This document shows, piece after piece, positions 1-64,000 of a DNA stretch of 64,000 bases. The DNA is from Acidobacteriota bacterium (GTDB taxonomy: Bacteria > Acidobacteriota > Vicinamibacteria > Vicinamibacterales > UBA2999). The translations under genes were made by a program, and so were the position numbers. The notes beneath the pieces were generated by a model that had not been told where the DNA came from, ran no database searches, and saw only the letters and a list, made by a program, of their open reading frames with translations. Location of the stretch: the NCBI GenBank assembly GCA_030697165.1, contig JAUYQQ010000008.1, forward strand, positions 315,001-379,000, read 5' to 3'. Within the stretch, counting starts at the first letter, position 1, and every line of letters starts with the position of its first letter.

Positions 1-27
1 CTATGCGCATGGATGACTTCCGACCAT

Positions 28-1074
28 TCACTCTACCGGACTGTGGGGTCCGGCGTTGAGGGTATAGCGCATGATCGAGCCGTGCGCGCCGCCCGGTGTC
101 CGCTCCAGCTCGTAAACGTCGCCTGACGGGCCGGCCGAGCCGGCCTGCGCCGAGGCAATCGTCGCCAGGTCGGCCGGCGTGAGCGTCAGGGCCGCCACCG
201 TCTGCAGGTCGGCCAGGTGCCGGCCATGGCGCGCCCCGACAATGACGCCGGCCACTTGCGGCCGATCGAGCACCCAGCGCAGCGCGACCGTGCCGATTGT
301 GACCCCGTGGCGTGTGGCCACGTCGTGTAGTGCGCGCAGCAACCGCTGAAAGCCGTCCCACCCGCCAAACTCATCGATGATTAACCGGTACTTCACGAGC
401 GATCGGTTATCGAGCGGCGCGGGTGGCGCCGGTCGATCGAGATAGCGGTCCGACAGGAAGCCGCCGGCCAGGCCGCCATAGCACAGCAGCTGAACACCCG
501 CTTCCTCGCAGAGCGCGCTCATCGCCGTGGCAGGCCTTTGGTCCATCACTGAATACTGGACCTGGTTCGACACGAGGGACACGCCCGCGTCGATCAGCTC
601 GCGGAGCCGGCGGCTGTCGAAGTTCGTCGCGCCCAGGTTCGCAATCTTGCCGGCACGGCGGCCGTCATCAAGCCATCGCGCCACGTCGACGTAGCGCGGC
701 ACGGCGTAGTCCCACCAGTGGAACTGGACCAGGTCCAGCTGCGCCACGCCCAGACGCGCCAGCGACCGATCGATAGCGGCCTCGACATCGCGGCGCGTGA
801 CGGTGGCCAGCGTGTTGAGATCGGGAACGTACTTGGTGTGGACCTGAATCGGCACGCCGCGCCGGCCGCGCCGAAAGGCGCCGATCAGTTCCTCGACGCC
901 GGTGTAGATGTCGGCGCAGTCGAACGTGGTGATGCCGGCGTCCACGAAGCGCGCCATGTCGTCGAGCGCCGCCGCTCGATCGATCGTGCCATGGCCGCCG
1001 GCCAGCTGCCAGCCGCCTTTGAGGATGCGCGAGATGTCGTATCCCGGTGCGATCGCGATCCGCGGAATGCTCAT
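28..1074 (-). CDS. Aldo/keto reductase
   Basis: A 348-residue protein of the aldo/keto reductase superfamily, NAD(P)H-dependent cytosolic oxidoreductases with a TIM-barrel fold. The family's catalytic tetrad can be placed: Asp52 and Tyr57 in FDCADIY, Lys81 in HTKYVP and His119 in LVQFHWWDY. A C-terminal cofactor-loop motif, VAGVIVGARHGRHLADL, is also present. The length fits the family. The start ATG overlaps the stop of the upstream gene by 4 bp (ATGA), so the two are probably co-translated. The substrate cannot be told from sequence. Confidence 0.9.
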   Translation of the reverse strand: MSIPRIAIAPGYDISRILKGGWQLAGGHGTIDRAAALDDMARFVDAGITTFDCADIYTGVEELIGAFRRGRRGVPIQVHTKYVPDLNTLATVTRRDVEAAIDRSLARLGVAQLDLVQFHWWDYAVPRYVDVARWLDDGRRAGKIANLGATNFDSRRLRELIDAGVSLVSNQVQYSVMDQRPATAMSALCEEAGVQLLCYGGLAGGFLSDRYLDRPAPPAPLDNRSLVKYRLIIDEFGGWDGFQRLLRALHDVATRHGVTIGTVALRWVLDRPQVAGVIVGARHGRHLADLQTVAALTLTPADLATIASAQAGSAGPSGDVYELERTPGGAHGSIMRYTLNAGPHSPVE

Positions 1075-1415
1075 GCTGGTGGCAGGGGTACGGCCGTCAC
1101 GTCACGATGGCGGAAGGTCCGCTTGCCCAGGCGCGTGATCCGGAACCGCGCGCCGCAGTTGGGATCGGGGCACGCAATATCGGTGTCGGTGGTCATCCAG
1201 TCGTGGGCATGCGTCACCCGCTGCTTGGCGGGCAGCAGCGGCAGCAGCGCCGCCAGCGCGTAGATCGAGAACGCCTGCCCGGCCGGCAGCGTCAGGTTTT
1301 CGCCGCGCACCTCGAACCAATCGCCCGCGGCATGGCTGCAGACCATGGCCCGCTCGGTGGCGATGACTGCCACGCGCAAGTCATACAGCTCGAAGCTGTC
1401 GTCACGATCCGCCAT
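1071..1415 (-). CDS. Small conserved protein, TIGR04076-like
   Basis: A 114-residue protein beginning MADRDDSFELYDLRV. The reading frame is open further upstream, but this ATG is chosen because a -10-like TATAGT lies exactly 7 nt before it and longer versions would run into the divergent gene. It has a cysteine pair in ACPDPNCGARFRI and a conserved-looking stretch, GENLTLPAGQAFSIYALAAL. It resembles proteins annotated as TIGR04076 family, recalled from memory and not checked. Function is unknown. Its stop overlaps the aldo/keto reductase start, which suggests a two-gene operon. Confidence 0.7.
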   Translation of the reverse strand: MADRDDSFELYDLRVAVIATERAMVCSHAAGDWFEVRGENLTLPAGQAFSIYALAALLPLLPAKQRVTHAHDWMTTDTDIACPDPNCGARFRITRLGKRTFRHRDVTAVPLPPA

Positions 1416-1434
1416 GGCGGGTACTATAGCGCCG
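1416..1434. promoter_or_regulatory. Symmetric divergent promoter, both genes leaderless
   Basis: Only 19 bp separate two divergent start codons. On the plus strand TACTAT (1422-1427) is followed by 7 nt and the ATG at 1435. On the minus strand TATAGT (1428-1423) is followed by 7 nt and the ATG at 1415. The two hexamers overlap in the near-palindrome ACTATAGT. Transcription would begin at or next to each A of the ATG, leaving no room for a Shine-Dalgarno site on either mRNA. Confidence 0.6.
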
Positions 1435-2856
1435 ATGCCGGAAGTGGCAATTGACCGTCCGACTGAAGGCGGGCGCCCCAGTGTCGTGATGCGCGGCGGA
1501 ATCGCCGGCGCCCTGGCGCCGTTCGCAGTATTCCTCGGCGGCGTGGGGTGGCTCGCGTTCATGGGCGCGCCCGACGAACGCGGCTTTTGGCCGATCCTGC
1601 TGGCGGCCATCGCCACCGGCATTGCCCTGGCCCGCGATCGGCACCGCTACTGCGACGCGCTGCTGGCCGGCATGGCCCAGCCGATCGTCATGCTGATGAT
1701 CATGGCCTGGCTGCTCGCCGGCGTGCTCAGCACGTTGCTCGGCGCCGCCGGTTTTGTCGAGGCGCTGATCTGGCTGGCGCGCTCGGCGGGCGTAGGCGGC
1801 GGCGCCTACGTCGCCGCCGCGTTCGTGGTGTGCTGCCTCGTCGCCACCTCCACCGGCACGAGCTTCGGCACCATTATCATTGGCGGGCCGCTGCTCTATC
1901 CGGCCGGCGCGGCGACTGGTGCGGAGCCCGCGATGTTGATCGGCGCCATTCTTGGCGGCGCGACATTCGGCGACAGCATCTCGCCGATTTCCGATACCAC
2001 GATCGCGTCGGCGGGAACGCAGCAGGCCGACATCGCCGGCACGGTGCGGGCGCGGTTGAAGTACGTGCTGCCGGCGGCCGCGGTCGCGCTGGCGGCGTAC
2101 GCCGTGGCCGGCGGCGCTGTCGAAGCACCCACCGCCGGAGCGATCGCCGCGGCGGTTGGCCGGCCCGATGGCCTGCCCATGATCCTGGTCCCGATCCTGG
2201 TGATTGTGATGCTGTTACTGAAGCGGCACCTGGTCGAATCGCTGATCGCGGGTGCGGGAGTGGCGATCGTGCTCGGTCTCGCACTCGGCTTGCTGCGCGC
2301 TGATCAACTGCTGCGCTTCGAGGCCGGCAGCTTCACGGCCCGCAGCCTGATCATCGATGGTCTCGAGCGCGGCGTCGGGGTGTCGGTGTTCACCCTGCTG
2401 CTGGTCGCGCTGGTCTCGGGCTTCGAGGCCACCGGGGTGTTGAAACGTTTCGTCACGCGTGCCGGGCACGCGGCCAGCGCCATGCGCGCCGAAGCCGGGA
2501 TCGTCGCGGCCGTGTCGGCGGCGGTGCTGTTGACGACGCACAGCGTGGTCGCGGTCCTGGCGGTCGGTCCGTTCGCGGCCGCCACGGGCGGGCGGGCCGG
2601 CATTGGGCCCTATCGCCGCGCCAACCTGCTCGATCTTACGGTCTGCACCTGGCCCTTCCTGCTGCCGTACTTCCTGCCGACGATTCTCTCCTCCAACGCC
2701 ACGCAGTCGGGAGTCGCCTTGGGGATGCCCCGGATCTCGGCCTTTGACGCCGGCATGCACAACATCTACTCCTGGGCGCTGATCGTCGTCGTGATTCTGG
2801 CCGTAGCCACGGGGTTTGGCCGGTCTGAGGGGCCACGGGAGGCGAACACTAACTAA
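1435..2856 (+). CDS. NhaC-family Na+/H+ antiporter
   Basis: A 473-residue integral membrane protein with about ten or more hydrophobic segments. It carries a recognisable NhaC signature in GATFGDSISPISDTTIASA, preceded by TSTGTSFGTIIIGG. Members exchange Na+ for H+, and some relatives exchange other ions or metabolites, across the inner membrane. The start at MPEVAIDRP is chosen over an upstream ATG because the longer form would overlap the divergent gene and because a -10 lies 7 nt upstream. The exact ion specificity is not determined. Confidence 0.85.
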   Translation: MPEVAIDRPTEGGRPSVVMRGGIAGALAPFAVFLGGVGWLAFMGAPDERGFWPILLAAIATGIALARDRHRYCDALLAGMAQPIVMLMIMAWLLAGVLSTLLGAAGFVEALIWLARSAGVGGGAYVAAAFVVCCLVATSTGTSFGTIIIGGPLLYPAGAATGAEPAMLIGAILGGATFGDSISPISDTTIASAGTQQADIAGTVRARLKYVLPAAAVALAAYAVAGGAVEAPTAGAIAAAVGRPDGLPMILVPILVIVMLLLKRHLVESLIAGAGVAIVLGLALGLLRADQLLRFEAGSFTARSLIIDGLERGVGVSVFTLLLVALVSGFEATGVLKRFVTRAGHAASAMRAEAGIVAAVSAAVLLTTHSVVAVLAVGPFAAATGGRAGIGPYRRANLLDLTVCTWPFLLPYFLPTILSSNATQSGVALGMPRISAFDAGMHNIYSWALIVVVILAVATGFGRSEGPREANTN

Positions 2857-2880
2857 CGGCCGGCCGTATATCCCAGAGGC

Positions 2881-5295
2881 ATGCTGCTCCAAGACATCAA
2901 ATACGCCATTCGCAGCCTCGTCGCCGACCGCGGCGTCACCGCCCTGGTCGTGCTGTGCCTGGCCCTGGGCATCGGCATCAACGCGACCCTCTTCAGCATG
3001 GTCGACGGCGTCCTGATCAAGTCGTTGCCGTATGCAGCGGCCGAGCGCCTGTTGATCTTGAACGAAACGTTCGAGCGTGGCGGGATCCGCGAGGCCGGTG
3101 TCTCGTACCAGGGCCTGCAGGACTGGAAGCGACAGACCACCACGTTGTCGGCCATTGTCGCCGTCAGCAGCCGCACCATCACGCTGGCCGATCGCGCGGA
3201 GCCTGAGCAATTCGACGGAGCGGCCATTAGTTGGGACCTGTTTCCCACGTTGGGCATCCCGCCAGCGCTCGGCCGCCACCTCACGCCGCAGGACGATCAG
3301 GTCGGCGCCGAACCCGTGGTCGTGATCAGCGACGATGTGTGGCGGCGGCGCTACAACGGCGACGCCTCGACTATTGGCCGGTCCGTTTCGGTCAACGGCC
3401 GGCCCCACACGATCGTCGGCGTGATGCCGCCCGGCTTCCGCTTTCCCGAAAATCAGCGAGTGTGGATCCCGCTGGGGCCGCTGGCCGCGGCGGACCCACG
3501 CAGCAGTCGCAGCCTCTGGATATTCGCCCGGATGAAACCCGGCGTCGATCTGGCGCGGGCCCGCGCGGATGTCGCCGCGATGGCGGCCACGGCGGCGGCG
3601 CAGTATCCAACGACCAACGAGGGGTGGAGCGCCATGGCAAGACCCATGGCCGAAGAGTTCATTCCCGACGACGTCCGGCTGGTGCTGCTGACCATGATGG
3701 GCGCCGTCACGCTGGTGCTGATGATTGCGTGCGCGAACGTGGCCAACCTGATGCTGGCCCGCGCATCGGGCAAACAGCGCGAGTTCTCGGTTCGGGCGGC
3801 GCTCGGTGCCGGACGTGCGCAACTGGTTCGGCAGTTGCTGACTGAGTGCGTGTTGCTCGGTCTTGCCGCCGCGCCCCTCGGCCTGGCGGTCGCCTACCTT
3901 GGCGTCTGGCTGCTTGACGGCGCGGTACCACGGGATGACATTCCGTACTACATCGATTGGTCGATCAGCCCCCGCGTCATTGCCTACACCGTGGTCGTTT
4001 CGGCGCTCACTGGACTCGTGTTCGGCCTGGCGCCGGCGCTGCAGGCGGGACGGCTGAACCTGACCGAGGCCCTGCGCGACGGCGCGCGCGGCTCGGGACA
4101 AAGCGGCCGCCGCGCCCGTGTTCGCAACGGCCTGGTGGTGGCTGAAGTCGCGCTCGCGCTGGTGCTGCTCGTGGGCGCATCCTTGTTCGTGCGCAGTTTC
4201 ATCAACCTGCAGAGCGCCAGTGCCGGCTTCGACACCAGCCCGCTGCTGACCCTGCGCTTCTTCATGACGACCGAAGCGTATCCACGCCCGGAGCAACGCC
4301 ATCAACGCGTCGAGGACGTGATCCGGCGCATTGAGAGCCTGCCCGGAGTCGAGGCGGCCTATGCCTCCAACTTCATCCCGCTGGACGGCGGTGGCGGCGG
4401 CGAGCGGGCGGTCGTGGTGGACGGCCGCGCCGTGCCGAGCGGCGAGGAGCCGCGCGTTCTCTATATTCCCGTTACCCAGGGATTCCAACGGACGCTGGGG
4501 CTCACACCGATCAAGGGTCGAGACTTCACCCCCGCCGAGGGCGTGAGCCGCACCGCGGTGGCGGTGATCAACGACACCATGGCCAGGAAGTTGTGGCCTG
4601 GCAGCGACCCCGTCGGAGCGCGATTCCGGTTGGCCGAGGCGACCGCCGACGATTGGTTCACCGTGATTGGCGTCGCGCCAGATGTCAGTCAGTACGACAT
4701 GACGGACGACGCGCCCCTGCCGGTGGCGTTGGTGCCCTTGCCCTTCGCAGTGTTCCAGAACAGCGGAGTGGTGATTCGCACAACCGGAGACCCGTCGGCA
4801 CTCGCGGCCGCCGCTCGCGGCGAGATTCGCGCCGCCGATTCGGGCCTCGCGATCTTCAGCGTCAGGACCATGGAGGACCTGCGCCAGTCGAGTTTCTGGC
4901 AATACCGGTTGTTCGGGTTCATGTTCGGGACCTTTGGCGCGGCGGCGCTGTTTCTCGCCGCCATCGGCGTCTATGGGGTGCTGTCGTTCTCCGTGTCGCA
5001 GCGGTCGCAGGAGATGGGCGTGCGCATTGCGCTCGGCGCGCAGCGCGCCGACGTGCTTCGCCTCGTCGTCCGGCAAGGCGTGACGCTGGCGCTCATCGGC
5101 GTCGCCGTGGGCGTCATCGGCGCCTTTGGCGCGACGCGCGTGATCGCCTCCATTCTCTATAACGTGACGCCGAGCGACCCGATCAGCTTCATTGGTGTGG
5201 CGCTGTTCCTGACGGCTATCGCCTTTATTGCCAGCTACTTACCGGCAAGGCGCGCGACGACGGTGGATCCGATCGTCGCGCTCCGGAATGAGTAG
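2881..5295 (+). CDS. MacB/FtsX-like duplicated permease (ADOP type)
   Basis: An 804-residue permease of the duplicated MacB-like type abundant in acidobacteria. It starts with the typical IKYAIRSLVADRGVTALVVL, followed by one transmembrane segment and a periplasmic MacB-PCD domain. Next come a first FtsX core (about 265-385, with ACANVANLMLARASGKQREF), a second periplasmic domain and a second FtsX core (about 680-800, with GVYGVLSFSVSQRSQEMGVR). There is no ATPase domain, and no ATPase gene lies nearby, so a partner must be encoded elsewhere. Such proteins are thought to act in export or mechanotransmission; the substrate is unknown. Confidence 0.88.
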   Translation: MLLQDIKYAIRSLVADRGVTALVVLCLALGIGINATLFSMVDGVLIKSLPYAAAERLLILNETFERGGIREAGVSYQGLQDWKRQTTTLSAIVAVSSRTITLADRAEPEQFDGAAISWDLFPTLGIPPALGRHLTPQDDQVGAEPVVVISDDVWRRRYNGDASTIGRSVSVNGRPHTIVGVMPPGFRFPENQRVWIPLGPLAAADPRSSRSLWIFARMKPGVDLARARADVAAMAATAAAQYPTTNEGWSAMARPMAEEFIPDDVRLVLLTMMGAVTLVLMIACANVANLMLARASGKQREFSVRAALGAGRAQLVRQLLTECVLLGLAAAPLGLAVAYLGVWLLDGAVPRDDIPYYIDWSISPRVIAYTVVVSALTGLVFGLAPALQAGRLNLTEALRDGARGSGQSGRRARVRNGLVVAEVALALVLLVGASLFVRSFINLQSASAGFDTSPLLTLRFFMTTEAYPRPEQRHQRVEDVIRRIESLPGVEAAYASNFIPLDGGGGGERAVVVDGRAVPSGEEPRVLYIPVTQGFQRTLGLTPIKGRDFTPAEGVSRTAVAVINDTMARKLWPGSDPVGARFRLAEATADDWFTVIGVAPDVSQYDMTDDAPLPVALVPLPFAVFQNSGVVIRTTGDPSALAAAARGEIRAADSGLAIFSVRTMEDLRQSSFWQYRLFGFMFGTFGAAALFLAAIGVYGVLSFSVSQRSQEMGVRIALGAQRADVLRLVVRQGVTLALIGVAVGVIGAFGATRVIASILYNVTPSDPISFIGVALFLTAIAFIASYLPARRATTVDPIVALRNE

Positions 5296-5319
5296 TTGGG
5301 GTGTTATAACATTTGTTGA

Positions 5320-5330
5320 TACAATAGCGC
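5320..5330 (+). promoter_or_regulatory. -10 element of toxin-antitoxin operon
   Basis: TACAAT (5320-5325) lies 5 nt before the antitoxin ATG at 5331, so the transcript would start within or just at the start codon. A weak -35 (TTGGGG, 5296-5301) is 18 bp upstream. The local sequence (GTTATAACATTTGTTGATA) is AT-rich compared with its surroundings and contains GTTATAAC, a small palindrome that could be an operator for the AbrB-type antitoxin. Confidence 0.5.
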
Positions 5331-5561
5331 ATGGTCGTCGAGCTCAAGCTCCGCAAAATCGGCAACTCGGTTGGGGTGGTGCTTCCCAAGGAAGTGCTCA
5401 ACCACCTGAAGGTTGGCGAAGGAGACACCATCTGCGTGACCGAAACGGTCGATGGCAGCCTGCGCGTAGGTCCGTCGAACGACGAGTTCAAGAAGCAGAT
5501 GGAAGCAGCCGACAGTGTAATCAGTCGCTACCGTAACACTCTGCGCGAACTCGCCAAGTGA
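5331..5561 (+). CDS. AbrB/MazE-type antitoxin
   Basis: A 76-residue protein with an N-terminal swapped-hairpin AbrB/SpoVT DNA-binding domain: VELKLRKIGNSVGVVLPKEV, then LKVGEGDTICV. A charged C-terminal tail (about 50-76) probably binds and neutralises the toxin. It precedes a Doc-like toxin gene and overlaps it (GTGA), the usual antitoxin-first order. Antitoxins of this fold normally repress their own operon. The pairing of an AbrB-fold antitoxin with a Doc toxin, rather than Phd, is notable but not unique. Confidence 0.85.
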   Translation: MVVELKLRKIGNSVGVVLPKEVLNHLKVGEGDTICVTETVDGSLRVGPSNDEFKKQMEAADSVISRYRNTLRELAK

Positions 5562-5947
5562 CGGCGCCGTTCTGGCTGCTTCGGGATGCGGTGCTCGCCA
5601 CCCACGAGCGGCTGCTGGCGGATTTCGGCGGCGCCACTGGCGTTCGTGACAGCGGCCTGCTCGACTCTGCTCTTGCCCGCCCGGAGAACCTGCTGGCCTA
5701 CGGCCAGCCGACGAACTTCGAATTGGCTGCGGCGTACGCGTTCGGAGTCGTGAAGAACCATCCGTTCGTTGATGGCAACAAGCGGACGGGCTTCACGATC
5801 GCGATCATGTTCCTCGAACGGAACGGAGCGACGTTCAGCGCATCGGAAGTCGATGCGACCATTCAGACGCTGGCACTGGCCGCGGGTGAACTCGACGAAT
5901 CAGGCTATGCCGATTGGCTCAAGACCAACTGCCAGGCCAACGAATAG
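5558..5947 (+). CDS. doc: Doc-type (Fic/DOC) death-on-curing toxin
   Basis: A 129-residue Fic/DOC family protein. The catalytic motif is HPFVDGNKRTG, with His68, Phe70, Asp72, Asn74, Lys75 and Arg76. The Lys after Asn is typical of Doc, which phosphorylates EF-Tu, rather than of AMP-transferring Fic proteins. The upstream stretch GVRDSGLLDSALARPEN is also characteristic of Doc. It starts at GTG, overlapping the antitoxin TGA, so translation is coupled. All catalytic residues are present, so the toxin looks active. Confidence 0.88.
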   Translation: MTAPFWLLRDAVLATHERLLADFGGATGVRDSGLLDSALARPENLLAYGQPTNFELAAAYAFGVVKNHPFVDGNKRTGFTIAIMFLERNGATFSASEVDATIQTLALAAGELDESGYADWLKTNCQANE

Positions 5948-5966
5948 GCAACCCTAAAGGGTTGCC
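5947..5966. terminator. Hairpin after doc (palindromic repeat type)
   Basis: GGCAACCC-TAAA-GGGTTGCC forms a perfect 8-bp stem with a 4-nt loop beginning in the doc stop codon. No T-run follows, so it is not a textbook intrinsic terminator. The CTAAAG centre matches the palindromic element family seen at 34926 and 41253, so it may be a repeat unit that also works as a transcript end. Confidence 0.5.
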
Positions 5967-6007
5967 TCCACAGTAGACCGCAACGAAAGACAGAGAACAA
6001 AACTCAC

Positions 6008-7693
6008 ATGAAGACCCCAACCGCCGGCGACACGTCCGGTTTCGCCTCGCTCGGACTCGCCGCGCCCCTCGTTGCTGCCGTATCGGCACTGGGCTACGAA
6101 GAACCCACGCCCATTCAGCGTGAAGCCATTCCGGTGCTGCTCGCCGGCCACGACATGCTCGGCCAGGCCGCGACCGGCACGGGCAAGACGGCGGCGTTCG
6201 CGCTGCCGCTGCTGAACAGGCTGGCGGAAGACACCAAGACCAATCGTGGCAAGGCCCGCGCGCTGGTGCTGGTGCCGACGCGCGAACTGGCCATGCAGGT
6301 GGCCGAGGCGCTGCACAAATACGCCAAGGGCTCGAACCTGAACGTGGTGCCGGTCTACGGCGGCGCGCCGATGGATCACCAGATCCGCGCGCTGCGCCGC
6401 GGCGCCGAAGTCGTGGTCGGCACGCCGGGGCGCGTGCTCGATCACCTGCGGCGACAGACGTTGAACCTGGCGACGATCGAGATGGTGGTGCTCGACGAAG
6501 CGGACGAGATGCTCGACATGGGCTTCTCGGAAGACATCGACGCGATCATCGCCGAGACGCCCGAGACGCGGCAGACGGCGCTGTTTGCCGCGACCTTTGC
6601 GCCGCGCATCCTGTCGATTGCCGGCAAGCACCTCAAGACGCCGAAGAAGGTGCAGATCGCGCAAGAGAAGCGCGCCGCCGGCAAGCTCCCCCAGGTCCGC
6701 CAGGTCGCCTACATCGTCGGCCGCGGCCAGAAGACCGGCGCGCTCAGCCGCATCCTCGACTTCGAGAGCCCCAAGTCGGCGATCATCTTCTGCCGCACGC
6801 GCCTCGAGGTGGATGAACTCACCGACACGCTGAACGCGCACGGCTACGGCGCGCAGGCGCTGCACGGCGGGATGATGCAGAAGCAGCGCGACCGCGTGAT
6901 GCAGCTGTTCCGCAGCGAGAAGGCCGACATCCTGGTGGCGACCGACGTCGCCGCCCGCGGCCTCGACATCGATCACGTCTCGCACGTGATCAACTACGAC
7001 CTGCCGACGGCGCCGGAAGTCTACGTGCACCGCATTGGCCGCACCGGCCGCATTGGCCGCGAGGGCGTGGCGATTACCCTGTGCGCCCCGCGCGAACAGC
7101 GATTCCTGCAGTACGTCGAGCGCCTCACCAAGCAGAAGGTGGAGATTGGGAAGCTGCCGACCGAGGCCGACCTGCGCAAGCGCCGGCTCGAGGCGGCCAA
7201 GGATGCGATCCGCGAGCGCATCACCGCGGGCGGACTCGACGACACCAAGGAGCTGGTCGAATCCCTCGCCCAGGAATTCGAGATGATCGACATTGCCGCC
7301 GCGGCGGTGGCCATGGCCAACGAGAGCGCCGACAAGACGGTGGTTGGCGACGTTCCGGTGGTGGATGAGCGTCAGTCACGCTCGTACGACTCGCCCGCGC
7401 GTGACTACGATCGTGCTCCGCGGCCGGCGTCACGGGCGCCGAGGGACGAAGGCCCCATGACCTTGCTGCGCATCAGCGTGGGCAAGGACGAAAGCATCCG
7501 GCCGGCGGATCTGGTTGGCGCCATTGCCGGCGAAGCGAAGATCCCGTCAGGCGTGATCGGCGCGATCAAGATTCACGACGACTACTCGCTGGTCGAGATC
7601 CCCGACGAGCACGCCGAACGCGTGATTACGGCCCTGAAACGCACGCAGATCCGCGGCCACCGGGTCACGGTTCAGTCGAAGCCCGCTCGTTGA
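6008..7693 (+). CDS. deaD: DEAD-box ATP-dependent RNA helicase (DeaD/CsdA-like)
   Basis: A 561-residue RNA helicase with two RecA domains and a C-terminal RNA-binding domain. The helicase motifs appear in order: a Q-motif (EEPTPIQREAIP, about 31-42), Walker A AATGTGKT ending at Thr61, PTREL, TPGR, DEAD in VVLDEADEML, a motif III variant AAT instead of SAT, RGLDID and HRIGRTGR. Residues about 480-555 look like the DbpA/CsdA RRM-like domain. Members unwind RNA in ribosome assembly and mRNA decay, especially in the cold. The AAT variant of motif III is conservative. Confidence 0.92.
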   Translation: MKTPTAGDTSGFASLGLAAPLVAAVSALGYEEPTPIQREAIPVLLAGHDMLGQAATGTGKTAAFALPLLNRLAEDTKTNRGKARALVLVPTRELAMQVAEALHKYAKGSNLNVVPVYGGAPMDHQIRALRRGAEVVVGTPGRVLDHLRRQTLNLATIEMVVLDEADEMLDMGFSEDIDAIIAETPETRQTALFAATFAPRILSIAGKHLKTPKKVQIAQEKRAAGKLPQVRQVAYIVGRGQKTGALSRILDFESPKSAIIFCRTRLEVDELTDTLNAHGYGAQALHGGMMQKQRDRVMQLFRSEKADILVATDVAARGLDIDHVSHVINYDLPTAPEVYVHRIGRTGRIGREGVAITLCAPREQRFLQYVERLTKQKVEIGKLPTEADLRKRRLEAAKDAIRERITAGGLDDTKELVESLAQEFEMIDIAAAAVAMANESADKTVVGDVPVVDERQSRSYDSPARDYDRAPRPASRAPRDEGPMTLLRISVGKDESIRPADLVGAIAGEAKIPSGVIGAIKIHDDYSLVEIPDEHAERVITALKRTQIRGHRVTVQSKPAR

Positions 7694-7711
7694 GTGCGGA
7701 GCGCTTGCCGG

Positions 7712-7740
7712 TTGCTAACAGCGGCGGGCGCTCGTATTCT
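7712..7740 (+). promoter_or_regulatory. Sigma70-type promoter of cytochrome/monooxygenase gene
   Basis: TTGCTA (7712-7717), a 17-bp spacer and TATTCT (7735-7740) form a well-spaced promoter. The predicted start near 7748 gives a leader of about 31 nt containing AAGGAG (7767-7772), 6 nt before the ATG at 7779. This is one of the few genes here with a clear leader and Shine-Dalgarno site, which contrasts with the leaderless genes. Confidence 0.65.
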
Positions 7741-7778
7741 TTGGCTCAGCCGTACCGGAGCGGCCAAGGAGTCTCAGC

Positions 7779-9155
7779 ATGGCGATGACGCACTGGGTGG
7801 TGGTGGCGGTGGTACTGCTTGGCTCGTGGGGGGCTTCGCCGGCGTCGGCGCAGACCGCGCCGGGCGCGGCGGTTCCCACCTTCAACAAGGACGTCGCCCC
7901 GATCTTGTTCGCGAACTGCGTGACCTGCCATCGGCCCGGCGAGATCGCGCCAATGTCGCTCGTGACCTTCAAGGACACCCGGCCGTGGGCGCGCGCGATC
8001 GCCGCCAGGGTGGCCGACGGCACCATGCCGCCATGGCACGCCGACCCGGCGTACGGCGCGTTCGTCAACGAGCGCCGCCTGAGCGACGCCCAGAAGTCGA
8101 TAGTCGACCGCTGGGCAAAGGGCGGCGCGCCTGAAGGCAACGCGGCCGACCTGCCGCCGGCGCCGCGGTATCCCAATGGCTGGAGCATTGGCGAGCCCGA
8201 CGCGGTGCTGTCGATGCAGGAGGACTACCCCATCCCGGCCACCGGGGTCGTTGACTATCAGTACCTCGTGGTGCCGGCCAACTTCGCCGAGGACCGGTGG
8301 ATTCAGGCGTGGGAACTGCGGCCCGGGAATCCCAAGGTAGTGCATCACGTGATCGTCTATACGATGGCGCCGCCGGCGGCAGCTCCGGCAGGTGGTGCGG
8401 CACGGACAGCAGCGGCACGGCCGACGCCCATCTTCACCTTCGATGGCAATACCCAGATTCCCGCCGGGCAGACCGGCGGACCGCCGCTGCCTCCCGATCA
8501 ACGCAAGGCGGCGGGTCCGAACGATCGGCCGCGTCCCGGTCCGCTCAGCCCCTCGATTGGCGGCTATGTGCCCGGCAATTCAGTGCGGCGCTTCCCCGAG
8601 GGCACCGCCATGCTGCTGCCGGCGGGGCATTCGCTGGTCTTCCAGATGCACTACACCACCATCGGCCAGGCGACCACCGATCGGTCGCGCTTCGGCATCA
8701 AATTCGCCGCCGCGCCTCCTCGAGTCGCGCTCAGGTCAACGCCCCTCATCAATGGCAGCCTGCACATCCCGCCGGGAGCCGCCAATCATCGCGTTGACGC
8801 CAGCATGACCATCAACAGCGACATCCTGCTCTTCAGCATGGTGCCCCACACCCACGTCAGGGGTATTCGCTGGCGCTACGAGGTGGTCTACCCGGGTGGC
8901 CGGCGCGAAACCATTCTGTCGGTCCCCAACTACGACTTCGACTGGCAGCACGAGTACGTGTTCCGCGAGCCGCTCCGCCTGCCGGCCGGCACGAAGCTCG
9001 AAGCCTCGGCATGGTACGACAACTCGCCGGCCAATAAGTCGAATCCCGATCCGACCAAGGACGTCCGCTGGGGCGACCAGACGTTCGAGGAGATGATGTT
9101 TACCAGCCTCACCTTCAGCATCGTCACCGCGCCCGCGCCAACGCCGCAGCGCTAG
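7779..9155 (+). CDS. Secreted cytochrome c / copper type II monooxygenase-like protein
   Basis: A 458-residue exported protein. It has a Sec signal peptide (about 1-25, ending SPASAQ), then a short cytochrome c-like domain with one heme-binding CVTCH (about 48-52) and the candidate axial ligand MPPWH region. A C-terminal domain (about 180-455) resembles the copper type II ascorbate-dependent (PHM/DBM) fold, with His-rich motifs KVVHHVIVYT, FQMHYT and MVPHTHVRG as likely copper ligands. A low-complexity Ala/Pro/Gly segment (about 205-265) interrupts the first copper half. The substrate is unknown. Confidence 0.75.
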   Translation: MAMTHWVVVAVVLLGSWGASPASAQTAPGAAVPTFNKDVAPILFANCVTCHRPGEIAPMSLVTFKDTRPWARAIAARVADGTMPPWHADPAYGAFVNERRLSDAQKSIVDRWAKGGAPEGNAADLPPAPRYPNGWSIGEPDAVLSMQEDYPIPATGVVDYQYLVVPANFAEDRWIQAWELRPGNPKVVHHVIVYTMAPPAAAPAGGAARTAAARPTPIFTFDGNTQIPAGQTGGPPLPPDQRKAAGPNDRPRPGPLSPSIGGYVPGNSVRRFPEGTAMLLPAGHSLVFQMHYTTIGQATTDRSRFGIKFAAAPPRVALRSTPLINGSLHIPPGAANHRVDASMTINSDILLFSMVPHTHVRGIRWRYEVVYPGGRRETILSVPNYDFDWQHEYVFREPLRLPAGTKLEASAWYDNSPANKSNPDPTKDVRWGDQTFEEMMFTSLTFSIVTAPAPTPQR

Positions 9156-9212
9156 CCGGGCGGGCCCGGCCGACGGGGCCCGCAAACCTTTTGCCGGCGC
9201 CTTCCGTCTATG

Positions 9213-9250
9213 TCCATGGAAGGTATATCCACCATGGATATAGTTACGGA
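9213..9250 (+). promoter_or_regulatory. PadR promoter with overlapping operator
   Basis: TATATCC-ACCAT-GGATATA (9224-9242) is a perfect 7-bp inverted repeat, preceded by the palindrome TCCATGGA (9213-9220). The right arm overlaps TATAGT (9239-9244), a -10 placed 6 nt before the padR ATG at 9251. A dimeric PadR regulator bound here would block RNA polymerase, so autorepression of a leaderless transcript is the simple reading. Confidence 0.6.
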
Positions 9251-9613
9251 ATGAGCCCGTCTGGACCCCGTCCCGAATCCCTGCTGCCGCTCCCGCCGGC
9301 AGTGTTCCACATCCTCATGGCCGTGGCCGACGAAGACCGCCACGGCTACGCCATCATCCAGGAAGTGCTGGCGCGCACGGCGGGCGAGGTCCGGCTGAGC
9401 CCGGGGACGCTGTACCGATCGATCCAGCGCATGCTCGATGACGACCTGATCGTGGAGACGCACGAGCGGCCGGCGCCGGAAATGGACGACGAGCGTCGTC
9501 GCTATTACGCCATTACCAGGTTTGGCCAGGCGGTCGCGCAGGCCGAGGCCTCGCGGCTCACCGACCTCATCAAGCTGGCCCGCGCCAGCGGTTTCATGCC
9601 GGGGAAGGCGTGA
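9251..9613 (+). CDS. PadR-family transcriptional regulator
   Basis: A 120-residue PadR winged-helix regulator. The signature is clear: PPAVFHILMAVADEDRHGYAI, GEVRLSPGTLYRSIQRML and RRRYYAITRFGQAV. An in-frame ATG 60 nt further upstream exists but would place the operator and -10 inside the coding region, so MSPSGPRPES is preferred. It overlaps the following permease gene, the usual PadR-permease arrangement in acidobacteria, and probably controls that gene and itself through the inverted repeat upstream. Confidence 0.9.
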   Translation: MSPSGPRPESLLPLPPAVFHILMAVADEDRHGYAIIQEVLARTAGEVRLSPGTLYRSIQRMLDDDLIVETHERPAPEMDDERRRYYAITRFGQAVAQAEASRLTDLIKLARASGFMPGKA

Positions 9614-12231
9614 TGCGGTTCTATCGCGCGCTGTTGCGGCTCTACCCGCGGTCGTTTCGGGCCGAGTATGGCGGCGAGATGAGCGCGGTGTTCGCCCGCG
9701 AGTGGCAGGCCACCCGCGGCTTTGGGCGGATCGTCTTCCTGTTGCGCGCACTCGGCGACGCGCTCCTCAACGCCGCCCGCGTGCATGGCGATATTACGCA
9801 GCAAGACCTGCAGTACGCCGTCCGGTCGCTCCGCCGCACCCCGGGCTTCACCATCACCGCCATCGTCGTCGCGGCCCTGGGCATTGGCGCGACCACGGCG
9901 ACCTTCTCAGTCGCCGACCATGTGCTGCTGCGGCCGCTGCCGTTCCCAAACTCGGAACGGCTTGTCAAGCTGTGGCAAACGCAGCTGACGCGCGGCAACT
10001 CACGGCTCGAGCCGTCGCCGCCGAACTTCCTGGATTGGCAGCGCCTGGCCTCGTCGTTCGAGGGGGTCGAGGCCTACACCGGGACCGCCGCCACGCTGCT
10101 CGGCGGCAGTGAACCCGAGCGAATTGCCGGACAGCGCGTGACCGGCGGCGCCTTTACGCTGCTCGGCCGCACGGCGACCCTGGGCCGCACCTTGCTCGAG
10201 TCGGACATCGCGTCGGACCAGAATCCCATTGTGATCAGCGATCGGCTCTGGCGGTCGCGCTTCGGCGCCGACCCCAACGTGCTCGGGCAGACCTTGGCGC
10301 TCGACGACGCCACCTCCGTGATCGTCGGCGTGATGCCGCCCGACTTCATCTTTCCCGATCGTGAGAGCGACTTCTGGCGGCCGTTCCGGTTCAACCCTCA
10401 GACCGGCGACGACGATCGCAACAACCACTACCTGGGCGTGATCGCCAGGCTGAAGCCGGACGTCACCTTCGAGCAGGCGGGTTCGGAGATGCAGGTCATC
10501 GCCGAGCAACTCAGGCAGCAGCACCCGAAGGAGCTGGCCGACACCAGCGCCGGCGCGTTCCGCTGGCGCGACGAGGTCAGGGCCCAATCGCGCATGCTGC
10601 TAACGGCCCTGGTCGCGGCATCGCTGTGCGTGCTGCTGATCGCGTGCACCAACCTCGCCAACCTCCTGATGTCCCGCGCCTTGTCCCGACGCACTGAGTT
10701 CGCGGTGCGGGCGGCGGTTGGCGCAAGCGTGGATCGGCTCGTCCGCCAGATGCTCACCGACAGCCTGCTGCTGGCCGGCGCCGGCGGTGCGCTCGGCGTC
10801 CTGCTGGCCGTGGTGTCGGCCCCGCTCGTCGTGCGCCTGGTGCCCTCGATGCTGCCGATTGCGGAGGTCCCGCCGCTCGACCTGCGGATGCTGTGTGGCG
10901 CGGCGGTGTTAACGCTGCTTACCGGCATCGCATTCGGCGTGCTGCCGGCGCTCAAGGTTTGCCGCCGGGCGGACGGGTCGGCGTTGAAGCAAGGCGCGCG
11001 CGGCGGCACCGGACGGGGCACCGAACGCCTGCGTTCGTCGCTGGTTGTTGCCGAGATCGTCGCGGCGGTGGTGCTGCTCGTGTCGGCGGGCTTGATGATC
11101 CAGGCGCTGTTGCGCGTGCAGGCCATCGATCCCGGTTTCAACGCGACCAACGTGCTGACGTTGCGCACGGCGCTCCCCACCCCCAAGTACGAATTGACGA
11201 CGACGCGCCAGCAGTTCTATCAACGCGTGCTCGACGAGGTCCACGCGCTGCCGGGCGTCACGCGGGCCGCGTACATCAGCTTTCTGCCCATGACGATGCG
11301 CGGCGGAATCTGGCCGATCCTGACGACGGCCGAGGACCCCGAGAGTCCCGGCGGCTTCGTGGCGCCCGATCCGCGCGACCAGCGAAGCGCCAGCGTGCGC
11401 TTTGTGACACCCGGGTTCTTTGACGCCATGGGCACACCCCTGCTGCAGGGACGCGACGTGTCCTCCAGTGACACGCTCAACACCCAGCGGGTCGCCGTCG
11501 TGAGCCAATCGTTCGCGCGCGAGCACTTCCCCAACCAGGATCCCGTCGGCCGCCAGTTCGCGGTCGCCTTCGCGGCGCGCACCATTGTCGGCGTGGTCGG
11601 CGACATCCGGGTGCGCGGCCTCGAGCGCGAAAGCGAACCGCAGGTTTACATGCCGGCCGCGCAGCAGTTCGACGGCCAGCTCACCTTTTATGTGCCCAAG
11701 GACCTGGTGATTCGCTCGACCGTAACGTCGACAACGTTGATCCCGTCCGTGCGGGCGATCATCAACCGCGCCGACAGTCAGCAGCCGGTCACCGACATCA
11801 GGACGCTGGAGGCAGTGATGACGCTCGAGACGGCGCCGCGGGTGGTCCAACTGCGCGTGCTCGGCGCGTTCGCGGCCGCCGCCGTCCTGTTGGCAGCCAT
11901 CGGGATTCACGGGCTGCTCGCCTTCACGGTGTCGGCACGCGCGCGTGAGATCGGCGTGCGCATCGCGCTCGGCGCAACCGCGCGCGACATCCTGAAGATG
12001 GTCGCCGGCAGAAGTGCCTTGCTGGCGGGCATGGGCGTCGCGATTGGCGTCACTGTGGCCTATGCCGCCGCCCGGTCGATGCAGTCGCTGCTGGCGGGCG
12101 TCGAACCGGCAAACGCCACGGTCTTCGCGGCCGCCGCCGGCCTGGCGCTGCTGATGGCAGTGGCCGGCAGCATCCTGCCGGCCTGGCGCGCCGTTCGGGT
12201 GGATCCGCTGACGGCGACACGGGCGGATTAG
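9613..12231 (+). CDS. MacB/FtsX-like duplicated permease (ADOP type), PadR-linked
   Basis: An 872-residue permease. An N-terminal permease-prefix domain (YRALLRLYPRSFRAEYGGEM, about 3-70) precedes the core that begins QDLQYAVRSLRRTPGFTITA. The order is transmembrane segment, periplasmic domain, FtsX core (ACTNLANLLMSRALSRRTEF), periplasmic domain, and second FtsX core (GIHGLLAFTVSARAREIGVR). The ATG sits inside the padR stop (TGATG); a GTG one codon earlier is possible. It lacks an ATPase domain. Its relation to the permease at 2881-5295 is paralogy, not tandem duplication, because the sequences differ throughout. Confidence 0.88.
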   Translation: MRFYRALLRLYPRSFRAEYGGEMSAVFAREWQATRGFGRIVFLLRALGDALLNAARVHGDITQQDLQYAVRSLRRTPGFTITAIVVAALGIGATTATFSVADHVLLRPLPFPNSERLVKLWQTQLTRGNSRLEPSPPNFLDWQRLASSFEGVEAYTGTAATLLGGSEPERIAGQRVTGGAFTLLGRTATLGRTLLESDIASDQNPIVISDRLWRSRFGADPNVLGQTLALDDATSVIVGVMPPDFIFPDRESDFWRPFRFNPQTGDDDRNNHYLGVIARLKPDVTFEQAGSEMQVIAEQLRQQHPKELADTSAGAFRWRDEVRAQSRMLLTALVAASLCVLLIACTNLANLLMSRALSRRTEFAVRAAVGASVDRLVRQMLTDSLLLAGAGGALGVLLAVVSAPLVVRLVPSMLPIAEVPPLDLRMLCGAAVLTLLTGIAFGVLPALKVCRRADGSALKQGARGGTGRGTERLRSSLVVAEIVAAVVLLVSAGLMIQALLRVQAIDPGFNATNVLTLRTALPTPKYELTTTRQQFYQRVLDEVHALPGVTRAAYISFLPMTMRGGIWPILTTAEDPESPGGFVAPDPRDQRSASVRFVTPGFFDAMGTPLLQGRDVSSSDTLNTQRVAVVSQSFAREHFPNQDPVGRQFAVAFAARTIVGVVGDIRVRGLERESEPQVYMPAAQQFDGQLTFYVPKDLVIRSTVTSTTLIPSVRAIINRADSQQPVTDIRTLEAVMTLETAPRVVQLRVLGAFAAAAVLLAAIGIHGLLAFTVSARAREIGVRIALGATARDILKMVAGRSALLAGMGVAIGVTVAYAAARSMQSLLAGVEPANATVFAAAAGLALLMAVAGSILPAWRAVRVDPLTATRAD

Positions 12232-12236
12232 CCTTT

Positions 12237-12325
12237 CCTAACACGAAGGTCACGAAGACCACGAAGACCGACCTGTTGTTCGTGTAAAGAAGAGTGCTCC
12301 GTGTCCTTCGTGATCTTCGTGTTTG
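12237..12325. repeat. CACGAAG phrase hairpin
   Basis: Tandem CACGAAG-type units (ACACGAAGGTCACGAAGACC and neighbours) on the left are answered by their inverted form (CCTTCGTGATCTTCGTG) on the right, giving an imperfect hairpin with a loop of about 35 nt. The same phrase family occurs at 29501-29612. The right arm runs up to the promoter of the next gene. Confidence 0.75.
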
Positions 12326-12342
12326 CCCTTATTCTTGGCGAC

Positions 12343-13188
12343 ATGAATCGCAGACCCGTCATTGGCGCCCTCTTCGCGGCGATCGCCGTCGGCACCACGC
12401 TCGCCGGACAAGCCGTGACCACGCAGGTCGGCATCACCGAAGGGCGCGCCCGGGAGGCCGTGTTCGACTCGTTCATGGCCGGCGCGGTGTCGGTTGCCGG
12501 CAAGGCCGAAGTGTTCACGGCCGCGACGCCACAGGCCAAAGTCGCCATGGTAAATGCCGCCACGACGCTGGCGCGCGCGTTTGTCGAGAGCGATGAGTTC
12601 AGGCGCCGCTACGCCGACCATCGCGAGGCCAATGGCCCGGACCCATTGCCCGCCGAGCTGACCGCCGACCAGGTGCTGGCCAAGCAACGCGCCGGCTTCG
12701 AGCAGCAGGTCGAGGCCCTGCGCAAGCAGTTTGGCAGCGACGCCATCACCCCGGAACAGAAGGCGACGCTCGAGGAAGGCTTTGAGACCATGCGCGCGCA
12801 GTTTACGGCGATGGAGACGGGGCCGCGGAAGGCCGAACTCGAGAGTGTCCTGAAGACCCAGCGAACCGAGCAGGTCAGCGCGCACGCGGCCGCGACGAAG
12901 GCGTTCGACGCCGCCTATCCGGCCGACCCGCGGGCGCTGGTCGCCCTGCGGCTCCGCGCGTTTCTCGACGGGACGCGCGACATCGACTACACGGCCCGGC
13001 TGGTCGAGCAGGGCAAAGTGCGCAAGTTCGCGGACGCGGCCCTCGAGGCCAAACCCGCCGAATGGAAGATGTGCTTTCGCGCGGGCAAGCCGGCCACCGA
13101 CGCGGCCCGCGAATTCGCCAGCAAATGGCTCACCGACCTCACGACGCAAGGCGCCGTCCCCGAGGCTGTGGCGGCCCAAGGGCTGTGA
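12343..13188 (+). CDS. Exported alpha-helical protein of unknown function
   Basis: A 281-residue protein not recognised. It has a probable Sec signal peptide (MNRRPVIGALFAAIAVGTTLAG). The rest is rich in Ala, Glu and Lys and predicted to be mostly helical (for example AGFEQQVEALRKQFGSDAI), with coiled-coil potential at about 105-190. The upstream frame is open, but MNRRPV is chosen because TATTCT (12330-12335) lies exactly 7 nt before this ATG and the earlier sequence is repeat. A lone Cys sits near the C terminus (WKMCFRAG). Confidence 0.65.
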   Translation: MNRRPVIGALFAAIAVGTTLAGQAVTTQVGITEGRAREAVFDSFMAGAVSVAGKAEVFTAATPQAKVAMVNAATTLARAFVESDEFRRRYADHREANGPDPLPAELTADQVLAKQRAGFEQQVEALRKQFGSDAITPEQKATLEEGFETMRAQFTAMETGPRKAELESVLKTQRTEQVSAHAAATKAFDAAYPADPRALVALRLRAFLDGTRDIDYTARLVEQGKVRKFADAALEAKPAEWKMCFRAGKPATDAAREFASKWLTDLTTQGAVPEAVAAQGL

Positions 13189-13242
13189 ATTTGGGTTGAA
13201 CCCCTGGCCCAATGGGTCTATCGTCTCGCGAGGGAGACACCC

Positions 13243-14064
13243 ATGGAGATTGACCGCAGAGCCTTCATCGCCAGCCTTGGCGGCACCACCGCCGTCAGCC
13301 TGATGAGTTCGGAGGCCAAGGCCGACGCGCTCGAGCACTGGATGGAAGACCAGCTCGACGAGCAGGCCGCCGCCGCCAGTGGCCAGGAGAAGTTTCCGAC
13401 TGTCGCCGAGCTCGAGGCGCAGATCGAGACGCGCTCCTTCCGGCGCGGCGCGGGCAACGTCTTCACCTCGGGCAATCGCGGCGGCAACGTCAAGCGCCTC
13501 CCGGAGATGCCCAAGAACCCGACCCTCCAGGATTTCTTCCGCCTGCGCTTCGCGCCGGCCAACCACGTGCTGCAGAGCGCGACGCGCGCGCTCAAGACCG
13601 GCATGTCGGAAGAGATCATCCTGGCCTGCCTGCTGCACGACTGCGCGCAGGCACTGATGAAGGCCGACCACGGGTGGTGGGGCGCGCAGTTGTTCGAGCC
13701 GTACATCCCCGAGAAGTCCACGTTCGGCATCCGCTATCACCAGACGTTGCGGTTCTATGCCGACGCCGACGCGGGCTACGAGTATCCGGATCTCTACTAC
13801 CGCATCTTCGGCCAGGACTACGTGCCGCCGCCGCACATCGAGGCCACCTACAAGATGCTCCGCAACCACAAGTGGTACATGGAGCCGCGCCTGGTGACGG
13901 TCAACGACCTGTACGCCTTCGACCCGAACGCGAAGGTCTCGATCGATCCGTTCGAGGACATCATCGGGCGCCACTTCAAGACACCGAAGGAAGGGCTCGG
14001 TAACGACAACACCCCCAGTTCGCACATGTGGCGCACGCTCGCCAATCCTGACGCGCCGCTGTGA
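13243..14064 (+). CDS. Tat-exported HD-domain-like protein
   Basis: A 273-residue protein. The N terminus MEIDRRAFIASLGGTTAV is a twin-arginine type leader. An HD motif appears in ACLLHDCAQALMKADHGWWG (about 125-145), preceded by NHVLQSATRALKTG and followed by His-containing FGIRYHQTLRFYADADAGYE, a pattern like metal-dependent HD phosphohydrolases or the distantly related inositol oxygenases. The substrate is unknown. A purine-rich GGGAGAC 6 nt before the ATG can serve as ribosome binding site. Its stop overlaps the next gene's start. Confidence 0.6.
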   Translation: MEIDRRAFIASLGGTTAVSLMSSEAKADALEHWMEDQLDEQAAAASGQEKFPTVAELEAQIETRSFRRGAGNVFTSGNRGGNVKRLPEMPKNPTLQDFFRLRFAPANHVLQSATRALKTGMSEEIILACLLHDCAQALMKADHGWWGAQLFEPYIPEKSTFGIRYHQTLRFYADADAGYEYPDLYYRIFGQDYVPPPHIEATYKMLRNHKWYMEPRLVTVNDLYAFDPNAKVSIDPFEDIIGRHFKTPKEGLGNDNTPSSHMWRTLANPDAPL

Positions 14065-14513
14065 TGAAGTTGGCCGTGATGGCGATTCTCGGCTTGTCCG
14101 CCGTAGCCTTGGCGAAGGTGGAAGCCGGCCTGGCGATTCAGTCAGGCCGGCCGACCAACTACCAGGGCCTCGAGATCACCGCGCTCGGCGTCGCGCGCGC
14201 GCAAAATGTGCCCCTGGTTGATTGTCCACCGACCACCAACTCCCAGCGTGGCAACGCCAGGGCCGGCGAAGAGTTCGCCGTCGTGACCATGGCGTTCAAG
14301 GTCACACCCGCGTTCAAGGAAACGATCGTCAAGAAACCGGTGCTGACCGACGCCTCCGGCAAGGTCTACAACACCTCGGTCGCCATCATCGATCCGGGTT
14401 CACAGCCCGAATACCAGTGCTCGTTCCCGTTCCGCGTGCCCAGCGGCACGAAGGTCGCGTCCGTGCAGGTCGATACGGCCACGATCGACCTGGCGGCCTT
14501 CGAGAAGCAGTGA
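14064..14513 (+). CDS. Small exported protein, beta-sandwich (DUF4352-like)
   Basis: A 149-residue protein with a signal peptide (MKLAVMAILGLSAVALAKVEA). The mature part has alternating hydrophobic strands (GEEFAVVTMAFKVTP; KVASVQVDTATIDLAAF), suggesting an Ig-like or DUF4352 sandwich of the kind found on many bacterial lipoproteins and secreted proteins. Two Cys (in LVDCPP and EYQCSF) could form a disulfide. Start ATG overlaps the upstream stop (GTGATG). Function is unknown. Confidence 0.55.
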   Translation: MKLAVMAILGLSAVALAKVEAGLAIQSGRPTNYQGLEITALGVARAQNVPLVDCPPTTNSQRGNARAGEEFAVVTMAFKVTPAFKETIVKKPVLTDASGKVYNTSVAIIDPGSQPEYQCSFPFRVPSGTKVASVQVDTATIDLAAFEKQ

Positions 14514-14992
14514 GGCTCGAGGACGTCGAGCACGTCGCCGAGACGCTCGATATCGGACCCGGCACCGAAGTCTTCGAGGTCGCTTGCGGTACGGGCGAGT
14601 TCCTGCTTCCCTTCCACGACAACGGCTTCATGGTGGGTGGGCTCGACTCCAATGCCACGCTCATCGCCGAGGCGAAAGCCGCGATGCCGGAGGGGCGCTT
14701 TACAACCGGCCTCCTGACCGAGCTCGATCCCGCCCAACCGTGGCAAGTGGTGGTGTGCCGCGCCTTCGGCGCCTTTCCCGATGTGGATTACGCCCGCGGC
14801 GTGCTGGCGCGCATGGCCGCCAAGGCCACGCACGCGGTGGCGCTGCTGGACGTCCCTGAAGCCAGGTTCGACCAACGCTGGATGCTGCGCGCCTTCGCCG
14901 AGATCGGCGTCTCGGCGGTGCAGATGGAAGTGGTGAAGGGGGACGGCGGAGCAACGAACGAGGCGCGCTACAACGTGTTCGCGCGCCTTTGA
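14510..14992 (+). CDS. SAM-dependent methyltransferase, short
   Basis: A 160-residue class I methyltransferase-like protein. The SAM-binding motif I is VFEVACGTGEFLLPFH (about 23-38), then GGLDSNATLIAEAKAAMP as motif II and VVVCRAFGAFPDV as motif III. The likely start is GTG overlapping the upstream TGA (GTGA), giving VRLEDVEHVAETL. The frame is open upstream but there it shadows the preceding gene. The end lacks a long substrate domain. The methyl acceptor is unknown. Confidence 0.65.
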   Translation: MRLEDVEHVAETLDIGPGTEVFEVACGTGEFLLPFHDNGFMVGGLDSNATLIAEAKAAMPEGRFTTGLLTELDPAQPWQVVVCRAFGAFPDVDYARGVLARMAAKATHAVALLDVPEARFDQRWMLRAFAEIGVSAVQMEVVKGDGGATNEARYNVFARL

Positions 14993-15050
14993 ACCCACGT
15001 GATTGAACCCACGTGATTGAACCCGCGGGCTTGAACCTTCGCGCTTGAAC
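14993..15050. repeat. GATTGAACCCACGT phrase repeat
   Basis: Four tandem units of the form GATTGAACCCACGT / GCTTGAACCTTCGC lie between the convergent methyltransferase and oxidase genes. Same family as 60336-60530 and 63108-63225, here with one arm only. Confidence 0.7.
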
Positions 15051-15356
15051 CTACTGCAGACTCGGCAGCATCGGCGTGAGCGCCTTTGAGCCGTAGTCGA
15101 CCATGAACAGCCCGAGCAGGATCACCAGGAAGAACAGGCCGGTCGCGACCGTCAGCTTGGTCAGCTTGCTCGCGTACTTCACGTGCATGAAGTACCAGAT
15201 GACCAGCGTCGCCTTGAAGCCGGCGATCAGCATGGCCACCGAGAAGTTCAGCTGGCCGAGGTCGATGAAGGCCGCCCCGACGGTGACCGCGGTCAACACC
15301 ATCAGCGCGCCAAAGATGGTGACGTAGAGGCTGACGGGAGAAACGTGTCCAGACAT
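15051..15356 (-). CDS. ctaF: Cytochrome c oxidase subunit IV
   Basis: A 101-residue membrane protein with three hydrophobic segments: SLYVTIFGALMVLTAVTVGA, MLIAGFKATLVIWYFMHVKY and LTVATGLFFLVILLGLFMVD. The motif KATLVIWYFMHVKY is typical of small prokaryotic subunit IV (CyoD/CtaF-like), which helps assembly of the heme-copper oxidase. It is the last gene of the respiratory operon. Its ATG overlaps the subunit III stop by one base. Confidence 0.9.
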   Translation of the reverse strand: MSGHVSPVSLYVTIFGALMVLTAVTVGAAFIDLGQLNFSVAMLIAGFKATLVIWYFMHVKYASKLTKLTVATGLFFLVILLGLFMVDYGSKALTPMLPSLQ

Positions 15357-16127
15357 TACGTGTGCCTCTCGACGAGGTAAAGCAGCGGGAACAGGAAGAT
15401 CCAGACGATGTCGACGAAGTGCCAGTAGAGGCCGGCCATTTCGACCGGCGTGTAGTAATGCTCGTCGAACCGGCCGTGATACGCCATCCACGTGATCACC
15501 AGCATGATGCCGATGCCGATGATCATGTGCAGGGCGTGCAGGCCCGTCATGGTGAAGTACAGGCTGAAGTAGATCTGGGTCGTCAGCTGCAGCTGCTCGG
15601 GACTGAGGGTCAGCTCGCGATGGGGCTCCGCGGCCGCAGCCGCGGCGGGCGCGGCAGCTGCCCCGGCCGCCGGCGCTTCGTGTGCCGCGGCCCACTGGAA
15701 GTTGTAGCCGGGCACGTGATGGTGCTCGAACTTGTCGGCGTACTCGATCACCTTGACGCCCAGGAAGACGCCGCCCAGGATCATCGTCAGGATCAGCCAG
15801 TTGACGGTGGCGGTCCGCTTGTTGGTCTGAGCGCCGCGCACGGCCATGGCCATGGTCAGCGAGCTGCCGATCAGCACGGCGGTATTGAGGCCGCCCCAGA
15901 ACAGGCTGAGCGAACGGCTGGCCTCGGCAAACGCATCGAAGTACCAGATGCGATAGACCATGTAGGCCGCGAACAGGCCGCCGAAGAACAGGATTTCGGT
16001 GAGCAGGAACACCCACATCCCGACCACGGCAGCTTCTTTCTGCTGCCCCATCGTCTCGAAATGGTGCTGCAGCGCCGGGTGGTGGGCGGCGTGCGCCTGG
16101 CCGTGCCCGTCAGCGTGCACTACCGGG

Positions 16128-16135
<8 letters not shown>
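15356..16135 (-). CDS. ctaE: Cytochrome c oxidase subunit III
   Basis: A 259-residue integral membrane subunit III. Family features include [40 protein letters not shown] and [18 protein letters not shown] near the C terminus. An Ala/Pro-rich insert (about 147-172) lies in a loop between transmembrane helices and is unusual for the family. The start overlaps subunit I by 8 bp. Subunit III stabilises the catalytic subunit and its proton entry. Confidence 0.94.
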
Positions 16136-17753
<1,618 letters not shown>

Positions 17754-17756
17754 GGC

Positions 17757-18770
17757 TTACTTCTTCTCAGCCGCGGCGGCGGCCGGATTCTGCGTGGCGG
17801 CGGCGGCGCCCGTCGCGGGCGCTGCTGCCGTGGTCGCATTGGGCGACAGCGACTTGACGTGTTCGATCAGGGCGACCAGGTTCTCTTCGCTGACCAGACC
17901 CTGGAAGGTCGGCATCAGCGGCTGAAAGCCCTTCACGATCTTGGCCTGCGAGTTCAGGATCGATTCGCGGAGGTAGGCCTCGTCCGCCAGCACCGTCGAG
18001 CCGTCCTGCAGCTCGACCATCTTGCCGACGATGTCCTTCAGCGAGGGCCCGCGGCCCTGGCCGGTGTCGAGGTGGCAGGTCGAGCAGGCCAGGTCGTTGA
18101 ACAGCTTGGCGCCGCGCTGCGCCAGCGTGCCCTCCACGGCCCCGCCCTGCAGCCACGCCTGGTACTGCGCCGGTTCCAGCACCTTGACCGTGCCGATCAT
18201 GCCGGAGTGATTGGTGCCGCAGTACTCGGTGCAGAAGATGTGGTACTCGCCCGGCGTCTGCGCCTCGAACCAGAGTTCGGTATAGCGGCCGGGGATGGCG
18301 TCCATCTTGGTGCGGAACGCCGGGAAGAACAGGCTGTGCAGCACGTCCTCGGAGCTGATCGTGATCTTGATCGGCCGGCCGGCGGGCACGTGCAGCTCGT
18401 TGATCTCGCGCTGGCCTTCGAGGTGCTGGAACTTCCACATCCACTGCTTGCCGACGGCGTAGATGTGCATCGCTTCGGCGGGCGGGCGGCGCAGGTGGTA
18501 GTAGACCGTGGCACCCCAGCCGAACATCACCATCGCGATGATGGTCGGAATCACGCTCCACAGCAGCTCGAGCGGCAGGCTGCCCTCGATGCGCGCGCCA
18601 ATCTCGCCGTTATGGGTCTTGTGGTAGCGGATGCCGAAGTAAATCACCGCTATCGCGACGACCACCGCGAAGAACGCGCTGACGGCGAAGATGAAGAAAT
18701 ACAGCGCGTCAACGTCCTTGGCGAACGTCGAAGCCTGCTCTGGGAATATTGGAATGCCGAATATTGTCAT
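17757..18770 (-). CDS. ctaC: Cytochrome c oxidase subunit II with fused cytochrome c (caa3 type)
   Basis: A 337-residue subunit II. Two N-terminal transmembrane helices (ALYFFIFAVSAFFAVVVAIA and LELLWSVIPTIIAMVMFGWG) precede the CuA cupredoxin domain with ligands in FCTEYCGTNHSGM (about 195-207). A C-terminal cytochrome c domain has heme motif CSTCH (about 241-245). The final 30 residues are Ala-rich. Electrons enter through the fused cytochrome c, pass to CuA and then to subunit I. The fused form fits direct electron delivery from the neighbouring alternative complex III. Confidence 0.95.
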   Translation of the reverse strand: MTIFGIPIFPEQASTFAKDVDALYFFIFAVSAFFAVVVAIAVIYFGIRYHKTHNGEIGARIEGSLPLELLWSVIPTIIAMVMFGWGATVYYHLRRPPAEAMHIYAVGKQWMWKFQHLEGQREINELHVPAGRPIKITISSEDVLHSLFFPAFRTKMDAIPGRYTELWFEAQTPGEYHIFCTEYCGTNHSGMIGTVKVLEPAQYQAWLQGGAVEGTLAQRGAKLFNDLACSTCHLDTGQGRGPSLKDIVGKMVELQDGSTVLADEAYLRESILNSQAKIVKGFQPLMPTFQGLVSEENLVALIEHVKSLSPNATTAAAPATGAAAATQNPAAAAAEKK

Positions 18771-18773
18771 TAG

Positions 18774-19631
18774 CTAGTGTCCGGTCGCGCGATGATCGCG
18801 CCGAATCGACACGAACATGAATCCAAACAGCGCCACCAGCGTGGCGGCGCCACCAATCCGCACGGCCCTCATGGCCACGAAGCCGTAGCTCCCCGCGTTC
18901 GGATCGTAGTGGTAGCAGTACAGCAACAGCTGGTCTGCCAGCGATCCGATCTTGCCGGCCGACGACTCGATCAGCGCGAACTTGACGTCGCGCGGCGAGT
19001 AGTCGATGCCGAGGAAATACCGCGACATCCGGCCCTCGGGCGTGGCCACGATGATGCCGCTGGCGTGCGCGAACTGCTGCGACTGCTCGTCCCACACGTA
19101 GCTGAAGCCGGCCGCCTTGGTCAGCGCGTCGACCGACGCCTGGCTGCCGGTCAGGAAATGCCAGCCCTGCGCCGCCTCGGGCCGCTTGTAGCGATCCAGG
19201 TACGCCGCCTTCTTGGCCGCCGCCAGCACCGGCGTCTCGCGCGGGTCGAAGCTGACGGTCACCACGTCGAATTCCTTGCCGACGGTTTCGTTGATCACCC
19301 GCAGCGCGCTTTCGAGGCCGTTCAGCACCTGCGTGCACAGCATCGGGCACTCGTAATAGACGAACGCCAGCACCACCGGCTTCTTGCCGAAGTAGTCGCC
19401 GAGCTTCACCGTCGCGCCGGTTTCGTCGGTGAACGGCAACTCGAGCGGCAGCTGCTCGTTGAGGCGCTGCTCGAACGCCACCTGGCCGAGCACGCCCGGC
19501 ACCTGGCCCGACGGCAGCGACTGCGCGGGCCGAACCCCCGGCGCCGCGCCCTGTGCCGACACGACCGCCGTCATGAGCGCGACCGCGCTCATCGCCATCA
19601 CCGCCGTTCGCAGCTCACCCCGCCAAATCAT
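18774..19631 (-). CDS. SCO1/SenC-family copper chaperone
   Basis: A 285-residue membrane-anchored protein with a thioredoxin fold. The copper/redox motif is CxxxC in YYECPMLCTQVLNG, and the conserved His probably lies in FAHASGIIVATPEGR. It has an N-terminal signal segment (about 10-27) and a C-terminal transmembrane helix (about 255-277), an arrangement seen in acidobacterial SCO proteins. It delivers copper to the CuA site of subunit II, whose gene follows 3 bp downstream. Confidence 0.9.
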   Translation of the reverse strand: MIWRGELRTAVMAMSAVALMTAVVSAQGAAPGVRPAQSLPSGQVPGVLGQVAFEQRLNEQLPLELPFTDETGATVKLGDYFGKKPVVLAFVYYECPMLCTQVLNGLESALRVINETVGKEFDVVTVSFDPRETPVLAAAKKAAYLDRYKRPEAAQGWHFLTGSQASVDALTKAAGFSYVWDEQSQQFAHASGIIVATPEGRMSRYFLGIDYSPRDVKFALIESSAGKIGSLADQLLLYCYHYDPNAGSYGFVAMRAVRIGGAATLVALFGFMFVSIRRDHRATGH

Positions 19632-19695
19632 CCGATCACCAAATCACCAAATCCGGACCACAATCACCAGCTCGCCAAATCACCAAATCGCCAGA
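19632..19695. repeat. CACCAAATCACCAAATC phrase repeat
   Basis: Tandem 8-9 nt units (ATCACCAAATCACCAAATC, then CAGCTCGCCAAATCACCAAA) fill the gap between two genes of the respiratory operon. The phrase recurs at 56583-56625. No inverted arm is visible. Confidence 0.7.
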
Positions 19696-20170
19696 TCATC
19701 GAGGGGCGATCGTTCGCCCCGACGAACTATCCTGGGGCACCACGGTCTTGCCATCGCCGCCATCGGCGCGGACTGGCAGCCCGCGCTGCAGCAGTAATTC
19801 CATCGCCCGGTCGATCGGCACGCGGACGACGCCACCGTCCTTGTCGACCCAGGCGTAGCTGCCCAGCTTCTGGGCTTCGCCCTCGTGCAGCACGTAGATG
19901 TCCTTGAACGGCTGCATCTGCAGGTTCGGCACCGGCGGGTTGCGTTGCTGGCCGACCGCCAGTGGGTACTTCTGCGCCGCGGCATCGGCGGCCTGCGACC
20001 GGTTCTCGAAGAACCAGAACGTGCCATAGACGATCGCCACCGAGATCAGCATGGCGACGAACAGCCACAGCGCGAACTTGTAGCCGACCGACGTGTCGAT
20101 GTCGGTGTGCTCGTACTGCGCGCCGGGCGGGTTGGGCCCGTACTCGACGTCGTGGGGGTTGAGGTGCTCG

Positions 20171-20181
<11 letters not shown>
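19696..20181 (-). CDS. Membrane-anchored protein of the ACIII-oxidase operon
   Basis: A 161-residue protein with one transmembrane helix (FALWLFVAMLISVAIVYGTF, about 36-55), a short cytoplasmic N terminus and a periplasmic C-terminal domain with VVRVPIDRAMELLLQRGLP. Similar small proteins sit between actF and sco in other alternative complex III clusters; I know no assigned function. It overlaps actF by 11 bp, so it belongs to the same operon and probably acts in assembly of the respiratory complexes. Confidence 0.65.
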
Positions 20182-21361
<1,180 letters not shown>

Positions 21362-21431
21362 TGGCGTCTACTCTCCGGAAATGAAACCGCGACCACGGAG
21401 CGGTTCGCATGGCTGGCGCGTCGGCCCGCCA

Positions 21432-22025
21432 TTAATGTCTCTCCGTGGATGCCGGTGGCGCGTCGAGATCGGCGCGCCGGTCGGCGGGCACGTCGTCGAC
21501 CGACGCGTGCTGGCTGAGTTGCAGGGCGCGGACGTAGGCGACAATCAGCCAGCGGTCGCGGACGGGGATCTGCTCCGCGTATCCCTGCATGGCGCCGAAG
21601 CCGTTGGTAATCACGTCGTAGAAGTAGCCGGTCTTTTCCTGGCGCAGGCGATCCTGGTGGTACGAGGCCGCCTGGCGCAGGCCGCGCTGCACCACCATGC
21701 CGTTGCCGTCACCGAGCTTGCCGTGGCAGGGCGTGCAGTAGATGTTGTAGCGCTGCTGGCCGCGGGCCAGGTCGGCGTGCGCAATCGCGAACGGAAACTG
21801 CTCGACCATCTGCCCCGCCACCTTGCCGGTGTAGAGCGCTTCGTCATCGCGCAGCCAGCCGCGCGCGACCGTGCCGAGCGGCGCCGAGCGCGAGGCGCGG
21901 CCGTCGGGGTACATCGGGCTGGCCTCGTAGGCCTCGTAGCGCGGATTATCGTGCATGTCCTGGCGGCAGCCCGCGACCAACAGCGAGGCGGCGGCCAGGA
22001 ATGCGCAGGTGAACTTATTCGTCAA
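21432..22025 (-). CDS. actE: Alternative complex III subunit ActE (monoheme cytochrome c)
   Basis: A 197-residue lipoprotein. The leader MTNKFTCAFLAAASLLVAGC ends in a lipobox with Cys20. One heme c site CTPCHGKLGDGNG (about 91-103) and the axial Met region GYAEQIPVRDRWLIVAYVRA identify a class I cytochrome c. In alternative complex III, ActE takes electrons from ActA or ActB and passes them on to the oxidase. It overlaps actD by 11 bp. Confidence 0.92.
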   Translation of the reverse strand: MTNKFTCAFLAAASLLVAGCRQDMHDNPRYEAYEASPMYPDGRASRSAPLGTVARGWLRDDEALYTGKVAGQMVEQFPFAIAHADLARGQQRYNIYCTPCHGKLGDGNGMVVQRGLRQAASYHQDRLRQEKTGYFYDVITNGFGAMQGYAEQIPVRDRWLIVAYVRALQLSQHASVDDVPADRRADLDAPPASTERH

Positions 22026-22552
22026 CGTCGTAGACTCCCTTCGCGCCGGTGCTGCGCAGGAACTCCGCCGTCCCCTGCTGGTCGAACTTCGGATCGGCCG
22101 ACTCCACGACCAGGAAAAACTTGTCGGAGCTGCACATCGCGAAGCGCTCGACGTTGAACACCGGGTGATACGGCTGGGGCAACCCGTTCAGGACGATCAT
22201 GCCGATCGCCGCCGACAGGGCGGCGAACAGGATCGTCAGTTCGTACGACGGGATGATGAAGGTGATCCAGCTGGCCTGCGGGCGCCCGCCGATGTTCATC
22301 GGATATTCGATCACCGACGCCCAGTACTGCAGCGCGAAGCCGGTGGCCATGCCGGTGAGGCCGGCGACCAGGACGATCTGCGCCAGCTTGGTCCGCTTGC
22401 GGTGGATGATATCGTTCAGTTCCTCGATCGGGACCGGCGAGTAGGCCTCGACCCTGGTGAACCCCTGCGCCATGGTCTTGCGCGCGGCATCGACCACGGC
22501 CTGGGCGGACTCGAATTCCGCCATCACGCCATGCAGGCGGTTGGTCGGCTCG

Positions 22553-22563
<11 letters not shown>
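22015..22563 (-). CDS. actD: Alternative complex III subunit ActD (DUF3341)
   Basis: A 182-residue protein with an N-terminal soluble domain starting around LHGVMAEFESAQAVVDAARK, two transmembrane helices (IVLVAGLTGMATGFALQYWA; LTILFAALSAAIGMIVLNGL) and a C-terminal domain ending in FLRSTGAKGVYDVDE. That is the DUF3341/ActD pattern. ActD anchors the complex. The signature YPMNIGGRP between the helices is common in the family. It overlaps actC by 11 bp. Confidence 0.93.
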
Positions 22564-27083
<4,520 letters not shown>

Positions 27084-27087
<4 letters not shown>

Positions 27088-27743
27088 CGGTGGCATACCG
27101 AGCAACTAGTCATGTGTGCGAGGCCGGCAATCTTGTATTCCTTGACCAGGCGCGGGCCCAGTTCCGCTTGCGCCACGGCCGGCTGGTAGCCCATCGTCGT
27201 GATCTCTTCGCGCGGCCGCACGAAGCGGGACGGGTCGCGGTGGCAATCGAGACACCACTCCATCTGGAGCGAGACCTTCTGAATCATCAGCGGCATCTTG
27301 TCGACGCGGCCGTGGCAGGTTTCGCAGCCGACACCCTTGGTGACGTGGATGCTGTGGTTGAAGTAGACGAAGTCGGGCAGGTCATGCACGCGCACCCAGT
27401 TGAGCGGCGTGTCGTCGCGGAAGCTGGCCCGTACCGGTTCGAGGTAAGGGCTGTCCGACCAGATCTGCGAGTGGCAGTTGATGCAGGTCTTGGTCGGCGG
27501 GATCCCGGCCGACGACGACACCTCCACCGACGTGTGGCAGTACCGGCAATCGATGCCGATGCCGCCAGCGTGGTGCTGGTGACTGAATTGCACGGGTTGC
27601 TCGACGAACTGATTGGCCGACGTGACGAAATCAGAACGTTGAAGCGTGAGCACCACCCAGCCGAGGCTGAGCAGCACGAACACGATGGCGAGCACGCTGG
27701 CCTTGGACCAGGCGTTAGCGCTCTTTGGGAATACCTGCGACAT
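27084..27743 (-). CDS. actA: Alternative complex III subunit ActA (pentaheme cytochrome c)
   Basis: A 219-residue cytochrome with an N-terminal transmembrane anchor (SVLAIVFVLLSLGWVVLTL, about 16-34) and five heme c motifs: CRYCH, CINCH, CETCH, CLDCH and CSVCH. This matches ActA, the multiheme exit subunit of alternative complex III. It is the first gene of the long respiratory operon, with GGGACGC near the start codon as a weak ribosome binding site. A candidate -10 TATTTT lies at 27787-27782 on the minus strand. Confidence 0.93.
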
Positions 27744-28281
27744 GCGTCCCTTGCAGCCCCCGGGTGTTAGGGCACCAGCTCAAAATAGCAGTGCCGAAGT
27801 CGCACACTTTAACCCGAATATCTTCGGGAGCGACCTTTGTGAAAAATTTCGCAAGCTGGGATTGTATATAAAAGTCCCCGGCATTTCCACAAGGCTTCAG
27901 GTAGCGCAAATGCGACCGTATTTGTCGGAATCCACGTAGTAGTTGGTCAACAGACCAACCACTATTAGTAGATATTCCATAAGAACAATTAATGACGGTC
28001 CCTTGACAAACGCATCTTGTGCGCGCATAACTAGCATCCTGCCAGCGCATGGTGATGGGCCACCCGGTGCTTCCCCCACTGTTAAACCCAGCGCCATGCG
28101 TCTTGGCAATTCTTGCCTCCCGGTTCTTGACGGGGCGATACACCTTGCCGGGAAGGCAATCCTTGACGGGAGGGAACTTCCCGTCGGGATCCCGACAAGT
28201 AACACCCTCCCGACCCGCAATTACCCTCCCGACAAGAAACAATTTCCCGCCAACATCAGCCGCGCGTATATTCTGCCCCCT
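27744..28281. other. Structured intergenic region between divergent operons
   Basis: No convincing gene in 538 bp. On the minus side are candidate -10s for actA (TATTTT 27787-27782; TACAAT 27866-27861) and a CCCGAA-TATC-TTCGGG hairpin (27812-27827). In the middle, GTTGGTC-AACA-GACCAAC (27942-27959) extends with one mismatch to a 12-bp arm. On the plus strand a perfect TTGACA (28003-28008) is followed 17-19 bp later by CATAAC/TAACTA. From 28140 to 28240 come nested palindromes (GACGGGA/TCCCGTC; GTCGGGATCCCGAC) and three CCCTCCCGAC units. The AT content is above the window's norm. Confidence 0.55.
28269..28281 (+). promoter_or_regulatory. -10 element, leaderless start
   Basis: TATTCT (28269-28274) lies exactly 7 nt before the ATG of a ten-codon open frame at 28282. 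This is the same hexamer and spacing as upstream of galU and the gene at 12343. Confidence 0.5.
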
Positions 28282-28314
28282 ATGAAGATCACCTCGGCGC
28301 GGGAGCAGCCGTAG
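28282..28314 (+). CDS. Ten-codon leader ORF (MKITSAREQP)
   Basis: A very short frame, MKITSAREQP then TAG, whose stop shares one base with the GTG start of the zinc-ribbon gene (TAGTG). With the -10 seven bases upstream, the mRNA would begin with this ATG, so ribosomes would translate it first and could re-initiate at the GTG. It could be a coupling or regulatory leader peptide. It could also be chance, and coding status rests only on position. Confidence 0.35.
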   Translation: MKITSAREQP

Positions 28315-28790
28315 TGTCCGACGATCGCAAATACAAACAGCGCGGGTATCAAGAGAGCGACCGCCCTTCGGGGCCACGCCCCGATCGGCCGGCCACGCCC
28401 AAGCCCGAGCGCGAACCGGGCGCCCCCGCCGGCGCCCGCCGCATCTCGTCGGAAGGCGCGCGCAACCCCCGCATGATGTCGTCGCGCCAGGTTGCCCGCT
28501 GCGCCCGCTGCGGCACCATCGTCGATGCCGAGATCATGTCGCGCAGCAAGTGCCCGAAATGCCAGGTCGACCTGCGCTCCTGTGTGCAGTGCGTGAACTT
28601 CGACCCGAGTGCCAGCCTCGAATGCGCCGAGCGCATTCCGGCGCGCGTTTCGCCAAAGGACGTCGCCAACGACTGCCCGCTGTTCTCGGGCCGGACCTCG
28701 TTCGAGCGCGAAACCACCGCGGCCGTGAGCCAGAACCCCAAGGAGCCGACCGGCGCCAAGAAGGCCTTCGACGACCTGTTCAAGTTCTAG
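28314..28790 (+). CDS. Zinc-ribbon protein of unknown function
   Basis: A 158-residue protein starting at GTG. The first 65 residues are basic, Pro-rich and probably disordered. Then come Cys pairs consistent with a zinc ribbon, CARCGTIVD and CPKCQVDLRSCVQC, plus further Cys in LECAERIP and NDCPLF. The pattern looks like a conserved acidobacterial zinc-ribbon protein; no function is known to me. It is followed closely by the selenoprotein gene, which has its own -10. Confidence 0.65.
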   Translation: MSDDRKYKQRGYQESDRPSGPRPDRPATPKPEREPGAPAGARRISSEGARNPRMMSSRQVARCARCGTIVDAEIMSRSKCPKCQVDLRSCVQCVNFDPSASLECAERIPARVSPKDVANDCPLFSGRTSFERETTAAVSQNPKEPTGAKKAFDDLFKF

Positions 28791-28831
28791 TGTCGGGCTT
28801 CCATTGCGCCTCCACTGGCGAGCCGGTGAGC

Positions 28832-28843
28832 GATAATCGAGGC
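28832..28843 (+). promoter_or_regulatory. -10 element of selenoprotein gene
   Basis: GATAAT (28832-28837) lies 6 nt before the ATG at 28844, again predicting a leaderless or nearly leaderless mRNA. No good -35 at 16-18 bp. Confidence 0.5.
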
Positions 28844-29500
28844 ATGGGCTTACTCAGCGCGCAGGACGAAGCAACGCTCAAGCAACATCTCTCCACCATC
28901 ACCCAACCCGTACAGCTGCTGCTCTTCACGCAGGCCTTCGGCGGATCCGAAAGCGGTCCGGTCGCCAAGCAGATCCTCGACGAAATCGCCGGCCTCAACG
29001 ACAAGATCACCGTGGTCGAAAAGAACTTCGTCCTCGATCTCGATGACAAGGCCAAGTACAAGGTCGACAAGGCCCCGGCCATCGTCATCCTGGCTAACGA
29101 TGTCGATACCCGCATGCGCATGTACGGCGCGCCGACCGGCTACGAGTTCGTCGGCCTGGTCGAGGCGATCCTGGTCGCGGGGACCGGCAAGATCGACCTC
29201 GAGCCCGAGACCATGGCGTGGGTGCAGGCGGTCACCACGCCCACTCACATCCAGGTGTTCTCGACACCCACTTGACCACACTGTCCGAGGGCGGTCGTCC
29301 TCGCACACAAGATGGCAGCCGCCAACCCGCTGATCACCGCGGACGCGGTCGAGGCCACGGAGTTCATGGACCTGAGCCGTAAGTACCGCGTCACCGGCGT
29401 GCCCAAGACGATCGTCAACGAGACGATCGAGATCATGGGCGGATTGCCGGAACAAGACTTCGTCCGGGCCGTGCTGCAACTGCCGGAGACGAACCCTTAA
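28844..29500 (+). CDS. Thioredoxin-fold selenoprotein (glutaredoxin-like PDO), Sec at UGA codon 144
   Basis: A 218-residue protein with an in-frame TGA (29273-29275) at codon 144, read here as selenocysteine. The frame continues without another stop to 29500. The first half (1-140) is a degenerate thioredoxin fold (QPVQLLLFTQAFGG; KAPAIVIL). The second half has VFSTPT-U-PHCPRAVVLAHKMA, a UxxC redox motif where family members have CxxC, then YRVTGVPKTIVNE with the cis-Pro. This is the two-domain protein disulfide oxidoreductase layout. A hairpin with a GGUC apical loop directly follows the UGA. Annotation as two fragments or a pseudogene would be wrong if selAB genes exist elsewhere. Confidence 0.85.
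29273..29307 (+). promoter_or_regulatory. Bacterial SECIS-like element
   Basis: From the UGA at 29273, CGAGGGC (29286-29292) pairs with GUCCUCG (29297-29303) around the tetraloop GGUC (29293-29296), with one G-U pair. UGU (29282-29284) can pair with ACA (29305-29307) below a C-C mismatch. Counting the U of UGA as 1, the loop GGUC is at 21-24; in E. coli fdhF the loop GGUC is at 22-25. Loop sequence and spacing both match the SelB-binding type. Confidence 0.8.
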
Positions 29501-29612
29501 CCACGAAGGACACGAAGTAAGAACCACGAAGGACACGAAGTAACTCTTTCAAGGAATACCAAAATGCCTGTCTTGTCTTTGAAAGATGGCTTCGCGTCCT
29601 TCGTGGTTGCGT
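29501..29612. repeat. CACGAAG phrase hairpin
   Basis: Two tandem AACCACGAAGGACACGAAGT units (29501-29540) face the inverted form CGCGTCCTTCGTGGTT (29595-29610); inside, ACTCTTTCAAGG faces CTTTGAAAGATGG. The hairpin covers the region where a signal peptide of the following M55 remnant would be expected. Confidence 0.75.
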
Positions 29613-29782
29613 TTGATGCATCCGCACAAGGCAAGAAGGTCTACATCTCGGTCGACATGGAAGGCATCAGCGGCGTGATCGGCGACGACCAGACGAGGAC
29701 CTGGATCCGCGCGCCCGCCGGGTCGATGCCCGAGGCGTACCGCGTGATCCGCGTGCTGTACCGCTTCATCAGTCTCGACTAG
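29564..29782 (+). pseudogene. Remnant of M55 (DppA-type) D-aminopeptidase
   Basis: A 72-codon frame. The stretch AQGKKVYISVDMEGISGVIG is the mature N terminus of M55 peptidases. It runs directly into RAPAGSMPEAYRVIRVLYRF, which resembles the family's C terminus. The roughly 200 residues between, with most metal ligands, are missing, so it cannot be active. Residues before AQGKK are encoded by phrase repeat and replace a signal peptide. An in-frame internal deletion is the simplest origin. Confidence 0.7.
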
Positions 29783-29809
29783 GTCGTCTCGACCACACGC
29801 GAATCGACC

Positions 29810-30265
29810 TCAAGGTTCCAGGCGGGCCGCTCGGAGCCTATCCAGGTCGCCCGGATCGACCACCGCTTCGGCCACGCCAACCCGGCCCGGCTCGCCCAGC
29901 TTCAACGTGACCGCCACGGCGGTGTCGAGCCGTCCGCCGCTGCCGCGCAGCGTGCCCGACAGCCGCAGCCGCGTGGTGATCAAGAAGGGATCGCTGCCGG
30001 TGTCGAGAGCGGCGCGCTCGACGCGAGCGTCGGGCAGCGCGTGCTGCAGCGCCTTGGCCATGAAGCGATAGCCGGCGGGTCCCCTGGCCAGCATCAGCAC
30101 CAGCGGATCGGTGGGCGGCTGGCCCAGCAGCGTTTCGAACGGTGCGCCGTTCAGCACGAACTGCGTGCGGCGATCGAAGAAGCCGTCGGGCAGGTCCATG
30201 CCTTTCGCGTTGAAGAGCGCGATCAGGCGATCAATGGTCGCGGTCAGGGTTTCAGTGGTTGCCAT
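29810..30265 (-). CDS. Conserved protein of unknown function
   Basis: A 151-residue protein, not recognised. It starts MATTETLTATIDRLIALFNA and alternates helix-like and strand-like segments (DPFLITTRLRLSGTLRG; DTAVAVTLKLGEPGRVGVAE). It has no Cys and no signal peptide, so it is probably cytosolic. The ATG lies inside the end of the Nudix gene, overlapping it by 22 bp, which indicates one transcript. Confidence 0.6.
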   Translation of the reverse strand: MATTETLTATIDRLIALFNAKGMDLPDGFFDRRTQFVLNGAPFETLLGQPPTDPLVLMLARGPAGYRFMAKALQHALPDARVERAALDTGSDPFLITTRLRLSGTLRGSGGRLDTAVAVTLKLGEPGRVGVAEAVVDPGDLDRLRAARLEP

Positions 30266-30954
30266 CGGGCGCCGCCTTCGAGCACGAACCGCGTTTCTTC
30301 GGGCACCTCCCAGCCGGGAATCGATGGGAAGAGCGGGTCGCCCGGCAGCGTGAGCATGGTCACGCTCTCGGTCTTGACGAAGCCCGGCATGATGCGGACC
30401 ACCGTTCGTTGCCGCGCCCACACGAACACTTCGTCGATCGATGAGCACTTTTCGAGCTGGCGGATGGTCGTCCAGGTTGGTGGCGGCAACAGCAGCTCGC
30501 GCCGCTCGAATCTGGTGATCGCGGCCTTCGGCGACATCCACTCCAGGGCCGTCATCTCGCCATCGTCATGGCGGGGGTCCTGCCCGTCGGGCAGGCGCGC
30601 CAGGAAGAAGCGGGTGTCGTAACGGCGGATCTCGATCTCCGGGGTGACCCAGTGCGCCAGCGGCGCCAGGTCAGCGGGCGCGATCGTGACGTTGGCTTCT
30701 TCCATCACTTCGCGGACGGCGGCCTGGCGGTAGGCGGCTTCTTCGGCATCGGTGAGGTCGCTGAACGCGTGCGGCGGCATCGCCGAACCCGGCGCCGGAT
30801 GGTCGCCCGGATCCACGCGGCCGCCGGGAAACACGTAGGAGCCGGCCATGAAGGCCACCTTGTCGTTGCGGCGCAACAGCAGGAACTCGAACGGGTCGCC
30901 CTCCCGCAGGACGATCACGGTGGCGGCGGGTCGCGCCTCGACGATCTGGGTCAT
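30244..30954 (-). CDS. NUDIX hydrolase
   Basis: A 236-residue Nudix-fold pyrophosphatase. The box is spread out as in NUDT7/NUDT19-like enzymes: VFPGGRVDPGDH, an insert, then AAVREVMEEANVTIAP with the catalytic REVMEE. Such enzymes often cleave CoA or nucleotide pyrophosphates. The start MTQIVEARP is chosen because a -10 (TATCCT) sits 8 nt before it and the divergent enoyl-CoA hydratase starts 24 bp away. The CoA link is an inference from the neighbour. Confidence 0.85.
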   Translation of the reverse strand: MTQIVEARPAATVIVLREGDPFEFLLLRRNDKVAFMAGSYVFPGGRVDPGDHPAPGSAMPPHAFSDLTDAEEAAYRQAAVREVMEEANVTIAPADLAPLAHWVTPEIEIRRYDTRFFLARLPDGQDPRHDDGEMTALEWMSPKAAITRFERRELLLPPPTWTTIRQLEKCSSIDEVFVWARQRTVVRIMPGFVKTESVTMLTLPGDPLFPSIPGWEVPEETRFVLEGGARWQPLKP

Positions 30955-30978
30955 GAAGCAATAGGATAATCTGCCGGC
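30955..30978. promoter_or_regulatory. Overlapping divergent -10 elements
   Basis: In a 24-bp gap, GATAAT (30965-30970, plus) and TATCCT (30968-30963, minus) overlap. Each lies 8 nt from its ATG (30979 and 30954). Same geometry as 1416-1434. Confidence 0.5.
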
Positions 30979-31731
30979 ATGATCGAACGACAGGATCGGG
31001 ATGGCATTCGGGTGCTGCGCCTGGCGCATGGCAAGGTCAGCGCCATGGATATCGAGCTGGGCGAGGCCTTTACCGCGGAGCTGAAGGCCGCGGCTGACGC
31101 GCCGGTGCGCGCGGTGGTGGTCACGGGCACGGGCTCGTCGTTCTCTGCGGGCGTTGACCTGTTCCGGGTGATCAAGGACGGCCCGGCCTACGGCGAGCGC
31201 TTCCTTCCGGTGCTCGACACGATGCTGCGCGACACGCTGACCTTCCCGAAGCCGCTGATTGCGGCGGTCAATGGCCACGCTATTGCCGGCGGCTGCATCC
31301 TGGCCGCCGCCTGCGATCGCCGCATCATGGCCGAGGGCACCGGGCGCATGGGCGTGCCGGAGTTGGTGGTGGGCGTGCCGTTTCCGGCGCTGCCGCTGCA
31401 AATTGTCGCGGCGCGGGTGACCGATGCGGTGTTCCGCGACCTGGTCTTCACGGGACGCACGGTGCTGGCGGACGAGGCCGTCACGCTCGGCCTCGTCGAC
31501 GAGAAGTGCCCGGCCGAGTCGTTGCTTGAACGGGCCATTGCCGTGGCCAGCCAGCTCGCGAGCATCCCGGCCGGCGCGTTCGCGCTCACCAAGGAAGCCT
31601 TCACCACGCTCATCCTCGACCGCACGGCGTGCCTGTCAGATCTCAACGCGCGCGTCGTCCATGCCTGGACGCAAGCGCACACCTACGACACGATTCGCGC
31701 CTATCTCGAACGAACGGTTGGCAAAAGGTAG
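30979..31731 (+). CDS. Enoyl-CoA hydratase/isomerase family protein
   Basis: A 250-residue crotonase-fold protein. The oxyanion-hole segments are visible in GTGSSFSAGVDLFRV (about 55-69) and AVNGHAIAGGCILAAACDRR (about 96-115), followed by GRMGVPELVVGVPFP. The second catalytic Glu of true hydratases is not clearly at its place (PELVVGVPF), so an isomerase or other crotonase activity is possible. Divergent from the Nudix gene, with a shared promoter. Confidence 0.85.
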   Translation: MIERQDRDGIRVLRLAHGKVSAMDIELGEAFTAELKAAADAPVRAVVVTGTGSSFSAGVDLFRVIKDGPAYGERFLPVLDTMLRDTLTFPKPLIAAVNGHAIAGGCILAAACDRRIMAEGTGRMGVPELVVGVPFPALPLQIVAARVTDAVFRDLVFTGRTVLADEAVTLGLVDEKCPAESLLERAIAVASQLASIPAGAFALTKEAFTTLILDRTACLSDLNARVVHAWTQAHTYDTIRAYLERTVGKR

Positions 31732-31751
31732 AGTCCGGCTTTAGCCGGACT
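31732..31751. terminator. Palindrome between convergent genes
   Basis: AGTCCGGCT-TT-AGCCGGACT, a perfect 9-bp stem, starts right after the enoyl-CoA hydratase stop and overlaps the stop of the convergent gene. It is one module of the palindromic element at 34926 and 41253 and may serve as a two-way transcript end. No T-run. Confidence 0.6.
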
Positions 31752-33759
31752 ACTCCCACGTCCAGTCGCGCACGGACAATCCGAGAATGCGGCGATCGCT
31801 GCGGCCGAAGTCGGTTGGGCTCCACATCCGGCTGATCTCGGTTTCGATCATCAAGTGCGTCTGGCCTGGGGCCGGCTCCAAGTCCAGGAAGATCGCCGCG
31901 CTCCGCTTCAGGCCGTCGTCATAGACCAGCCGCTTGTCGGCCCACACGCGCGTGTGAACAGGACGCTCATCGGCGTCGGGGTGATCAACCCACGCCACGA
32001 ACTTCAGCACCTTGCCCTTGACCGGAACCATCGACAGCGAGCGCAGCTCGGTCCAGCGGCGGCCGGGGGAGCCGTCAGGTGACAGCTCGGGGTTGCTGAT
32101 GCCATAGCGGTAGTCCCACCCGAAACGCATGGACCGGTTGCGCGGCCGCAGGTCGCCGCGCGCGTCGGCATAGGTCAGCCCGGCGTGCGCGAGCACGAGC
32201 ACGAACGTCGCGCCCCAAACCACCGGCGACCATGGCCGCGGCTCCTCAGGCGTTCCCTGCTCCATCACGAACCAGAACGCCAGCGTCCAGAACGTGAGGG
32301 CCACGGGCATTGATTGCCCGGGCATTCCCATCATCGAGATGACTCCGAAGGCAGCCAGCGTCGCTCGCAACACACCCACCGCAAAGCGATCGGCCGACGG
32401 CGGCGGCCGCGAGAACAACGTCCACCCGAAGACCGCGCACCACGCGATCCACGGCAGGCTGCCCAGCACGCCGAGTTCCGCGAGCATGTGTCTGTACCAG
32501 CTCTGTGCGTTGTCGGGTACCAGGTTCTTGCCGTTAACCAACATCGAAAAGTCATTCACCAGCGTGTGGAAGGTGCCGATGCCGGTCCCACTGACGGGAT
32601 GCTCCCTGATCATCTGGACGGCCGCGGTCCCGTAGCCGAAGCGCTCCCAGAAAATCTCGAACACCGCCTGGCCCATGCTGACCTCTCCAAAGAACGGCAT
32701 ATAGCGGACAGCGCCTCGGCTGACGACGCTCGTCACCGCGGAGCCGGTGGCGGCCAGCCAGCCGACGAGGACGAGAGCAGCGAGCCCGGCCACGATCGGC
32801 AGCAACTGCCTGGCCGGTGGCAGCCGCCGCGATGGTCCCGCCGAACGACGCCACGCCAGCAGGCCCTCCACGGCGAGCGCGCCGATTCCAAGCACGAGGC
32901 CGATCAAGGCCGACCGCGAGCCGGACATCGCAACACCAAGGGCCGCCACCGACACGCCGATGATGCCGCCAATCGCGGGCCATGGCGGCGTCAGCCGGCG
33001 CGCCAGCAACACCAGCAGCGGCGCCCACAACGCGGCCACCGCACCCAGAATATTGGCGTCGCCGAGAGTGCCGGACGCGCGGCGCATGTACGGCCACTGG
33101 TGAGGATTCAGAAACTGGATGTCGATCGCGCCCTGGTAGAAGCTGATGAAGCAGGCCACGAACGCACCGGTTGCCATCGGGTAGATCGCACGGGCGCGGA
33201 ACTCTGCCAGCCCGCCGTTCGCATACCAGCCGAACAAACGATCGAACCACAGCAAACCCAACAGGTTGACCAGCGCCCAGTACGCGACCCCATGCGCGGC
33301 CTCCCAGGGCGTGATGCCAATGCTGGTGTTCGCCACGCCAGGCATGAACAGGGTCCAGATGCGGAAGTCGAGCTCGCGCAAGAAGACGATGGGCCACGAC
33401 ACGGCGATGACGAGAGCCCAGGCGACAAGTGGCCAGCGGAAGCGCGAAGGGACATTCCAGCGCCAGCCGGCGCGGCCGGAGAGGATCAGGCCGAGCAACG
33501 GCAATGCCCAGGCAATTTCAAGGCTCGCGCTCTCGAAGCGCCCGAGCGCCACGTGGATCGCCGGCGCCACGTACACCACTGACAACAGCAGGGTGGTCAC
33601 CACGCCTGGCCGCCAGCGGCCGGTAACGAGGCCGATCGCGAAGCCGGCGGTGGCGAGGCCCATCAGTTCGAGGTATGTGAGCCGGGTGGCGAGGTACAGC
33701 TGGGCGAACGCCACCACCAGCGTCGACGCGATCACCACGCCCTTAGTGAACGAATTCAT
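31750..33759 (-). CDS. O-antigen ligase/polymerase-like membrane protein
   Basis: A 669-residue protein with about twelve to fourteen transmembrane helices. The central region has GASGTLGDANILGAVAAL-like and AMSGSRSALIGLVLGIGALA segments, then a large periplasmic loop (HPVSGTGIGTFHTLVNDFSM), which is the pattern of the O-antigen ligase/Wzy family. About 130 extra C-terminal residues after the last helix form a soluble beta-rich domain (VLKFVAWVDHPDADERPVHT). The substrate is a surface glycan by family inference. The start overlaps rlmD by 4 bp. Confidence 0.8.
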   Translation of the reverse strand: MNSFTKGVVIASTLVVAFAQLYLATRLTYLELMGLATAGFAIGLVTGRWRPGVVTTLLLSVVYVAPAIHVALGRFESASLEIAWALPLLGLILSGRAGWRWNVPSRFRWPLVAWALVIAVSWPIVFLRELDFRIWTLFMPGVANTSIGITPWEAAHGVAYWALVNLLGLLWFDRLFGWYANGGLAEFRARAIYPMATGAFVACFISFYQGAIDIQFLNPHQWPYMRRASGTLGDANILGAVAALWAPLLVLLARRLTPPWPAIGGIIGVSVAALGVAMSGSRSALIGLVLGIGALAVEGLLAWRRSAGPSRRLPPARQLLPIVAGLAALVLVGWLAATGSAVTSVVSRGAVRYMPFFGEVSMGQAVFEIFWERFGYGTAAVQMIREHPVSGTGIGTFHTLVNDFSMLVNGKNLVPDNAQSWYRHMLAELGVLGSLPWIAWCAVFGWTLFSRPPPSADRFAVGVLRATLAAFGVISMMGMPGQSMPVALTFWTLAFWFVMEQGTPEEPRPWSPVVWGATFVLVLAHAGLTYADARGDLRPRNRSMRFGWDYRYGISNPELSPDGSPGRRWTELRSLSMVPVKGKVLKFVAWVDHPDADERPVHTRVWADKRLVYDDGLKRSAAIFLDLEPAPGQTHLMIETEISRMWSPTDFGRSDRRILGLSVRDWTWE

Positions 33760-34919
33760 CCGCGCGAAAAGGCCACCACGGTTTCAATGTGGTCGGTGTG
33801 AGGAAACATGTCGACGGGTTGAATGCTCGTCACGCGGTACCCGGCATTGAGGATAACCGGCAACTCGGCCGCCAGCGCCTCGGGATTGCAGGACACGTAA
33901 ACCGCCCTCGCCGGAGCCAGTTGGTTGAACACCCCGTCCAGCACCTCGGGCGGGCACCCCTGCCGCGGCGGATCGAGCACCACCGCGTCCCACTTGTCCC
34001 TGGCCACGCGCGGCAACGTGTCTTCGACGCTGGCCGTGATCAACCGCACCAGGCCGCCCGGAATGCGGTTCAGGCGGATGTTGGACTCGGCGTCCTTCAT
34101 GGCCTGGCGGTTCTCTTCCACCGCCGTCACCCGCGCGCCCGACTTGACCAGCGGCAGAGCGAACAACCCGCTGCCGCTGTACAGATCCAGAACCCGTGGT
34201 GGCCCCTCCGCCGCACTCGAGCACGCCAGCACGCCAGCACCGAAGCACCCTTCGACGACGAGCTTCACGATCTCCCGGGCCGCGCCGACGTTGGTCTGGA
34301 AGAACGCCGTCGGCGACACCAGGAACGACGTCTCGAGAATGCCGTCCTGCTTGACGTGGCTGTGGCCGTCAATCTTGATGGTTTCCGAGCCCACCATGAA
34401 GGGTCCAGGACGGTCGTTGATGTTGATGAAGAATCCGTCCGGGCGATCCGCCGAGGCCAGCAACCCTCGAATGGGTGTGCGCAGCGCCTTGTCGTTCTTC
34501 GTCACCACCAGCATGGCCACCGCCTGGCGGTCGTCCTCCGTGGTGCGGACGATGATGTGGCGGACGAGACCGTTACGTTGGGCGCCGACGCCGTAAATGC
34601 GGGCGCGCACCAGGCGATCGCGCAGCGCAAACGCAATGCGGTTGCCGCGATCGCTGTGCACCGGGCATTCGTCAACGCGGACAATCTGCTTCGATCCGCG
34701 GGCGTAGTGGCCCATCACCAGGCCGCGGCCCTGCCCTTCGGGCCCGAACACAAAGGCGACCTTGGTGCGGAACCGGTCTTCGCGCGGAGACGGCACGAGC
34801 GGCGGCACCGGCATGCCCAGCAACCGCGCCAGCCGCGCCTGTTTCTGGAGCAGCTGCTCGGCGTAATCGACACCGGGCAGGCTGCATCCTCCGCAGACGC
34901 CGAAATGTTTACAGTGCAT
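33756..34919 (-). CDS. rlmD: 23S rRNA (uracil-5)-methyltransferase, RlmD/RumA family
   Basis: A 387-residue RNA m5U methyltransferase. The N-terminal iron-sulfur cluster cysteines are in CKHFGVCGGCSL; there is no TRAM domain before them. SAM motif I is VLDLYSGSGLFALPLV, then DPPRQGCPPEVL and the catalytic Cys motif YVSCNPEALAAEL. Whether it modifies U1939, U747 or tRNA cannot be told from sequence. A run GCFGAGVLACSSAAEGPP just before motif I is encoded by a phrase repeat (34211-34250) and is an apparent insertion. Confidence 0.88.
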   Translation of the reverse strand: MHCKHFGVCGGCSLPGVDYAEQLLQKQARLARLLGMPVPPLVPSPREDRFRTKVAFVFGPEGQGRGLVMGHYARGSKQIVRVDECPVHSDRGNRIAFALRDRLVRARIYGVGAQRNGLVRHIIVRTTEDDRQAVAMLVVTKNDKALRTPIRGLLASADRPDGFFININDRPGPFMVGSETIKIDGHSHVKQDGILETSFLVSPTAFFQTNVGAAREIVKLVVEGCFGAGVLACSSAAEGPPRVLDLYSGSGLFALPLVKSGARVTAVEENRQAMKDAESNIRLNRIPGGLVRLITASVEDTLPRVARDKWDAVVLDPPRQGCPPEVLDGVFNQLAPARAVYVSCNPEALAAELPVILNAGYRVTSIQPVDMFPHTDHIETVVAFSRG

Positions 34920-34925
34920 GGTGTG

Positions 34926-34975
34926 GTCCGCCTAAAGGCGGACACTACAGATGTAGCGTCCGGCTTCAGCCGGAC
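34926..34975. repeat. Tripartite palindromic element (50 bp)
   Basis: Three palindromes in series: GTCCGCCTAAAGGCGGAC (34926-34943), CTACA-GA-TGTAG (34945-34956) and GTCCGGCTTCAGCCGGAC (34958-34975), separated by single bases A and C. The same three-part architecture occurs in frame in glmU at 41253-41310. It fills the rlmD-FKBP gap and ends at the FKBP stop codon. Confidence 0.85.
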
Positions 34976-35430
34976 TACTTGACTTCGAGCAGCTCAACCT
35001 CGAACACGAGCGTCGCGTTTGGCGGAATGACGCCGCCGGCCCCGCCGGCGCCGTAGCCCAGGGCGGGCGGAATGGTCAGCACCCGCGTGCCGCCCACCTT
35101 CATGCCGGCAAAGCCCTTGTCCCACCCGGCAATGACCTGCCCGCCACCGAGCGGAAACTCGAACGGGTCATTACGGTCTTTGGAGCTATCGAACTTCGCG
35201 CCGCGCTTGTCGGCCTTCGACGCGTCGAACAACCAGCCGGTGTAATGCACCCGCACCACCCGCCCAGACACAGCTTCGGCGCCGTCGCCAACCTTCGAGT
35301 CGACCATCTGCAGTTCGTTGACGCCGGTATTAGCCATGGGAGCCCCTTCGGTGGGTTCAGAAGTTGGAGTAGAGCCGCCGCACGCGATGGTGGCGAACAA
35401 GAGCAGCGACGCGAACGATAGTCTTTTCAT
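34975..35430 (-). CDS. FKBP-type peptidyl-prolyl isomerase lipoprotein
   Basis: A 151-residue protein. The leader [20 protein letters not shown] ends in a lipobox Cys, so it is an anchored lipoprotein. The FKBP domain (about 55-150) is complete: [49 protein letters not shown] and [20 protein letters not shown]. It assists folding of exported proteins. The frame is open further upstream but there it crosses the tRNA gene, so the ATG at 35430 is the start. Confidence 0.9.
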
Positions 35431-35580
35431 GTAGGTGTCTCTAACTGGCAATCTGTCTAGCGAGGCGAAGCGAGCGAGTATTGCGGTACCAGGGATTCGC
35501 ACTGTTGGCGGCGCGCTAGCGCCGACAATTGAGTCCGACTCCCTCTCTCTCCGCCGAACGAGGCGAAAAGCCGAGTGAGT

Positions 35581-35670
<90 letters not shown>

Positions 35671-35675
35671 GCAAG

Positions 35676-35748
35676 TCAGTAGCCAGTATCCGGTAGCCAG
35701 ATGCCAGAAAGCCAAACGTTTTTCTGGCTACTGGCTACTGGCTACTGA
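35676..35748. repeat. CAGTAGCCAG phrase hairpin
   Basis: Units CAGTAGCCAGTATCCGGTAG and CCAGATGCCAGAAA face TTTCTGGCTACTGGCTACTG with a loop containing GTTTTT. Sits between serS and tRNA-Ser. Same family at 49914, 54008 and 58855. Confidence 0.75.
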
Positions 35749-37021
35749 TCTTATCCCGCCCACCCATGTATGGCCTGAGCGCTTCGGGAATCAGCACCGA
35801 ACCATCGGCCTGCTGGTAGTTCTCGAGAATGGCGATCAACGTGCGCCCGACGGCCAGGCCCGAACCATTCAGCGTATGCACGTGCTCGGCCTTGCCGGTG
35901 CCGGCCGGCCGGAACTTGATGTTGGCGCGGCGCGCCTGGAACCCCTCGCAGTTCGAGCACGACGAGATCTCGCGGTAGGCTTTCTGGCTGGGCAGCCACA
36001 CCTCGATGTCGTAGGTCTTGGCCGAGCCGAAGCCCATGTCGCCGGTGCAGAGCACCATGGTTCGATACGGCAACCCGAGCAGCTGCAGCACGCGTTCGGC
36101 GTTCGCGGTCAGGCTCTCGAGCTCGTCGTACGACGTTTCCGGCGCCGCGAACTTCACTAACTCCACCTTGTCGAACTGGTGCTGGCGGATCAGTCCGCGC
36201 ACGTCGGCGCCGTACGAACCGGCTTCGCTGCGGAAGCACGGCGTGTAGGCGGTGTACTTCATCGGCAACAGCCGGCCGTCGAGAATCTCGCCGCGGTAGA
36301 GATTGGTGACCGGCACCTCGGCGGTCGGAATCAGGTACAGATCCCAGTCTCCTGCGATCTTGAACAGGTCCGACTCGAACTTCGGCAGCTGGCCGGTGCC
36401 GTAGAGCGTGGACGAAGACACCAGGAACGGCGGCAGCACCTCGGTGTAGCCGTGCTCGTTGGTGTGCAGGTTCAGCATGAAGTTGATCAGCGCGCGCTCG
36501 AGCTGCGCGCCGGCGCCCATCAGGACCGCGAAGCGCGAACCCGAGATCTTGGTGGCCCGCTCGAAGTCGATGATGCCCAGGTGCGGACCGAGGTCCCAAT
36601 GCGCCTTCGCCTCGAAGGCCAGCGGCGCCGGGTCGCCCCACGTGCGCACCACCACGTTGTCGGCCGCGCTCTTCCCCACCGGCACGCTCGCGTGCGGCAG
36701 GTTGGGCAGCGTTTCCAGGATCAGCGTGCGCTGGCGCTCGGCGGCCTCGAGCTCCACTTCCATCTGCTTGATCTTCTGGTTGCGCAGCTTGCTCGCCTCG
36801 TACAGGTGCTGCACTTCCTGTCCCTGCCGCTTGGCCCGCGCCACCTGGTCGCCCGAGGTGTTCTGCTCGCGCTTCAGACCTTCGATGGCGGGAATCAGTC
36901 GCCGGCGCTGGGTTTCGTAGGTCGCCAGTTGCTGCAGCTCGGCCTTCGCGTCGAGGCCGCGATTGCTCAGGCCCAGCTGAACCGCTTCGATGTTGTCGCG
37001 AACGTAAATGGGGTCAAGCAT
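35735..37021 (-). CDS. serS: Seryl-tRNA synthetase
   Basis: A 428-residue class II synthetase. It begins [20 protein letters not shown], the start of the long antiparallel coiled-coil arm (about 25-105) that grips the long variable arm of tRNA-Ser. Class II motifs follow: motif 2 in [20 protein letters not shown] and motif 3 in [20 protein letters not shown]. It charges tRNA-Ser and also, by established knowledge, tRNA-Sec, which links it to the selenoprotein at 28844. The cognate tRNA gene lies directly downstream. Confidence 0.97.
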
Positions 37022-37058
37022 GTGGTGTCTCAGGCCGCGTCGAGCGCCGCCGGTGAAC

Positions 37059-37071
37059 TATTCTAGGGTAT
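37059..37071 (+). promoter_or_regulatory. galU -10 element, leaderless; divergent use for serS
   Basis: TATTCT (37059-37064) is followed by 7 nt and the galU ATG. On the other strand TAGAAT (37065-37060) can serve serS with a leader of about 30 nt. No clear -35 for either direction. Confidence 0.5.
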
Positions 37072-37956
37072 ATGAGCTCCACGGTTCGTAAGGTCGTCTT
37101 CCCCGCCGCCGGCCTGGGCACGCGCTTCCTGCCCGCCACCAAGGCACAGCCCAAGGAAATGCTGCCCCTCGTCGACAAGCCGACTATCCAGTACGGGGTC
37201 GAGGAAGCCGTCCACTCGGGCGTCCCCAACATCATCCTGGTCACCGGCCGCGGCAAGAACGCCATCGAAGACCACTTCGACGTCTCCAAGGAACTCGAAT
37301 CCTTTCTCGAAAGCCGCGGCAAGCGCGAGCTGGCCGAGGAAGTCCGCAAGATCTCGGATCAGATCAACGTCTCGTACGTCCGCCAGGGCGAACCGCTCGG
37401 CCTGGGCCACGCCGTCCTCGTCACCGAAACCCTCGTCGGCAACGAACCCTTCGCCGTCATCCTTGCAGACGATGTGATCGATGCGGAGCCGCCGGCGCTG
37501 GCGCAGATGATCGCGGTGTTCGAGAAGGCGGGCGGGCCGGTGCTGGCGGTCGAACGCGTGCCGATGGACCAGGTCTCGAACTACGGCGTGATTGCCGGCG
37601 AGCCGGCACCCGAGTTCGGCAAGGGCGTCTATCGCGTGACCGATCTCGTCGAGAAGCCGGCCCGCGAGGACGCGCCGTCGGACCTCGCCATCATCGGCCG
37701 CTACATCCTGACGCCCGACATCTTCCCTGCCCTCCACGACACGGCGAAGGACAAGTCCGGCGAGATCCAGCTGACCAACGGCTTGCGCAAGCTCCTGGAG
37801 TCGCGGCCGATCTACGCGTATGAAGTGGACGGCGTGCGCCACGACACCGGCAACAAGCTGGGGTTCCTGAAGGCGACGGTGTATTTTGCGATGAAGCGGC
37901 CCGAGCTCGCCAAGCCGTTCCTGGAATACCTGGCGCAGGTCATTAACAAGAGCTAA
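37072..37956 (+). CDS. galU: UTP-glucose-1-phosphate uridylyltransferase
   Basis: A 294-residue nucleotidyltransferase. The signature PAAGLGTRFLPATKAQPKEM is at 12-31, followed by LPLVDKPTIQYGVEEAVHSG. It makes UDP-glucose for envelope polysaccharides. Other family landmarks are HAVLVTETLVGNEPFAVILA and the catalytic Asp region LADDVID. The length fits. The mRNA is predicted to be leaderless. Confidence 0.95.
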   Translation: MSSTVRKVVFPAAGLGTRFLPATKAQPKEMLPLVDKPTIQYGVEEAVHSGVPNIILVTGRGKNAIEDHFDVSKELESFLESRGKRELAEEVRKISDQINVSYVRQGEPLGLGHAVLVTETLVGNEPFAVILADDVIDAEPPALAQMIAVFEKAGGPVLAVERVPMDQVSNYGVIAGEPAPEFGKGVYRVTDLVEKPAREDAPSDLAIIGRYILTPDIFPALHDTAKDKSGEIQLTNGLRKLLESRPIYAYEVDGVRHDTGNKLGFLKATVYFAMKRPELAKPFLEYLAQVINKS

Positions 37957-37999
37957 AGAGTTCAAGAGAATATGTTTCTCCTGATCTCCTGAGCTCCTG
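37957..37999. repeat. CTCCTGATCTCCTG phrase repeat
   Basis: AGAGTTCAAGAGAA faces TTCTCCTGATCTCCTGAGCT with further CTCCTG units, between convergent galU and the zinc-ribbon gene. Same phrase at 62385-62435. Confidence 0.6.
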
Positions 38000-38338
38000 T
38001 TAGGTCGTGGTGCTGGGCTTGTTGGCTTTGGGCGTCTCGGCCTTGGTTTCCGTCTTCGTTTCCGTCTTCGTTTCGGTCTTCGTCTCGGACTTGGTCTCGC
38101 CCGCCGTCGTGCTGGCGGTCGACTCTTTCGCCGCGCCGGTGCCCAAGTCGCTCTTGCCGCCGCGGCCGTAGTCGGTCAGGTAGAACCCCGAGCCCTTGAA
38201 CTGGATCGCCGGCGACGAGAACAGCTTGCTGACCGCGCCGCCGCACTTGGGGCAGAGGTCGATCGGCGCATCCGAGAATTTCTGGATCACCTCAAAGCGG
38301 TGCGCGCAAGCGGTGCATTCATACTCATAGAGCGGCAT
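38000..38338 (-). CDS. FmdB-family zinc-ribbon protein
   Basis: A 112-residue protein. The N-terminal FmdB/CxxC ribbon is complete: MPLYEYECTACAHRFEVIQK then CPKCGGAVSKLFSSPAIQFK, followed by GSGFYLTDY, typical of the family. The last 45 residues are a low-complexity tail with repeated Glu-Thr-Lys triplets, encoded by tandem TTCGTTTCCGTC units, and differ in length between relatives. Role unknown; possibly RNA or protein binding. It is 3 bp downstream of the DUF885 gene. Confidence 0.88.
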   Translation of the reverse strand: MPLYEYECTACAHRFEVIQKFSDAPIDLCPKCGGAVSKLFSSPAIQFKGSGFYLTDYGRGGKSDLGTGAAKESTASTTAGETKSETKTETKTETKTETKAETPKANKPSTTT

Positions 38339-38341
38339 TCG

Positions 38342-40000
38342 TTACTCCAACACTACGTCCGACGACCCATCAAGCATGAGGCGCCGCAGCGCCCAGAACG
38401 GCGCGGAGCCCTGGGCGAGCAGCGCATCGTGGAACGCGCGCAGCGAGGGCTTGCCGCCTTGCTGCTCGTACCAGTCGCGGCGCAGCTTCAGCAGCATCAG
38501 CTTGCCTGCTGAATAAACAAGATACGTCGGATCGAAGGTCCCGCGCTCGGCTTCGCGGCGGGCATTGGCCTCTTCGAGGAACGCTTCGTCGCGGAAAAAC
38601 CGCACCCCCTGCTCCACCGACCAGTCTTCGGTGTGCAGGCGAATGCCGACAATGAAGCGGGCGAGACGAACGAGCGACTCGGCGAGTTGCCCCAGCTTCA
38701 GGGCGTGGTCACCCTTGCCGAAGCCGGCCTCGAGCATCATCTGCTCGCAGTAATGGGCCCAGCCCTCCATGTAGGACGCCGGCGCGAACATGGTCGAGCG
38801 CCGGACCTTCGAGTCCACCGTGCGCAGGTGCTGGTAGTGCAGGAAGTGGCCGGGATACACCTCGTGGATCGAGATGGCCATGAGCGTCGGGTTGTTGAAG
38901 TCGCGAAGGTGTTCGGCCTTGCGCTCCGCGTCCCATTTCGGGTCCACGTCGGTCAGGTAGTAGATCGCCCGCGAGGGCTTGGATTCGTACGGGCCCGGCG
39001 TCCACATGCTGGCCGACGACCAGCGGAAGAACTCGGGCGTCGCGGCCACGGCGACGCCGGGGCTGTCGGGAATCGCCACGACCGGGTTGCGCGACAGGAA
39101 GGTGTGAAGTTCGTCGAGGTGTTCCCGCGCGGTCGTGATCAGCGCGCCCGGGGCGGGGTGCTGCGACTTGGCCTTGCGCCACACGGCGATCGGGTCGCCG
39201 CCGTTCTGGCGCCCCGCCAGCTGGCGGAACTCTTCCTGGGTCGCGGCCAGTTCGCGGGTCGCGATCGCCAGCAGGCGATCGACCGGCAGGGTAATGCCCT
39301 CTTCGAGCCGCAGCTTCTGTTCGAACTTGTCACGACCGAGCCGGAACGAGCCCTTGGCCTTCGGCCGAATGTCGTTCTCGAGGTCGGCGACGTACGCGCC
39401 CATGGTCTGCACCGCTTCGGTGCAGGCATCGGCGAGGTCGCCGAGCAGGTGCATATCGTCAACGTTCGAGAAGGCGCGCGGCAAGTCGGTGTCGATAAAC
39501 GCCATGGCGCCGCGCCAGGTGTCGATGCCGACCTTCACGAAAATCGCCGGTGGGTCCTTGATGTTGTCGCGGGCCGCCTGCACGAGCCGAGGCACCTGCC
39601 GCAATTTCGACAGGACGCGGCGCGCGCGGTCGGTCTCGGGGGCGTAGGTGAAAATGGCCTGGGCGGCCAGGCTCGAGGCCAGGGTGTCGGCGTACACGTG
39701 CGGATTGCGTTCCCAGGGCCGCGTCGCTTCGAGGTCGAACTGGCGCGCCCGGATGTTGGCCGAAACAATCTGGTGCTCGACCTGCTCGCGTAGGGGCAAG
39801 TTGGCGTGGGGAATGCCATCGAGGCGCCGGGCGAAGCCGGCAAGCGCGCTCGTGTGGGTGTCGATGGCCGTACGACGGTAATCCTCTAAGAGGTCGTCAT
39901 GGATGTGAACACCGTCCATGGTCGCCCCGGTCGGGTGGACCTCGTAGAGATATGCGAGATAGTCGTCGACGAAGTGGGGTAGTGGTTCAGCCGCGTGCAT
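38342..40000 (-). CDS. DUF885-family putative zinc metallopeptidase
   Basis: A 552-residue protein of the DUF885 family. The conserved HExxPGH-type motif appears as SIHEVYPGHFLHYQ (about 385-398), the probable metal site. A second conserved region is SYMEGWAHYCEQMMLEAGF with a candidate third ligand Glu. The start MHAAEPLPHF is chosen because GATATC lies exactly 7 nt upstream and the earlier sequence contains an inverted repeat. No signal peptide is evident. Peptide substrates are inferred from family only. Confidence 0.8.
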   Translation of the reverse strand: MHAAEPLPHFVDDYLAYLYEVHPTGATMDGVHIHDDLLEDYRRTAIDTHTSALAGFARRLDGIPHANLPLREQVEHQIVSANIRARQFDLEATRPWERNPHVYADTLASSLAAQAIFTYAPETDRARRVLSKLRQVPRLVQAARDNIKDPPAIFVKVGIDTWRGAMAFIDTDLPRAFSNVDDMHLLGDLADACTEAVQTMGAYVADLENDIRPKAKGSFRLGRDKFEQKLRLEEGITLPVDRLLAIATRELAATQEEFRQLAGRQNGGDPIAVWRKAKSQHPAPGALITTAREHLDELHTFLSRNPVVAIPDSPGVAVAATPEFFRWSSASMWTPGPYESKPSRAIYYLTDVDPKWDAERKAEHLRDFNNPTLMAISIHEVYPGHFLHYQHLRTVDSKVRRSTMFAPASYMEGWAHYCEQMMLEAGFGKGDHALKLGQLAESLVRLARFIVGIRLHTEDWSVEQGVRFFRDEAFLEEANARREAERGTFDPTYLVYSAGKLMLLKLRRDWYEQQGGKPSLRAFHDALLAQGSAPFWALRRLMLDGSSDVVLE

Positions 40001-40019
40001 CAGGTTCGATATCCGGAAT

Positions 40020-40042
40020 GGACCGTTCCTACGGAACGGTCC
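40020..40042. repeat. Perfect 10-bp inverted repeat
   Basis: GGACCGTTCC-TAC-GGAACGGTCC lies just upstream of the DUF885 start and before the divergent rsmI promoter. It could be an operator or another palindromic module; no T-run. Confidence 0.6.
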
Positions 40043-40140
40043 CAGTACCTTCGGTGAGCACAATCGTTGAGGCCTTCGACTCCCCTGATACGCTCCACTA
40101 AGACGGCCGCGATCACGGGAAAGCGGCCATCTCGCAATGG

Positions 40141-40158
40141 TACAATAAAATGCGGCTG
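40141..40158 (+). promoter_or_regulatory. rsmI -10 element
   Basis: TACAAT (40141-40146) predicts a start near 40153, past the first ATG (40150) and about 5 nt before the second ATG (40159). This decides the rsmI start in favour of 40159. Confidence 0.5.
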
Positions 40159-41064
40159 ATGAAGGGCCCTGTCCTGAGCGAGTGGCGCGACCCGGGAGGG
40201 CCGCGCCGCGAGTCGAAGGGGACCCTGTATGTCGTCGCGACGCCCATCGGCCACCTTGAAGACATCACGCTTCGCGCCCTTCGAATCCTCAAAACGGTTC
40301 AGCTGGTGGCGGCCGAGGACACCCGGCGCACAGGCAACCTCCTCCGGCACTACAACATCGATACCGCCGTTCTGAGCGTCCACGAACACAACGAGGGCGG
40401 ACGCGTCGCCCGGTTGCTGACCCGCCTGGCCGCTGGGGATTCAATCGCCCTGGTCACAGACGCCGGTACGCCGGGGGTTTCTGACCCGGGAGCGACCCTG
40501 GTGGCTGCCGTTCGCGAGGCGGGCTTCAGGGTGGAGCCCATCCCGGGCGCCAGTGCGGTGGTGACGGCCATTTCAGCGTCAGGAATGAAGTCTGAAGGAT
40601 TTTGTTTTCATGGTTTTGCCCCGATTAAGGCAAAAGACAGAAAACTGTGGTTCCTGGCGCTGGTTGAGGCCAGCCAGGACCGGGCCGCGGTGTTCTTCGA
40701 GGCCCCCCACCGGCTTCGGAAGACCCTTGAGGAGCTTCGTGAATTGGTCAAATGCCAGATAATGGTCGCGCGAGAGCTCACCAAGATTCACGAGGAGTTC
40801 GTTTTCGGTACTCCTGACGAACTTCTGGCCCGGTTCGAGACCCCGCAAGGGGAGTTCACTTTGGTCCTGCCGCCCGGATCCAAGGCCCAAAACGCACCCA
40901 TGGCTACTACGGACGAGGATATCGCAACATTGTTTGGTCAATTAACAGAGAAAGGGCTGGGCGAGTCTAAGCGTGACACCGCCCGCCTGGTGGCTGAACA
41001 GCTTGGGCTAACCACAAAGGTGGTGTACGACGCCCTGGAACGAGTCAAAATTACTCGTGGCTGA
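40159..41064 (+). CDS. rsmI: 16S rRNA (cytidine-2'-O)-methyltransferase
   Basis: A 301-residue enzyme of the tetrapyrrole-methylase-like fold that methylates C1402 of 16S rRNA. Family motifs include GTLYVVATPIGHLEDITLRA, VAAEDTRRTGNLLRHYNI and LVTDAGTPGVSDPGATLVAA. The approximately 22 residues before GTLYVV are not part of the family: they are encoded by a phrase repeat (40162-40224) that supplies the present start codon. The stop overlaps glmU by 8 bp. Confidence 0.92.
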   Translation: MKGPVLSEWRDPGGPRRESKGTLYVVATPIGHLEDITLRALRILKTVQLVAAEDTRRTGNLLRHYNIDTAVLSVHEHNEGGRVARLLTRLAAGDSIALVTDAGTPGVSDPGATLVAAVREAGFRVEPIPGASAVVTAISASGMKSEGFCFHGFAPIKAKDRKLWFLALVEASQDRAAVFFEAPHRLRKTLEELRELVKCQIMVARELTKIHEEFVFGTPDELLARFETPQGEFTLVLPPGSKAQNAPMATTDEDIATLFGQLTEKGLGESKRDTARLVAEQLGLTTKVVYDALERVKITRG

Positions 41065-42490
41065 CATTCACGTCGTCGTGCTCGCCGCCGGCAAGGGCAC
41101 GCGCATGAAGTCGCAGGTCCCCAAGGTCCTGCACCGCATTTCCGGCTTCCCACTGATCGAACGCGTGCTCCGGACCGCCGATACGCTTGAACCAGCCAGC
41201 ATCACGCTGGTGGTGGGCCACGGTGCGGAGGAGGTAAAGGCCGCACTGACCGGTCCGGCTAAAGCCGGACACTACATTGGCGCCAATGTAGCGTCCGCCT
41301 TTAGGCGGACCTTGCAGTTTGTCACTCAGGAGCAACAGCTTGGCACCGGCCACGCGCTGCTGCAGACGCGGCCGCTACTGGAAGGCAAGCAGGGCGTGCT
41401 CGTGTTGCTGTCGGGCGACGTGCCGCTGCTGACCGGCGCCACCTTGCGGTCGCTGATCGAGACACACGAACAGTCGCAGGCCGCCGCCACCGTCGTCACC
41501 GCGGACATGCCGCGCCCGTTTGGTTATGGGCGGATCGTCCGGGCCGGCGGCAACATCACCCGCATTGTCGAGGAACGGGATGCCTCGCCGGCGCAGCGCA
41601 AGATCACCGAGATCAACTCGGGCATCTACGCGTTCGACCTGGCGTCGCTCTTCAGCGCCCTCGACGCGATCGGCACCGCCAACAACCAGGGCGAGTACTA
41701 TCTGCCCGACCTGGTTGCGATTCACCGGAAACACAAACGCACGGTCGCCACCTGGACGGTCGCGCGCGCGGAAGAGATTCGCGGCATCAACAGCCGCACA
41801 GAGCTTGCCGAGGTCAGTGTCATGGTTCGCCAGCAAAAGAACGAAGAGTTAATGGCCGCGGGGGTCACCCTGATTGACCCTGCCACCACCTATGTCGACA
41901 GTGACGTCGTGGTCGGCGCCGACACCGTGATCCACCCATGCGTGTTCCTGGAAGGGTCCACGAAGATTGGCGCGGCGTGCGAGATTCACTCCGGCTCGCG
42001 CATTGTCAACTCGACCATCGGCGACCGGGTGTGTGTGCGTAACCACACTGTGGTGACGGATTCCACAGTGGAGGCCGGCGCGTTTCTCGGTCCGTTCGCC
42101 CACATCCGGCCCGGATCGCAGGTCGGCGAAGACGCCCACATTGGCAACTTCGTGGAACTGAAGAAGACGTCCATGGGCAAGGGCGCCAAGGCCAATCACC
42201 TTGCCTACCTCGGCGATGCAACCATTGGATCGGCCACAAATGTCGGCGCCGGCACCATTACCTGCAATTACGACGGCGAAAAGAAGCACCAGACGGTAAT
42301 CGGCAAGAACGTGTTCGTCGGCAGCAACAGCACGCTCGTCGCGCCGCTGACGCTTGAAGATGGCTCGTACATTGCAGCAGGCTCGGCCGTGACCGCCAAT
42401 GTCCCGGCTGGCGCGCTAGGCATTGGCCGGGCTCGCCAGGAGAACAAAGCGGGATGGGTCTCTGAGAGGAAAGCGAAGAGCTCGAAGTAG
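41057..42490 (+). CDS. glmU: Bifunctional GlmU (GlcNAc-1-P uridyltransferase / GlcN-1-P acetyltransferase)
   Basis: A 477-residue enzyme making UDP-GlcNAc for peptidoglycan and lipid A. The N-terminal pyrophosphorylase has VVLAAGKGTRMKSQVPKVLH; the C-terminal left-handed beta-helix has GPFAHIRPGSQVGEDAHIGN and IGSATNVGAGTITCNYDG. Start GTG overlaps rsmI. Residues about 66-85 (TGPAKAGHYIGANVASAFRR) are encoded by a 58-bp palindromic element and have no counterpart in E. coli GlmU, where the loop before the AEQLGTGHA segment is short. glmS follows, so the two UDP-GlcNAc steps are linked. Confidence 0.95.
   Translation: MADIHVVVLAAGKGTRMKSQVPKVLHRISGFPLIERVLRTADTLEPASITLVVGHGAEEVKAALTGPAKAGHYIGANVASAFRRTLQFVTQEQQLGTGHALLQTRPLLEGKQGVLVLLSGDVPLLTGATLRSLIETHEQSQAAATVVTADMPRPFGYGRIVRAGGNITRIVEERDASPAQRKITEINSGIYAFDLASLFSALDAIGTANNQGEYYLPDLVAIHRKHKRTVATWTVARAEEIRGINSRTELAEVSVMVRQQKNEELMAAGVTLIDPATTYVDSDVVVGADTVIHPCVFLEGSTKIGAACEIHSGSRIVNSTIGDRVCVRNHTVVTDSTVEAGAFLGPFAHIRPGSQVGEDAHIGNFVELKKTSMGKGAKANHLAYLGDATIGSATNVGAGTITCNYDGEKKHQTVIGKNVFVGSNSTLVAPLTLEDGSYIAAGSAVTANVPAGALGIGRARQENKAGWVSERKAKSSK
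41253..41310. repeat. Tripartite palindromic element inside glmU (58 bp)
   Basis: Serial palindromes GTCCGGCTAAAGCCGGAC (41253-41270), CTACATTGGCGCCAATGTAG (41272-41291) and GTCCGCCTTTAGGCGGAC (41293-41310), separated by single A and C. It keeps the reading frame open. A sister copy with the order of the outer palindromes exchanged lies at 34926-34975. Confidence 0.85.
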
Positions 42491-42546
42491 GAAGTGAGAA
42501 GTCGCAAGACTTCTAACCTCAGACTTCTCCCTTCTCCCTTCAATTT
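42491..42546. repeat. AGAAGTC/GACTTCT phrase hairpin
   Basis: GGAAGTGAGAAGTC faces GACTTCT, then AGACTTCTCCCTTCTCCCTT, between glmU and glmS. Family not seen elsewhere in the window. No obvious promoter for glmS, so it probably depends on read-through from rsmI-glmU. Confidence 0.6.
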
Positions 42547-44388
42547 ATGTGCGGAATCATTGGTTACATCGGCCCCAAGCCCGTCGTCTCGGTCGTTCTT
42601 GATGGCCTGCGCCGCCTCGAGTACCGCGGCTACGATTCCGCCGGTATCGCGGTGGTGCACGACGGCCAGATCGACATCCGGCGCAGCGCCGGCAAGCTGA
42701 TCAACCTCGAAAACGCGATTCAGGCCAAGCCGCTGGCGGGGGAGTACGGCCTGGGCCACACCCGGTGGGCCACTCACGGCCGACCCACCGAGGAGAACGC
42801 GCACCCGCACCGCGACGGCACCGGACGCCTGGTCGTGGTCCACAACGGCATTATCGAGAACTACCTGGAGATCAAGCGCGAGCTTGTCGCCGAGGGGCAC
42901 AAGTTCGAGTCAGAGACCGACACCGAAGTGGTGGCGCACCTGGTCCAGAAGGAGTGGCGGGACGACGGGCTCGAGAACGCGGTGCTGCGCGCGATGAAGC
43001 GCGTGCGCGGGCTGTTTGCGCTGGTCCTGTTGTCGGCCGACGACCCGAACAAGCTGGTGGCCGTTCGCAACGGCCCGCCGATCGTCGTGGGCATCGGCGA
43101 CGGCGAGTCGTTCGTGGCGTCGGACGTGCCGGCGATTCTCAGCCATACCCGCGACGTGGTCTTCATGGAAGACCGAGAAATGGCCATCCTCACGCCCGCC
43201 GGCGTCGCGTTCCAGACACTCGACGGCAAGGCCGTGGAGCGCAAGCCAACCCGCGTGTTGTGGGATCCGATATCGGCCGAGAAGGCCGGTTACAAGCACT
43301 TCATGCTCAAGGAAATCTTCGAGCAGCCGCACGCGGTTCGCGACACCGTGCTCGGTCGTGCGTCGCTTGATTCCGGGCAAATCCACCTGGAGGAGATGGC
43401 CATCTCGGCCGACGACCTGCGCGGGATCAACAAGATCACGCTGCTGGCCTGCGGCACCTCGTGGCACGCGGCGCTCGTCGGCAAGTTCATGATCGAGGAA
43501 CTCGCGCAGCTCTCGGTCGAAGTCGACTACGGCTCGGAGTACCGCTACCGCAACCCGATCATCGACAAGCAGACGCTGGCCGTGGCCATCACGCAGTCGG
43601 GCGAAACCGCCGATACGCTGGCGGCGCTGCGCGAGGCCAAGGGCAAGGGGGCCCGCAGCCTCGCCATCTGCAACGTCGTCGGCAGCATGGCCACGCGCGA
43701 GGCCGAAGGCACCATTTACACTCACGCCGGCCCGGAGATTGGGGTCGCCTCGACCAAGGCCTTCACGACCCAACTCGTGGCGCTGTACCTGTTCGCCCTG
43801 CGCCTCGCCGAAGTTCGCGAGACGCTGACGAAAGAGCAGCGGTGCGAGCACATCAAGGCGTTGATGCAGCTGCCACAGGCACTGGAAGACACGCTGAAGA
43901 CGGCAAAACAGGTCGAGGAGATTGCCATCCGGTTCCACAACCGGGCCGATTTCCTCTACCTGGGCCGCGGCGTCAATTACCCGATCGCCCTCGAGGGCGC
44001 GCTCAAACTCAAGGAGATTTCCTACATTCACGCCGAAGGCTACCCGGCCGGCGAGATGAAGCACGGTCCCATTGCGCTGATCGACGAGCAGATGCCGGTC
44101 GTGGCCCTGGCCACCCACGATCACGTGTTCGAGAAGATGCAGGGCAACATCCAGGAAGCCAAGGCGCGCGGCGGTTCGATCATCGCCGTGACTACGGCCG
44201 GCGATACGACGCTGCAACAGATCCTGGGCGACACCGACTCGCTGATCACAGTTCCTGCGACCAGTGCGCTGTTAATGCCAGTCGTGTTGTCGATCCCGTT
44301 GCAACTCTTGTCGTACTACATCGCGGTGCGTCGCGGCTGCGACGTCGATCAACCGAGGAACCTGGCGAAGAGTGTCACGGTAGAATAG
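42547..44388 (+). CDS. glmS: Glucosamine-6-phosphate synthase (isomerizing)
   Basis: A 613-residue enzyme that makes glucosamine-6-phosphate from fructose-6-phosphate and glutamine. The N-terminal nucleophile Cys2 is in MCGIIGYIG, and [20 protein letters not shown] follows. Two SIS domains have [18 protein letters not shown] and [20 protein letters not shown]. The C-terminal end LAKSVTVE is typical. No ribozyme-like leader was recognised. Complete. Confidence 0.97.
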
Positions 44389-44393
44389 AGGGG
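44381..44393 (+). promoter_or_regulatory. -10 element for helicase gene within glmS stop
   Basis: TAGAAT (44381-44386) begins four codons' end of glmS and runs into its TAG stop. Seven bases later is TTG (44394), the inferred helicase start codon, so the transcript would be leaderless with a TTG start. Confidence 0.45.
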
Positions 44394-46697
44394 TTGGATC
44401 TTCTCTCCTCGCTAAACCCTGCTCAGCAAGAAGCAGTACAACAAACGAACGGCCCGCTCCTCATTCTCGCCGGCGCGGGCTCGGGCAAGACGCGTGTGAT
44501 CGCGCATCGCATTGCCTACCTCGTGTCCGAGCGGCTGGCACATCCAGACGAGGTCATGGCGGTGACCTTCACCAACAAGGCCGCGCAGGAGATGCGCGAG
44601 CGGGTCGAGAAGCTGCTCGACACCGATTGCCGGGCCATGTGGGTGTCGACGTTTCATGCGTTGTGCGCCCGCCTGCTGAGGCGCGAGGCCCCGGCCATTG
44701 GCCTCAGCCGCGACTTCACCATCTACGACTCCGCCGACCAGCAGTCGGTGATCAAGCAGCTCCTGCGCGAATACCACATGGATGACGCGGCCTATCAGCC
44801 GCGCATGGTGCTGGGCCGCATTTCAGCCGCCAAGAATCGCATGGAAGGGCCCGACACCTTTGCCGGCACGTGGAACCCCAAGGACCGCGAGATCGGCAAG
44901 TTGTTCGAGGGCTATCTCAAGGCGTTGAAGGACGCGAGCGCGCTCGACTTCGACGACCTGCTGCTGAAGACCGTCGAGCTGTTCGACAAGGCCCCCGCCG
45001 TGCGCGAACGCTACGCCCGGCGCTTCAAGTTCGTCATGGTGGACGAGTACCAGGACACCAACCGGCCGCAGTACTTGCTGATCAAGCAGCTCGCCGGCGG
45101 GCATCGCAACCTGGCGGTGGTCGGCGACCCCGACCAGTCGATTTATAAGTGGCGCGGCGCCGACCTGCGGAACATCCTCGATTTCGAGACCGACTTTCCC
45201 GAGGCCGTGATCGTGCGCCTCGAGCAAAACTATCGCTCGACCGAAGTGATTCTGAAGGCCGCCTCCGCGGTGATTGCCAACAATCGCAATCGCAAGGAAA
45301 AGGCGCTCTGGACCGACCAGAAGGGCGGCGCCAAGATCCGCTATTTCCGGGGCGCCGACGAACTGGACGAAGCCGAATACATCACCAAGGTCGCCCGGGC
45401 TGCCATCCAGGACGATGCGCGCTCGCTGACGGCGGTGTTGTATCGCACCAACGCGCAATCGCGGGCGGTTGAAGATTCACTGCGGGCCGCGGGCATTGCC
45501 TACGTCGTGCTCGGCGGCGTCGGGTTTTACGAGCGCCGCGAGATCAAGGACGCGCTCAGTTACCTGAAGCTGATCCTGAATCCGCACGACGATGTGGCGC
45601 TGCGCCGCGTGATCAATACGCCCGCTCGTGGCATTGGCAAGGGTGTGATGGACGCGCTTGAAGGCGTGGACGTGTCGGAAGAAGACGCCAACCTGCCGCC
45701 GCTGTTCGCGGGCCTGGCGCCCACGGTCGTCACCAACTCCCTGTGGACCAAGCTGGTGGTCGGGGTCGAGGGCCGGCGCCTGTCGTCGCGGCAGGGCGCG
45801 TCGTTGGCGGCCTTCAAGGACATGATCACCACGCTGGCCGAGGTGGCGCGCAACGAGCCGGTGTCGATCCTGCTCGGCAAGGTGCTCGACCAGTCCGGCT
45901 ACCTGCGCGACCTGCGCGAAGACCGCAGCGAAGAATCAGAAGGCCGTATCGAGAACCTCATGGAACTGGTCTCGGCCGCGCGCGAGTACGAGTCGCGCGA
46001 GCACGAGCCCTCGCTCGGCGGGTTTGTCGATCGGCTGTCGCTGCTTTCGGACGTGGACAAGGAGCAAGGCAAGATCGACCCGCGCGTGATGATGATGACG
46101 CTGCACTCGGCCAAGGGACTCGAGTTCCCGACCGTGGTGCTGGCCGGCCTCGAAGAAGGTCTCTTCCCGCATTCCCGCTCGCGAGATGACGAGGCGGAGA
46201 TGGAAGAGGAGCGCCGCCTCCTCTATGTCGGCATCACCCGCGCGCGACAGCAGTTGGTGATCACCAGCGCCGCCAGGCGACGCGTGTTCGGCGAGTATCA
46301 GAACACCGAGGCGTCTCGGTTCATCGAGGAGATTCCGCTGGATCTGGTGGAGCAGGACCTGCCCGCGGTGTCTTCGTCTTACTCATCGGGCTCTCGAGGG
46401 AATCAGTGGGGGGAGTATCGCGCCAACCCATACGGACGTCCCCGCCAGCCGGCCGCAGGCTATCGGGCTGGCCGCCAGGACGATGACGCGAAGGTCCCGA
46501 CGCAGAACTTCAAGTACGAGGAAGAAGACCAGACGCCGGGCCTCCGCCCTGGCGCGCGCGTGAAGCACGCGCAGTTCGGTTCAGGCACCGTGGTGAGCGT
46601 GGAGGACCTGGAGGACGACCAGAAACTGGTCGTCCGGTTCAACTCGGTAGGAACGAAGACGCTTCGCGCGAAATACGCGAAGCTTACAGCCCTGTGA
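44394..46697 (+). CDS. pcrA: ATP-dependent DNA helicase, PcrA/UvrD family
   Basis: A 767-residue superfamily 1A 3'-5' helicase for repair and replication restart. Motifs in order: AGAGSGKTRVIAHRIAYLV (I), VTFTNKAAQEM (Ia), DEYQDTN (II), GDPDQSIYKWRGAD (III), LEQNYRS (IV), MTLHSAKGLEFPTVVLAGLE (V) and YVGITRARQQL (VI). The C terminus has a Tudor-like domain, PGARVKHAQFGSGTVVSVED. The start is placed at TTG 44394 because the family begins LxxLNPxQxxAV; the frame is open far upstream only as shadow of glmS. Confidence 0.92.
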   Translation: MDLLSSLNPAQQEAVQQTNGPLLILAGAGSGKTRVIAHRIAYLVSERLAHPDEVMAVTFTNKAAQEMRERVEKLLDTDCRAMWVSTFHALCARLLRREAPAIGLSRDFTIYDSADQQSVIKQLLREYHMDDAAYQPRMVLGRISAAKNRMEGPDTFAGTWNPKDREIGKLFEGYLKALKDASALDFDDLLLKTVELFDKAPAVRERYARRFKFVMVDEYQDTNRPQYLLIKQLAGGHRNLAVVGDPDQSIYKWRGADLRNILDFETDFPEAVIVRLEQNYRSTEVILKAASAVIANNRNRKEKALWTDQKGGAKIRYFRGADELDEAEYITKVARAAIQDDARSLTAVLYRTNAQSRAVEDSLRAAGIAYVVLGGVGFYERREIKDALSYLKLILNPHDDVALRRVINTPARGIGKGVMDALEGVDVSEEDANLPPLFAGLAPTVVTNSLWTKLVVGVEGRRLSSRQGASLAAFKDMITTLAEVARNEPVSILLGKVLDQSGYLRDLREDRSEESEGRIENLMELVSAAREYESREHEPSLGGFVDRLSLLSDVDKEQGKIDPRVMMMTLHSAKGLEFPTVVLAGLEEGLFPHSRSRDDEAEMEEERRLLYVGITRARQQLVITSAARRRVFGEYQNTEASRFIEEIPLDLVEQDLPAVSSSYSSGSRGNQWGEYRANPYGRPRQPAAGYRAGRQDDDAKVPTQNFKYEEEDQTPGLRPGARVKHAQFGSGTVVSVEDLEDDQKLVVRFNSVGTKTLRAKYAKLTAL

Positions 46698-47379
46698 TCT
46701 TCGTAATAATCTGACGCCCTTCGCGGCCGCCGCCGACCACGCGCTCGATCGTCACCGTCAGCGTCTTCTGAGACTCCGTGCCTTCGGGCGACCGCATCGT
46801 CGCAGCGACGACCACATCTTTCGTGACCGTCTCGCCCGTGAACGTCTTTGGGTCGAGCGGCGGTTGGCCCGGCTGCGTCAACGACGCTTCGGCGACACCC
46901 GTGCTGGCCTTGATCGCGGCGTTGGCCGACGCCGTGGCCCTGGCGTGGGCGGCAATGCCCTCGCGCCACTTGTCCCACTCGGCCTTGACCTTCTCCTGCG
47001 CCGGGGTGAGCTTGGCCGTCGGGTTCAGCTGCTCGATCTTCAGGACTTCCTCGATCATCTTGATGTTCGCGTTCTGGTACTCGATCTTCGTCCTCAGGAA
47101 CGCCTGTTCGGTCTCGTCAGCCTTGGCCGCCGCCTCGAACAACGGCGCGAAGGTCAGCGGTGTCCGCCGTTCCTCGCTGACGCTGGTGATCTCGAAGTCT
47201 TCAACCGAGCCCTGGGTGCGGGGATCGATCACCACCGCGGCCATGCGGCCCACGGTCGTGTTGTCGCGTGCCTTGGCGGCACGGAAATACTGGTTCAGGA
47301 ACTGCTGCTCCGGCGGACGCGAGCAGCTAACCACCATCATCGTCGCGGGAACAAGCAAGAGCGCTGCGGCTAGCTTCAT
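46684..47379 (-). CDS. Putative lipoprotein of unknown function
   Basis: A 231-residue protein. The leader [20 protein letters not shown] has a lipobox with Cys19. The body is largely helical and charged (AFLRTKIEYQNANIKMIEEV; KVKAEWDKWREGIAAHARAT), with coiled-coil potential at about 90-165, and ends in a beta-like segment TLTVTIERVVGGG. Not recognised. It overlaps gyrA by 4 bp (ATGA) and the convergent helicase by 14 bp, so it is the last gene of the gyrB-gyrA transcript. Confidence 0.65.
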   Translation of the reverse strand: MKLAAALLLVPATMMVVSCSRPPEQQFLNQYFRAAKARDNTTVGRMAAVVIDPRTQGSVEDFEITSVSEERRTPLTFAPLFEAAAKADETEQAFLRTKIEYQNANIKMIEEVLKIEQLNPTAKLTPAQEKVKAEWDKWREGIAAHARATASANAAIKASTGVAEASLTQPGQPPLDPKTFTGETVTKDVVVAATMRSPEGTESQKTLTVTIERVVGGGREGRQIITKITGL

Positions 47380-49907
47380 GATTGCGGATCTCCTGGTGCG
47401 CCTTCGGGTGGCGTTGTGGGTTCTTCTTCGGCCTTCTCGACCAATGCAACCGACACAATCTTATCGTCGCCTTCGAGGTCCATCAGGCGAACGCCCTGGG
47501 TGGCGCGGCCGATGGTGCGAATCTCGTTGGCGGCGGTGCGCAGAATCTTGCCCTGCTCGGTAATGACCAGCAGCTCCTCGTTGTCGTGCACCTGCGTGAT
47601 GGCGACGACGGGGCCGTTCTTGTCGGTTACTTCGACGTTCTTCACGCCCAGGCCGCCGCGGCCGGTCACGCGGTACTCGTCGAGCAGCGTGTTCTTGGCA
47701 TAGCCCTTCTCGGTGACGGTCAGCAGCGTGCCACCAGGCTTGGCGACCTGCATGGCCACCACCTCGTCGCCCTCGCGCAACTGGATGCCGCGAACACCGT
47801 AAGCGGTGCGGCCCATGCCGCGGACCTCGTCTTCGCCGAAGCGGATCGCCTTGCCGTCCTTGGTGCCGATGAAGATCTCACACGTGCCGTCGGACGTCTG
47901 CACGTCGATGACCGCGTCGCCCTCGTCGATGCCCATGGCGATGATGCCACCGGCGCGCGGGTTCGAGAAGGCCGAGAGCTCGGTCTTCTTGATGGTGCCC
48001 TTGCGCGTGCCCATCACGATGAAGTGGGTGTCGTCGAATTCCTTGATCGCGAGCATGGCCGCAATCTTCTCGCCGGCCTCCATCTGCACCAGGTTCGCCA
48101 CCGACTTGCCACGGCCGTCGGCGCCGACGTCGGGGATCTCGTGGACCTTGAGCCAGTAGGCGCGGCCGCGGTCCGAGAACACCACCAGGAACGAGTGGGT
48201 CGAGGCGACGAACAGGTGATTGACCACGTCCTCGTCGCGCTTGCGCATGCCGATCCGGCCCTTGCCGCCGCGGTTCTGCGTGCGATAGGTGGTGATTGGC
48301 GTGCGCTTGATGTAGCCGGTGTCGGTGACCGAGATCGCGACGTCCTCGTCGGCGATCAGGTCCATGATGCTGATCTCGCTCTCGTCCTCGATCAGCATCG
48401 TCCGGCGCGGATCGGCGAACTTCGCCTTCACGGCGCGCAGCTCGTCGAGAATGATCTGCAACAGCAGCGGCTGGCTGGAGAGGATGTTCTTGAGCTTGGC
48501 GATCAGTGCCGTCAGCTCGGCCAGTTCGCCCAGGATCTTGTCGCGCTCGAGGCCGGTCAGGCGCTGCAGTTGCATGTCGAGAATGGCTTGCGCCTGGATC
48601 TCGGACAAACCGAACTGCTCGATCAAGCCGCTCTTGGCTTCGGGCGGGTTCTTCGACCCGCGGATCAGCTTGATCACCGCGTCGAGGTGGTCGAGGGCGA
48701 TCTTCAGGCCGTCGAGAATGTGCGCGCGGGCCTCGGCCTTGCGCAGCTCGAACGCAATGCGCCGGCGCACCACCTCGCGGCGGAAGTCGATGAAATGCTC
48801 GATCACCTCGAGCAGGTTCAGCACCTTCGGCCGGCCCGCGACAATCGCCAGGGTGATGATGCCGAACGACTGCTGCAGCTGGGTCTGCTTGTAGAGGTTG
48901 TTCAGCACCACCTCGCCAATTTCGCCGCGCTTCAGCTCGATCACGATCCGCATGCCGTCGCGGTCCGACTCGTCGCGCAGGTCGGAAATGCCCTCGAGCG
49001 CCTTGTCGCGCACGAGCTCCGCGATGCGTTCGAGCAGCCGCGTCTTGTTCAGCTGATACGGGATCTCGTGGACGATGATCTGCTGGCGATCGCCCTTCTT
49101 GGTGGTCTCAATCTCGGTCTTGGCGCGCACCTGGATCGAGCCGCGGCCGGTCAGGTAGGCCTCGTGAATGCCGCGCTTGCCGACAATGGTGCCGCCGGTG
49201 GGGAAGTCGGGCCCCGGGATCAACCGGATCAGTTCTTTCAGCTTCTCTTCGCGACTGTAGCTCTTACCCGCCCCACCAGCCTGACCAGCCTCACCAGCCC
49301 CAAGCAACGTGTTCTCGATGATCCAGATCACGCCGTCGATCACCTCGCCCAGGTTGTGGGGCGGGATGTTGGTGGCCATGCCGACGGCAATGCCCGTCGA
49401 GCCGTTGACCAGCAGGTTCGGGTAGGTCGCTGGAAACACCGTCGGTTCGGTGGTCGTCTCGTCGAAGTTCGGGACGTAATCGACCGTGTCCTTGTCGAGA
49501 TCCTGCATCAGGCTTTCGGCAAGGGCCTCGAGCCTGGCTTCGGTGTAGCGATACGCGGCGGGCGGGTCGCCATCAACCGAGCCGAAGTTACCCTGGCCGT
49601 CGACCAGGGTCTTGCGCATGTTGAAGTCCTGCGCCAGGCGCACCAGCGTGTCGTACGCCGGCTGGTCACCGTGCGGGTGGTAATTACCGATGACTTCGCC
49701 GATGACCTTCGCGCACTTGCGATAGGCGCGGTTCGAGGCCAGGCCCATCTGGCTCATCGCGTAAAGCACGCGGCGATGCGCCGGCTTGAGGCCGTCGCGG
49801 ACGTCTGGCAGCGCGCGCCCGATGATCACGCTCATGGCGTAATCCAGGTACGAGCGCTTCATCTCGTCTTCGATATTTACGGGCGTGCGCGTCTGCTCGG
49901 TCGTCAT
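47376..49907 (-). CDS. gyrA: DNA gyrase subunit A
   Basis: An 843-residue type II topoisomerase A subunit that cuts and rejoins DNA. It starts [20 protein letters not shown]. The active-site Tyr is in [11 protein letters not shown] (about 120). The quinolone region is [14 protein letters not shown]: the position of E. coli Ser83 is Gln82. The C-terminal beta-pinwheel has the GyrA box [12 protein letters not shown]. An Ala/Gly insert ([18 protein letters not shown], about 200-217) comes from a phrase repeat at 49265-49302. Confidence 0.97.
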
Positions 49908-49913
49908 TCAGTA

Positions 49914-49973
49914 GTAGCCAGTAGCCAGTAGCCAGTAGCCAGGCCAGTCTTTCTGGCATCTGGCATCTGGCTA

Positions 49974-49976
<3 letters not shown>
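49914..49976. repeat. GTAGCCA phrase hairpin
   Basis: Four tandem GTAGCCA units (TAGTAGCCAGTAGCCAGTAG) face TCTGGCATCTGGCATCTGG then CTACTA. Fills the gyrB-gyrA gap and ends at the gyrB stop. Confidence 0.78.
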
Positions 49977-52577
<2,601 letters not shown>

Positions 52578-52604
52578 TTATCGGTGTTATCTACTTATTG
52601 CGTA

Positions 52605-52658
52605 GGGGCGCACTTTAGTGCGCCCGTTGCGGTCGGACTAAAGTCCGACCCTACGCGT
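52605..52658. repeat. Two palindromes, GGGCGCACTTTAGTGCGCCC type
   Basis: GGGCGCAC-TTTA-GTGCGCCC and GTCGGACT-AA-AGTCCGAC lie in series between dnaN and gyrB, flanked by GCGTAGGG and CCCTACGC, which pair with each other. Related in design to the element at 34926. Confidence 0.75.
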
Positions 52659-52668
52659 CACCTACGCG

Positions 52669-53778
52669 TCAAACGCGCATCGGCATGATGACGTAGGTGT
52701 AGTCGTAGCCATCGGCCCCAACGGGTTTCATGACGGCCTGGCTTACTTCGTCCTTCAGCTCGAGCGCCACGACTTCCGATTCGACGACGGCAAGGAAGTC
52801 GAGCACGTATTGGGCGTTGAAGCAGATGGTCAGCGACGGCCCGTTGTATTCGACGGGAATGGGCTCGCGCGCTTCACCAAACTCCGGGCTGCTCGAGGTG
52901 ACCTCGACCTTGCCCTTCTCGAGGATCATCTTCACGGCACGCGAGCGTTCGTTCGACAGGATGGCGACGCGCTTCACGGCCTGCGTCAACCGGTCGCGCT
53001 CGAACTCGATGTGCTTGTCGTTGCCCTTCGGAATGACTTTCTCGTAGGCGGGAAACTGGCCGTCGATCATGCGCGAGATCAGGAGGCGCGGGCCGATCTC
53101 GAAGAACAGGTGATTCTCACCGCGTTCGTATTTCACATCCACGTCGCTGTCGGCCAGCAGGCGGCCCAGTTCCGCCAGCGTCTTGCGCGGCAGGATCGCC
53201 TTGATGTCGTCGCCCTTGGCGCCCTCATGGTTCACGTTGACCAGGGCCAGGCGGTGGCCGTCGGTGGCCACAAACGTCATGCTGTCAGCCCGCAACACAA
53301 ACTGCGCGCCGTTCAGGTAGTAACGCGTGTCTTCACCGGTGATGGCGAACTGTGTCAACGCCACCATCTGCTTGAGCGACTTGCCCTTGATGGTGGCCTT
53401 GGCGCCGCCGCCGGCTTCGGGCAGGCTCGGAAAGTCTTCGCGGGGTAGCGTCGGCATTTTCGAGCTGAACTGCCCGCCCGAAACTTTGACGGTGGTGCCG
53501 CCCTTGTCGGTTTCGATGTTGACGTCGCCGTCCGGCAACGAGCGCACCACCTCGTAGAACTTCTTGGCCGGCAGCGTGACCGCGCCAGGCTTGCCTACTG
53601 CAGCCTCACAGCGGCTGCGTAGCGCGACTTCGAGATCGGTGGCGAGCAACGTTACCTCGTTGCCCGATGCTTCGAGCAGCACGTTCGCCAGAATTGGAAT
53701 CGTGTTCTTGCGCTCGACGATCTGCTGAAAAAATTGCAGTTCCCGCACAAGATCGGCTTTCCTGGCGACCAGTTCCAT
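52669..53778 (-). CDS. dnaN: DNA polymerase III beta sliding clamp
   Basis: A 369-residue clamp of three similar domains that tethers the replicative polymerase. Start MELVARKADLVRELQFFQQI. Recognisable parts: NTIPILANVLLEASGNEVTL, LATDLEVALRSRCEA, and the C terminus YDYTYVIMPMRV, which matches the family's YVxMPMR ending. GAAGG upstream of the ATG (spacing 10) is a plausible ribosome binding site. It follows dnaA on the same strand with the putative origin between. Confidence 0.97.
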   Translation of the reverse strand: MELVARKADLVRELQFFQQIVERKNTIPILANVLLEASGNEVTLLATDLEVALRSRCEAAVGKPGAVTLPAKKFYEVVRSLPDGDVNIETDKGGTTVKVSGGQFSSKMPTLPREDFPSLPEAGGGAKATIKGKSLKQMVALTQFAITGEDTRYYLNGAQFVLRADSMTFVATDGHRLALVNVNHEGAKGDDIKAILPRKTLAELGRLLADSDVDVKYERGENHLFFEIGPRLLISRMIDGQFPAYEKVIPKGNDKHIEFERDRLTQAVKRVAILSNERSRAVKMILEKGKVEVTSSSPEFGEAREPIPVEYNGPSLTICFNAQYVLDFLAVVESEVVALELKDEVSQAVMKPVGADGYDYTYVIMPMRV

Positions 53779-54007
53779 AGCGCGGCTACCTTCTTAGAAT
53801 TAGAGAAAAGGCGAAGACAATAAAGTATACAGGAAGTAGGTCCTGTTTACGAAATTTCCAGCGGGTATAAACCCTTATTTTCCAATTATTTAAACTGTGA
53901 ATATTTCTGTGGGTAACATGCGGGTTGCCGGACGCGGCAACAGGGGGCTTTCGCCCAATCCGCAGCCATCCGCAAACCTTGCACAGTTGAGGTTGTGGAA
54001 AACTCGT
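53779..54007. other. Candidate oriC part 1: dnaA-dnaN intergenic region
   Basis: Three DnaA-box-like 9-mers in one orientation (minus-strand reading): ATATTCACA (53904-53896), TTACCCACA (53916-53908) and TTTTCCACA (54002-53994), each one mismatch from TTATNCACA or TTATCCACA. Between 53864 and 53908 is the most AT-rich stretch of the window (TTATTTTCCAATTATTTAAA), a plausible unwinding element. The location between dnaA and dnaN is the classic one. Confidence 0.6.
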
Positions 54008-54082
54008 CAGTAGCCAGATTCCAGATGCCAGTAGCCAGGAAAGACGAGAGTTTTTCTGGCTACTGGCTACTGGCTACCGGTT
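54008..54082. repeat. CAGTAGCCAG phrase hairpin at dnaA end
   Basis: TCAGTAGCCAGATTCCAGAT and CAGTAGCCAGGAAAGA face TTTCTGGCTACTGGCTACTG then GCTACCGG. The loop has GAGAGTTTTT. It abuts the dnaA stop codon. Confidence 0.75.
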
Positions 54083-55490
54083 ACTTGAATTGGTCCAACA
54101 GATTCTTCACCTGCTGGTCGAATTCAGGCGTTTTCTTCCGCATTTCCTCAACCTTCTTGATCGAGTGGATCACCGTCGAGTGATGCTTGCCGCCGAAGCT
54201 GCGGCCAATTTCAGGCAGCGAAGCGTGCGTCAGCGCCTTGCACAGGTACATCGCAATCTGCCGCGGCATCGCCACCGACTTTGAGTTGTTGCGCGAGCGG
54301 ATCTCGGCCGGCTTCATCTGGTAGTACTCGGCCACGAACTTCTGGATCTGCTCGATCGTCACGGCCTTCTCGTCGTGATCGATTACGTTGCGCAACACGT
54401 CCTGGGCCAGTTCGATGGTCAGTGGCTTGCTCGTGAGCGACGCATAGGCAATCAGGCGAATCAGCGACCCTTCGAGTTCGCGGATGTTCGACTTGATGCG
54501 CGTCGCCATGTACATCGCCACGTGATCGGGCAACTGCAAGGCTTCGCCTTCGGCCTTCTTCTTCAGGATGGCGACCTTCGTCTCGAGGTCGGGCGACTGG
54601 ATGTCGGCAATCAACCCCCATTCGAAGCGCGAGCGCAGGCGTTCCTCGAGCGCCGGGATTTCATGGGGCGGGCGGTCGCTGCTGATCACGATCTGCTTCT
54701 GCGCGTCGTGCAGGGCATTGAAGGTATGAAAAAACTCGTTCTGCGTGCCTTCCTTGCCCGACACGAACTGGATGTCGTCCACCAGCAGGACATCCACGCT
54801 GCGATAGCGCGATCGGAAGTCGAGAATGCGATCGAACCTGACGGCGTTGATCATCTCGTTCATGAACCGTTCGGACGAGATATAGGTGAGCACGAGCCCG
54901 GGATGGTGCTGCACCACGTAGTGGCCGATCGCGTGCATCAAGTGCGTCTTGCCCAGGCCGACGCCGCCGTGAATGAACAGCGGGTTGTACGACCGTGATG
55001 GGGTTTCCGCCACCGCCCGGCAAGCCGCATGCGCGAACTGGTTCGAGGGCCCGACGATAAAGGTGTCGAAGGTGTAGCGGGGAATGAGGCTGCCGGCGCG
55101 CAGCGGCTCGGCCTCGTGGCTCATCACCTGAACCTGTGGAGGCAACTCCTCCTTTTCCACCGGGATTCTGGACGCGGAGGAGGAAGGGGTGCCTGGCGTG
55201 ACGACACCCGCCTCACCCGCCTTACCTGCCCCACCCGCCTGGCCCGCCCCATCGGGCACGAACACCAGCTTGGCGTCGGGACGGCCGACCTCGCGCATGG
55301 CCTCGGCCAGCACGACCGAGTAGTGCTTGGGCAGCCATTCGACGAACAGGAGGTTCGGGACGCGGATGGAAAGGGTCTGGCCCGCATCGGCCAGCAGCGT
55401 CGTTGGCTTGAACCAGGTCGAGAAACTATGCCGGCCGACCTGATCCTCGATACGACTGAGGACCTGGTCCCATATCGTCGTGCTGGGCAT
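54081..55490 (-). CDS. dnaA: Chromosomal replication initiator DnaA
   Basis: A 469-residue initiator. Domain I begins TTIWDQVLSRIEDQVGRHSF; domain II is a variable linker (about 80-135) with an Ala/Gly run [14 protein letters not shown] encoded by a phrase repeat (55206-55250). The AAA+ domain has NPLFIHGGVGLGKTHLMHAI, VDVLLVDDIQFVSGKEGTQN and sensor residues. Domain IV has the DnaA signature RSFGGKHHSTVIHSIKK. A GTG one codon earlier is also possible. A TATAAT (55511-55506) places the transcript start within about 8-10 nt of the start codon. Confidence 0.97.
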   Translation of the reverse strand: MPSTTIWDQVLSRIEDQVGRHSFSTWFKPTTLLADAGQTLSIRVPNLLFVEWLPKHYSVVLAEAMREVGRPDAKLVFVPDGAGQAGGAGKAGEAGVVTPGTPSSSASRIPVEKEELPPQVQVMSHEAEPLRAGSLIPRYTFDTFIVGPSNQFAHAACRAVAETPSRSYNPLFIHGGVGLGKTHLMHAIGHYVVQHHPGLVLTYISSERFMNEMINAVRFDRILDFRSRYRSVDVLLVDDIQFVSGKEGTQNEFFHTFNALHDAQKQIVISSDRPPHEIPALEERLRSRFEWGLIADIQSPDLETKVAILKKKAEGEALQLPDHVAMYMATRIKSNIRELEGSLIRLIAYASLTSKPLTIELAQDVLRNVIDHDEKAVTIEQIQKFVAEYYQMKPAEIRSRNNSKSVAMPRQIAMYLCKALTHASLPEIGRSFGGKHHSTVIHSIKKVEEMRKKTPEFDQQVKNLLDQFK

Positions 55491-55505
55491 CACTGCAAGA
55501 ACTTG

Positions 55506-55571
55506 ATTATAAAGGACTTATCGTTACGGACTGCGGGGCTTTTCCACAAGCTTTTCCACAGGTGTGGAAAT
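55506..55571. other. Candidate oriC part 2: DnaA boxes upstream of dnaA
   Basis: TTTTCCACA at 55540-55548 and 55552-55560 (direct, 12-bp period) and ATTTCCACA in the opposite orientation (55571-55563) lie just upstream of the dnaA -10 TATAAT (55511-55506). They may be origin boxes, sites for dnaA autoregulation, or both. Confidence 0.6.
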
Positions 55572-55621
55572 CTCCCGGGAGGTCCCTTCGACGAACGCTC
55601 ACTCTAGCATGGTGAACACCC

Positions 55622-55651
55622 TTTACAGGGAAGGAGTTAGCGGAACATAAT
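55622..55651 (+). promoter_or_regulatory. Promoter of rpmH-rnpA operon
   Basis: TTTACA (55622-55627), 18-bp spacer, CATAAT (55646-55651). Predicted leader about 84 nt, with GGAGGAGA (55732-55739) 2-3 nt before the rpmH ATG; the core GGAGG has good spacing. Confidence 0.65.
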
Positions 55652-55741
55652 CGTAGGTTCGACCGACCCGCCTTCGCTGCTTCTAGTGGACAGCTTCGGC
55701 GAGGTCTCGCCGGAGCGCAAGGCGCGTAGGCGGAGGAGAAT

Positions 55742-55906
55742 ATGGCGAGATCTAAGAAGGGCAAGCGTACGTTTCAACCAAATACCCGGCGCCGAGCGAA
55801 GACGCACGGCTTTCTGGTTCGTATGGCAACCAAGGACGGCCGGCAGGTTCTAAAGCGCCGCCGCGCCAAGGGCCGCAAGCGGCTCACGGTTTCAGACGAA
55901 AAATAG
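55742..55906 (+). CDS. rpmH: Ribosomal protein L34
   Basis: A 54-residue basic protein, [20 protein letters not shown] then [20 protein letters not shown] and [12 protein letters not shown]. All L34 hallmarks are present: KRTFQPN, HGFxxRM, GRxVLxRRRxKGRxRL. The N terminus is a few residues longer than in E. coli (MKRTFQPS). A strong GGAGGAG site precedes it. It begins the rightward origin operon, rpmH-rnpA-yidD-yidC-jag. Confidence 0.96.
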
Positions 55907-55980
55907 GCTTGAGCCTTGGGGCTTGAGGCTTGAACATTTCAAGCCCAGGTCCCAAGCCACAGGCCCCAATCCAGCCACGC
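55907..55980. repeat. GGCTTGAGGCTTGAA phrase hairpin
   Basis: CTTGAGCCTTGGGGCTTGAG and CTTGAACATTTCAAG with CCCAGGTCCCAAGCCACAGG form an imperfect hairpin between rpmH and rnpA, related to the GGTTCAA family. Confidence 0.6.
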
Positions 55981-55981
55981 G

Positions 55982-56368
55982 ATGGCCAGGTTCTTACCAG
56001 CCGAGCATGTTCGCAAGCGGGCCGACTTCGAACTCATTTACAAGACAGGTTTTAAGCGGTCCGGCCGCCTCATGACCATGTTCACGAGGGAGCGCGAGGC
56101 TGGACCGGCGCGTCTTGGCATTGCCGCGACCCGCAAGATGGGGGCGTCGGTCGAGCGCAACCGGGCAAAGCGGCTGGCCCGCGAGCTGTTTCGTCACCAT
56201 AAGCCGGCCGGCGCGGTCGACGTGGTGGTCGTGCCGCGTCGTGAAATGCTCGAAGCCCCCTATGCTCGTGTCGAGACCGAGTTCCTTTCCTTGCTGGCGA
56301 GGGTCCCTTCGACTCGCCCGCGTCCGGCTTTGCCTGACGCGAGCTCGCTCAGGGCAGGCAAGGCATGA
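55982..56368 (+). CDS. rnpA: Ribonuclease P protein component
   Basis: A 128-residue basic protein that assists the RNase P RNA in tRNA 5' maturation. It has the conserved RNR motif in SVERNRAKRLARELFRHHKP, preceded by ARLGIAATRKMGASVERN and the N-terminal VRKRADFELIYKTGFKRSG. The last 22 or so residues (VPSTRPRPALPDASSLRAGK) are encoded by a phrase repeat (56305-56363) and are not part of the fold. Stop overlaps yidD (ATGA). Confidence 0.94.
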   Translation: MARFLPAEHVRKRADFELIYKTGFKRSGRLMTMFTREREAGPARLGIAATRKMGASVERNRAKRLARELFRHHKPAGAVDVVVVPRREMLEAPYARVETEFLSLLARVPSTRPRPALPDASSLRAGKA

Positions 56369-56586
56369 CTAGGTCTGCGCGCATCGCGCTTGCGTTGATC
56401 CGCGTATACAAGATCGTGCTCTCGCCGCTCTTTGCCGGCAGCTGCCGCTACATGCCTGGCTGCGCCGACTACATGACCGAGTCGATCACACGCCATGGAG
56501 TGGTCCGCGGCGGCTGGCTGGGCACGAAGCGGCTGTGCCGCTGCCACCCGTTCGGCGGTCACGGCTACGATCCGGTTCCACACTAA
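56365..56586 (+). CDS. yidD: Membrane protein insertion efficiency factor YidD
   Basis: A 73-residue protein with the full family signature: IRVYKIVLSPLFAGSCRYMP, GCADYMTESITRHGVVRGGW and RLCRCHPFGGHGYDPVP. It sits between rnpA and yidC as in most bacteria and helps YidC-dependent insertion. Start ATG overlaps the rnpA stop by 4 bp. Cys pairs at CRYMPGC and CRCHP are conserved in the family. Confidence 0.95.
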   Translation: MTRSARIALALIRVYKIVLSPLFAGSCRYMPGCADYMTESITRHGVVRGGWLGTKRLCRCHPFGGHGYDPVPH

Positions 56587-56625
56587 ATCATCCAATCACC
56601 AAGTCACCAGACCACGAGATCATTT
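56587..56625. repeat. ATCACCAAGTCACCAG phrase repeat
   Basis: Tandem ATCCAATCACCAAGTCACCA-type units, the family of 19632-19695, fill the yidD-yidC gap. Confidence 0.55.
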
Positions 56626-56633
56626 AAGTCCCC

Positions 56634-58403
56634 ATGGAACGTAGAGTCTTAATCGCGATAACCCTGTCATTCCTGGTGCTGTTCCTGTTTCAGCGCTTTG
56701 TGATGCCGCCTCCCGCCTCCGCGCCGGAAACCCCCGGCGCTTCGGCGGGGCAAGCCCCGGGCACCGCGGGGCAGGCCCAAGCCCCCGGGACTCCAGCGCC
56801 TGGGAGCATGGCCGCCCTTACGCAGTCGAGCAACCAGTCGGCGCCTGCCGCCGTCGCGGCGCAGCCGCCGACGGTTGGCGCGGCTCCGGTTGAAGCCGCG
56901 GGTAATGCGACACCCTTGGGCCCCACTGTCACTGTCGGCGAAACCGCCGACCGCGAGATCGTGGTCGAGACCACGACCGTGCGCGCGACGTTCACCAACC
57001 GCGGTGGCCGCCTGCTGCACTGGGTGCTGAAGGAGTATCGCAACGAAGACGGCACGCCGCTCGACCTCGTGCCGCAGGGCATTGGTCCCGATGCCGTGAA
57101 GCCCTTCTCACTCGTCGTGGATGACCCGGCCGTCACCGACCGCATCAACAGCGCCCTCTACAAGGTCAGCGTCCCTGGCAACGTCGATGCGACCTCGGCG
57201 GCGCAGACGCTGACGTTCGAGATGTCGGCCTCCGACGGCTTGAGCGTCACCAAGTCCTTTACCCTCGAGCCGGCCGGCTACCTTGTTACGTTTAGCACCG
57301 TGGTGCAGTTGGGCCAGGCGCGGCTGAACCCGTCGATCCATTGGGGCGCCGGGCTCGGTGACGAGATCGCGAACCGGCCGCCGACGTCGTTCTTCTCGCC
57401 GAGCACCGTGGTGCCCGCCCAGCCCATGATCTACACGGACGGCGACGTCGAGCGCGTGGCGCCTACCGCCGCGGGCTCACAGGAAGCACCGTTCCGCTAC
57501 GCGGGCGTGTCGGACCACTATTTTGCCTCGCTGCTGCTGAACGAGGCCTCGCCGGTGCCATTTCGCATCGATTACGCCCCGGTCAACGTGCCCGTCGCGA
57601 GCGAGCCGGGGCGCATTGCCACTTACATGACCTACGCGGTGCGCTACCAGTCGGCGCGGGAGACGTCGCGGTTCTTCTTCGGCCCGAAGGCGTTCAACGA
57701 CCTCAGGGCGGTCGATACCGAACTGGTCCGCTCCATTCACTTCGGCATCTTCTCGTGGCTCGCGGTGCCGCTGCTGAACGCGCTGCAGTGGGTCCACAGC
57801 TACGTCGGCAACTGGGGCTGGGCCATTGTCGTCCTGACCATCCTGATCAACCTCGCGATGTTCCCGCTCCGCCACAAGAGCGTGGTGTCGATGAAGAAGA
57901 TGCAGGAACTGCAGCCGCAGATGAAGGCAATCCAGGAGCGGTACGCGAAATACAAGATTACCGACCCCGAGCGGCAGAAAATGAACACCGAGGTCATGGA
58001 GCTGTACAAGACCAGGGGCGTGAACCCGGCCAGCGGCTGTGTGCCCATGCTGCTGACCATGCCGTTCCTGTTTGCGTTCTACGCCATGCTGTCGGTGGCC
58101 ATCGAGATTCGCGGCGCCCACTTCTTCGGCTGGATCCATAACCTGTCGGCGCCCGATCCGCTGTTCATCACCCCGGTGCTGATGGGCGTGGCGCAGTTCT
58201 GGCAGACCAAGATGACGCCGACCACGGCCGACCCGACCCAGCAGAAGATCATGATGTTCATGCCCATCATGTTCACCTTCATGTCGCTGTCGTTCCCGAG
58301 CGGCCTGGTGATTTACTGGCTGGTCAGCACGGTGTGGACCATCGGGCAGCAGTACGCGACCAACTATTTGATTGGCGCGCCGGCAAGGAAGATCGCAAAA
58401 TAG
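56634..58403 (+). CDS. yidC: Membrane protein insertase YidC
   Basis: A 589-residue insertase. The N-terminal helix is MERRVLIAITLSFLVLFLFQ; a Pro/Ala/Gly-rich linker (about 25-95) and the large periplasmic P1 domain (about 100-350) follow. The conserved five-helix core has LLNALQWVHSYVGNWGWAIV, MFPLRHKSVVSMKKMQELQP and MLLTMPFLFAFYAMLSVAIE. The positively charged hydrophilic groove Arg is likely in PLRHKS. The P1 domain shows it is of the Gram-negative type. Confidence 0.95.
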   Translation: MERRVLIAITLSFLVLFLFQRFVMPPPASAPETPGASAGQAPGTAGQAQAPGTPAPGSMAALTQSSNQSAPAAVAAQPPTVGAAPVEAAGNATPLGPTVTVGETADREIVVETTTVRATFTNRGGRLLHWVLKEYRNEDGTPLDLVPQGIGPDAVKPFSLVVDDPAVTDRINSALYKVSVPGNVDATSAAQTLTFEMSASDGLSVTKSFTLEPAGYLVTFSTVVQLGQARLNPSIHWGAGLGDEIANRPPTSFFSPSTVVPAQPMIYTDGDVERVAPTAAGSQEAPFRYAGVSDHYFASLLLNEASPVPFRIDYAPVNVPVASEPGRIATYMTYAVRYQSARETSRFFFGPKAFNDLRAVDTELVRSIHFGIFSWLAVPLLNALQWVHSYVGNWGWAIVVLTILINLAMFPLRHKSVVSMKKMQELQPQMKAIQERYAKYKITDPERQKMNTEVMELYKTRGVNPASGCVPMLLTMPFLFAFYAMLSVAIEIRGAHFFGWIHNLSAPDPLFITPVLMGVAQFWQTKMTPTTADPTQQKIMMFMPIMFTFMSLSFPSGLVIYWLVSTVWTIGQQYATNYLIGAPARKIAK

Positions 58404-58413
58404 CGGACTGATT

Positions 58414-58857
58414 ATGGCAACCAGTGACATCACCGAATTCGTCCAGAAGGTCGTCGACGCGATGGACCTTGAGCTCGAGGCCTCGGCCGAAGAGATGCCC
58501 GACGGCGTGCGCATCAACCTGAACGGCGAAGACGGCAACGTGCTGATCCGCCGCCAGGGAGAAGCGCTCGCCGCGCTGCAGCACATCGTCTCCGCCATCT
58601 ACCGGCACGAGGCCGCCGAAGGCCGCCGGCTGGTGGTCGACTGCATGGGTTACCGCAAGGGCAAGGACGATGAGCTGAAGCAGATGGCGATTTTCCTGGC
58701 CGGCAAGGCCAAGGACAGCGGCCTGGCGCAGGAGATTGGGCCCCTCAACCCCTACGAACGCCGCATCGTCCACCTCGCGGTGGCCGAGGTCGACAAGGTG
58801 ACGTCCGAGAGCATCGGCGACGCCTTCGAGAAGACGGTCATTATTTCGGTGAAGTAG
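58414..58857 (+). CDS. jag: Jag/KhpB-family KH-R3H RNA-binding protein
   Basis: A 147-residue protein with a KH-II domain (about 30-80; EEMPDGVRINLNGEDGNVLI, GEALAALQHIVSAIYRHEA) and an R3H domain (about 85-147; LNPYERRIVHLAVAEVDKVT). It lacks the longer N-terminal Jag_N domain of Bacillus. It starts at MATSDITEFVQ, 10 bp after yidC, the usual neighbour. Confidence 0.9.
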   Translation: MATSDITEFVQKVVDAMDLELEASAEEMPDGVRINLNGEDGNVLIRRQGEALAALQHIVSAIYRHEAAEGRRLVVDCMGYRKGKDDELKQMAIFLAGKAKDSGLAQEIGPLNPYERRIVHLAVAEVDKVTSESIGDAFEKTVIISVK

Positions 58858-58934
58858 CCAGTAGCCAGAAACCAGTAGCCAGGAAAGCTCGTGTCTTTCT
58901 GGCATCTGGCATCGGGCTACTGGATACTGGCTAC
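58855..58934. repeat. CAGTAGCCAG phrase hairpin
   Basis: AGCCAGTAGCCAGAAACCAG and AGTAGCCAGGAAAG face CTTTCTGGCATCTGGCATC then GGGCTACTGGATACTGGCTA between jag and mnmE. Confidence 0.75.
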
Positions 58935-58937
58935 CGA

Positions 58938-60335
58938 ATGTTCTCCACCTCAGACACCATCGTCGCCATCGCCACCCCGGCGGGTCGCGGCGGCCTTGGT
59001 GTCATTCGGATTAGCGGTCCCGACGCCGCTCGGGTGGCAGGCGAACTCGTCGGCCGCGAGGCTCCCTTCAAACCCCGCCACGCCACCTTCGCCAAGTTAT
59101 CCCGACCAGGAGTGCCCTCCCGACAGGAGGCGCCCTCCCGACCCGTTACCGTCCAGGATCAAATCGTAGTTACGTCCTTCCCGTCACCGAGCTCATATAC
59201 GGGCGAGGACGTGATTGAGATTTCCGCCCACGGCAGCCCGGTGGTCCTTTCTTCTATCCTTCGCCGCGCCATGGACGGCGGGGCGCGGCTGGCCGAGCCG
59301 GGAGAGTTCACGCTGCGCGCGTTCTTGAACGGCAAGCTGGATCTGATCCAGGCCGAGGCGGTCGCGGATCTGATTGACGCGGTCACGCCGCTGCAGGCGC
59401 GGGCGGCGTTCGATCAGCTCGAGGGCACGCTGACCGCCGCGATCGGCGCGATCGAGCGCGACCTGTTTGACGTAATAGCGAAGCTCGAGGCGTCGCTTGA
59501 TTTCCCGGACGAGGGTTACCACTTTGTGGGCGCCGCCGAGGCCCGCGCGTCACTGGCAGCGGTCACGGCGCGGATCGAGCAGTTGCTCGAGCAATCCGCC
59601 CGCGGGCGCCTGGTGCGCGAAGGCGCGCAGGTGGTGATTGTCGGGGCGCCGAACGTGGGGAAGTCGAGCCTGTTCAACGCGCTGCTCAACACCAACCGCG
59701 CAATCGTGACGGCCATTCCAGGCACGACGCGAGACATGCTGACCGAGCGCGCCGACATCGGCGGGTTGTCGCTGGCGCTCGTCGACACGGCCGGCGTGCG
59801 AGAAACCAGCGACGTTGTCGAGCAGGAAGGCGTCGCGCGCACGCGAGACGCGCTCGGCGTGGCCGATCTGGTTCTGGTGGTGCTCGATCGCTCGCGAGAG
59901 ACGACGGCCGAGGACCGTGGCATCCTCGACGAGACGGCCAACCTGCCGCGCGTCGTGGTGCTGAATAAATCGGATCTCGCCGCTGTCGTCACCGAACCTG
60001 GCGTCGCAATCTCGGCCCGCACGGGCGCCGGAATCGACGATCTGATCACTGCCATCGCGGGCATGCTGAGCTCTGCTAGTGGCGGCAGCCCTTTCTTGGG
60101 GTCGCCTGAGAAACGCGATCAGCCCGCCGTTACTAACGTTCGCCACACCGCGCTGCTCGAGAGAGCGCGCGCGGCGATCTTGCGCGCGACCGAGGCGCTC
60201 GAGGGCGAGGTCTCCGAAGAGTTTCCGCTACTCGATCTCCAGGAAGCGGCGCACGCGCTGCAGGAGATCACCGGCCGCCGCACGAGTGACGACCTGCTCC
60301 GTCACATCTTCGCGAAGTTTTGCATCGGGAAGTAG
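58938..60335 (+). CDS. mnmE: tRNA modification GTPase MnmE
   Basis: A 465-residue GTPase that with MnmG modifies the wobble uridine of several tRNAs. N-terminal folate-binding domain: DTIVAIATPAGRGGLGVIRI and SSYTGEDVIEISAHGSPVVL. The G domain has GAPNVGKSSLFNALL, GTTRD, DTAGVRE and NKSDL. It ends in the required CIGK. Residues about 56-71 (LSRPGVPSRQEAPSRPV) are encoded by CCCTCCCGAC phrase units at 59099-59145, inserted in a loop of the N-terminal domain. Confidence 0.96.
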   Translation: MFSTSDTIVAIATPAGRGGLGVIRISGPDAARVAGELVGREAPFKPRHATFAKLSRPGVPSRQEAPSRPVTVQDQIVVTSFPSPSSYTGEDVIEISAHGSPVVLSSILRRAMDGGARLAEPGEFTLRAFLNGKLDLIQAEAVADLIDAVTPLQARAAFDQLEGTLTAAIGAIERDLFDVIAKLEASLDFPDEGYHFVGAAEARASLAAVTARIEQLLEQSARGRLVREGAQVVIVGAPNVGKSSLFNALLNTNRAIVTAIPGTTRDMLTERADIGGLSLALVDTAGVRETSDVVEQEGVARTRDALGVADLVLVVLDRSRETTAEDRGILDETANLPRVVVLNKSDLAAVVTEPGVAISARTGAGIDDLITAIAGMLSSASGGSPFLGSPEKRDQPAVTNVRHTALLERARAAILRATEALEGEVSEEFPLLDLQEAAHALQEITGRRTSDDLLRHIFAKFCIGK

Positions 60336-60530
60336 GTTAGACGGTTCAACCACGACGGTTCAACCACGACGGTTCAATCACGGAGGTTCAATCACGGAGG
60401 TTCAATCACGAGGGTTCAATCACGAGGGTTCAAGGACGCCGGTTCGGGGGTTATCCTGAAACCCGTTGAACCCCCGTGTTTGAACCGTCGTGGTTGAACC
60501 CTCGGGCTTGAACATTTTGTGATTGAACTG
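60336..60530. repeat. GGTTCAATCACGAG tandem repeat and hairpin
   Basis: About eight contiguous 14-nt units (CGGTTCAACCACGA, AGGTTCAATCACGG, GGGTTCAATCACGA) face an inverted arm GTTGAACCCCCGTG, TTTGAACCGTCGTG, GTTGAACCCTCG. Units are contiguous, without spacers. Lies between mnmE and mnmG. Confidence 0.85.
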
Positions 60531-60536
60531 CTGTAA

Positions 60537-62381
60537 ATGATAAGTGAATTAGATGTAATAGTCATCGGCTCCGGGCATGCCGGCGTCGAGGCGGCGTGGG
60601 CGGCGGCGCGGTTGGGGCGGAGCGTCGGCCTGTGCACGCTCAGTCGAGAAACGGTGGCGCACATGCCCTGTAATCCGGCCGTGGGCGGGACGGCGAAGGG
60701 ACATCTGGTTCGAGAGATCGATGCGCTAGGCGGATTGATGGGCCGCGCAATCGACGCTACGGGCATACAATTCAAGTTGCTCAACCGGAGCCGCGGGCCG
60801 GCGGTATGGTCGCCACGGGCGCAGGCCGACAAGCCGCGTTACGCCGCCTGGGTGCGCGCGGCCCTCGAAGCTGAGCCGAATATTCACTGGATCATCGGCC
60901 GGGCCGGTCGAATTATTGTCGATCTTGGACGCGTTTCCGGCCTGGCGCTTGAGGATGGACGTGTCTTCCGCTGCCGCTCGTTGGCGATCACGACAGGAAC
61001 GTTCCTGAACGGCTTGATTCACATCGGCCGTGAGCAGCGGCCAGCCGGTCGGGCGGACGAGCCACCTTCGAGGGACCTCGCGGAATCGATCAAGGGACTC
61101 GGCGTCCGCTGGGGACGCTTGAAGACCGGGACGCCGCCGCGACTGGCGCGGAAGTCGATTGACTTCACCGGCGGTGAGGAAAGGGGCGTGTTCCACGTGG
61201 AACACGGCGATTCCGAGCCTCTTCCCTTCTCGTTCACCGCCACTAACCCGCCCTCGAATCAGGCCGTCTGCCACCTGCTGCACACCACCGATCGGGTCCA
61301 CCAGCTGGTCCGCGACAACATCGACGCCTCCCCGCTGTACAACGGCCAGATTGCCGGCGTTGGACCTCGCTACTGCCCGTCGCTCGAAGACAAGGTGATG
61401 CGCTTCCCGGATCGGGAGCGTCACCAGATCTACCTCGAGCCTGAAGGTCTGGACGTCGAGGAGATCTACGTCAACGGCTTCTCGATGAGCCTGCCGGCCG
61501 AGACCCAGCGGGAGCTGATTCGGGCTCTGCCAGGGCTGGAGTCCGCCGAGATGCTGCGGCCTGGCTACGCGGTCGAGTACGACTTCGTCCAGCCGACGGA
61601 GCTCCGTTCGTCGCTCGAGACCCACAAGGTGAGCGGCCTCTTTTTCGCCGGACAGATCAACGGGACTTCGGGCTACGAAGAGGCTGCCGGCCAAGGCCTG
61701 CTGGCGGGCATTAATGCTTCGCAGTCGGTGACCGGCGGTTCGCCGCTCGTGCTGGGCCGCAACGAGGCCTACCTGGGCATCATGGTCGACGACCTGGTCA
61801 CCAAGGGCTGTCTCGAGCCGTACCGGATGTTCACCTCCAGGGCCGAGTACCGCTTGTTGCTGCGGACCGACAATGCCGACCTGAGGCTCACGCCGAAGGG
61901 TCGCGACCTGGGCCTGGTCGACGACAGCCGGTGGGAGCGCTTCTGTGGGCGCAAGGCCCGGTACGACCTCAACGTGGACCGCCTGCAGCGCAGTTGGGTG
62001 CGAGTCCAGGGCGGCGCCCGTATGCCCGCTTCGCAGGCCCTCAGGCGGCCGGAACTCACCCTGAGGGGCCTGATGACCAGCGGGGAGGTTGCCGTGGAGA
62101 CGACGACCATGGACGAGTTGCTCGATGTCTCGTCGGTCGAGACGACCGTGAAGTACGAGGGATACCTGCAGCGACAGGACCAGGCCGTGGCGCGGGCGCA
62201 GCATGCCGAGCGCCGGCGCATTCCAGAAGCGTTCCCGTTCGAGCGCGTCCCCGGCCTCTCGCGCGAGATGGTCCAGCGCTTCTCAGAAGCCCGCCCCGAA
62301 ACCCTCGGTCAGGCCCAGCGCATCCCCGGCGTCACACCAGCCGCCGTCGCCGTGGTTGGCGCCTACCTGCACCGCTTCTAA
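60537..62381 (+). CDS. mnmG: tRNA uridine 5-carboxymethylaminomethyl modification enzyme MnmG
   Basis: A 614-residue FAD protein, partner of MnmE. FAD-binding VIVIGSGHAGVEAAWAAARL is at the N terminus; PAVGGTAKGHLVREIDALGG, RYCPSLEDKVMRFPDRERHQ and INGTSGYEEAAGQGLLAGIN are family signatures. The C terminus has YEGYLQRQDQAVARAQHAER. A parS-like palindrome (61189-61204) lies in its coding sequence, in a variable stretch GVFHVEHGDSEPLPFSF. Confidence 0.96.
   Translation: MISELDVIVIGSGHAGVEAAWAAARLGRSVGLCTLSRETVAHMPCNPAVGGTAKGHLVREIDALGGLMGRAIDATGIQFKLLNRSRGPAVWSPRAQADKPRYAAWVRAALEAEPNIHWIIGRAGRIIVDLGRVSGLALEDGRVFRCRSLAITTGTFLNGLIHIGREQRPAGRADEPPSRDLAESIKGLGVRWGRLKTGTPPRLARKSIDFTGGEERGVFHVEHGDSEPLPFSFTATNPPSNQAVCHLLHTTDRVHQLVRDNIDASPLYNGQIAGVGPRYCPSLEDKVMRFPDRERHQIYLEPEGLDVEEIYVNGFSMSLPAETQRELIRALPGLESAEMLRPGYAVEYDFVQPTELRSSLETHKVSGLFFAGQINGTSGYEEAAGQGLLAGINASQSVTGGSPLVLGRNEAYLGIMVDDLVTKGCLEPYRMFTSRAEYRLLLRTDNADLRLTPKGRDLGLVDDSRWERFCGRKARYDLNVDRLQRSWVRVQGGARMPASQALRRPELTLRGLMTSGEVAVETTTMDELLDVSSVETTVKYEGYLQRQDQAVARAQHAERRRIPEAFPFERVPGLSREMVQRFSEARPETLGQAQRIPGVTPAAVAVVGAYLHRF
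61189..61204. promoter_or_regulatory. parS: parS centromere-like site
   Basis: TGTTCCACGTGGAACA is a perfect 16-bp palindrome matching the ParB-binding parS consensus (TGTTNCACGTGNAACA). It lies about 2.1 kb before parA and 5-7 kb from the candidate origin. No second copy was noticed in the window. Confidence 0.8.
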
Positions 62382-62384
62382 CAG

Positions 62385-62438
62385 GAGGAAAAGAGGCCAG
62401 GAGAAAAATTAGTACTCCTGATCTCCTGATCTCCTGTT
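62385..62438. repeat. CAGGAGA/CTCCTG phrase hairpin
   Basis: CAGGAGGAAAAGAGGCCAGG then AGAAAAA face TACTCCTGATCTCCTGATCT with CCTG, between mnmG and rsmG. Confidence 0.65.
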
Positions 62439-62447
62439 CAATGTGTC

Positions 62448-63107
62448 GTGGCCAATCGTGAGTTTCGGGAAAGGCTGAAGCGGCGGGCCAGGGCGGCCGA
62501 CATCACGCTCGAGCCGTCCCTCGCGGACGGCCTTGAAACCTACTACCAGCTCCTGACGAAGTGGAACGCCAAGATCAACCTCACGGCGTTTCGGCTCACA
62601 CCTGGCGGGGAAGACGAAGCCATTGATCGCCTCCTGATCGAGCCGGTGGTCGCGGCGCGCTATGTCCCAGAGAACGCGCGGACGCTGCTCGATGCCGGCT
62701 CCGGCGGCGGCTCCCCGGCCATTCCGCTCAAGCTGGCCAGTCCCATCCTCCACGTGAGGATGGTCGAAGTGAAGATGCGGAAAGCCGTGTTCCTCCGGGA
62801 GGCCGTCCGCACCTTGGGTCTTCGCGAGACCGAAGTCGAAACCGCCCGCTTCGAGGAGTTGCTGCCGCGTGCGGAGCTTCACGAGGCGCTCGACCTGGTG
62901 TCGGTGCGCGCCGTTCGGATTGAGACTCGGACCCTTCTGACCTTGCAGGCGTTCCTTCGTCCTGGCGGAAAGATCTTCCTGTTCCGCGGATCGGGCACGA
63001 GCACTGTTGAAACGGAACCGCCACCGCCTCTGGCGTGGATGGCCAGCTACCCACTTGTGGATGCCCTGCGCAGCAAGCTGGTGGTTCTCAGCAAAACCAG
63101 GGTTTAA
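62448..63107 (+). CDS. rsmG: 16S rRNA (guanine527-N7)-methyltransferase
   Basis: A 219-residue methyltransferase of the GidB family. The start is GTG (MANREFRERLKRR). Recognisable parts: LETYYQLLTKWNAKINLTAF, then SAM motif I LLDAGSGGGSPAIPLKLA and MVEVKMRKAVFLREAVRTLG. It methylates G527 of 16S rRNA. Position between mnmG and parA is the usual one. No strong ribosome binding site; phrase repeat precedes it. Confidence 0.92.
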   Translation: MANREFRERLKRRARAADITLEPSLADGLETYYQLLTKWNAKINLTAFRLTPGGEDEAIDRLLIEPVVAARYVPENARTLLDAGSGGGSPAIPLKLASPILHVRMVEVKMRKAVFLREAVRTLGLRETEVETARFEELLPRAELHEALDLVSVRAVRIETRTLLTLQAFLRPGGKIFLFRGSGTSTVETEPPPPLAWMASYPLVDALRSKLVVLSKTRV

Positions 63108-63225
63108 CACGGGTTTCAGAGGTTCACGGGTTCAAAGGTTCAGGGGTTCACAAGGTTCACAAGGTTCGAACCCCTGAACCCCTGAACCCCTGAATCCCTG
63201 AACCTGTGAACCCCTGAACCCGTGT
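63108..63225. repeat. GGTTCACGGGTTCA tandem repeat and hairpin
   Basis: Left arm of GGTTCA-type units (AGGTTCACGGGTTCAAAGG, GGGTTCACAAGGTTC) and right arm of GAACCCCT units (x4, then GAACCTGTGAACCC) form a hairpin of about 50-nt arms between rsmG and parA. TACTCT (63226-63231), just after it, is a candidate parA -10 with leader about 39 nt. Confidence 0.85.
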
Positions 63226-63277
63226 TACTCTCTACTTCCAAACCCGACAAGGATCTGTTTAGGGCTAAAGACCAACA

Positions 63278-64000
63278 ATGGCTAAGATCATCGCCGTCAC
63301 CAACCAGAAAGGCGGCGTCGGCAAGACCACCACGGCAATCAACCTCGCGGCCGCGCTCGCCCTTGCCGGCCGCACCGTCCTGCTCGTTGACTGCGATCCG
63401 CAAGGTAATGCCACGAGCGGCATCGGCAAAAAAGGTGAACGCGCCGAGAGCGGCACCGTTTACGAAGCGCTCACGTCCACCAACGGCGAGACGCCGCAGA
63501 GCTTCATCGTGCCGACCGGCGTCGAGGGCCTGTCGTTGATCCCCGCGAATCGCGAACTGGCCGGCGCCGAGATCGAACTGATTGCTTTCGAGGATCGCGA
63601 GCGCCGATTGCAGCGCCTGCTCGAACCGCTGCGCGGCCAGTTCGACTTCATCATCATCGACTCGCCGCCGTCGCTCGGACTGCTGACGCTGAACGCGCTC
63701 GTCGCCGCCGATCGCGTGCTCATCCCGCTGCACTGCGAGTACTTCGCCCTCGAAGGCCTGGCCGATCTCGTCGGCACCATGCGCCGCGTGCGCGCCTCGC
63801 TCAACCCCGCGCTCGACATCGAAGGCGTGCTGCTCACCATGAACGACGAGCGCACTAACCTGGGCCAGCAAGTAGGCCGCGACGTCCGCGAGTTCTTCAA
63901 GGAAAAGGTCTACCGCACGGTGATCCCGCGCAACGTGCGCCTGGCCGAAGCCCCCAGCCACGGCTTGCCCGCCGTCACCTACGACGCCAAGTCGCGCGGC
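63278..64000 (+). CDS. parA: Chromosome-partitioning ATPase ParA (partial, runs off window)
   Basis: 241 codons of a ParA/Soj ATPase, open at the window end. The deviant Walker A KGGVGKTTTAINLAAALALA is at about 11-30, then VLLVDCDPQGNATSGIG and FIIIDSPPSLGLLTLNALVA (Walker B). With ParB, whose gene is expected next, it segregates origins bound at parS; the parS-like site in mnmG is the likely partner. The visible part is intact. Confidence 0.95.
   Translation, partial: MAKIIAVTNQKGGVGKTTTAINLAAALALAGRTVLLVDCDPQGNATSGIGKKGERAESGTVYEALTSTNGETPQSFIVPTGVEGLSLIPANRELAGAEIELIAFEDRERRLQRLLEPLRGQFDFIIIDSPPSLGLLTLNALVAADRVLIPLHCEYFALEGLADLVGTMRRVRASLNPALDIEGVLLTMNDERTNLGQQVGRDVREFFKEKVYRTVIPRNVRLAEAPSHGLPAVTYDAKSRG

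Follow-up and report, generated by a model that had tools for sequence, protein, structure and literature searches.

The N-terminal domain of AhpF has one redox site, located in the second of its folds. Protein disulfide oxidoreductases (PDOs) carry one CxxC motif per fold; as far as the available text of PMC7465337 goes, they are exclusive to thermophiles, their C-terminal site carries thiol-transferase activity, the isomerase activity of the Sulfolobus enzyme requires both sites, and Sulfolobus has a route from NADPH through thioredoxin reductase (TrxR) and PDO to peroxiredoxin. In the accessible part of a 2006 survey, 'Homolog of AhpF, amino-terminal domain' appears with two sequences among 25 selenoprotein families, the members containing selenocysteine (Sec) being those of Carboxydothermus and Symbiobacterium (PMC1794560). 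Under the name 'Homolog of AhpF N-terminal domain (Grx-like domain protein)' the family is tabulated with profile TIGR02187 and a UxxC motif (consulted sections of PMC9312934 and PMC13188914), and its representative is ABB15282.1 (PMC9312934, PMC13188914; PMC1794560). The term 'AhpF' is absent from the available text of PMC1088965 (2005). One Acidobacteriota genome is listed with three known selenoprotein genes, whose names are not given in the accessible part of the source (PMC12013277), and a literature search on selenoproteins in Acidobacteriota and on AhpF N-terminal homologues returned, in the text available, no account of the TIGR02187 family in this phylum. Here we describe a gene in a 64,000-nucleotide stretch of DNA from an Acidobacteriota bacterium (the window) that, by all sequence tests applied, is a real selenoprotein gene and belongs to this already known family.

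The gene and its in-frame UGA codon

The gene (28844-29500, forward strand) starts with the ATG at 28844 and ends with the TAA at 29498-29500, and its frame holds a single internal stop, the TGA at 29273-29275, which is codon 144. Reading it through corrects the gene model to 218 residues, instead of the 143 obtained with UGA as a stop. The read-through protein matched the NCBIfam profile TIGR02187 (PDO_seleno_TRX) with 229.1 bits against a cut-off of 185, over profile positions 2-208 of 209, and Pfam Thioredoxin_3 at residues 135-211. The codon context is TPT-(TGA)-PHCPRAVV, and the predicted active site, U144-P-H-C147, lies in the C-terminal fold: UGA would encode Sec as the first residue of UxxC, and the TGT codon 147 (29282-29284) would supply the resolving Cys, which is the sole Cys of the translation and is invariant in an 11-row alignment. 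The first-pass annotation had described a frame interrupted at 29273 and open on to 29500, with UGA in place of the first Cys of CxxC; coordinates and translation agree with this, and relatives have either UGA or Cys at position 144. Its expectation that standard annotation would split or truncate the gene may be too strict: the NCBI profile is itself named PDO_seleno_TRX, so that present-day annotation need not truncate it. A loose script returned 252 candidates for UGA read-through in the window, this gene included; four of the others were scanned against Pfam, with no matches.

Ten relatives in the contig collection (44-93% protein identity, L011 being the most distant) keep the frame downstream of codon 144, which is TGA in nine of them and TGT (Cys) in L010. 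Unrelated stops or a decayed downstream frame, named earlier as signs against the Sec reading, were not seen among these ten. In a sample of 396 genomes of the phylum, with counts tallied by eye and genomes that share ancestry and so are not independent, 72 genes in 71 genomes scored above the TIGR02187 cut-off; 30 genes (29 genomes) had a single internal TGA and 42 had no internal stop. No internal TAA or TAG was found among these 72 genes or among 90 genes above the cut-off in a sample of the order (the two sets overlap). A SelB match was present in 29/29 genomes with the TGA form, in 37/42 with the no-stop form and in 285/396 overall; the no-stop genomes without one were G006, G375, G048 (79% complete), G269 and G261.

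The genome that contains the window (5,388,385 bases in 23 contigs, completeness 100) was searched for the Sec machinery. The search yielded one SelB match, matches to SelA and SelD, and a tRNA-Sec that scored above the Rfam cut-off and whose anticodon ARAGORN gave as tca, so that all four components which the first-pass annotation had proposed to look for were found. Another Rfam tRNA-Sec match, inside the window (C8:350583-350672, minus strand), was a tRNA-Ser(tga) by ARAGORN and was discarded. The selD gene (C8:380065-381144; L094:1065-2144) starts about 1.1 kb past the end of the window and has an in-frame UGA of its own near the N-terminus (C8:380149); folding of the 45 bases from that UGA gives a hairpin of -22.6 kcal/mol. 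The Sec machinery thus includes a predicted selenoprotein itself.

By the standard code the frame of the window gene does end at codon 144, and the TGA could then be a true stop that closes a 143-residue N-terminal half protein or marks a decaying gene. Such a half protein would, however, be without the sole redox site, the frame beyond the TGA is conserved in the ten relatives, the internal stop is always TGA (30/30 genes in the phylum, 79/79 above the cut-off in the order), and the genome encodes the Sec machinery. We regard a true stop as extremely improbable, and the gene almost certainly encodes a selenoprotein, as judged from the sequence comparisons.

The hairpin downstream of the UGA codon

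Just past the UGA, at 29286-29303 of the forward strand, the transcript can fold into a SECIS-like hairpin, CGAGGGC-GGUC-GUCCUCG, with a 7 bp stem and the GGUC loop at 29293-29296; refolding reproduced the hairpin that had been reported in the first reading, with GGUC at bases 21-24 when the U of UGA is counted as 1. The loop of E. coli fdhF is at bases 22-25 from the UGA. Rules for bacterial SECIS elements, as given in the available part of PMC13188914, call for a loop of 3-9 nt with a G in its first two positions, a stem of 4-16 bp, a distance of 16-37 nt from the UGA and an MFE of at most -7.5. The window hairpin falls within these limits, with its GGUC loop, 7 bp, 17 nt from UGA to loop and -10.8 kcal/mol over positions +13 to +36. 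An Rfam search of 29200-29400 with E values up to 10 gave three matches, all far below their gathering scores and none to a SECIS family.

Against dinucleotide shuffles the hairpin had z = -1.45, with 16/200 shuffles folding equally well, and against synonymous-codon shuffles z = -1.7 (p = 0.05). By itself it is thus only moderately unusual, and this borderline value is the second point that speaks for a true stop. The claim of a selenoprotein is carried by the comparative evidence, not by the window hairpin alone.

For this comparison, positions +13 to +36 were folded at 74 loci where the residue at the site was read as UGA (35) or Cys (39). Seven loci were left out as repeats: L002, L003, L006 and L007 (of L072, L069, L067 and L073, whose contigs are equally long) and L038, L046 and L053 (of L054, L055 and L056); in G344, G320, G039 and G052, which account for 4/42 no-stop genes, the residue was not read. 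The mean energy was -10.9 kcal/mol at UGA loci versus -5.7 kcal/mol at Cys loci (Mann-Whitney p = 3e-10, kinship ignored), a difference to be read alongside GC contents of 0.77 and 0.65, since the higher GC favours stable hairpins in the UGA group. The apical loop started at +21 or +22 in 33/35 UGA loci. The hairpin ranked within the best 5% of the in-frame 24-mers of its own gene at 29/35 UGA loci and 14/39 Cys loci, and the synonymous-codon shuffle p, as printed and counted by eye, was at or below 0.05 at 21/35 and 6/39, respectively. The SECIS rules were passed by 32/35 UGA sites (all except L059, L060 and L064) versus 10/39 Cys sites, against a background of 528/7273 in-frame positions in the UGA genes and 279/8195 in the Cys genes, with the sites themselves included. 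A paired test that took the tree into account found no significant association between hairpin and Sec state (median p 0.375 over 7 pairs).

Covariation was analysed in the 12 closest rows, 7 of them distinct. All 49 stem cells had standard pairs and 6/7 pairs were invariant; pair 15-30 was G-C in four distinct rows and C-G in three, both changes being synonymous (CCG to CCC, Pro; CTC to CTG, Leu). The covariation score was reached by 12/500 shuffles and the count of double-change pairs by 443/500. Because the double change at pair 15-30 may be one event, it supports the hairpin without deciding the matter.

These comparisons also bear on near-cognate suppression, in which the UGA would be read through as a residue other than Sec. 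Its expectations sit poorly with a SECIS-like hairpin after the UGA, with SelB in all 29 genomes of the TGA form and with Cys at the site in 39/39 Cys-type relatives read, and we give such suppression as little chance as a true stop.

Sec and Cys forms across the phylum

The order was sampled with 162 genomes, 90 of which gave 93 matches in all: above the cut-off 79 genes with TGA and 11 without a stop, and below it three partial genes (one with TGA, two without a stop). With 80/93 matches, the UGA form is the common one there; the Sec form, counted in two bacteria in the available text of the 2006 survey (PMC1794560), is thus indicated as the common form in one order. L077 and L079, two UGA copies of the gene in one genome of the same family of bacteria (G385), lie on different contigs, each with an upstream zinc-ribbon gene. 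A tblastn search of a plasmid collection returned 61 records, all below 60% identity (26.9-28.4% among the five matches listed). The spread of relatives found here may be at odds with the thermophile-only description of PDOs.

On a tree of the proteins of the 74 loci, the Sec/Cys state cannot be explained with fewer than 12 changes, and well supported branches force 7 of these. Cys tips stood among UGA rows on starred branches (L010 with L009, L031 with L055) and in starred groups (L083 with L066 and L070; L085 with L063, L065 and L076). The sites of L010 and L031 still agree with the SECIS rules, and those of L083 and L085 fail them; the genomes of L083 and L084, G269 and G261, are both among those without a SelB match. 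The placement of Cys tips inside UGA groups suggests losses of Sec in favour of Cys, a change that the accessible part of a 2026 review describes as rare and found mainly in FdhA and SelD (PMC13188914). We also considered whether loss of the N-terminal CxxC is tied to Sec: the motif is absent from 16/35 Sec loci and 3/39 Cys loci, a difference confounded by kinship, as only 3 changes on the tree are needed and a paired test found no link to Sec, and the association was rejected.

Only tentatively, and at somewhat less than even chances, do we extend these observations to a picture of repeated Sec/Cys switching across the phylum, several of the switches being Sec-to-Cys losses, combined with an order-level pairing with a zinc-ribbon partner encoded upstream. 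The close Sec/Cys pairs lend themselves to studying the contribution of Sec to a disulfide reductase with one site, as well as the origin and decay of SECIS elements.

Gene neighbourhood, proposed function and comparison with known proteins

Upstream of the selenoprotein gene, at 28314-28790 of the forward strand, lies a Cys-rich, zinc-ribbon-like ORF. It matched Pfam PF23470 weakly (22.2 bits, below the cut-off of 26); neither Pfam nor NCBIfam gave a match above cut-off, the best NCBIfam score being 23 bits, where 63 is the cut-off. The zinc-ribbon gene is immediately upstream on the same strand in 20/74 loci; in the order it is directly upstream in 69/93 loci (less than 600 bases between profile matches), while in two further cases it is on the same strand at a distance of up to 3.5 kb, and in two it is divergent. 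From this conserved arrangement a shared operon of the two genes is likely. A promoter scan found none, and the single terminator-like site compares with 1.6 on average in shuffles.

The window has five copies of a dispersed repeat, ACCACGAAGGACACGAAG, with at most 2 mismatches, against 0.00 expected (29500-29517, 29523-29540 and 12240-12257; on the minus strand, 29590-29607 and 12297-12314); a stretch similar to it is found just ahead of selD. What remains of a Peptidase_M55-like (D-aminopeptidase) gene lies at 29564-29782. L003 and L002 have about 690 bases between two of its stretches, which almost adjoin in the window, and an internal part therefore seems to have been deleted.

The structure of the read-through protein was predicted with residue 144 entered as Cys and an alignment of 11 rows. 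The model (mean pLDDT 91) has two fused thioredoxin folds. Among solved structures, those with related sequences are parts of AhpF as well as PDOs or glutaredoxin-like proteins from Aquifex, Pyrococcus and Aeropyrum. The N-terminal fold, which starts at approximately 28928-28957 of the forward strand (the FTQAFGGSES region), lacks the CxxC found in many relatives, there being no Cys before residue 147, and the protein is therefore predicted to have one site.

By analogy with these proteins the product is more likely than not a thiol-disulfide reductase. In the proposed mechanism, SelB and Sec-tRNA would bind the hairpin just past the UGA and selenocysteine would be inserted at position 144; U144 and C147 would form a selenenylsulfide at the single redox site, which thioredoxin reductase would reduce, with electrons passing on to peroxiredoxin or other disulfides, as may be expected from PDO and AhpF. 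Because the N-terminal CxxC is absent, thiol-transfer rather than isomerase activity is expected. The genome has one TrxR above cut-off, on a contig other than that of the selenoprotein gene, which makes this partner a guess; at the Cys-type loci L032, L034 and L089 the next gene looks, by eye and from the start of one sequence, like a thioredoxin reductase.

A selenoprotein could also have its main work elsewhere, as an oxidase or isomerase of PDO type, since PDOs are the closest solved folds, or by acting chiefly on the zinc-ribbon protein, whose gene so often lies directly upstream. However, the Sulfolobus isomerase needs both sites, in the available text of PMC7465337, and one is present here; the zinc-ribbon gene occurs in 142/162 genomes of the order, in 90/90 with a PDO match at E 1e-20 and also in 52/72 without one. 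We consider these roles unlikely, and the explanation as a whole, a selenoprotein that acts as a one-site thiol-disulfide reductase fed by thioredoxin reductase, has a good probability.

The first-pass annotation had proposed a selenocysteine version of the two-domain PDO. The Sec form is supported; the two-site layout is not, as the N-terminal CxxC is absent. The model superimposes along its whole length on the two fused thioredoxin folds of Pyrococcus furiosus PDO (1a8l; TM 0.92, 32% identity), yet, in contrast to a two-site PDO, the window protein has the C-terminal site alone, with Sec in it. Compared with AhpF N-terminal domains (5h29, 6il7 and 1zyn), the model gave TM 0.82-0.89 by query length, and the single-site layout makes the window protein more like this domain than like a two-site PDO. 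Unlike AhpF, it is free-standing, without a fused flavoprotein part (the frame ends at residue 218, and the NCBIfam AhpF profile gave 68.5 bits, far under the cut-off of 502.9), and Sec replaces Cys. With the listed selenoprotein family of AhpF N-terminal homologues it shares the profile, above cut-off, and Sec as the first residue of UxxC; it differs from the Carboxydothermus and Symbiobacterium members in lineage, and its own clade has no N-terminal CxxC.
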